From: a virus
DNA length: 25,399 bases
Reading direction: 5' to 3' (one strand)
IMG/VR virus record: IMGVR_UViG_3300040801_002993
Span: 1 to 25,399 of that record
Shown one piece after another: positions 1 through 25,399 of the stretch. The notes below the pieces were generated by a model. The model ran no database searches. It worked only from the letters and a program-made list of their open reading frames with translations, and was not told the origin of the DNA. Numbering within the stretch: position 1 is the stretch's first letter; each line of letters starts with the position of its first letter. Made by a program: the position numbers and the translations under genes.

Positions 1-336
1 GCTCATGATGTTGAGAAGATTGAAGAAAAAATGGAACAAAAAGTTGACAATGAAACATTACAAATGCAGATTAAATATCTAAAAGAAAAGGATGATGAGG
101 TTGAAGAATACAGAAAGAAAACTGATACAAGACTTGAGAAATTAATTATTGAAATGCAGCAAATGAAATACCAAACTCAAGGAACTCAACCAACTGTTAC
201 CGCTCCCGTTCCGCAGGTTGCACCTCAACCTGATAATGTTATTACTCCAGAACAATATAAATTTTTTATGTCATTAACACCTGAGCAACAGGAAAATTAT
301 AGGAAAATGAATCCTGCATTTCAGGGTATTAAATAA
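1..336 (+). CDS. C-terminal part of a coiled-coil phage protein (5' end outside window)
   Basis: The reading frame is open from the first base of the window (Ala-His-Asp-Val-Glu-Lys...), so the Met codon at 31 is probably internal and the gene probably begins upstream. The visible part starts with a highly charged heptad-like stretch of Lys, Glu and Asp, followed by a Pro/Thr/Val/Gln-rich linker and a short C-terminal segment with PEQYKFF and LTPEQQENYRKMNP. This is a coiled coil, a flexible linker and a small terminal peptide. I do not recognise the family and assign no function. It lies 11 nt upstream of the membrane-anchored cysteine-hairpin genes, on the same strand, so it is probably co-transcribed with them. 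Confidence 0.6.
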   Translation, partial: AHDVEKIEEKMEQKVDNETLQMQIKYLKEKDDEVEEYRKKTDTRLEKLIIEMQQMKYQTQGTQPTVTAPVPQVAPQPDNVITPEQYKFFMSLTPEQQENYRKMNPAFQGIK

Positions 337-347
337 AAGAGGAAGAA

Positions 348-911
348 ATGGATTATAAACAATTAAGATTGTTCAGCGAGATATTGATTGTAGAATCTGA
401 TATGAATGAATCTACAAAATTATTTCATCTGAATTTTATTCATAATGAAGCAACTATTCCGCAAATTAAAGCTTATATTATGGATGGTAGTATTGTTGAA
501 TTAGATGAACAAGCTGAACAAATAGTTAATGATCGATTTTCTTTACATGAAGTTAAAGTCAATAAAAAATATAGAGAGTTTGAACCCAAAATTAAAAAGT
601 TTTTAAAATATGGGCTGGTTGCTGTTTTGGGAGCAGGATTCGGAAGTATATTAACAATGGCTTTTCTTTTCATGTATAGGCATTTAACAGATAAATGTGT
701 AAAGGATTGTGGGGGCGTTTCTGCTACTAAAGTTTGTTACAATAGATGTTATTTAAAAGCTGCTCAAGAAGTTCTGGGAAGAATTAACAAAGAGATCAGT
801 AATATTGGAAAACTCCCTATGGAAAAAAGAGCTTCAACGTTACATAAATTACAAAAAGAAAAAAATATTTGGGAAGAAAAAGTTAATAAGTATAAAAAAA
901 GATTGGCTTAA
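348..911 (+). CDS. Membrane-anchored cysteine-hairpin protein, paralogue 1
   Basis: 187 aa, start preceded by GAGGA. It is the first of four related genes in the window. The N-terminal domain (about residues 1-65) has the family signature LNFIHNEAT...MDG.IV.LDEQAEQIVNDRF. A basic linker leads to one strong hydrophobic segment at about 88-110 (one transmembrane helix). Then come C117-x3-C121 and C130-x3-C134, and a long charged C-terminal helix. The twin CX3C pattern suggests a disulfide-pinned helical hairpin next to the membrane segment. The function is unknown to me. Because a paralogue follows the tail tube gene, I infer a virion or morphogenesis role. No signal peptide is visible, so orientation in the membrane cannot be set. 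Confidence 0.85.
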   Translation: MDYKQLRLFSEILIVESDMNESTKLFHLNFIHNEATIPQIKAYIMDGSIVELDEQAEQIVNDRFSLHEVKVNKKYREFEPKIKKFLKYGLVAVLGAGFGSILTMAFLFMYRHLTDKCVKDCGGVSATKVCYNRCYLKAAQEVLGRINKEISNIGKLPMEKRASTLHKLQKEKNIWEEKVNKYKKRLA

Positions 912-927
912 AAGAGGAGATATTTAG

Positions 928-1542
928 ATGGACAGACAGTTAAGAATTATTGCAGCAGAAATGATTGTTGAATCTAAATTATCAAAGTCTGCAAAATTTC
1001 AACTATTAAATTTTATTAAAGAAGAAGCCACAGATGCTCAAGTTAAAGCTCTATTGATGGATGGCAAAATTGTTCAGCTTGATGAACAAGCAGAAGAAAT
1101 TGTGAATGATAGATTTGAAATAAGTGAAGCTGGAGGAAAAGTTTCTCAAGCAAGAAAAACATATTTTAGCGCAGTTAATTCTCCCGCTGGTCATATAGCA
1201 ACTGGAGCTACAGCCGCTGCTGGAGCAGTTGGAGCAGGTATGTCTGCCGCGCCTGCATTAGCCAGTGCAGCAGTTGGTGCCGGGATTTGGGCTTTGTATA
1301 GAGTAATCCGTGGAAAATATGACAAGTGTACTAAAAGATGTGGTACGTTTGAAATTAATACTGCCAGAAGACAACATTGTATGGCGAAATGTAAAGTAGA
1401 AAAAACTCAAGCTGAACTAACTGCTGCAATGAAAAGTAAAAATCAAAAAGAAATCGAAAAGAAAAAAGCTACGTTAGCCAAAGCAAAACAAACATTTGCC
1501 AACATAGAAAAAACTTTTAGAGATAAAGAAAAACCGAGATAA
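928..1542 (+). CDS. Membrane-anchored cysteine-hairpin protein, paralogue 2
   Basis: 204 aa with GAGGAG upstream of the start, 16 nt after paralogue 1. Residues 1-64 are almost the same as in the next gene (LLNFIKEEAT, ALLMDGKIVQLDEQAE, IVNDRF). A Gly/Ala-rich hydrophobic stretch at about 90-126 replaces the compact membrane helix of paralogue 1 and could be one long or two short membrane passes. It is followed by C134-x3-C138 and C151-x3-C155, a textbook twin CX3C spacing, and by a Lys/Ala/Glu coiled coil to the end. Twin CX3C with about 12 residues between is also the pattern of the small Tim chaperones. I take this as a shared hairpin geometry only, with no homology claimed. Confidence 0.85.
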   Translation: MDRQLRIIAAEMIVESKLSKSAKFQLLNFIKEEATDAQVKALLMDGKIVQLDEQAEEIVNDRFEISEAGGKVSQARKTYFSAVNSPAGHIATGATAAAGAVGAGMSAAPALASAAVGAGIWALYRVIRGKYDKCTKRCGTFEINTARRQHCMAKCKVEKTQAELTAAMKSKNQKEIEKKKATLAKAKQTFANIEKTFRDKEKPR

Positions 1543-1559
1543 ATGAGAGGGATAATAAA

Positions 1560-2105
1560 ATGGATAAAAATTTAAGATTATTTGCAGCTTCTATGATTTG
1601 CGAATCACAGCTTACCAAACCTGCAAAATTACAACTGTTAAATTTTATTAAAGAAGATGCTACTGATTCACAAGTTAAGGCTTTATTAATGGATGGCAAA
1701 ATTGTTCAACTTGATGAACAAGCAGAGCAAATTGTAAATGATAGATTTGAAGCATCTAAAATAAATGAGAATCTTTTAGTTGAAGGACCGGTCGGAAGTA
1801 TTATGGGAATGTTGATTTTTTCTCCTTTACTTTGGGCTGCATGGAGAGCTCTTGGCGGAATTTTAAGCAAAAAAAGAAGACAATGTGGAACATTTAGAAT
1901 TAGCACTGAAAGAGATAAATGTTTAGAAAGAGTAGTGATTGAAGATTTAAAAGCTAAAATTGCACTCATTGAAAAAGGCATTCGTGAATGTAAAAAATCA
2001 AAAGATCCAAAAGGTTGTGTTGAAAAAGGAAATGCAGCAAAATCTAAAATGTTAGCAAAACTTGCTGAGAAAGAAAAGAAGTTTAAACTAAGATGGGGTG
2101 GATGA
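1560..2105 (+). CDS. Membrane-anchored cysteine-hairpin protein, paralogue 3
   Basis: 181 aa with GAGGG before the start. It is a recent tandem copy of paralogue 2, since the two also match closely at DNA level across the N-terminal domain (about 1624-1750 against 992-1118). A hydrophobic segment lies at about 76-103. The cysteine set differs: C109 and C121 keep one cysteine of each CX3C pair, and a second pair C144-x8-C153 sits in a CKKSKDPKGC turn. That turn closely resembles CAKTKDPAKC in the paralogue at 16126-17352, so this gene links the two subtypes. The C-terminus is a charged helix. Function is unknown; a structural or membrane role is inferred from the family context. Confidence 0.85.
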   Translation: MDKNLRLFAASMICESQLTKPAKLQLLNFIKEDATDSQVKALLMDGKIVQLDEQAEQIVNDRFEASKINENLLVEGPVGSIMGMLIFSPLLWAAWRALGGILSKKRRQCGTFRISTERDKCLERVVIEDLKAKIALIEKGIRECKKSKDPKGCVEKGNAAKSKMLAKLAEKEKKFKLRWGG

Positions 2106-2120
2106 TAGAAAGGGAAGTAA

Positions 2121-2687
2121 ATGAATTACAAAGATAAAGTTATAGAAATTTTACAAGAGAATATGTCTGAACGTGGGTTTAAATTATGGGGAGGAATTAA
2201 TTCATTACTCCCTGATGTTTGGAATAAACCTACTTCTTCTACAGGAAAATATCATAAAAAATTAAATGGTGATATACCAGATCAAGCAGAACATGTATAT
2301 CAATTATTATATGCAACAGTAAAATTATTCAGGATGTTTAATATAGAGAAAAATACGACCGATGCAGATAAAATTCTTTTAGCAGTTGCTCTGCATGATT
2401 CATTAAAATACGGTCCTATGGGAACCAGAAAACACACTGATTATCAACATGATAAAAAAGCAGCAGATATGGTTTCCGAAAATAAAAATACATTTTTAAA
2501 ACTATTAACTGAAAGTCAGTTTTATACAATGGAAGAAGCAATTCGTTTTCACTCTGGTCAATGGAGCACGGACGTTAGAAGCAAAAACGCTTTTACATTT
2601 AAAGACTACAATCCTGAGACTTTCTTTGTTCATATTCTTGATATGATGAGCACTGCGGATCTAATTCAAACTGATGTGAGGGATTAA
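2121..2687 (+). CDS. HD-domain phosphohydrolase-like protein
   Basis: 188 aa, start preceded by AAGGGAAG. Metal-ligand motifs of the HD superfamily are in order: H58 (AEHVY), H92-D93 (ALHDSLKYG), H105/H110 (KHTDYQH), H144 (IRFHSGQW) and D174 (HILDMMSTAD). HD-domain enzymes cleave phosphate esters of nucleotides, cyclic dinucleotides or nucleic acids. The extra histidines between HD and the last Asp would suit a two-metal site. The substrate cannot be told from sequence. The gene lies inside a run of structural genes and abuts the next start directly, so it is expressed with them. Options are nucleotide salvage, removal of a signalling nucleotide, or a virion-packaged enzyme. Confidence 0.8.
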   Translation: MNYKDKVIEILQENMSERGFKLWGGINSLLPDVWNKPTSSTGKYHKKLNGDIPDQAEHVYQLLYATVKLFRMFNIEKNTTDADKILLAVALHDSLKYGPMGTRKHTDYQHDKKAADMVSENKNTFLKLLTESQFYTMEEAIRFHSGQWSTDVRSKNAFTFKDYNPETFFVHILDMMSTADLIQTDVRD

Positions 2688-3374
2688 ATGACATTAGCAA
2701 ACACAAGCCTGGTGCCAGAGTTTCAACATTATTTCCATGACTTTGTGTTGAATTCGACGGTAAATAAAAATCAAATCCCAATGCCTGTTGATGTCCCTCT
2801 AATGTTTTTAACAACTGGATCAGTTGTTGAATTGTTATGTAGTGAATCCTTTCCTTATGATACATATACATATCTTTATTCCAACCTTGAAGACCTTCTT
2901 TGTTGGCCAACTCTAACGAGACAACGCTTAATGGTATATCCTTCGTCAAAATATTTAGTGCCTGGAACGGAAGGTGATAATATTTTCAATCTACAAGCTG
3001 ATGATTTTTTAATGCTTGATGTTTTATTACAGTATAGACATGATGCAACATCTATAACTATAATAGATACAACTGCTGATATAATGAATGTAACTATTGA
3101 TACAACAGCAGGTTATGTGATTGTTGAAGGAAATGTAAATGGTCTGAATACACCATTATCACAATTAATTTTTTTATACTTAGATTTGCATATTAATGGT
3201 CGGTATAGACAATATGAGTTATTTGATAATGCAATATCTGATTGTACGATGTTAGCAACATGCTTTGAATTAAAACTGATTGATGACTATTTCGATTTTA
3301 TGACCAATATGGGGGTATCCTTTGGAATTGATTGCCCTGAAGGTTATGAAGATATAGGGGGTCCACCACAATAA
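2688..3374 (+). CDS. Unrecognised phage protein, likely baseplate-associated
   Basis: 228 aa, ATG directly after the stop codon of the HD gene with GAGGGA a few bases upstream, so translation is probably coupled. The composition is mixed beta-type with many Asp, Thr and Tyr residues, an acidic patch and no membrane segment. A central region rich in Thr, Ile and Val (about residues 120-155) looks like a beta-sandwich. I do not recognise the family. The downstream gene abuts it in the same way (stop then ATG with no gap), and that gene is a gpI-like baseplate/fibre protein. Tight coupling to it suggests that this product assembles at the same place, for example as a wedge or fibre-attachment protein. 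This is an inference from position only. Confidence 0.75.
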   Translation: MTLANTSLVPEFQHYFHDFVLNSTVNKNQIPMPVDVPLMFLTTGSVVELLCSESFPYDTYTYLYSNLEDLLCWPTLTRQRLMVYPSSKYLVPGTEGDNIFNLQADDFLMLDVLLQYRHDATSITIIDTTADIMNVTIDTTAGYVIVEGNVNGLNTPLSQLIFLYLDLHINGRYRQYELFDNAISDCTMLATCFELKLIDDYFDFMTNMGVSFGIDCPEGYEDIGGPPQ

Positions 3375-5603
3375 ATGAGTGACTTTATTGATAAATTTTG
3401 GCAGCTGTTTGTATCTGTTTCTGGAGGAACTGGAACAGGTGTTACAGATGTACAAGATTCGTTGGCAAAAGCTAATCGTACAAAAGTAGAAGATTACTTC
3501 ACAAATGTTATCGATCAAGTATCACACTCAACAATTGATTATAATAGATTGAGAAAATTCTTCGTTGATCTATTTGCAACTCATCGAACGTTATCTAATT
3601 TATCTCTTGATGCAACGGATCCACACTCATTATCAAACTCTGATTTAGATGAATTGTTTAGAAGTTTTGGCTATCCACATTCTTCAAGCCTTCGTGGGTT
3701 TGATGAAAATCCTCTTGAACAAAAAGTTCAATTCTTTTTAGATCTTGTAAATTTATATAAAGTAAAAGGTACGCCACAATCATTAGTAGATGTTCTACAA
3801 TATTATGGTGTTACAGAAGTTGATATCTATGAATTTCTTTTAAAGTTAAATGCGCCAGGCCAATTGATTTTTGATGGTAAGGTTGTAGCAGGAACAAGTC
3901 TTGATCCAAATATTTTACAAATTCCTTTTTCAAATTTAACAGCTCTTGATCCACATTGGATTTATACAGCACAACAAATTTTGGATTTGAACGATCAACT
4001 AAAAATTAATTTGCCATCGCAGACTCCATACTTGGGCGTACAACCAATTGTAGAATTAGATGGCGTTGAGTTTTCATTATTAGCAAGAATTGTACAAGAT
4101 CAATATGCGTCTTGGCAATCATCGGGAACTTTACCACCACCAAATGCAGAAATAACTTTTGTTGGGGAAGTCAAAAGTTTTATTGAATTGTATCTATCTG
4201 CTATTTATATGTTCAATAAGTTATACCCAACTGGAGTAGAACAAGACACATTTATGTGTTATGATGGAACTAGTGATGATTATGTTCAGATTTTAGAAGA
4301 CTTTACAGATTTAACATCGCCACCATTCCGTAGATGTGATTTTAATGATAATATTTATCCCACTTCAACTCCTTGTGATTGGATTATAGATTCTACAAGT
4401 GGTCTCTGTATTCCAAGTAGTTATTGTTCTGATTCAAAACTTGCTGAATTTTATGATGAATTCACCCGTCCTACGTCTACAAACTTTTTAGTTGATGAAA
4501 ATAGTGCTGGCAATGTTCTTGCACTAATGGATCCTCAATTAAAGACTGATCTTGATGCAGCAGGCGAACCTGTAGAAGTATTATATTCATTATTAGAAGA
4601 TATGGCAAAATGGGTTAGATCAAATCTTGGTTTGGGGTTTGTCAATTTTGGTTTTATTCTATTTGGAGTAAATGAATTCTTTAAAGAATTAAAACCTGTT
4701 ATTGAATTCTTTAAACCATATAGAGCAAGATTGTTATTGATTGAAGCTCTTCAAATAAGAAATCGTTTATTCAATACTATCAAAGTTACTGATGAAATGT
4801 CATTCGATTTTAGATTTGATTTTCATGATTTCTTAACTGGGGATAGTATTTCATGTTGTGTTGAAAATCAAGATATAGATGCAACATCAGGAACTTGTAT
4901 TGGAGTTGAACACACTACTTGTAAACGTGAAATAGCAGGTATTGTTCAGGAAGTTCAATGGCAAGGATATTGGGGTGATGCTACACAATATGCAATTGAT
5001 GATTTAGTTGCTTCTGGAATAGAAGGAAACTATTATATATGTACACAAGCTCACACAGCATCTTATGAAACCAAACCTGGTTTTGGCGGTGATTGGTCAA
5101 GCTTTTGGAATTTATATAGTTATTTAGATTGTACAGATTCAACTGCTTCTGGTGCTAGCGTTGCTACACATTCAAGAGATTTTTATGATTGTGGTTCGTG
5201 GCATGATATTGGTGCAGTTACAGATATACCGCAAGAGTTATTCATCGAAATTACTCAAGCTCAACATGATCCTCTAAGATGTCCTGTTGATGGAACTTCA
5301 ATTACAGGCATTGTAACATCAGATTTACTTTCTGACGCAACAGCGTTTATTGATTCAACTGCCATAATAAATTCAGCACAGGGTGGTATAGTTGTTTCAA
5401 TGCTTGATTTATTATCAGATTCTGATAATCCTTTTGATTTTTATCAATCAGGTGCATGGAGAAATTTTGATGATGATGGAACATTTGATTGCACTCATGG
5501 TTTTGATTTAGTAAATGTTGCGGCAGAAACAGACCTTTCCTACCTACTACAAGAAAACGGAGATTATTTGTTGCAAGAAAGTGGCGACAGAATAATTCTT
5601 TAA
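3375..5603 (+). CDS. gpI-like baseplate wedge / fibre-attachment protein with carbohydrate-binding-like module
   Basis: 742 aa. Residues about 95-165 (LDELFRSFGYPH, VQFFLDLVNLYKVKGTPQSL, VDVLQYYGVTEVDI) have the look of the phage tail protein I family, including the 'KGTP..L...L...G' core. This family connects the baseplate periphery to tail fibres. Two cysteine-rich stretches (near 325-355 and 495-520) share an '(A/S)TSG.C' turn. Residues about 527-582 resemble the small tryptophan-rich carbohydrate-binding modules of fibres and chitinases: W..Y-WGDATQYAIDD, YYICTQAHTA, P-GFGGDW. The C-terminus ends with the near-repeat YLLQENGD and YLLQESGD, an ending I have seen in other phage tail proteins. 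Likely role: virion protein linking baseplate and receptor-binding parts. Family placement is probable; module calls need a profile search. Confidence 0.7.
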   Translation: MSDFIDKFWQLFVSVSGGTGTGVTDVQDSLAKANRTKVEDYFTNVIDQVSHSTIDYNRLRKFFVDLFATHRTLSNLSLDATDPHSLSNSDLDELFRSFGYPHSSSLRGFDENPLEQKVQFFLDLVNLYKVKGTPQSLVDVLQYYGVTEVDIYEFLLKLNAPGQLIFDGKVVAGTSLDPNILQIPFSNLTALDPHWIYTAQQILDLNDQLKINLPSQTPYLGVQPIVELDGVEFSLLARIVQDQYASWQSSGTLPPPNAEITFVGEVKSFIELYLSAIYMFNKLYPTGVEQDTFMCYDGTSDDYVQILEDFTDLTSPPFRRCDFNDNIYPTSTPCDWIIDSTSGLCIPSSYCSDSKLAEFYDEFTRPTSTNFLVDENSAGNVLALMDPQLKTDLDAAGEPVEVLYSLLEDMAKWVRSNLGLGFVNFGFILFGVNEFFKELKPVIEFFKPYRARLLLIEALQIRNRLFNTIKVTDEMSFDFRFDFHDFLTGDSISCCVENQDIDATSGTCIGVEHTTCKREIAGIVQEVQWQGYWGDATQYAIDDLVASGIEGNYYICTQAHTASYETKPGFGGDWSSFWNLYSYLDCTDSTASGASVATHSRDFYDCGSWHDIGAVTDIPQELFIEITQAQHDPLRCPVDGTSITGIVTSDLLSDATAFIDSTAIINSAQGGIVVSMLDLLSDSDNPFDFYQSGAWRNFDDDGTFDCTHGFDLVNVAAETDLSYLLQENGDYLLQESGDRIIL

Positions 5604-5688
5604 CCCCCCTACACCATTCGGTTTGTATCCCGCGTTCTTCGTAATCCCTTTGATACATTGATATTTTAAGACATTATCTAAAATATTT

Positions 5689-5718
5689 AGAACAAAAACA
5701 AAATTCGGGAGTATAATT
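5689..5718 (+). promoter_or_regulatory. Candidate phage promoter (weak version of AGAACA motif)
   Basis: AGAACA at 5689-5694 is followed by an A-rich run and by TATAAT about 17 nt further on (5712-5717). It lies in the 140-nt gap before the metallophosphoesterase gene. The AGAACA part and the TTT before it match the motifs at 7795, 8791 and 14771, but TATAMA at the usual 3-nt spacing is degenerate here (ACAAAA). The gap holds no other feature that I can see and no clear terminator for the upstream gene. Confidence 0.35.
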
Positions 5719-5743
5719 TTGTATAACATTATGGAGACGATTA

Positions 5744-6664
5744 ATGTCATATTACAAAAATGAAATTCTAAAGTTAGCAAATTCTACATTATTAACGAAT
5801 CAAGAGATAGCAAGGATTGTTGGATGCTCTGATAGAACAGTTAGAAAGTATGCAGGATCATATGTATCAAGATGTCGAGTAAAGACATCAAAAGAAAATC
5901 AAGACCCCTTCCAAATTAGAAAAGTAGTTCTCCTTCCTGATATTCATTATCCTCACTATGAACAAAGAGTTATGGATGCTGTTGATGAATTTATTATTGA
6001 TTATGAACCTGACGAATTGGTTTATATGGGCGATCAAATTTCTCTAGATTGTATTTCATTTTGGAATAAAAGAAAACCGCTCTTAAAAGAAGGCCAAAGA
6101 TTATTAAAAGATTTTGAAGGATTCAATGAACAGATATTAATCAATCATGAAAACATTACAGGCCCAGAAACAAAAAGAGTATTTATGATTGGGAATCATG
6201 AGCAACGAATTAAATGGTATAATGAAGAACACCCTGAACTTGAAGGATTTGTTGATTTAGAAAGACATTTACAATTAGAAGCTAGAGGATATGAAATTAT
6301 TCCTTTCAATGAAATTTATCAGCTTGGTAAGTTGAGTATTATTCATGGATATTACTGGAACAAATATCATGCTGCAAAAACTCTTGAAGCATTTGAAGGG
6401 AACGTAGTATATGCTCACGTTCACAATCCTCAAATGTATGCAAAAGTTTCTCCTATCGATAGAAAGGGTTATCATACAGCTACATCATTGGGATGCCTAT
6501 GTAACATAAAACCAGACTATCATAAAAATGCTCCAAACTTCTGGATCAATCAATTTGGAGTTGTTGAATATTTACCTGCAAGCGGATTCTTTAATGTTTA
6601 TCCGATTACTATTATTGAAGGTTCATTTATGTGGAATGGTAGATATTACGGAAAAAATCTATAG
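5744..6664 (+). CDS. Helix-turn-helix plus metallophosphoesterase protein
   Basis: 306 aa, GGAG seven bases before the start. Residues about 18-38 (NQEIARIVGCSDRTVRKYAG) form a helix-turn-helix of the kind found in terminases and recombinases. From residue 60 the calcineurin-like metallophosphoesterase motifs appear in order: D66-x-H68 (LPDIHYPH), G96-D97 (YMGDQ), G150-N151-H152-E153, H201 (IIHGYYW) and H225-x-H227 (YAHVHNP). All metal ligands are present, so an active two-metal phosphoesterase is expected. The joined HTH suggests that it acts on or near nucleic acid, for example as a nuclease or end-processing enzyme, but the substrate is not shown. It is a single-gene unit ending at a hairpin region. 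Confidence 0.85.
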   Translation: MSYYKNEILKLANSTLLTNQEIARIVGCSDRTVRKYAGSYVSRCRVKTSKENQDPFQIRKVVLLPDIHYPHYEQRVMDAVDEFIIDYEPDELVYMGDQISLDCISFWNKRKPLLKEGQRLLKDFEGFNEQILINHENITGPETKRVFMIGNHEQRIKWYNEEHPELEGFVDLERHLQLEARGYEIIPFNEIYQLGKLSIIHGYYWNKYHAAKTLEAFEGNVVYAHVHNPQMYAKVSPIDRKGYHTATSLGCLCNIKPDYHKNAPNFWINQFGVVEYLPASGFFNVYPITIIEGSFMWNGRYYGKNL

Positions 6665-6665
6665 A

Positions 6666-6699
6666 AGAAAAAAAGGGTGAGGGGAATCACCCCCTCACC
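6666..6699 (-). terminator. Rho-independent terminator of minus-strand cassette 1
   Basis: GGTGAGGGG (6676-6684) and CCCCTCACC (6691-6699) form a perfect 9-bp stem with a 6-nt loop. On the minus strand the stem is followed by a seven-T tract and TCTTC, the usual layout of an intrinsic terminator. On the plus strand no T tract follows, so it serves the genes at 7700-6787, though the hairpin is also just past the plus-strand stop at 6664. The stretch 6700-6786 holds only a short TTCGG/CCGAA palindrome. Confidence 0.85.
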
Positions 6700-6786
6700 G
6701 TAACGGGCTCCAGAGCGATTCGGCTCCGAACATCCCACGACGAAGGCCCCCACCCTTAGTTTCCACCCATGTATGAATGGATGAAA

Positions 6787-7032
6787 TTATGAAACAAGTT
6801 CCGGAATGAAAAATCCTGTGAGTTGTTCTTTCCTTTCATATGTCCAAGGTTGATTCCAGATGATATCAAATGCTTGATCGATATCACCTTCCTTGATAAG
6901 TCGTTCGATGATCGGCCGGACCACTTCAGCACGACTTTTTCTTTTTGGTTTGCAAAATCGTTCGATGCTGATACCGGCAGTGTTCGGTCCGTAATAGCCA
7001 TAACGTCCCGTTCTCACCAAAATCTTTTTCAT
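6787..7032 (-). CDS. Small unrecognised protein, last gene of cassette 1
   Basis: 81 aa with a perfect AGGAGG five bases before the ATG. The N-terminus is basic and glycine/tyrosine-rich (MKKILVRTGRYGYYGPNTAG) and the rest looks like a compact helical domain (RAEVVRPIIERLIKEGDIDQAFDIIW). No membrane segment and no cysteine pairs. I do not recognise it. It follows the zinc-ribbon gene after 10 nt and ends just ahead of the terminator. The base composition is visibly less AT-rich than the flanking structural genes, as for the whole cassette, which hints at separate acquisition. Confidence 0.75.
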   Translation of the reverse strand: MKKILVRTGRYGYYGPNTAGISIERFCKPKRKSRAEVVRPIIERLIKEGDIDQAFDIIWNQPWTYERKEQLTGFFIPELVS

Positions 7033-7042
7033 GGAATCCTCC

Positions 7043-7393
7043 TTATCTTGGTTGTTTGATCCTTATCTGGATCCGTTTTCCCGTTTGCGGGATTGCAATT
7101 TGAATCGAATCTTTCATAATGAAAACTACCCCACCACTGAATCTGGAGTGCGGGTGACCTGGGTTGATGAAATCTGTTCTTGGAGGACTGGTCGGAAACC
7201 CCTTTACTTCGCTGATTTCAAAACCAGCCATATCAACAGCGAAAGGGATAATATCGCTGAATGGTAATTCCTCATCGGGTGTGAAATTCATCGGTCCTGC
7301 ACTTGCATGACAAACCTCACAGCTTCCTTTGTCTTCTTTCTTTTCCTGGATTGGATACCCTCGTTGTTTTCCACACTGGTCACAATACAGCAT
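7043..7393 (-). CDS. Small zinc-ribbon protein, cassette 1
   Basis: 116 aa from the ATG at 7393, chosen because GGAGGG lies just upstream. A longer version from 7435 lacks a ribosome site and would overlap the previous gene further. The N-terminus has C-x2-C (CDQCGK) and C-x2-C (CEVCHA) about 17 residues apart, a typical four-cysteine zinc ribbon. The remaining two thirds are mixed, ending in a beta-rich basic tail (QIAIPQTGKRIQIRIKQPR). No catalytic motif is seen. It overlaps the upstream zinc-ribbon gene by 14 nt, so translation is coupled. Small zinc proteins of phages often bind nucleic acid or a host protein, but nothing here shows which. Confidence 0.75.
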   Translation of the reverse strand: MLYCDQCGKQRGYPIQEKKEDKGSCEVCHASAGPMNFTPDEELPFSDIIPFAVDMAGFEISEVKGFPTSPPRTDFINPGHPHSRFSGGVVFIMKDSIQIAIPQTGKRIQIRIKQPR

Positions 7394-7700
7394 GTACCCT
7401 CCACTGATTTTTTTGAAGGACCTTAGCCAACTCATAGTTGGTGATGTTTCCCTTCATTAAGTGCCATTCCACCAGGTCTTTGCCGCAGGTATTGCAAACG
7501 TACCCCATACCGGGAATGCTGCTGTGTTTGCAGGTGTCGCTATCGATATCGCTCCCACAATTCCAGCATGATTTCTGATAATGAGGTTTCCATTGAGGTT
7601 CACCAGGCATATCGCAATCAGCACATGCAAAACATTGACATGAATCTGTACGATCTACCTCAACCATTTCCATTTCACACTTCGGACATTTCGGATTCAT
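7380..7700 (-). CDS. Multi-cysteine zinc-ribbon protein, first gene of cassette 1
   Basis: 106 aa with AGGAGG about 11 nt before the ATG. Cysteine pairs occur along the chain: CPKC at 5-8, CQCFACADC at about 21-29, CWNCG and CNTCG further on, with His residues between. This suggests two or three zinc sites. The C-terminal 30 residues are helical (GNITNYELAKVLQKNQWRVH) with no cysteine. I do not recognise a named family. It is the promoter-proximal gene of a three-gene minus-strand unit and its start is 42 nt downstream of the conserved leader element at 7742-7780. Confidence 0.75.
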   Translation of the reverse strand: MNPKCPKCEMEMVEVDRTDSCQCFACADCDMPGEPQWKPHYQKSCWNCGSDIDSDTCKHSSIPGMGYVCNTCGKDLVEWHLMKGNITNYELAKVLQKNQWRVHAVL

Positions 7701-7741
7701 ATTGAATATTCCCTCCTTTGTTGATGTTATTAAAAAGGCTT

Positions 7742-7780
7742 GACTACAATTCCTATCACTTATTAATATATATAGCAGTC
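7742..7780 (-). promoter_or_regulatory. Conserved leader element of cassette 1 (stem with AT-rich conserved loop)
   Basis: On the minus strand the element reads GACTGC, then CTATATATATTAAT-type core and TGATAGGAATT, then GTAGTC. The ends pair as a 6-bp stem (one G-U). The copy at 14698-14738 has the same core and most of the same loop, but its stem is GGATAAC/GTTATCC. Two base pairs differ with both partners changed. It starts 42 nt upstream of the first gene of the cassette (39 nt for the other copy). It may be a structured 5' leader or a promoter/operator; the TATATATTAAT core could serve as a -10 region. Confidence 0.6.
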
Positions 7781-7794
7781 GTATCTATCTTTAT

Positions 7795-7809
7795 AGAACA
7801 TAATATACA
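7795..7809 (+). promoter_or_regulatory. Candidate phage promoter, AGAACA-N3-TATACA
   Basis: AGAACA (7795-7800), three bases, then TATACA (7804-7809), preceded by TTTAT. The same layout occurs at 8791 and 14771, each time ahead of a plus-strand gene at the start of a unit. The distance to the chosen start codon is 60 nt. The TATA half resembles the T4-type late promoter core TATAAATA, but the AGAACA half is not part of that consensus. Confidence 0.5.
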
Positions 7810-7868
7810 AATCCAATCGACTTTAAATTTTGAGGGTTTAGTCGATGCCCTGTAAAAGGAGATTAGTC

Positions 7869-8705
7869 ATGACATACAAAGATCAGTTCGTCGCAGAAAT
7901 CAAAGTAAATGGTAAAATCCTAAGATTAAAGGATGATACTGCAACCCTTCCTTTTGGTTCAGAGTATTCCATTTTGTTAAAGAATTTAAACTCAAGACGT
8001 GCCTCCGTCAAAATTAGTATTGATGGTCAGGATGCTCTTGGGTATAGTTCGTTAATTCTTGATGCAAATGAATCAACTGAATTGCAAGGATTTCTATCCG
8101 GGAATGTTGTAAGAAATAGATTCAAGTTTATTCAAAAGACAAAAGAGATTCAAGAACATCGTGGTGATAAAATCGATGATGGTTTTATTAGAATTGAATT
8201 TGCTTTTGAAAAAGAAGAGCCTGAAATTATTAAAAAGACTATTATTCACGAAGATCATATATATCGTCGTAGAGAACATCCTCCATATTTTCACTGGAAT
8301 TATAACAATTGGTTTAGTGATAATTCATCAATTAAATATGGAGGCAGCGGCACTTTCACTTCGGCAGTTGGTCAATCAATGAATTCTTCCGGAGATAATG
8401 TTCGTGGTATTTCTGAGCAAAGTGTTAATATGGTTCAGTCAAGTGATATGTGTCTGGGACTTCCTGAACAAGATGAGGGAATTACTGTTAAGGGATCAGA
8501 ATGTAATCAGGAATTCAGATATACTGTAATGGGTGAACTTGAACAATCAAAAGTTATTATCATTAAGATGAGGGGAATGACTTCATCTGGAGACACAATC
8601 GAAACCCCTGTTACTGTTCAAACAAAACTTGAATGTAAAACTTGTGGAACAAAATCAAAATCATCATTCAAGTTCTGCCCTAATTGTGGAACATATTTAG
8701 AATAA
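7869..8705 (+). CDS. Conserved phage protein with beta-domain and C-terminal zinc ribbon
   Basis: 278 aa from the ATG at 7869, chosen for the AAAGGAG site; the ATG at 7845 has none. Residues about 1-110 form a beta-rich domain (FVAEIKVNGKILRL, LPFGSEYSILLKNLNSRRA, KISIDGQDAL). I have seen this pattern in other virus and phage proteins of unknown role. A low-complexity middle follows, rich in Ser, Gly and Asn with aromatic HPPYFHWNYNNW. A beta segment is next, then a classic zinc ribbon at the end: C-K-T-C-G and C-P-N-C-G. The protein looks like a surface or scaffolding component with a small zinc tail. It heads the plus-strand run that includes the sheath gene, so a virion role is likely but not shown. 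Confidence 0.75.
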   Translation: MTYKDQFVAEIKVNGKILRLKDDTATLPFGSEYSILLKNLNSRRASVKISIDGQDALGYSSLILDANESTELQGFLSGNVVRNRFKFIQKTKEIQEHRGDKIDDGFIRIEFAFEKEEPEIIKKTIIHEDHIYRRREHPPYFHWNYNNWFSDNSSIKYGGSGTFTSAVGQSMNSSGDNVRGISEQSVNMVQSSDMCLGLPEQDEGITVKGSECNQEFRYTVMGELEQSKVIIIKMRGMTSSGDTIETPVTVQTKLECKTCGTKSKSSFKFCPNCGTYLE

Positions 8706-8716
8706 AGAGTTATTGC

Positions 8717-8773
8717 GCAGACCGGGTGTGACTTGTATAGATAATTGGTAGCTCTATACCTCATCCGGTCTGC
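8717..8773 (+). ncRNA. Strong two-stem RNA hairpin between structural genes
   Basis: The outer stem GCAGACCGGGTG (8717-8728) pairs with CATCCGGTCTGC (8762-8773), 12 bp with one G-U. An internal loop leads to an inner perfect stem GTATAG (8735-8740) / CTATAC (8754-8759) with a 13-nt loop (8741-8753). No T tract follows (TTTCCCG), so it is not a typical terminator. It is far more GC-rich in its stem than the surroundings. Candidates are a processing or stability site, an attenuator or a protein-binding site. The loop bears AATTGGTAG, similar to a tRNA D-loop, but no tRNA fold closes. The rest of 8706-8848 holds only the promoter motif at 8791. Confidence 0.6.
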
Positions 8774-8790
8774 TTTCCCGCCATAAAATC

Positions 8791-8805
8791 AGAACAAAAT
8801 ATAAA
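8791..8805 (+). promoter_or_regulatory. Candidate phage promoter, AGAACA-N3-TATAAA
   Basis: AGAACA (8791-8796), AAA, TATAAA (8800-8805). The 15-nt string is identical to that at 14771-14785. It lies 43 nt before the start codon of the next gene and just after the hairpin at 8717-8773, so a new transcript may begin here. Confidence 0.55.
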
Positions 8806-8848
8806 GATGATACGCCTATCATTTAACTACCTTAGAAGGAAATAGACT

Positions 8849-9559
8849 ATGGATAATGTCAAAGACACGATTATAGAAGCAAGGGATTATTATGGAGATA
8901 ATTGTCTTGTTGATCAAGTGAATGCTAATACATCCCAAGTTAGAGGACCAAAGGGTGAAGTTCATGTATTCGAGATTGACGACAATGGAAATAAACGCCT
9001 TGTAAGAAAAAGCAATTTGGTTGTTTACTCCGGGCGTGAAATGTTAGCTCAAGTATTGATGAATTTAAACAACTCAAATGTAACCTCAACACAAAATGAA
9101 TTTATTACTTGGTTCGGTCTTGGCGATGGTGGTGTTAGACCTGCTGATCCACTTGATCCAGTTCCGCCAGTAAACAATGATGAATATCTTTATTCACCAA
9201 TTCCGGTAAGTGATACAACAGGATCTGTTTATGCTGATCCTCATTCTGCTGGTGACCCAACACAGGGTGGCGGTACATATCCTGCTAATGGTTCCTATGT
9301 TAAAGCATTTGACACTAATGGCGTTACCTTCCAACAGGATGTATTGAATGATAGCAAATATTTAGTTGTTCAAATAACTACTACAATTGGTCCAAATGAT
9401 GCAAATGGATATACTCTAAATGAAGCAGGCTTGTTTTCAGCAGAGAGTTCTAATGGTGGGTATAGCGGACACTTTACACTATTTGCAAGAGTAACATTTC
9501 CATCATTAATTAAAACTACAGATAGACGATTAATTTTTGTTTGGTATTTATATGTATAA
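8849..9559 (+). CDS. Putative tail/virion structural protein
   Basis: 236 aa, AAGGA upstream of the start. The N-terminal half has a nucleic-type mixed domain (EVHVFEIDDNGNKRLVRKSNLVVYSGREMLAQVL). The middle is a Gly/Pro/Asp-rich loop region. The C-terminal part has 'YTLNEAGLF' and 'FTLFARVTFPSLIKTTDRRLIFVWYLYV'. This ending (a 'NEAGLF' turn, then '.ar..fp.i.Kt....l...W') is familiar from phage collar, fibre and baseplate proteins. No membrane segment or enzyme motif. It precedes the sheath gene by about 110 nt and has its own promoter-like site. A tail or fibre component is likely; the exact part cannot be named. Confidence 0.65.
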   Translation: MDNVKDTIIEARDYYGDNCLVDQVNANTSQVRGPKGEVHVFEIDDNGNKRLVRKSNLVVYSGREMLAQVLMNLNNSNVTSTQNEFITWFGLGDGGVRPADPLDPVPPVNNDEYLYSPIPVSDTTGSVYADPHSAGDPTQGGGTYPANGSYVKAFDTNGVTFQQDVLNDSKYLVVQITTTIGPNDANGYTLNEAGLFSAESSNGGYSGHFTLFARVTFPSLIKTTDRRLIFVWYLYV

Positions 9560-9667
9560 AGGATAAACTTATTATTAAAGGATTTTATAAAACTTAGACC
9601 TGGAGAGAAAGGAAACGAACAATATAGAGTTAATAAAAAATGAGAAATATTTGTGGAGGAAAAAATA

Positions 9668-11653
9668 ATGGCTGCTAATGTATCTCCGGGTGTATTCACC
9701 AAGATTATTGACCTATCAGCTTTCATTCAAGCTGTTCCGTCAACAATCGGATTTTTAGCTGGTTTTACAAGAAAAGGGCGTGATAATCAACTTATCTTTG
9801 TTGGTTCAAGATCTGATTTAATTTCAGAATGGGGCGAGCCTGATATTACAGAATTCGGAAAGAATTTTGGTCAAGGTCCATATGAAGCATATAACTATTT
9901 AGGAGAAGCTGGATCTCTTTATTGGATGAGATGCCTTCCTGATAATGCTACATATTCAAATATCAGAATTGATTCACAGTTAGCTGCTTCTGATGCGTCA
10001 GCAAGTATTACAATTACATATGTTGAAGGATTGAATACATCAGATGAAATTAAAACAAATTTAATTACATCTGGTGATACAAAACCTATTGGAATGCTTT
10101 ATCCAATTGGTAGAGGTGATTTTTATAATTCAATTGGAGTTAGATTTACAGAGTTTTCGAACCCAACTGTTTTTGGTGTTTATGTAATGGACATCTATGA
10201 AAAACAGTCAGATGGAGATGATGTAATTATTGAGTCATTCAATGTTTCGTTTGATCCGTTTGCAGTTGATAATGCTGGTGATTCGATTTTCATTGGAAGT
10301 ATTCTTGAAACATATTCATCTGTTTTAAGATTTGAAATGGAATTACCAAGTGGTTTATATACTGATGGTTATGATTTAGTTGCTAAAGTTTTTGATAAAG
10401 AAATTGGTAATGTAAATGTTGTGCTAACTTCTGGGTCAGCTACAATTAGCGATAACAAACAGGATTTTTCCGATTGGGAAACTGATCCTGAAACTGGTAA
10501 TGCTAATTATGTTGTTATTGCAAAAGATGCTAAAGGAAACACAATTTATGGTTGGTTGGGCATTTCTGATTCAGCACAAGATGATGAAATTATTAATGTT
10601 TTTACAGATAGAAATTTAACAGGTGCAACACAAGGATGGAATGGAGCAGTTTCTTCATTTGATGTTAATTCAGCAATTGAATATAGAATTCAAAAGTCAA
10701 ATACAAGTGTGGCATCAGCATTTATTTCGGATACTCCTGTTCCATTGAAGAAAGGTTCTGAGGGGGATTTGAGAACTGCATCTGGTGATGTTGACACAGC
10801 AGAAGCCGAAACACTATTAGAGCAAGCATATAACGGTCTTTTGACAAATCCAGTAACAGGCGAATTAGAAGATCAAATTTATGATACAGAAACAGTTTAT
10901 TTCAGTCTTGTATTTGATGCTGGTTATCCTGCTGATGTAAAGACTGCGATTAGTGGTCTATGTACAACAAGACGTGACTGTGTTGGTATTCTTGATAATG
11001 GTGATAACAATTCTGTTAATGCTGCCTTAGCTGCAAGAAATAATACAAATACATTTAACAACTTCTATGTTGCTCTATACGAATCATTTAATAAAGTATC
11101 AGATCCATTTACAGGCGAAGATGTATGGTTCTCACCAATTTACCATATGTCTTACATTATTCCAAGAAATGATAATGTTGCTGAATTGTGGTTTGCTCCA
11201 GCAGGTTTTAATAGAGCAGCTATTGATTCAATTAAAGAACTTCGTTACAATCCAAGACTTGGTCAGAGAGATCAGCTATACTTGAAACAACTAAATCCAA
11301 TTGTTAAGTTTAGCAATGGTTATGTTGTTTGGGGGCAGTTGACAGCTCAGGCTAAAGCGAGTGCATTACAAGACCTGAATATTGTCAGACTTGTTCTTTA
11401 CTGCAAGAGAGCGATTGAACAATTCTGCCGCTTCTTTATCTTTGAGCAGAATGATCCTATTACATGGGGTCAGGTAAGTGGTGCAATCACAGACTTCTTA
11501 GAAGTTATTAAACAGAAAAGAGGTTTGGACAGTTATTCAATTGATGTTGGCGCAACTGATTACGAAAGAAAAACAAAGAGATTCCATGTTAATATTATTC
11601 TACAGCCAACAAGAACAGTTGAACAAATTGAATTGAACTTCTTCATTCAATAA
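9668..11653 (+). CDS. Tail sheath protein (T4 gp18-like)
   Basis: 661 aa from the ATG at 9668, chosen for GGAGG seven bases before it; a GTG at 9653 in the same frame would overlap that site. The size is close to T4 gp18 (659 aa). The N-terminus (ANVSPGVFTKIIDLS) has the usual 'PGV...D.S' opening. The last about 170 residues carry the conserved sheath core: IIPRNDNVAELWFAPAGFNR, LRYNPRLGQRDQLYLKQLNP, CKRAIEQFCRFFIFEQND and a beta strand end (FHVNIILQPTRTVEQIELNF). It polymerises round the tail tube and contracts on infection. The 108-nt leader 9560-9667 is AT-rich and holds only a weak CGAACA...TATAG promoter-like string at 9616. A strong hairpin terminator follows. Confidence 0.95.
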   Translation: MAANVSPGVFTKIIDLSAFIQAVPSTIGFLAGFTRKGRDNQLIFVGSRSDLISEWGEPDITEFGKNFGQGPYEAYNYLGEAGSLYWMRCLPDNATYSNIRIDSQLAASDASASITITYVEGLNTSDEIKTNLITSGDTKPIGMLYPIGRGDFYNSIGVRFTEFSNPTVFGVYVMDIYEKQSDGDDVIIESFNVSFDPFAVDNAGDSIFIGSILETYSSVLRFEMELPSGLYTDGYDLVAKVFDKEIGNVNVVLTSGSATISDNKQDFSDWETDPETGNANYVVIAKDAKGNTIYGWLGISDSAQDDEIINVFTDRNLTGATQGWNGAVSSFDVNSAIEYRIQKSNTSVASAFISDTPVPLKKGSEGDLRTASGDVDTAEAETLLEQAYNGLLTNPVTGELEDQIYDTETVYFSLVFDAGYPADVKTAISGLCTTRRDCVGILDNGDNNSVNAALAARNNTNTFNNFYVALYESFNKVSDPFTGEDVWFSPIYHMSYIIPRNDNVAELWFAPAGFNRAAIDSIKELRYNPRLGQRDQLYLKQLNPIVKFSNGYVVWGQLTAQAKASALQDLNIVRLVLYCKRAIEQFCRFFIFEQNDPITWGQVSGAITDFLEVIKQKRGLDSYSIDVGATDYERKTKRFHVNIILQPTRTVEQIELNFFIQ

Positions 11654-11661
11654 TCTAACCG

Positions 11662-11700
11662 AAAAAAAAGGGTCGTCAGCTTAATGCCGGCGACCCTTTT
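11662..11700. terminator. Bidirectional terminator between sheath gene and cassette 2
   Basis: GGGTCGTCAGC (11670-11680) pairs with GCCGGCGACCC (11686-11696) round a 5-nt TTAAT loop; one mismatch and one G-U occur. The stem is flanked by eight A on the left and four T plus C-rich sequence on the right, so it can stop transcripts from both the sheath gene and the minus-strand cassette, which converge here. The T tract on the minus-strand side is the longer. Confidence 0.85.
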
Positions 11701-11719
11701 CCCCTCCCGAAGGACACCT

Positions 11720-12205
11720 CTAAGGCGCCAACGGCATTCCCAATGGAACAACTGAAAGGTTGTGTTTTAACGATCCGTCTAACCATTTCGTTGTATAGAC
11801 CAAATAACACAACACATTCTTTTCTGCATCATACCAACGCCCAATCTTCATAACTTTACTCCCGATTGATTTACTGACGCTAGCAATGTTTTTATTTGTT
11901 GATGTATTGATGATCATCTTACCATCTTTGTCTCTTGGGATTTCTCCTGTAAGACGTGCTGCAATCGATGTATTGCTTGGGTCGGCTAATGCGAGAATTT
12001 TCCCGCTTTTGATTGTTGTGAAATATATGGACACAAACGGATTATCGGGGTCATCAACCCGAATGATGTTAATAACATCATTCCCCTGAACCATTCTGTT
12101 TACAGCATCAACCTCGCCAATTTTGACTGCTTGCCCTGCTGACGCGATTCCAGCACAGAAAAGAATGATGATAAATGCTGCAATGTATTCCTTTACCGTT
12201 TTCAT
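11720..12205 (-). CDS. CreA-family secreted protein
   Basis: 161 aa with AGGAGG four bases before the ATG. Residues 1-23 are a clear Sec signal peptide ending ASA, with likely cleavage before G24. The mature part matches what I know of bacterial CreA: IGEVDAVNRM..., a DDPDNPFVSIYF strand, the hallmark LADPSNTSIAARLTGEI, and near the end 'WYDAEKNVLCYLVYTTKW' and 'DGSLKHNLSVVP'. CreA is a periplasmic protein of unknown function from proteobacteria, about the same length (157 aa in E. coli). Here it is the last gene of a phage minus-strand cassette. The base composition is visibly less AT-rich than the structural genes, which suggests host origin. Role during infection is unknown. Confidence 0.85.
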   Translation of the reverse strand: MKTVKEYIAAFIIILFCAGIASAGQAVKIGEVDAVNRMVQGNDVINIIRVDDPDNPFVSIYFTTIKSGKILALADPSNTSIAARLTGEIPRDKDGKMIINTSTNKNIASVSKSIGSKVMKIGRWYDAEKNVLCYLVYTTKWLDGSLKHNLSVVPLGMPLAP

Positions 12206-12213
12206 AAAACCTC

Positions 12214-12873
12214 CTAATCAATTTTTTCAGCGTTGGTTAATGCTATGTCAAGATCTAACTGTGTTTCTGCTGCTTTGTTTGCTGTATCAATTGCATCATC
12301 AATTATATCTTGAGTTAATAGCTGACAGACATTTACGATTATAAAATTCACATTTCTCGCTACCTGTCCTCTAACAAAAATTCTATTCGGATCTTTATCA
12401 TTTATATGACTTTTATATGTGTCACCTTGAATTCTTAATGGATTTGGAATCGATCTAACTATTAAATTTAATTCATCTAATAACGAAAGAAAATACAAAC
12501 ATGATGAAACTGATAGTCTATGATTATTTAATGATGCAAACACAGGTGAAGATGATACTGCAATACATAATTTTTTAACTTGATTTATATCAACTGATTC
12601 ATGTTCTACAATACCAGCATGTTCTCTTAAGCCAAAGAATGACTCAATTTTAAATCCCGGTGGTATTGCAACAAAATCTAATAATGTATAATCATCAACA
12701 TTGTTGTTAAAACCTTCATCCTGAGCATCAAATTTTATATCATCAAGACTCATTTCTTTAAACAAATCATCTATATCAACTGTAACTTTTTTTCTTTTAG
12801 TGTTTGCTGATCCTGTAGGACGGAACAGACCTGAAAATATTCCCATGCTCAATTTCTGCAAAGTATTCGCCAT
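12214..12873 (-). CDS. Unrecognised cassette 2 protein
   Basis: 219 aa from the ATG at 12873, chosen because GGTGA stands just before it. A start at 12885 or 12846 is possible. The N-terminus has a basic patch (TKRKKVTVDID) then an acidic run (DLFKEMSLDDIKFDAQDE). The middle and end look like a folded helical/beta domain (IPPGFKIESFFGLREHAGIVE, VKKLCIAVSSSPVFASL, LYFLSLLDELNLIVRSIPNP), and the C-terminus is helical. No motif is recognised and no membrane segment is clear. Its start lies inside the end of the preceding TNSSS gene (overlap about 77 nt), so the two are probably coupled. It precedes the CreA-like gene by 8 nt. Confidence 0.75.
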   Translation of the reverse strand: MANTLQKLSMGIFSGLFRPTGSANTKRKKVTVDIDDLFKEMSLDDIKFDAQDEGFNNNVDDYTLLDFVAIPPGFKIESFFGLREHAGIVEHESVDINQVKKLCIAVSSSPVFASLNNHRLSVSSCLYFLSLLDELNLIVRSIPNPLRIQGDTYKSHINDKDPNRIFVRGQVARNVNFIIVNVCQLLTQDIIDDAIDTANKAAETQLDLDIALTNAEKID

Positions 12874-13303
12874 CTTCGTCACCATAATGAAAGAGGTAAA
12901 TAAAATGTTCTTCGTTTAACTTTTTTAAGAAACCAATTGCAATTTCTTCTGCAATGTCAAATCTGCGGCGTTCCCTTTCACCCCACATTTGTTCTCGCCA
13001 TTGAGGATTATCAAGTAATTCTTTTTTGCTTATACCCTCTCTTTCACAAAACTTTGTTTCGTAATCCATATAGTCATCTTCTTGTTCAATATAACCATTA
13101 CTTATTTCTTCAGCTAATTTTTTAACAACTATTTTTGATTTAAATCTCATAGGAGTTTGATTTTTTGCATCCCCAAATATAGTATGTGAATATTTCTCGG
13201 GTATATATTTTTCAACATCATCTATAGTTTCAATTTTTTGAGGGAATGCAACTATAAACGATGAACTTGAACTATTTGTTACAAAATCTGTTTTGATTTT
13301 CAT
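12797..13303 (-). CDS. TDFVTNSSS-leader protein 2
   Basis: 168 aa from the ATG at 13303, which overlaps the stop of the upstream gene as ATGA; the ATG at 13315 lacks spacing for a ribosome site. The first residues are MKIKTDFVTNSSSSSFIVAF, the same opening as the upstream gene (MRIKTDFVTNSSSTCFVVM). The body is unlike the neighbour: charged, helical, with CEREGISKKELLDNPQWREQ and EEIAIGFLKKLNEEHFIYLF. I recall this Ser-rich opening on many otherwise unrelated hypothetical proteins of bacteria and phages. Its purpose is not known to me. It shares an operon with a radical SAM protein. Function unassigned. Confidence 0.8.
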   Translation of the reverse strand: MKIKTDFVTNSSSSSFIVAFPQKIETIDDVEKYIPEKYSHTIFGDAKNQTPMRFKSKIVVKKLAEEISNGYIEQEDDYMDYETKFCEREGISKKELLDNPQWREQMWGERERRRFDIAEEIAIGFLKKLNEEHFIYLFHYGDEDGEYFAEIEHGNIFRSVPSYRISKH

Positions 13304-13641
13304 CCATCTATCCATCCTTCTTCTATATGATGAACTTGACCTAAATAACCAAATTTTTGTTGTAATTGATTTAGAGATCGGGCTTTGAATTGCCCCAATG
13401 TTTCATTATCATCCATCTTTGTATATTCAATTCCAATCATTATATTATCAGCATAATAAGAATCAGGGCCAAATGAATAGACAAGATCTGTGCTCTTCAA
13501 TTCTTCATCTAATTCTTCATATAAATCTTCACGTTCTTCTAAATCATACTTTGCTAATAGCTCATCAATATCTAATGTTGTTCCCATTACGACGAAACAC
13601 GTTGAGCTTGAATTTGTTACAAAATCTGTTTTAATCCTCAT
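13300..13641 (-). CDS. TDFVTNSSS-leader protein 1
   Basis: 113 aa, GGGGGAAG before the start, 16 nt after the radical SAM gene. The opening MRIKTDFVTNSSSTCFVVM matches that of the next gene, including a 21-nt identical DNA stretch (13612-13632 against 13274-13294). The rest is acidic and small (DELLAKYDLEEREDLYEELDEELKSTDLVYSFGPDSYYADN, MIGIEYTKMDDNETLGQF) and has no similarity to the partner that I can see. The protein has no signal peptide, since the hydrophobic run is too short and follows the polar Ser block. A shared N-terminal leader on different bodies suggests a tag read by a common partner. That is inference. Confidence 0.8.
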   Translation of the reverse strand: MRIKTDFVTNSSSTCFVVMGTTLDIDELLAKYDLEEREDLYEELDEELKSTDLVYSFGPDSYYADNIMIGIEYTKMDDNETLGQFKARSLNQLQQKFGYLGQVHHIEEGWIDG

Positions 13642-13657
13642 TTTTTACTTCCCCCTT

Positions 13658-14659
13658 TTACAGTCCATACGGACAGTTATTTCTTTCCTTCTTTAAGCTA
13701 CTTCTGAATACTTTAAATTGTGTTTTATTTTGCCACACATCTTGAATAGAATTTTTACGAATGTCACACCCCCACATTATTTTATTGCCAAAACTACAAG
13801 GCATCATCTTCATATCAGGGGTAATATAAGCTGACATTCTTGCACCTTCACATGTATCTATACTCATGGCCTGTAAGTCTGTAGGGGTTACATATTTTGT
13901 AACGTGATTAACTAAGCAGCTATCCATTCCAATTTTGAATGGAGCTTTTGGTGTAAAGACTACGTCTGCAAAATGTTGAAGGTGATAATCTTTGGGTATT
14001 AAATCTAATCGTTTTCCTGCTCCTTGTGGTTTGAATAGAAGAAAAATTACAGCGTTTAATTCTTTAACTGGAAATGGCGCCCTATAACAATTGCTGCAAT
14101 GTTCCCAAGGATTTACTCCTGTAATAATATCAATGCATTTTTGAAATGTTTTCTTTGAAAATATTTGATGAATATTTGTTTTGACCCCAGCGTTGATTAA
14201 GTTTGTTAGGGCTCTGTATGTTTCTACCCATTCATAATCACTAACTGCTACTGCTCCACACATTTTTGATATTTCAATTTCATCTTCTGTTAGATTTATA
14301 CCGCTTGTTGTATAGCTTGGAACGACTTCATTTTTTACACAATATTCAACTATCTCTTTAAAATTCTCATGCTTATTTGGGTCCCCACGCCCTCCTAAAG
14401 CGACTTGAGTAACATGATGCTTTACTTGTTTGATGATACGTTTAAAATCTTTTAACCTCATATTCGGTTGTTTAATGTGTCCCTGATAACAAAAACTACA
14501 AGCATTGTGACACGATCCCATAATCCCTATATCAAGTAGGGTCGGTAAATCTGTTACGAATGGATCCTTATGCCCATTTACTCCTGATAATATTTCAAGC
14601 CCTGTTTTCTTATTGAATAAAATCATGTATCTATCATTTACAAAACGTTTCCAAGACAT
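13658..14659 (-). CDS. Radical SAM protein with SPASM-like C-terminal cysteine domain
   Basis: 333 aa. C50-x3-C54-x2-C57 (SCHNACSFCYQ) is the 4Fe-4S radical SAM motif. 'VALGGRGDPN' at 86-95 fits the SAM-binding GGxxP strand in degenerate form. C-terminal cysteines C248, C270, C288, C298 and C329 follow the layout of SPASM/twitch auxiliary-cluster domains: 'CEGARMSAYITPDMKMMPCSFG', then 'CDIRKNSIQDVWQNK..FKVFR'. Enzymes of this type (PqqE, AlbA, anSME) modify peptides or proteins. It is the first gene of cassette 2, preceded by the conserved leader element, and is directly followed by the two TNSSS proteins, which are natural substrate candidates. A tRNA or small-molecule substrate cannot be excluded. 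The ribosome site is weak (AAAGGA, 14 nt upstream). Confidence 0.9.
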   Translation of the reverse strand: MSWKRFVNDRYMILFNKKTGLEILSGVNGHKDPFVTDLPTLLDIGIMGSCHNACSFCYQGHIKQPNMRLKDFKRIIKQVKHHVTQVALGGRGDPNKHENFKEIVEYCVKNEVVPSYTTSGINLTEDEIEISKMCGAVAVSDYEWVETYRALTNLINAGVKTNIHQIFSKKTFQKCIDIITGVNPWEHCSNCYRAPFPVKELNAVIFLLFKPQGAGKRLDLIPKDYHLQHFADVVFTPKAPFKIGMDSCLVNHVTKYVTPTDLQAMSIDTCEGARMSAYITPDMKMMPCSFGNKIMWGCDIRKNSIQDVWQNKTQFKVFRSSLKKERNNCPYGL

Positions 14660-14697
14660 TCTAATTTTTTCATTCCTTTCGTTAAAGTAAAAAAAAT

Positions 14698-14738
14698 GGA
14701 TAACAACTCTTTTCAGTAATTAATATATATAGTTATCC
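14698..14738 (-). promoter_or_regulatory. Conserved leader element of cassette 2 (second copy)
   Basis: On the minus strand GGATAAC and GTTATCC close a 7-bp stem round a 27-nt loop with CTATATATATTAAT at its start and TGAAAAGAGTT at its end. Most loop positions are the same as in 7742-7780, while two stem pairs are changed on both sides (A-T to T-A, T-A to C-G) and one A-T becomes G-T. The element ends 39 nt before the radical SAM start codon. The G-T pair would be a wobble only if the minus strand is the RNA. The rest of 14660-14817 holds just the plus-strand promoter motif. Confidence 0.6.
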
Positions 14739-14770
14739 TGTTAAAAAAATGACGATATGCCACAATTTTT

Positions 14771-14785
14771 AGAACAAAATATAAA
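14771..14785 (+). promoter_or_regulatory. Candidate phage promoter, AGAACA-N3-TATAAA
   Basis: AGAACA (14771-14776), AAA, TATAAA (14780-14785), preceded by TTTTT. It is the same 15 bases as at 8791-8805. It lies 33 nt before the start of the HAD-like gene and restarts plus-strand transcription after cassette 2. A second AT box (TTATACAT, 14791-14798) follows. Confidence 0.55.
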
Positions 14786-14817
14786 TCTGGTTATACATCT
14801 ATCGTGGAATAATATTT

Positions 14818-15360
14818 ATGCCATTAAATCAATATTTGAATAAAATACAAGATCAAGATGTTGACGAAGAAGTTTCGTCAGCAGCAGGTATAGGCTTCGC
14901 GGTAGATTCATTCCCATCTATTCCTAAAAAAAAGAAAAAAAGACAGGTTATAAAAGATCCATATCCAAATGAAAGTAGAGTATTTATCGAAATGAAATTA
15001 AGAGCAATGATAGATTTAGATGGAACAATTCACAAATATTCAAAAGGTTACGGAGACGGAACTCTTTATGATGAACCTTATTCAGGAGCAAAAGCTGTTA
15101 TTGATTGGTTAAAAAATAAAGGTTACGAAATAGTTATTTTTACCACTAGAGCATCTGAAGAAAATGCTTTAGAGAATGGCCAAGATGTTAGTAAAGAAAT
15201 AGAAAAAGTGGAAAATTGGTTATCAAATAATGGTATATATTATGACCGTGTAACAGCAGAGAAAATACACGCCGATTTTTATATTGATGATAGAGCTGTT
15301 CAAATTAAAAACGGTAATTGGAAGGAAGTAATGAAGTCTATAAAACAGAGGATGGATTAA
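14818..15360 (+). CDS. HAD-superfamily phosphatase-like protein with N-terminal extension
   Basis: 180 aa, weak GTGGA site upstream. Residues 1-58 are an extension rich in Ser, Asp, Pro and a Lys run (PKKKKKR) that is not part of the enzyme fold. The HAD motifs then follow: D66-L-D68-G-T (AMIDLDGT), T109-T-R111 (IFTTRAS) and D157-D158 (FYIDDRAV). The nucleophile Asp, motif II Thr and the terminal acidic pair are all present, and a helix with K149 could supply motif III. HADs of this small type act on nucleotides or phosphopolynucleotides. It sits directly upstream of the tail tube gene, so it will be made late; the extension may be a packaging or interaction tail (inference). Confidence 0.75.
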   Translation: MPLNQYLNKIQDQDVDEEVSSAAGIGFAVDSFPSIPKKKKKRQVIKDPYPNESRVFIEMKLRAMIDLDGTIHKYSKGYGDGTLYDEPYSGAKAVIDWLKNKGYEIVIFTTRASEENALENGQDVSKEIEKVENWLSNNGIYYDRVTAEKIHADFYIDDRAVQIKNGNWKEVMKSIKQRMD

Positions 15361-15382
15361 TCCTTTTGGAGGAAAATAAAAA

Positions 15383-16105
15383 ATGGCAATTAAAAATTCA
15401 TTTGCCGAAGTGGCAAACAATCGACTAACTCGTAACTTCGGTGGTACAGTAGCAGGTGTTGCCGATCCTTATGTTACTGGTTATCATTTTATTTATTTTG
15501 GAAAGTTGCCATCAGGTTTGCCTGATTATACTCAATTACCTGATAACTCAACTATCCAAAACATTTTAGCCGGTGCATGTCTTTCAGTAACACCACCAGG
15601 TGGAACATTGAACAAAATTGAATTCACAGGATTGGGCGGTATCAAATTCGCTGTTCCTGGTAACATTGATTACGGTAATTCAGTGTCTGTAAAATTTCTT
15701 GAATTCAACGGAACTCCTATTTTGAATATTATGCATGGTTGGATTAAGATGATGAGAGATTACAGAACAGGAACATCAAATCTTATTGATGGTGAACAGG
15801 GGTCAGGTTATACAAAGAAAACATATGCATCAGTTATGTATTACTGGACTACAGCTCCTGATGCTCTAACTGTTGAATACTATGCTTGTTATGATGGTGT
15901 GTTCCCAACAAAGGACCCACAAGATTTATTTACAAGCGATGTTGAAACTGTTGGAAGGTTAGATTCTGAAATTGAATTCAATGTTGATTATATTTGGCAC
16001 GAAGATTGGGTTAAATCAAAATGTCAGACATTGGCTTCACAGGTGTATGGCTTGAAAGAAAGCTTGATTTACAACTATGGAAATATTACCGATCAGGCTA
16101 CTTAA
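15383..16105 (+). CDS. Tail tube protein (T4 gp19-like)
   Basis: 240 aa, GGAGG upstream. The opening MAIKNSFAEVANNRLTRNF and the tube core are both visible: GNIDYGNSVSVKFLEF, TPILNIMHGWIKMMRDYR, YYWTTAPDALTVEYYACYDGV and DVETVGRLDSEIEFNVDYIW. These match the long tube proteins of large myoviruses; T4 gp19 is shorter (163 aa). The protein stacks as hexamer rings to form the inner tube inside the sheath. Unlike T4, sheath and tube are not adjacent here: minus-strand cassette 2 and the HAD gene lie between, as if inserted between an ancestral gp18-gp19 pair. That reading is inference. Confidence 0.9.
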   Translation: MAIKNSFAEVANNRLTRNFGGTVAGVADPYVTGYHFIYFGKLPSGLPDYTQLPDNSTIQNILAGACLSVTPPGGTLNKIEFTGLGGIKFAVPGNIDYGNSVSVKFLEFNGTPILNIMHGWIKMMRDYRTGTSNLIDGEQGSGYTKKTYASVMYYWTTAPDALTVEYYACYDGVFPTKDPQDLFTSDVETVGRLDSEIEFNVDYIWHEDWVKSKCQTLASQVYGLKESLIYNYGNITDQAT

Positions 16106-16125
16106 TAAAAAGGAGTTAATTTAAA

Positions 16126-17352
16126 ATGTATAAATCAAATATTAGCGAATCGCTTCAATTTCTTGTTTTTTGTCGTGAAGCGTTAGCACAAATTATCGAT
16201 GCATCATCAATGGCATCTTCTGATAAAACAAATACCAAAAACTTTTTATATAATGAAGCAACAGATTATCAAATTATGTCATTGGTCGTTAGAGGAACTC
16301 TACCAGAAGAAAAAAGTAATATCCTTGATGAAGTTACTTTGTTTGATGAGTTAAAAGAACAAGTCATTAGTAACATTGATGTTCTTTCTGAACTTACAGA
16401 TCTGGACTCTATTGGTAACTTTTTACTGGAAGTTGATACTGTTTATCCTTCTGCTGGTTCTGCAAGACCCGTTCTTGAGTTTTTAAGCGAGAATGGAATG
16501 CCTGTAAAAGAGGAATTGACTCCAACAGATATTGCAAAATTTGCAAGAAAATGGGGTAGAAAAATTCAAGACATTCCAAACCCAGAAGAAGTCGCAAGAC
16601 GAGCTCTTACAGCTGCTGCAAAAAAATATGATGATGCTGAACAAGCTGTAAAAGCCGCTGCTAGAGGCGTCGCTCAAAGAGCAAAAATTGGCGTTGGTCA
16701 ATTTATGAAAGATTCTGACCCATCATTAGATAGATTGAGAGCACAAAAAGGAAATCTTGGTTCTGGTGGGCAGGATATGTCTCCAATGCAAAAAGCATCA
16801 TTAGCCCAAACAATTAGAAAGGGCGATCCACAATTTGCAAGAATGCAAGCTCAAAAAGGTGGAATGGGTGCAGGCATTAAAGATCTTAGTCAATCACAAA
16901 AAGATCAATTAAGCAAGCAAACATATGGAACAGTTGGCCACTATTCCAGAAAAGCAAAAGAAAGTTGGGATAGTTTGATGGCTGCCTTTAAAGCAAAACA
17001 CCCTAATGCAGCACAAGCAATGGCAGACTTCTCTAAGAAAGCAGAAGAATTTGCAAAGAGCGGTGAAGGTAAAGCTATTGCGGCAGTAGCGTTAATTGCT
17101 TTAATTAGTTATCTTTCTTACAAAGTATATAAAGCAAAATTTAGCCAAGCAGCTAAAGCATGTTCAGGCAAGAAAGGCCCTGAGAAAAAACAATGTATGT
17201 CACAATTTAAGAAACAAGCTCTTATGGCCCAAGCTCAAGATATGCAAAAAGCATCATCTGCATGTGCTAAAACAAAAGATCCTGCAAAATGTAAAGCAGG
17301 TATTCAAGCTAAAATTAGAAAACTTCAAATGAAAGCATCTAAAATTAGATAA
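16126..17352 (+). CDS. Membrane-anchored cysteine-hairpin protein, long paralogue 4
   Basis: 408 aa, AGGAG upstream. The first about 80 residues are a distant copy of the N-terminal domain of the genes at 348-2105 (NFLYNEATDYQIMSLVVRGTL, then an acidic LDE segment). A helical middle follows. Two tandem repeats of about 35 residues lie at about 198-232 and 234-268 (DPSLDRLRAQKG / DPQFARMQAQKG). One transmembrane helix is at about 315-333 (GKAIAAVALIALISYLSYK). Then come C346-x10-C357 and C380-x8-C389 in a basic, helical tail. The CAKTKDPAKC turn is close to CKKSKDPKGC of paralogue 3. Placed between tube and baseplate genes, it is probably a tail or ejection-related protein (inference). Confidence 0.85.
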   Translation: MYKSNISESLQFLVFCREALAQIIDASSMASSDKTNTKNFLYNEATDYQIMSLVVRGTLPEEKSNILDEVTLFDELKEQVISNIDVLSELTDLDSIGNFLLEVDTVYPSAGSARPVLEFLSENGMPVKEELTPTDIAKFARKWGRKIQDIPNPEEVARRALTAAAKKYDDAEQAVKAAARGVAQRAKIGVGQFMKDSDPSLDRLRAQKGNLGSGGQDMSPMQKASLAQTIRKGDPQFARMQAQKGGMGAGIKDLSQSQKDQLSKQTYGTVGHYSRKAKESWDSLMAAFKAKHPNAAQAMADFSKKAEEFAKSGEGKAIAAVALIALISYLSYKVYKAKFSQAAKACSGKKGPEKKQCMSQFKKQALMAQAQDMQKASSACAKTKDPAKCKAGIQAKIRKLQMKASKIR

Positions 17353-17379
17353 AACGCGAACTGAAAGGAGATAGATTCG

Positions 17380-18162
17380 ATGTTTAAAGGTTTTAATGTA
17401 AAATACCCGGAATACGAAGTTGTAACACCTCAAACAAGATATTCGTACAATCTTAGATCGTTGAATGTTCAAGAAGAAGAAAGGTTGAAGGGAAGTATGA
17501 TGACCCCTTCACAAATTAATGATCATCTTAACAGATGTCTTTTTGATGCAATTACGAAAAAACCTGATGAAATTAAAACGTTCGATTTATTTTTAAAGAA
17601 TACAACACTGAAGGACCGTGATGCACTTCTGTACGGTCTATATCATATTACATATGAAGAAATTAGAAATTATGATGTTACATGTACATCTTGTAGAAAA
17701 CAATACCCCGTTACAGTTCAAGCTTCTTCAACGTTCAATATGAACTCTTATCCAGAAGACAATATCCTGTCAAAAGAAACCCAAATTGAATTACCAGCTA
17801 CAGAAGGGGTTTATGTATTTATAAAACAGCCCACATTGTTTGATGAAATGATGGCTTTAAAATCTGTTTCGCCAAACAGGAAAAATATTGATGTTTTGAC
17901 AGAGACATTAATTATTAGTAAATTTCAACAGAATCCGGAGACGGGAGACACAATAGTTTACTCTGATAGAGAAGATATTATTGATGCTTATTTAACACTT
18001 CCGGCAAAAGACAAAAGAGAAATTTACAAAAAATACCGCCAGGACTTTGGTCAATATGGTATCTCTTTGAATATGCTTAGTGCTTGTATTCATTGTGGAA
18101 ACCAGGATGAAATTACAATTGACCTAGTAGAAAACTTTTTTCGCATGGTGCACTCGATTTGA
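17380..18162 (+). CDS. T4 gp26-like baseplate hub / tail assembly protein with zinc cysteines
   Basis: 260 aa, AAGGAG upstream. The pattern fits the T4 baseplate (gp26) family as I know it: an N-terminal 'YNLRSLNVQEEERLKGS' segment and C-x2-C (VTCTSCRKQYPV) in the middle. The end has a second C-x2-C (ACIHCGNQDEITIDLVENFFR), so one zinc site could join the two pairs. T4 gp26 is 208 aa. The stop at 18160-18162 comes 18 nt after a U6C run (18136-18142), and an open +1 frame runs on to 18349. I therefore expect a shorter product and a frameshifted longer product. The next gene in order is gp25-like, as in T4, where gene 25 precedes gene 26. Confidence 0.75.
   Translation: MFKGFNVKYPEYEVVTPQTRYSYNLRSLNVQEEERLKGSMMTPSQINDHLNRCLFDAITKKPDEIKTFDLFLKNTTLKDRDALLYGLYHITYEEIRNYDVTCTSCRKQYPVTVQASSTFNMNSYPEDNILSKETQIELPATEGVYVFIKQPTLFDEMMALKSVSPNRKNIDVLTETLIISKFQQNPETGDTIVYSDREDIIDAYLTLPAKDKREIYKKYRQDFGQYGISLNMLSACIHCGNQDEITIDLVENFFRMVHSI
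18136..18142 (+). other. Candidate programmed frameshift site (TTTTTTC)
   Basis: Frame 0 reads AAC TTT TTT CGC. Moving +1 puts tRNA-Phe on TTC, its best codon, and continues GCA TGG TGC; moving -2 back on the T run enters the same frame. The frame-0 stop is at 18160-18162 and the new frame stays open to 18349. Confidence 0.5.
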
Positions 18163-18349
18163 TTCGATAAATAAATATCGTGACTCTTTAGAAAAAAACA
18201 TTTTTTCGTGTATGGAAATGAGCAAACAGTCTTATAATGAAACAGTTCTGATGCCTGTTAATAGGTTTTATAACTATCTAAAATGGAAAACAGAACTTGA
18301 AGAAGAAAAACGAAAAATGATTACTGAAGAGATCTCGAAAAAGAGATAA
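18143..18349 (+). CDS. Frameshift extension of the gp26-like gene (68 codons)
   Basis: The frame open from 18131 continues through AWCTRFDSINKYRDSLEKNI and the conserved-looking ETVLMPVNRFYNYLKWKTEL, ending in a charged helix (EEEKRKMITEEISKKR). The first ATG codons, 18212 and 18218, have no ribosome site, so independent translation is unlikely. Fused after the Phe at 254 it would give about 322 aa. A rare longer product made by frameshift is the known plan of tail assembly chaperones in P2, Mu and lambda, but I have not seen it described for this gene family. Alternatives: an independent 45-aa protein, or a non-functional frame. It fills the 222-nt gap before the gp25-like gene. Confidence 0.5.
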   Translation, partial: AWCTRFDSINKYRDSLEKNIFSCMEMSKQSYNETVLMPVNRFYNYLKWKTELEEEKRKMITEEISKKR

Positions 18350-18384
18350 TCAAATACGGGTGCCTTTTCTGACATGGAGTGATT

Positions 18385-18837
18385 ATGGCCAATTTATTAA
18401 AAAGATTCAGTAAAGAAGTTATTGGATCCAACGGTAAAATTTATGATTATACGGCCAAAATAACAGCATCAGGAGATTTCAAAAGATTAGAAAATTTAAA
18501 TGTTATTATTTCATCTTGGAATAATATTCTTTTGACAAGAAAGAGAACCTACTTACATGATCCTGAGTATGGCAGTGATTTATATTTATTATTATATGAA
18601 CCAGCAGATGATACAACTGTAGAAAGATTAAAGAATGAAGTACAAGATTCTTTAATGACTTATGATAGTCGTGCAACAATTGATAACATTGAAGTATTAT
18701 TAAATCCAAATAAAAAAGGATTTCAATTAAATATCGATGTTACATATGAAGGAGCAACTGGTGTGTTATCTGTTTCTTTTGATGATAGCACAGTTCTTGC
18801 TCAACAAGGTGGTGGAGGGGGAGCGCCAATACCGTGA
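18385..18837 (+). CDS. Baseplate wedge protein, gp25-like (GPW/gp25 family)
   Basis: 150 aa from the ATG at 18385, with GGAG six bases upstream; a GTG at 18379 is less likely. The family core is visible: 'NVIISSWNNILLTRKRTYLHDPEYGSDLYLLLYEP' with the invariant acidic and aromatic residues, then 'IDNIEVLLNP' and a C-terminal beta strand pair. gp25 (132 aa in T4) forms the lysozyme-like wedge core at the sheath-baseplate junction. The C-terminus adds a Gly-rich tail ending GGGGGAPIP. The stop overlaps the next start as GTGA, so translation is coupled to the next gene. Confidence 0.9.
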   Translation: MANLLKRFSKEVIGSNGKIYDYTAKITASGDFKRLENLNVIISSWNNILLTRKRTYLHDPEYGSDLYLLLYEPADDTTVERLKNEVQDSLMTYDSRATIDNIEVLLNPNKKGFQLNIDVTYEGATGVLSVSFDDSTVLAQQGGGGGAPIP

Positions 18838-19508
18838 GCACACAAAAATATATGCGGATATACGAGTATATCCATGAATATCAAAAGTTAGTTTATGATT
18901 TTTATAGTAAAGATGTAGTTGCTTTTCTTACGACATATTATAGAATTGATACAAGCGAAACAGTTTGGGACGATGAAAATTTGATGGGCGGGTCTTATGA
19001 TCGTGTTGGGCAATATTCAGGAATGAGATATCACAAGATATTATTATTACCTGTTTATTATTCAGAAGAAATGACAACAACATTTGATGCTCAAGATATT
19101 GGTTATATTAAGGATGGCGACACTCAATTTGTTATCCCGAGTTCATACGGTTTTATTCCTTTACCTGGAGATAAAATAAAATTAGAGCAAGCATATTTAA
19201 GACCAAATAATGATACATATCCAATTTATTATGTTGCGGGTGTTGAGAAATCAACAAATACAGATAGAGTATTTTATCGTTTAAAAGTTAGAGTTGAACA
19301 AAGTATTACACAAACACAATTAGACGAACAAGTATCAGATCCAATTTATACATTTTTTGACTATGATAAAAAAATTCATACAATCGAACATGCTCAGTTT
19401 ATGACAGAATTACTCAAAAAAAATGAAGAATTGAAAGATTGTATTAAAGCAAATCTATATGACAACAGAAGTGGTTATTATTTTGATCATGGCGTAGGCC
19501 CATGTTAA
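18834..19508 (+). CDS. Baseplate wedge-region protein, gp53 candidate
   Basis: 224 aa, GTG start in a GTGA overlap with the gp25-like gene. The N-terminus has YEYIHEYQKLVYDFYSKDVVAFLTTYY, followed by a Trp/Tyr-rich mixed domain with LLPVYYSEEMTT and FVIPSSYGFIPLPGDKIKL; the C-terminal third is helical and charged. It has no membrane segment. By place between gp25- and gp6-like genes and by size (T4 gp53 is 196 aa), a wedge protein such as gp53 is the best guess. I do not recognise the sequence strongly enough to name it. Confidence 0.65.
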   Translation: MSTQKYMRIYEYIHEYQKLVYDFYSKDVVAFLTTYYRIDTSETVWDDENLMGGSYDRVGQYSGMRYHKILLLPVYYSEEMTTTFDAQDIGYIKDGDTQFVIPSSYGFIPLPGDKIKLEQAYLRPNNDTYPIYYVAGVEKSTNTDRVFYRLKVRVEQSITQTQLDEQVSDPIYTFFDYDKKIHTIEHAQFMTELLKKNEELKDCIKANLYDNRSGYYFDHGVGPC

Positions 19509-19518
19509 GGGAGTAAAA

Positions 19519-21987
19519 ATGGCAACTGACAATACCGTTTCAAGTCAGGTTTATAAATCGAAAGATAGAATAAGAAACGAAATCATTACATATTTACAAC
19601 AGTATTTAGAACTTGAAAATGTTGATCTTACGAAATCATCATTCCTATCATTCATTGTTGATATTCTTTCAGTATTGACAAGCAATTTGATGTTCTATCA
19701 AATTTCATCATATCGTGAATTCTTTTTAACAAAAGCACAGTTGCCAGAATCAATTTATAATCTTGCGGCATTTCTTGGATATAACCCACAAGAAGCAACT
19801 CCAGCAGAAGTAAATGTGTTGTTTACAATTCCTTTTGGATTTTCAGATGCATTAACACAATTCTCTTTGGCAGAAGGATTTAAATTGGAGGCTGAAGGCG
19901 GAATTCCGTTTGTCACAACGTATTCTACTACTATAACAGTAACAAATAATTCACAAGTCTCTGTTATTATTAGAGAAGGAAATAGAACATACAACCTTCC
20001 TGTTACTGTTGATGCAGATCAATTTTATTTTGTTTTGCCAATGACTCAAATAACAACAAATTCACAAGAATTTCAAATTTCTGAAGATTTACAACAATAT
20101 CAATTTGTTACTGTTGAGGCGCCTTTTAGCGGACAAATATCATCACAAACTGTTAGCGTTCAACCTCCAGATTCAAATTCTTCTGTAACATATACGGAAT
20201 ATCCAAGTTTATTCTTGATGGATAACACAACAAAAGGTTATGTTGCCAGAAGAACAGACGAAGGATTAACATTACAATTTGGAAACGGATTAATTGGTTA
20301 TCAACCAGAAGCAGGATCAACTGTATTTGTTGATCTGTTATTGACTCAAGGTGTAGATGGAAATGTTATTGCAGGATCCATTCATGCAGGAGATAGAATT
20401 TACAATACAAATTTATCTGGTATCACAGAAATTGTTCAATATTCAGTAACAAATACAGCCCCAGCTTTTAATGGACAAGATGAGGAATCAATTGAGCAAG
20501 TTCGTAGTAATGCAATTGCAAATATTAGTGCTCTTGAAAGATTAGTTACAGATAATGATTTTGTTCATGCGAATCAAATTATTGATGATTCGCCTATTGG
20601 TCAAAATTCATTACCTGTGTTGAAACGATCTGATCTGAAAATTAATGAAATTGCTTTATTTTCAACGCTTTATTTTGGAAATGATTTGGTCCCAACAAGA
20701 GATTTGTATCATGAATTTTCATCTGTATCTGTTCCGAGGGAAACAATATTAACATTCAACAATCGTCAATATTATACTATTTATGATATGAATATAGATG
20801 TTTTAAATTCTTCAGCATCATATACATATATTATGTATGAAATAGAAAACATTCCAACGCTTGTTACAAGTTATGGATCTGATTATGATTTATATGCAGA
20901 TCAATTGGTTATTACAAGAAACGGAACACAAGCTACATATAGATTGAATTATCAGACAACTGAATCAGATGTATTATTAACATCATGTCAAATGGAAATT
21001 TCTGAAACTGGTGCAACATATAATATGGTAAATGATGGGTCTTCATTTGTTTATGTTTTTGCTAATAATCAGGTTATTCCAAAGGGTGAACTTACATACT
21101 TCTTTACTATAACACATTCAACTTTAGGAAGTATTGGTCAATATACATCACAGTTTATTTTTAGACTATCACTTGATGACTTTACAACTTCTAATGCTTT
21201 TGTAAACGATGCAACATCATTTATTGTTTATGATATTCCTGCGATTGAAAAGAGTTACTATGATAGTATTAACAAACGAGATTTTGAAAATCAAGTTTTA
21301 CAACAAATGTTAACAACTATGACATTTAAAGATTATAGAATGTTAACTGACTTTGTTAATTTTAAGTTTGCAAATACAGTTGGACAAATGAATAATATGC
21401 AGTTGAATGATATTGATCTTCCCGCGGTTATAGATATTCGTTCGAACCCACCTACGTTAGACACAACCGCTGTTGGGAATAGATATATTGTTTTGAATGG
21501 TGTAGGGGATTGGCTTGGTCGTGACAACGCTATAGCAACAGGCAGTGTTGACGGAACTTCATATACATGGGTTTATACAGAACCAAAAACTGATCAAATG
21601 GTATATGTTCAAAATAAAGGATTGAAATATATTTATTGCTCTTCAGGATGGGTTGTGCCTGCATATCAAATACCATTACAAATTTCTTTGGATGTTTTTA
21701 TCGAAGATACATATACAGGAACATTGGGTGATTTAACCCAATCAATTCGTGAAACTTTAGTTGAATCATTTCAAGATAGGTTTGGTATTGGTGTTAATTT
21801 ATATAGGTCAGAAATTATTGATGTTGTTCAAGAAGTTGATGGAGTTGAACATTGTAGATTACTAACACCACAATCAAGTATTTTCTTTAACTTTGATATT
21901 GATAATTTTACACAAGAAGAATTATTGCGTTATGCTCCAGAATACATTTATTTCACAGAAGATGATATATCAATTAGGGTATTCTAA
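19519..21987 (+). CDS. Baseplate wedge protein, gp6-like (Baseplate_J type)
   Basis: 822 aa, GGGAG upstream. The N-terminus has the typical helical opening of T4 gp6: 'YLQQYLELENVDLTKSSFLSFIVDILSVLTSNLMFYQISSYREFFLTKAQLPES' and 'AAFLGYNP'. A central Baseplate_J section (TLQFGNGLIGYQPEAGSTVFVDLLLTQGVDGNVIAG, ITEIVQYSVTNTAPAFNGQDEESIEQVRSNA) follows. The last part has the beta-helix-like closing seen in gp6, with 'IRETLVESFQDRFGIGVNLYRSEIIDVVQEVDGVEHCRL'. T4 gp6 is 660 aa; the extra length lies in the middle to C-terminal half. gp6 dimers bind gp7 and gp53 and form the wedge ring. Confidence 0.9.
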   Translation: MATDNTVSSQVYKSKDRIRNEIITYLQQYLELENVDLTKSSFLSFIVDILSVLTSNLMFYQISSYREFFLTKAQLPESIYNLAAFLGYNPQEATPAEVNVLFTIPFGFSDALTQFSLAEGFKLEAEGGIPFVTTYSTTITVTNNSQVSVIIREGNRTYNLPVTVDADQFYFVLPMTQITTNSQEFQISEDLQQYQFVTVEAPFSGQISSQTVSVQPPDSNSSVTYTEYPSLFLMDNTTKGYVARRTDEGLTLQFGNGLIGYQPEAGSTVFVDLLLTQGVDGNVIAGSIHAGDRIYNTNLSGITEIVQYSVTNTAPAFNGQDEESIEQVRSNAIANISALERLVTDNDFVHANQIIDDSPIGQNSLPVLKRSDLKINEIALFSTLYFGNDLVPTRDLYHEFSSVSVPRETILTFNNRQYYTIYDMNIDVLNSSASYTYIMYEIENIPTLVTSYGSDYDLYADQLVITRNGTQATYRLNYQTTESDVLLTSCQMEISETGATYNMVNDGSSFVYVFANNQVIPKGELTYFFTITHSTLGSIGQYTSQFIFRLSLDDFTTSNAFVNDATSFIVYDIPAIEKSYYDSINKRDFENQVLQQMLTTMTFKDYRMLTDFVNFKFANTVGQMNNMQLNDIDLPAVIDIRSNPPTLDTTAVGNRYIVLNGVGDWLGRDNAIATGSVDGTSYTWVYTEPKTDQMVYVQNKGLKYIYCSSGWVVPAYQIPLQISLDVFIEDTYTGTLGDLTQSIRETLVESFQDRFGIGVNLYRSEIIDVVQEVDGVEHCRLLTPQSSIFFNFDIDNFTQEELLRYAPEYIYFTEDDISIRVF

Positions 21988-21989
21988 AT

Positions 21990-23105
21990 ATGGAAGATAT
22001 TTTACAAAAAACAACTACCAACTTAAATAATGTAAAACAATATGTGACTCGTAATGCAGCAAGAGAATTATCTTCTCTATCTGAACCTTGTTATTATCCA
22101 AAAACAAAAAGAATATATTTTGAACTTTTAAATGCTTTGAAATTAACTGATAGGGAATTCAAACAATTCGTATTAAGAAATTACAAAGGAACTAAAGCTG
22201 AAAAGTGGGTCTTATGGAAGGATCCATTAACGAATCTATTAGTTTATATTATGCACTTATTTTTAAAAAATAATGACATTCGTTCGTTTGCATCTACAAT
22301 GGTTTATTATATGATTGTTCAATATTCAAGGTTGATGAACAAACAAATAAGATACTGTGATGCTGATGCATTTAAATATACCCTTGATACATTAACTCGA
22401 ACTCATTTATTTTTTAGAGAAAAAAGTATTCCAAATAGTTTATATTATCTAGCTAATATTATGCAAACAACATATAAAGATGATATTAAGGATTGGAATA
22501 TAGAGAGGTTAATTTTATTTATCGGTGCTGCAAGACATAGGATCTCACAAAGCGTAAAAAGTTTTGCAGAGAATTACTACAGAAGTAAGAAGGCGGGTGT
22601 ATCTATAAAAACACAAGCTGAACCGACTGATGATGAAGATTCACCGGTATATCAAATAAAAGTTTTTGAAAGAGGAACAAAAGCTATAGAATCTGCGGCA
22701 CAAAAAATTACTTCTTATAGAGTGACTGATAGAAAAGCTCTTGAAGATGCAAAAAAATACAGTAAAATAAAAACATCTATTGCAACATTAATTGTAAATG
22801 AATTGTCTACACCAAAATACTATGATGATATAAAAGTTGCTATGCAATTATTTTTGAAAGATGTTACAACTGTTTCTATGATTTGTGGTGATGATTACAG
22901 AATTCACGTTAAAAAACTAATGGCAATCAAAAGAACAAATGCTCAACTTTACTTCAAAGCACAGATTAATATTCTTCTAATGAAAATATTTGAGAATATT
23001 GGTTTTGACAAGTCTTATCAAAAATACACATCCCAAACCCAATTCATTATCAATTCATTTCTTGCATATTATGTGACAAGTGTATTAAGAAATCTTATCT
23101 GTTAA
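21990..23105 (+). CDS. Unrecognised helical baseplate-region protein
   Basis: 371 aa starting 2 nt after the gp6-like stop, so translation is coupled. It is nearly all alpha-helical, basic and Tyr/Lys/Leu-rich (TKRIYFELLNALKLTDREFKQ, YIMHLFLKNNDIRSF, RLILFIGAARHRIS, TLIVNELSTPKYYDDI). An acidic linker (about 209-217, PTDDEDSP) splits it in two helical halves. No membrane helix is clear and no catalytic motif is seen. Coupling to gp6 suggests a wedge partner or chaperone. The stop overlaps the stop of the convergent minus-strand gene by 4 nt, with no terminator between. Confidence 0.75.
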   Translation: MEDILQKTTTNLNNVKQYVTRNAARELSSLSEPCYYPKTKRIYFELLNALKLTDREFKQFVLRNYKGTKAEKWVLWKDPLTNLLVYIMHLFLKNNDIRSFASTMVYYMIVQYSRLMNKQIRYCDADAFKYTLDTLTRTHLFFREKSIPNSLYYLANIMQTTYKDDIKDWNIERLILFIGAARHRISQSVKSFAENYYRSKKAGVSIKTQAEPTDDEDSPVYQIKVFERGTKAIESAAQKITSYRVTDRKALEDAKKYSKIKTSIATLIVNELSTPKYYDDIKVAMQLFLKDVTTVSMICGDDYRIHVKKLMAIKRTNAQLYFKAQINILLMKIFENIGFDKSYQKYTSQTQFIINSFLAYYVTSVLRNLIC

Positions 23106-24352
23106 AGATTTATATTGATATTAATTGGCGATCTACTTATCAATTGGTCCGCAATATTTTCTAATGTTTGAGATATACGATTTGGCGGATTTTGTATTTC
23201 TTCCGCTGTTGGTTCTACTACTTGTGGTGCTTGATCTTTTGTCTGGATTACACTTTGTGATCTGCTTGATGCATTTTGTTCAGCTTGAAAATTTTGTACT
23301 TGTTCTTCAGTTTGTCCTTTTGTACTGAAATTTTGAATGCCATATTTCTGATCTTCAAGAGATTGTAAATATTTTCTTAATGTTGGTCTAGTTCTTGAAA
23401 TGTCTTTTCCTGATGCCAACATACTACTAAACAAACTTCCAAAATCAATTCTTACATCAACAACTCCCATTTTTTGTGTATAAGCAATTTGTTGTTGATC
23501 CCCACCTTTGATAATCGTAATATTTGAGATGAATGCTGGATCCAAATCGTAAATACCAGGTGATACAATTCTATGAATAAAAGGCCAGCTATATGTAATA
23601 CCATCTTGTGAATATGGTATCCCCAATAACATTAATGCTGCAATTGGGGCAACTATATATTTTTTTGTTACTTCTGGGTTTCCTGGATTTGGATTATACA
23701 GACGAATTGTCATTGTGTATGAAGGCTGAAATCCGCTTGTTTTCCAAACCATAGGAAAATCAATTCTTGATCCAGCAGCTAATCTTGATGTTAGATCAAC
23801 TCCACCTGAAATAGAAGAAGGTAACACGTTTCGTATCATATTTCCTGCTTTTTGCAATCCAGCTTGAATTTGTTCTCCCATTGGAAGATTGCCAGCTATA
23901 GTGTTTAAAGCTTCTGTGGCTGAACGTGCGCCCATCATTTGAGCGATAGATGCAGCTCCCTCTGATGCAACATCAGTAAACTTTTGAAGGAAATTTTCGC
24001 CATATTCATTTGTAAAACTATCTGTTGGGAAACTATCAGCTTGATATGCAACAGTTAAACAATCAACAGATTTTGGTTGATTAACATCAAATCCATATTG
24101 ATTTAGCAATGATCTAAAATTAGTTCTACTACTAGATTTTTCTTTTACTGTTCCACCGCTTCTTCTATCTGCACCCGCTGCATCTTGAAATGCTTTCACT
24201 CTTTGGAATAAAGTTAAACCTTTTGTGAATGAAGGAAGACCTGGATATATTCTGCATATCGGCATTGCATTTTCCATTACTGTATTGGTTCTGCCTTCCA
24301 GATTTGCTGGTGGCATTCCGATAATATAATCTATTGCTGTATATTCTGGCAT
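23102..24352 (-). CDS. Probable baseplate-tube junction protein (gp48/gp54-like)
   Basis: 416 aa, GAGGA nine bases before the ATG, 3 nt after the upstream gene. The central domain (about residues 196-320) has RIDFPMVWKTSGFQPSYTM, IRLYNPNPG, IVAPIAALMLLGIPYSQ, TYSWPFIHRIVSPGIYDLDPAFISNITIIKGG and MGVVDVRIDF. This follows the order that I associate with T4 gp48/gp54, the proteins that close the baseplate and start the tube. The N-terminal 195 residues look partly disordered and helical; the C-terminal 90 are Gln/Ser-rich and charged. T4 gp48 and gp54 are 364 and 320 aa. Minus-strand placement is unlike the other tail genes. Family placement is moderate. Confidence 0.6.
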   Translation of the reverse strand: MPEYTAIDYIIGMPPANLEGRTNTVMENAMPICRIYPGLPSFTKGLTLFQRVKAFQDAAGADRRSGGTVKEKSSSRTNFRSLLNQYGFDVNQPKSVDCLTVAYQADSFPTDSFTNEYGENFLQKFTDVASEGAASIAQMMGARSATEALNTIAGNLPMGEQIQAGLQKAGNMIRNVLPSSISGGVDLTSRLAAGSRIDFPMVWKTSGFQPSYTMTIRLYNPNPGNPEVTKKYIVAPIAALMLLGIPYSQDGITYSWPFIHRIVSPGIYDLDPAFISNITIIKGGDQQQIAYTQKMGVVDVRIDFGSLFSSMLASGKDISRTRPTLRKYLQSLEDQKYGIQNFSTKGQTEEQVQNFQAEQNASSRSQSVIQTKDQAPQVVEPTAEEIQNPPNRISQTLENIADQLISRSPINININL

Positions 24353-24355
24353 AGT

Positions 24356-25399
24356 TTAATCCTCAAATAAATTTCCTTTTGTTACCGCCTGTGTATATTC
24401 AGACATTTCATTATATGCTTTATTTGCGCCTGAAGATACAATCTTGGTTGCATTACTAATGTTTGTTGTAATCATCGTTGCTGATTGTGCCATTCCTTGT
24501 GATAATACACCAGTTGTCTTTTTAGCTGTATCTAATGCTTGCTCGCCTTGTTTTTCTAATTCATTTACAACGATTGCTCCTTGTGCTAATAATTGTTCTA
24601 CTTCGTCAGCTGCTAGTTTAGATACATCCTTATAAACTCCTGTCGCTTTATCAAAAAGATATGTTTTCCCTTTTGAATATTTATCAATTAGCATATCTTT
24701 AGCTGTTTTAACTGGGTGTGCTTTTGCAAATTTATCATGATAAGATTTTTCTAATGCTTCACGTTCCCATGAATCCATTTTCATTCCATTTCTGTATAAA
24801 TAAGTATGGAATGCTTTTTCTCTTTCAAGCCCGTACATATGTGGGTCTTCACCTATTCCACGCCCACGCATACCGCCTGCTTGAATCCACTTTTTTCTTA
24901 ACATTAATATTTCATCTGGGTTGTAATTTGAATAGGAATCCATATGTTCTGCAATATATTGACGTTGTGCATTATCAATAGCTAGTAAATGATTTTGCCC
25001 AAGCCAACCCATATCTTTATGGCGACCTTCTACTTTGCTTAATGCAGCCATTTCGCCTAGTCGTCTTTTTGATTCCCAGCCTTCAGCCCCACCAACATCT
25101 CTTGCTTTTTTAGAATCGTCCATCATATCTGCTGCTGTTTTTGCAGCATTTAATCTTGCTCTTTCATTTAGTTTATCTAAATTTCCCTGAATACTTTTTG
25201 TTATTCCTAACACTTCATCTATTTCTTTTCCAACAGCCCAACCCAAAGCGGCTGCAAGCGGCGGACCGAAAGCAGCTCCTATACCTGCAATAACTGATGG
25301 ATGTTTTAAAGCACCAAGGAAACCACCAGTCAATGATCTTCCAATCATTCCTGAGATACCACCACTGAATATTGGTCCTAATAATCCCATTGCGCTTGA
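24356..25399 (-). CDS. C-terminal part of a probable tail tape measure or tail protein (5' end outside window)
   Basis: The frame is open to the window edge (Ser-Ser-Ala before the Met at 25390) and no ribosome site is seen in the nine bases left, so the start is probably beyond the window. About the first 55 visible residues are Gly/Ala/Leu-rich and hydrophobic (GLLGPIFSGGISGMIGRSLTGG, GIGAAFGPPLAAALGWAVG), then the protein is helical and charged, ending in a Thr/Ser/Ala coiled tail. Hydrophobic blocks followed by long helices suit a tape measure end. It is directly upstream of the tube-junction candidate, and tape measure, junction and tube proteins work together. Other tail or membrane-active proteins are possible. 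Confidence 0.55.
   Translation of the reverse strand, partial: SSAMGLLGPIFSGGISGMIGRSLTGGFLGALKHPSVIAGIGAAFGPPLAAALGWAVGKEIDEVLGITKSIQGNLDKLNERARLNAAKTAADMMDDSKKARDVGGAEGWESKRRLGEMAALSKVEGRHKDMGWLGQNHLLAIDNAQRQYIAEHMDSYSNYNPDEILMLRKKWIQAGGMRGRGIGEDPHMYGLEREKAFHTYLYRNGMKMDSWEREALEKSYHDKFAKAHPVKTAKDMLIDKYSKGKTYLFDKATGVYKDVSKLAADEVEQLLAQGAIVVNELEKQGEQALDTAKKTTGVLSQGMAQSATMITTNISNATKIVSSGANKAYNEMSEYTQAVTKGNLFED

What the first reader, a model, noticed from the sequence alone, without database searches (positions are those of the whole stretch)
6666..14738. Two inverted accessory cassettes of the same design inside the structural gene block
Cassette 1 (7780 down to 6666) and cassette 2 (14738 down to 11662) run against the plus-strand tail genes. 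Each has a copy of the same leader element about 40 nt before its first gene, closely packed non-structural genes, and a hairpin terminator at its end; after each, a plus-strand AGAACA promoter motif restarts the late genes. This suggests a modular unit with its own regulator and timing (a phage regulon of morons), and cassette 2 parts the sheath gene from the tube gene.
Basis: partly seen in the sequence, partly recalled or inferred. Interest (0 to 1): 0.75.

Follow-up and report, generated by a model that had tools for sequence, protein, structure and literature searches.

The report
Antisense operons in jumbo-phage tail block
In a little-known group of giant bacterial viruses, small swappable gene sets sit backwards inside the tail-building genes, each with its own on-switch of a type that usually acts early in infection, and one set carries an uncharacterised enzyme together with the tagged proteins it probably modifies.

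Summary
Two minus-strand cassettes interrupt the plus-strand tail genes. Each has the element CTATATATATTAATNANTGA 53-55 nt before its first gene, packed genes and a hairpin terminator; a plus-strand AGAACA motif lies back to back with each element.

Relatives show the design is real. Of 42 sheath-to-tube intervals, 40 hold an antisense cassette and 38 the element; most other tail junctions lack it. A third slot is filled in about a quarter of relatives, and one full/empty pair shows the insert ending at the element.

The interpretation changes. The element is genome-wide (5-18 copies per large relative, mostly intergenic, strongly strand-biased). Most large relatives encode two multisubunit RNA polymerases, like AR9. 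The element resembles AR9's early promoter and AGAACA its late promoter, so I read the cassettes as early-promoter antisense operons in variable slots. Timing is inferred, not measured.

Cassette 2 pairs a radical SAM/SPASM enzyme with proteins sharing an N-terminal KIKTDFVTNSSSSSF tag. Of 80 bacterial or archaeal loci found by the tagged proteins alone, 67 hold a homologue of the enzyme. I found no specific family model or paper for this pair.

The parts
7756..7775 (-). Early-type promoter element of cassette 1 (CTATATATATTAATAAGTGA); predicted transcription start G at 7757
   Evidence: exact pattern match, 0 in 100 shuffles; consensus from relatives; start predicted by analogy with AR9
7380..7700 (-). 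Cassette 1 gene 1, 106 aa, zinc-ribbon-like; homologues in the same slot of relatives
   Evidence: (weak zinc-ribbon hits)
7043..7435 (-). Cassette 1 gene 2, 130 aa, function unknown
6787..7032 (-). Cassette 1 gene 3, 81 aa, function unknown
6669..6699 (-). Terminator of cassette 1: 10-bp hairpin followed by a T run
7795..7809 (+). Late-type promoter motif AGAACATAATATACA before gene 7845, divergent from the cassette 1 element
8791..8805 (+). Late-type promoter motif AGAACAAAATATAAA before gene 8849; this slot is empty in the window and holds a cassette in some relatives
14713..14732 (-). Early-type promoter element of cassette 2 (CTATATATATTAATTACTGA); predicted transcription start G at 14714
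13658..14659 (-). Cassette 2 gene 1: radical SAM/SPASM enzyme, 333 aa (phrog_7293)
   Evidence: PF04055 and PF13186, phrog_7293
13300..13641 (-). Cassette 2 gene 2: 113 aa protein with N-terminal tag MRIKTDFVTNSSSTCF
12797..13315 (-). Cassette 2 gene 3: 172 aa protein (likely start at 13303) with tag MKIKTDFVTNSSSSSF (phrog_7397)
12214..12885 (-). Cassette 2 gene 4: 223 aa protein, function unknown, common in this slot in relatives
11720..12205 (-). Cassette 2 gene 5: CreA-family protein with a signal-like N terminus
   Evidence: PF05981, E 4.7e-24
11662..11703 (.). Hairpin with A/T runs between the convergent sheath gene and cassette 2: likely two-way terminator
   Evidence: z -3.8 (minus) and -4.8 (plus)
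14771..14785 (+). Late-type promoter motif AGAACAAAATATAAA before the HAD and tube genes, divergent from the cassette 2 element

Best explanation
[quoted passage not shown] Each unit starts at the element CTATATATATTAATNANTG(+1)A, most likely read by the virion (early) polymerase, runs antisense to the late tail genes and stops at its own terminator. The late genes on the other strand restart from a back-to-back late promoter, AGAACANNATATAAA, most likely read by the non-virion polymerase. The units sit in defined intergenic slots and are gained, lost and refilled as units that include the element. SHOWN: anatomy, two recurrent motif classes, slot conservation, full and empty slots, divergent pairing, two polymerase gene sets in five of six large relatives. 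INFERRED: that the motifs are promoters, which polymerase reads which, early versus late timing, and that the window's own phage (a fragment) has both polymerases. For cassette 2 I further infer that the radical SAM/SPASM enzyme modifies the proteins with the shared N-terminal tag.
For: Element before both cassettes, none in shuffles. Slot census on loci chosen by the sheath only: 40/42 antisense, 38/42 element; cassette 1 slot 20/24 and 22/24; facultative slot 10/44 and 9/44; element in 0/66 gene 8849-to-sheath intervals and 0/32 tube-to-17380 intervals. Full/empty pair with the insert edge at the element and the late promoter common to both. 166 divergent element-late pairs against 1 on the same strand. 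26 of 28 elements intergenic in genomes 92-94% coding; strand bias. Two motif classes found without prior pattern. Two beta and two beta-prime genes in five of six large relatives, AR9 as positive control. AR9 early AAATATATATTAT-(6N)-G and late AACA-(6N)-TA/G (PMC5312081). A perfect late motif leads the virion-like polymerase genes in G002.
Against: No expression data. The non-virion-like polymerase set, expected to be early, has no element within 30 kb, though it lies downstream on the same strand of the element that follows the other set. Some element-led genes look like lysis genes (SLT transglycosylase; a weak spanin-like lipoprotein). Only 5-18 elements per large record against 41 early starts in AR9. 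Spacings differ by about one base from AR9. The sheath-to-tube cassette is nearly fixed (40/42), so it is less 'mobile' than a classical accessory insert.
Confidence: 0.7

Rival explanations
1. The element is a promoter, but of a middle, late or continuously active class (for example read by the non-virion polymerase with another factor), so the cassettes are regulated apart from the tail genes but are not early.
For: Lysis-type genes directly after elements; no element near the non-virion-like polymerase genes; AR9 itself has genes with both promoter types.
Against: Close likeness in kind to the AR9 early consensus, and the other motif class already matches the AR9 late consensus; no third motif class seen.
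Confidence: 0.2
2. The shared sequence is an RNA leader (attenuator or riboswitch) in the transcript, not a promoter.
For: Both window copies sit in short inverted repeats and 53-55 nt before a start codon.
Against: Flanking stems are hardly longer than in shuffled pairings across 245 copies (mean 4.48 against 4.27); no Rfam match; fold z only about -1.1 to -1.4; the conserved block is contiguous and AT-only apart from its C and G.
Confidence: 0.04
3. The element is the end of a mobile DNA unit (an integration or recombination site), and its place before genes is secondary.
For: In L114 the insert ends within three bases of the element.
Against: No recombinase recognised in the window cassettes and no second copy at the other end; the element also precedes genes outside such inserts.
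Confidence: 0.05

Closest known systems
Early and late promoters of Bacillus jumbo phage AR9 (phiKZ/AR9 strategy: virion and non-virion multisubunit RNA polymerases)
   Same: AT-rich contiguous early-type block with a conserved G a few bases downstream; AACA-type late motif; two sets of multisubunit polymerase genes; an early antisense gene (gp119, early promoter) inside the plus-strand structural block of AR9, back to back with late genes.
   Different: Different consensus (CTATATATATTAATNANTG, AGAACANNATATAAA) and spacing; beta and beta-prime appear unsplit in the relatives checked, whereas AR9 has them split; AR9 has no cassette between sheath and the next virion gene.
Phage morons
   Same: Own start signal and terminator, accessory content, presence in some relatives and absence in others at the same site.
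   Different: Antisense inside the late block, all with one genome-wide promoter class; the sheath-to-tube unit is nearly always present.
Radical SAM/SPASM peptide maturases paired with tagged precursors
   Same: Radical SAM plus SPASM domains next to small proteins with one shared N-terminal motif.
   Different: Far below every NCBIfam maturase cut-off; the tag sits on bodies of many lengths and kinds, one a leucine-rich repeat; no modified residue known.

Membership tests
AR9/phiKZ-type early (virion polymerase) promoter | Contiguous AT-rich block with conserved G shortly downstream, upstream of operons | tested here: met
   Logo and comparison with annotated AR9 early promoters; part of the logo is biased because many loci were fetched with the pattern itself
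AR9/phiKZ-type early (virion polymerase) promoter | Phage encodes two multisubunit RNA polymerases | tested here: met
   Five of six large relatives with the element have two PF00562 and two PF04998 genes; not testable in the window fragment
AR9/phiKZ-type early (virion polymerase) promoter | Transcription begins there early and without new protein synthesis | not testable with these tools
   needs infected cells
AR9/phiKZ-type early (virion polymerase) promoter | Non-virion polymerase genes are early, so should follow such a promoter | tested here: inconclusive
   No element within 30 kb of the non-virion-like set in G001 and G002, but the run it lies in follows an element
AR9-type late promoter | AACA-(6N)-TA/G upstream of virion genes | tested here: inconclusive
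   GAACA upstream of 221 of 237 late-gene orthologues against 13-26% in controls, but the downstream part reads ATATAAA and does not show the (6N)TA/G spacing clearly
Moron | Independent unit with its own promoter and terminator | tested here: met
   Anatomy only; promoter activity not shown
Moron | Present in some and absent from other close relatives at the same place | tested here: met
   Facultative slot 10/44 and a full/empty pair; the sheath slot is nearly fixed, one clean empty case L168
Moron | Dispensable for the phage | not testable with these tools
   needs a cultured phage and gene removal
Radical SAM/SPASM maturase with tagged substrate | Radical SAM and SPASM domains | tested here: met
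   PF04055 and PF13186 over cut-off
Radical SAM/SPASM maturase with tagged substrate | Genetic linkage to the tagged protein beyond this phage | tested here: met
   67 of 80 bacterial or archaeal loci found by the tagged proteins alone, 55 directly adjacent; no random-locus background measured
Radical SAM/SPASM maturase with tagged substrate | Member of a named NCBIfam maturase family | tested here: not met
   All maturase equivalog scores far under cut-off
Radical SAM/SPASM maturase with tagged substrate | Chemical modification of the tagged protein | not testable with these tools
   needs expression and mass spectrometry

The most novel reading that the evidence does not exclude
Cassette 2 carries an undescribed protein-tagging system: a radical SAM/SPASM enzyme that chemically modifies the N-terminal tag KIKTDFVTNSSSSSF shared by otherwise unrelated proteins. 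It is widespread in anaerobic bacteria, also occurs in archaea, and is carried by these jumbo phages (as an antisense operon in the late block) and by T4-like phages.
Probability: 0.5. Interest if true: 0.8.

Novelty: new variant of a known kind. Interest (0 to 1): 0.6.

Why it matters
It gives a readable promoter code (element against AGAACA) for an uncultivated jumbo-phage group, so early and late genes could be proposed from sequence alone in many metagenomic contigs. It shows defined slots where accessory genes come and go inside the most conserved part of a phage genome without cutting off the late genes. Its main cargo points to an enzyme-and-tag pair shared by phages, bacteria and archaea that could be tested in an ordinary expression strain.

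Tried and rejected
RNA-leader reading: no Rfam match, stems not conserved much beyond chance. Sigma-70 promoters: fewer hits than in shuffles. Single-subunit RNA polymerase PF00940: none, but its control rang nowhere, so absence is not shown. Sigma factor PF04542: none in six large relatives. A too-strict first scan for the element found nothing. Megablast against named phages: no match. Fold searches of the 172-aa tagged protein and of the 223-aa protein: nothing at E<=0.001. Profile of the tagged proteins against solved structures: only a weak hit to isopentenyl phosphate kinase, E 0.004, not credited. My first assignment of the two polymerase sets, by closeness of elements, was reversed by direct comparison with AR9. 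Literature: nothing on the tag. The metagenomic Caudovirales lineage with multisubunit polymerase (PMC7481178) was considered as the group but membership was not tested.

Full report
CHECK. The window is a 25,399-base virus record from a contractile-tailed phage, with sheath, tube, baseplate-wedge and hub homologues. Two minus-strand gene blocks interrupt the plus-strand tail genes, at 7775-6669 and 14732-11662. The shared element matches exactly at both, and 100 shuffles gave none. It lies 53-55 nt before the first start codon. Each block ends at a strong hairpin. Plus-strand AGAACA..ATAT motifs lie at 7795 and 14771, divergent from the elements; a third at 8791 has no cassette.

RELATIVES. 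Using only loci chosen by the sheath, the interval between sheath and HAD or tube holds antisense genes in 40 of 42 and the element in 38. The cassette 1 interval holds them in 20 and 22 of 24. The interval before gene 8849 holds them in 10 and 9 of 44. The element is absent from 66 gene 8849-to-sheath intervals and from the other tail junctions tested. Cargo varies: usually the radical SAM enzyme, often with tagged proteins, the 223-aa family and CreA, but some units have one gene of about 91-109 aa and others add genes of about 260-460 aa. L168 lacks the sheath cassette (83-bp gap). L034 and L024 have a third cassette, with its own element, in the slot that is empty in the window. In the pair L114 (full) and L042 (empty) the shared stretch AAAGATCCAAACCTGTTAGATAATTAGAACAAAATATAAAACCTA begins three bases from the element's C, so the unit ends at its own start signal and leaves the late promoter intact.

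WHAT THE ELEMENT IS. It is not private to cassettes. Six large relatives carry 5-18 copies, strongly biased to one strand. In the two genomes read in full, 26 of 28 lie between genes although 92-94% of the DNA is called coding by a simple gene caller. Within 120 bases, 166 element-late pairs are divergent and 1 is on one strand. Without any prior pattern, the enriched 8-mers upstream of genes fall into TATATATA and AGAACAAA classes, besides ribosome-site and tRNA words. Five of the six large relatives encode two beta and two beta-prime RNA polymerase genes, the mark of phiKZ/AR9-type phages; AR9 served as positive control. AR9 early promoters read AAATATATATTAT-(6N)-G and late ones AACA-(6N)-TA/G (Lavysh et al. 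2017, PMC5312081). The two motif classes here match these in kind. In G002 the virion-like polymerase genes follow a perfect late motif, as expected for a virion protein. Against this, the non-virion-like set has no nearby element, and some element-led genes look like lysis genes. I hold the whole reading at about 0.7; the early timing is its weakest step.

CARGO OF CASSETTE 2. The radical SAM/SPASM enzyme is in many relatives followed by one or two proteins that begin MKIKTDFVTNSSSSSF; L035, from a 214-kb contig, has four in a row, and a minority of relatives have none beside the enzyme. A scan of 84,980 bacterial and archaeal genomes with the tagged proteins alone found 104 loci. Of the 80 kept, 67 hold a strong homologue of the phage enzyme (E<1e-30), 55 of them directly adjacent on the same strand. 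The enzyme was not part of that query; no random background was measured. The tag sits on bodies of many kinds, one a leucine-rich repeat. In a predicted model of the window's long tagged protein, residues 1-10 are disordered and the body is well ordered. T4-like enterobacterial phages hold both genes about 20 kb apart, with the tag as MKIRSGFVSNSSSSSF. No Pfam or NCBIfam model names the tag, and the enzyme reaches only generic domain models.

VERDICT. The 'own regulator' part is replaced by a genome-wide two-promoter system of a known kind. The enzyme-tag pair is the part most likely to be new.

Noticed in passing
Relatives G001 and G002 (L231-L255): G002 155783-162880 and 194018-199680; G001 67573-74829 and 31964-38348: Both sets of phage RNA polymerase beta and beta-prime genes appear as single unsplit genes (about 890-1360 aa), whereas AR9 and phiKZ have them split.
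   Followed up: partly
window 348-911, 928-1542, 1560-2105, 16126-17352: Several tail-block proteins share an N-terminal stretch (LQLLNFIKEEATDxQVKALLMDGKIVQLDEQAEEIVNDRF-like) on different bodies: a second shared N-terminal module, unlike the cassette 2 tag.
   Followed up: no
window 7001-8000: Cassette 1 has higher G+C (about 0.41) than the rest of the window (about 0.28-0.38), as for recently acquired DNA.
   Followed up: no
upstream of AGAACA motifs in relatives: A second conserved patch, CTAA, lies about 17-20 bases before GAACA and may be part of the late promoter.
   Followed up: no
L011:15974 and L026:11213: The first gene after the element begins like a type IV pilin precursor (MKNQKGFTFIEIIAVIVII).
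   Followed up: no
window 5744-6664: A metallophosphoesterase (phrog_221) lies on the plus strand inside the tail block just before cassette 1.
   Followed up: no
L035:11020-12547: Four tandem tagged proteins with different bodies follow one radical SAM gene in a 214-kb viral contig.
   Followed up: partly

Follow-up and report, generated by a model that had tools for sequence, protein, structure and literature searches.

The window, meaning the whole 25,399-bp virus record analyzed here, belongs to a contractile-tail phage and encodes a tail sheath and a baseplate wedge protein (Table 1). Three open reading frames lie together on its minus strand, where an earlier note on this DNA had placed them: a 333-residue enzyme is followed after a 16-bp gap by protein A, which is followed by protein B. 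As that note had also recognized, the two adjoining genes share the N-terminus M-x-I-K-T-D-F-V-T-N-S-S-S and have dissimilar bodies. More precisely, both tags read M-[RK]-I-K-T-D-F-V-T-N-S-S-S and are identical over residues 3-13, and downstream of the tag there is no clear similarity. In the DNA encoding residues 3-13, 10 of 33 nucleotides differ between A and B, and so do the serine codons. The most probable start codon of protein B is the ATG at 13303 (168 residues, MKIKTDFV...), rather than position 13315: it overlaps the stop codon of A (ATGA), and 237 of 240 homologous tags have the methionine as their very first residue.

Table 1. Features of the window, with the evidence for each
Feature	Position	Strand	Basis
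Tail sheath	9653-11653		
Baseplate wedge	19519-21987		
Radical SAM/SPASM enzyme, 333 aa	13658-14659 (stop 13658-13660)	minus	ORF; PF04055 and PF13186 above cut-off
Radical SAM motif C50-x3-C54-x2-C57	14489-14512	minus	Sequence
Shortened SPASM domain (C270, C288, C329; C248 upstream)	13673-13852	minus	PF13186 match, residues 270-329
Tagged protein A, 113 aa, begins MRIKTDFVTNSSSTCFVV	13300-13641 including stop (coding 13641-13303)	minus	ORF
Protein A N-terminal tag, residues 1-17	13591-13641	minus	Tag profile scan and alignment
Tagged protein B, 168 aa, begins MKIKTDFVTNSSSSSFIVAF	12797-13303	minus	ORF from ATG overlapping the stop of A
Protein B N-terminal tag, residues 1-17	13253-13303	minus	Tag profile scan, alignment and AF2 model

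The enzyme and the tagged proteins of the window

The enzyme contains the C50-x3-C54-x2-C57 motif and passes the Pfam cut-offs for both Radical_SAM (PF04055, 36.0 bits, cut-off 29.5) and SPASM (PF13186, 23.7 bits, cut-off 21.5), in agreement with its earlier assignment. C50 and C57 are invariant among 87 homologs. Five C-terminal cysteines had been read as a SPASM arrangement; C248, C270, C288 and C329 are indeed conserved, but C299 is not. With these four, the SPASM domain is a shortened one and falls short of the canonical set of seven cysteines that hold two auxiliary clusters. Phage-type homologs retain CX3CX2C, and the window enzyme and nearly all of the others have only one or two cysteines after the PCSF motif, whereas bacterial-type enzymes mostly carry CX7CX6C, and most have five or six cysteines in that region. 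The window enzyme matches phrog_7293 ('unknown function', E 1.4e-24). No NCBIfam equivalog scores above its cut-off (best TIGR04317, 41.9 bits versus 380; viperin NF038283, 18.6 bits versus 180), and there is no Pfam match to PqqD.

An AlphaFold2 model of the enzyme (pLDDT 95.4, pTM 0.93) was compared with known structures. The top PDB match in VIA-align is SuiB (Z 25.0, 302 residues aligned), followed by SkfB (Z 23.3), PqqE (20.5), anSME (19.5), CteB (18.8) and viperin (18.7), and Foldseek again places SuiB, SkfB and PqqE on top. A profile search of PDB sequences matched only SkfB and BtrN, weakly. The predicted fold is nearest to those of the peptide maturases SuiB, SkfB, PqqE and anSME. In the model of the window enzyme, three N-terminal strands without helices precede the barrel, without a complete RiPP recognition element (RRE); some relatives may have one, or it may act in trans.

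Protein A has no match in Pfam, NCBIfam or PHROG, and protein B matches phrog_7397 ('unknown function', E 1.9e-12). The AF2 model of protein B has a pLDDT of 90.7; residues 1-9 fall under 50, the folded body begins at residue 13 and the first strand spans residues 13-20. For this one protein, the model thus predicts a tag that is flexible at its start and continues into the first strand. The fold of the body gave no match worth naming (Gam, Z 5.6; none in BFVD).

Occurrence of the enzyme-tag pair in bacteria and phages

We searched 84,980 prokaryote species, one genome each, with a profile (A1) made from ten phage enzymes, leaving the tag unused. This yielded 80 bacterial loci at 35-42% identity, mostly in Clostridia but also in Anaerolineaceae, Desulfobacterales, Eggerthellaceae, one Bacteroidales and one Gastranaerophilales assembly. 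A tagged gene is present at 77 of the 80 loci and is nearly always adjacent to the enzyme gene. At the other three loci, the tag lies in a very short open frame (L086), a TAA codon occupies the position of Ser11 (L104), or the contig ends inside the enzyme (L108). We considered a selenocysteine at Ser11 of L104, but the codon is TAA, which points to an assembly error or a gene that is broken. Among 128 non-redundant enzymes, the tag is found within 1 kb for 63 of the 67 from bacteria and 43 of the 61 from phages, with both genes on the same strand in 93 of 94 comparable pairs.

Whole genomes were also scanned, in unbiased censuses, with the N-terminal tag pattern. Among 245 Clostridia, the enzyme occurs in five genomes and the pattern in four, all within these five; the fifth (G107) has an adjacent tagged gene that the pattern missed. 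Among 299 genomes of one family, the Lachnospiraceae, the enzyme occurs in six and the pattern in four, again all within the six. Of the two remaining genomes in this second census, G480 has a broken enzyme next to tagged genes with Cys4, which were recognized by inspection, while in G401 the enzyme is truncated and a tag is absent. When the censuses are pooled and the centre genome is left out, all six tag genomes are among the nine enzyme genomes of about 537 (hypergeometric P 2.6e-12 with genomes treated as independent, an optimistic value because the census genomes are related). Census genomes without this enzyme family mostly contain other radical SAM-like candidates, yet no tag. No whole-genome or phage scan with the reversed pattern returned a match.

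A viral scan with the window enzyme returned 34 loci, about half of which have tagged genes directly downstream. In the opposite direction, viral contigs were searched for the tag alone, using degenerate DNA that encodes TDFVTNSSS and spells the serines as TCN, which gave six loci. At L037, L038 and L039, the enzyme lies beside five, three and three tagged genes, respectively. L036 and L041 are truncated contigs from the phage group that includes the window, and the 8.4-kb fragment of L040 contains no enzyme. A tblastn search with a 20-residue tag gave no match, the query being too short. In large phages, tagged genes number as many as 11 (G014, with 312 kb). Of 44 phage tagged genes, 33 are no more than 12 kb from the enzyme, whereas 5.3 would be expected and 20,000 random placements gave 16 at most. 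For 15 of the 61 phage enzymes in the tree (for example L006-L009, L023 and L033), the available fragment has no tagged gene, although metagenome fragments may hide distant ones. Homologs of the B-like protein and of the enzyme of phage GAP161 are found in 175 and 174, respectively, of 50,697 annotated phage records. The two sets have nearly the same host-name make-up and represent essentially one T4-like group (Pseudotevenvirus and Slopekvirus), in which about 20 kb separates the tagged gene from the enzyme. This group also includes RB16 and Lw1; for Lw1, the recorded host is E. coli BL21(DE3). Coliphage RB43 encodes two different proteins that both begin with MKIRSGFVSNSSSSSFI.

In bacteria, the pair is found in at least three contexts. 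In Lachnospiraceae (context a), a tagged protein of about 125 residues is encoded just upstream of the enzyme. In context b, a hydrophobic protein of about 285 residues, probably a membrane protein, is accompanied by the enzyme, a 470-740-residue tagged protein and sometimes a 313-residue protein. These long tagged proteins have a hydrophobic stretch after the tag, and we considered a secreted signal peptide, but this misfits the many soluble-looking tagged proteins. Eight loci (context c) combine a STAND NTPase, a 123-142-residue protein, a 131-161-residue tagged protein and the enzyme. Two of these (L194 and L198) have a metallo-beta-lactamase in front that matches Avs1a (175 and 265 bits, respectively). 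A trypsin-like protease is separate in L198 (Avs1b, 68 bits, protease part only) and fused to the STAND protein in L194. The STAND NTPase of L198 best matches Avs2 (83.5 bits), as compared with 71.6 bits for that of L121. PADLOC gave no match for the small and the tagged proteins of the L198-type operon. By homology, context c, which occurs in one bacterial clade, counts as an Avs-like defence. Other neighbors of the pair in bacteria include BrxL, GmrSD and a transposase; no consistent protease or exporter was seen among the neighbors.

The pairing is kept across enzymes of 35-60% identity, in several phyla and in phages, while tagged bodies and neighboring genes change. The genomic association, which the earlier note had proposed as a check, is very strong in phages and bacteria and in both search directions. 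The trio in the window is one case of a widespread partnership between this enzyme and tagged proteins, which extends to phages, gut bacteria and some phage-defence operons.

Conservation of the tag and its match to the enzyme

The 16-residue tag, MKIKTDFVTNSSSSSF, has the consensus M-[KR]-x-[KR]-x-[DG]-[FY]-[VI]-T-N-S-S-S-x-x-[FY] and its motif is located at exactly M+5 in 237 of the 240 tagged proteins found by pattern. A position-specific profile applied to the 128,253 start codons in all fetched loci gave a cleanly bimodal distribution, with 275 starts above 12 bits and almost nothing between the two modes. The profile scan adds variants with Ser or Cys in place of D6 and leaves the core almost unchanged. 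Inspection of bacterial loci revealed further variants, namely RDGFVTNSSST, VDYVTNSSSEVF and TDFVTNSSDSS. Among 237 distinct tagged proteins, N10 and S12 are conserved in all 237, T9 and S11 in 236, F/Y16 in 233 and S13 in 231. The near-invariant core of the tag is T9-N10-S11-S12. The earlier description of a Ser/Thr/Cys block has to be narrowed, as cysteine falls outside the conserved motif and occupies residue 14 in 6 and residue 15 in 11 of the 237 proteins. Each tag serine is encoded by both AGY and TCN codons, indicating that selection acts on the protein; we thus rejected a DNA-level element as the cause of the tag.

The 237 proteins fall into 54 body clusters (57 at a stricter threshold), which confirms the statement in the note that such N-termini occur on many unrelated hypothetical proteins. 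They are about 50-880 residues long, mostly above 100. Most bodies lack a Pfam family, and a few are BRCT, HIRAN or BspA-type leucine-rich repeat proteins; no sulfatase was seen among the tagged bodies scanned.

We compared tags within and between loci. In same-locus pairs with unrelated bodies, residue 4 is equal in 96%, versus 47% between loci, and overall tag identity is 0.646 versus a null of 0.532 (sd 0.016). Residue 4 is uniform in 35 of 38 multi-tag loci. Lys-4 is found with the phage-type enzyme and its shortened SPASM domain, and Arg-4 with the bacterial type, which mostly has a full SPASM domain. Base composition does not explain this difference, since lysine-rich bodies in the bacterial clade keep Arg-4. 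Within the bacterial enzyme clade, one well supported subclade is associated with KVDYVTNSSSEVFG-type tags and another with xGFVTNSSST. The tag variant thus tracks the enzyme type and not the body.

A candidate tag-directed modification system and its relation to known enzymes

We infer binding of the tag by the enzyme, catalysis on the tag, the chemistry involved and the biological role. We think it likely that the pair forms a tag-directed protein-modification system, in which the enzyme would recognize the N-terminal tag on several otherwise unrelated folded proteins and introduce a radical-based covalent change inside it. Docking on the enzyme would be the task of the first nine residues, a flexible leader, and modification would target the T-N-S-S core, where the tag passes into the first beta-strand. 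The change would most likely fall within F7-T9-N10-S11-S12. Candidate chemistries are Ser/Thr oxidation, known from anSME, epimerization, known from EpeE, and a cross-link, for example from the aromatic F7 to T9. Three-residue cyclophane motifs are known, and the cross-link is a notable candidate because the conserved aromatic residue 7 is positioned two residues before T9. Function would come from the bodies, of which each genome has a different set, and modifying the tag would serve to activate, anchor or protect these bodies. The earlier note had taken a common leader on diverse bodies beside a peptide-modifying enzyme as the layout of a modification system; the association and the match between tag variant and enzyme support this in part, and the tag may be either the modified or only the recognition site. 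Our reading further draws on the fixed position of the tag, its near-invariant core, its conservation at the protein level, the predicted maturase fold of the enzyme and the predicted disorder at the start of protein B. Against it stand the phage enzymes without a tagged gene on their fragment, the distance of about 20 kb in the T4-like group, the shortened SPASM domain of the window enzyme and the lack of a complete RRE in its model; the association would also fit a tag that is no substrate.

Alternatively, the tag could be a docking signal only, with the enzyme modifying residues in each body. RiPP leaders are usually recognized rather than modified, and the disordered first nine residues in the protein B model are leader-like. 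However, the 54 unrelated body clusters offer no shared target, and the most constrained residues are inside the tag and extend into the first strand, so that we regard this alternative as unlikely. We give similarly little credence to the idea that tagged proteins are partners or regulators whose tag binds the enzyme or a shared complex, the enzyme itself acting elsewhere, for example on a nucleotide like viperins. The enzyme has weak pVip matches (20-48 bits), its model aligns with viperin at Z 18.7, and the pair occurs with STAND/MBL/protease defence operons. Against this, the structural scores with the peptide maturases SuiB and SkfB are well above that with viperin, a SPASM domain typifies enzymes that modify peptides, and up to 11 tagged proteins per phage would be an odd set of regulators.

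An adjacent rSAM/SPASM enzyme and a common N-terminus would also suit a classical RiPP pathway, with the tagged proteins as precursors and a small product set free once the leader is cleaved off. We consider this very improbable, as the products are about 50-880 residues long, protein B is predicted to be a folded domain, bodies include BRCT, HIRAN and BspA leucine-rich repeats, and the neighbors lack a consistent protease or exporter. The least probable explanation is that the genes travel jointly in mobile islands and phages without a functional link. Defence-island and mobile genes (BrxL, GmrSD, transposase) are indeed nearby, but the pairing persists over the enzyme divergence, phyla and phages described above with changing bodies and neighbors, the tag variant follows the enzyme type, and the censuses show no tag outside the enzyme family.

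Returning to modification of the tag, we tentatively extend this reading to a general system in which a dedicated radical enzyme would place one unusual residue or cross-link at the N-terminus of any tagged protein, whatever its body. Bacteria might use it in several contexts, including STAND-based defence, and phages, with an enzyme and sets of tagged proteins of their own, might counter or mimic it; this broader version is possible but rather less than probable. The enzyme-tag partnership is apparently undescribed: we found no description of the pairing or the tag in open-access full text, a provisional verdict because bioRxiv and most subscription journals were outside the literature scope. 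The string FVTNSS does occur in open-access text in beer-wort peptides, which are irrelevant here. If the proposed system is real, radical SAM chemistry would serve as a portable tag modification on unrelated folded proteins of phages and bacteria, beyond short natural-product precursors or single enzyme families, and it would be tied to STAND/Avs-like phage defence. It would offer a first clue to the function of many 'hypothetical proteins' that start with MKIRTDFVTNSSS, and a short tag could be attached to any protein to bring in a new post-translational change.

We compared the pair with known systems. The rSAM/SPASM RiPP maturases SuiB, SkfB, CteB, PqqE and ChlB resemble the enzyme in predicted fold, domain order and a gene position beside proteins with a shared N-terminus. 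Their substrates are short precursor peptides with a conserved leader and a variable core, whereas the partners here are long (mostly above 100 residues), diverse, unrelated and apparently folded. In addition, no full RRE is seen in the model of the window enzyme, and most bacterial-type enzymes have the noncanonical CX7CX6C motif. Viperins and pVips share the rSAM fold and a weak PADLOC match with our enzyme, but viperins act on nucleotides and are not known to have a tagged partner, and the structural score of the window enzyme is lower than with peptide maturases. The L198 operon resembles AVAST (Avs) in its MBL, protease and STAND NTPase, which match Avs1a, Avs1b and Avs2, and L198 and L194 are candidates for AVAST type I. 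The operon differs in that the rSAM enzyme, a tagged protein and a conserved small one are encoded as well; this likeness is limited to some bacterial loci, and the phage of the window is outside it. In anSME (Z 19.5), an rSAM/SPASM enzyme again acts on a short consensus in a folded protein, oxidizing Cys or Ser. It serves sulfatases alone, through an internal (C/S)xPxR-type motif, whereas the enzyme described here is paired with an N-terminal tag that has a TNSS core and is carried by dozens of unrelated proteins.

Genes surrounding the radical SAM operon

The phage window encodes a radical SAM/SPASM enzyme followed by the tagged proteins A and B, which begin with a common N-terminal tag. The phage-encoded CreA-family protein has an N-terminus resembling a signal peptide, and its gene also lies beside the radical SAM locus in relatives, for example at L006, L014 and L023. 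The gene downstream of protein B probably starts within the listed ORF; its product contains a conserved stretch like FVAVP..F.I.SF..LREHAGI, and such a stretch is likewise found downstream in relatives (L023, L026, L030). A HAD-type phosphatase gene is divergent to the operon, a position conserved across the phage group. At the window start, three tandem duplicates of unknown function share a core like 'LLNFIKEEATDAQVKALLMDGKIVQLDEQAEEIVNDRF'.

Features in the window and at fetched loci
Feature	Location	Strand	Match
Three similar proteins, consecutive genes	window 348-2105	+	
CreA-family protein	window 11720-12205	-	PF05981, 85 bits
Gene downstream of protein B, function unknown	window 12214-12885	-	
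HAD-type phosphatase gene	window 14818-15360	+	phrog_1238
Radical SAM gene with apparent intein	L039:3795-6128		
Bacterial-type enzyme	L197:5116-6045		
Bacterial-type enzyme	L121:9971-11059		
Avs-like operon	L194:3991-9998	-	
Avs-like operon	L198:4739-10729	-	

Variant and interrupted genes

Most bacterial-type enzymes carry CX7CX6C in place of CX3CX2C, a spacing that is unusual for a radical SAM cluster. At L039, an intein (CLSENEIVLR...SHNC) appears to interrupt the radical SAM gene between FQ and CALGGAG. The tagged gene at L104:11098 (+) has TAA at the Ser11 position in an otherwise intact reading frame, and is a broken gene or an assembly error. In genome G480 (L203/L204), a fragmented radical SAM gene lies next to genes for three proteins, roughly 280-306 aa long, whose tags have Cys at residue 4.

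Avs-like operons

A STAND NTPase is encoded in each of the Avs-like operons (L194, L198, L112, L114, L115, L119, L121, L122), accompanied in two of them by a metallo-beta-lactamase and a trypsin-like protease. Three genes close each operon: one for a protein of 123-142 aa, one for a tagged protein (C-terminus ..GW, where read) and one for the radical SAM enzyme. These operons look like an undescribed variant of the Avs-type (AVAST) defence systems.
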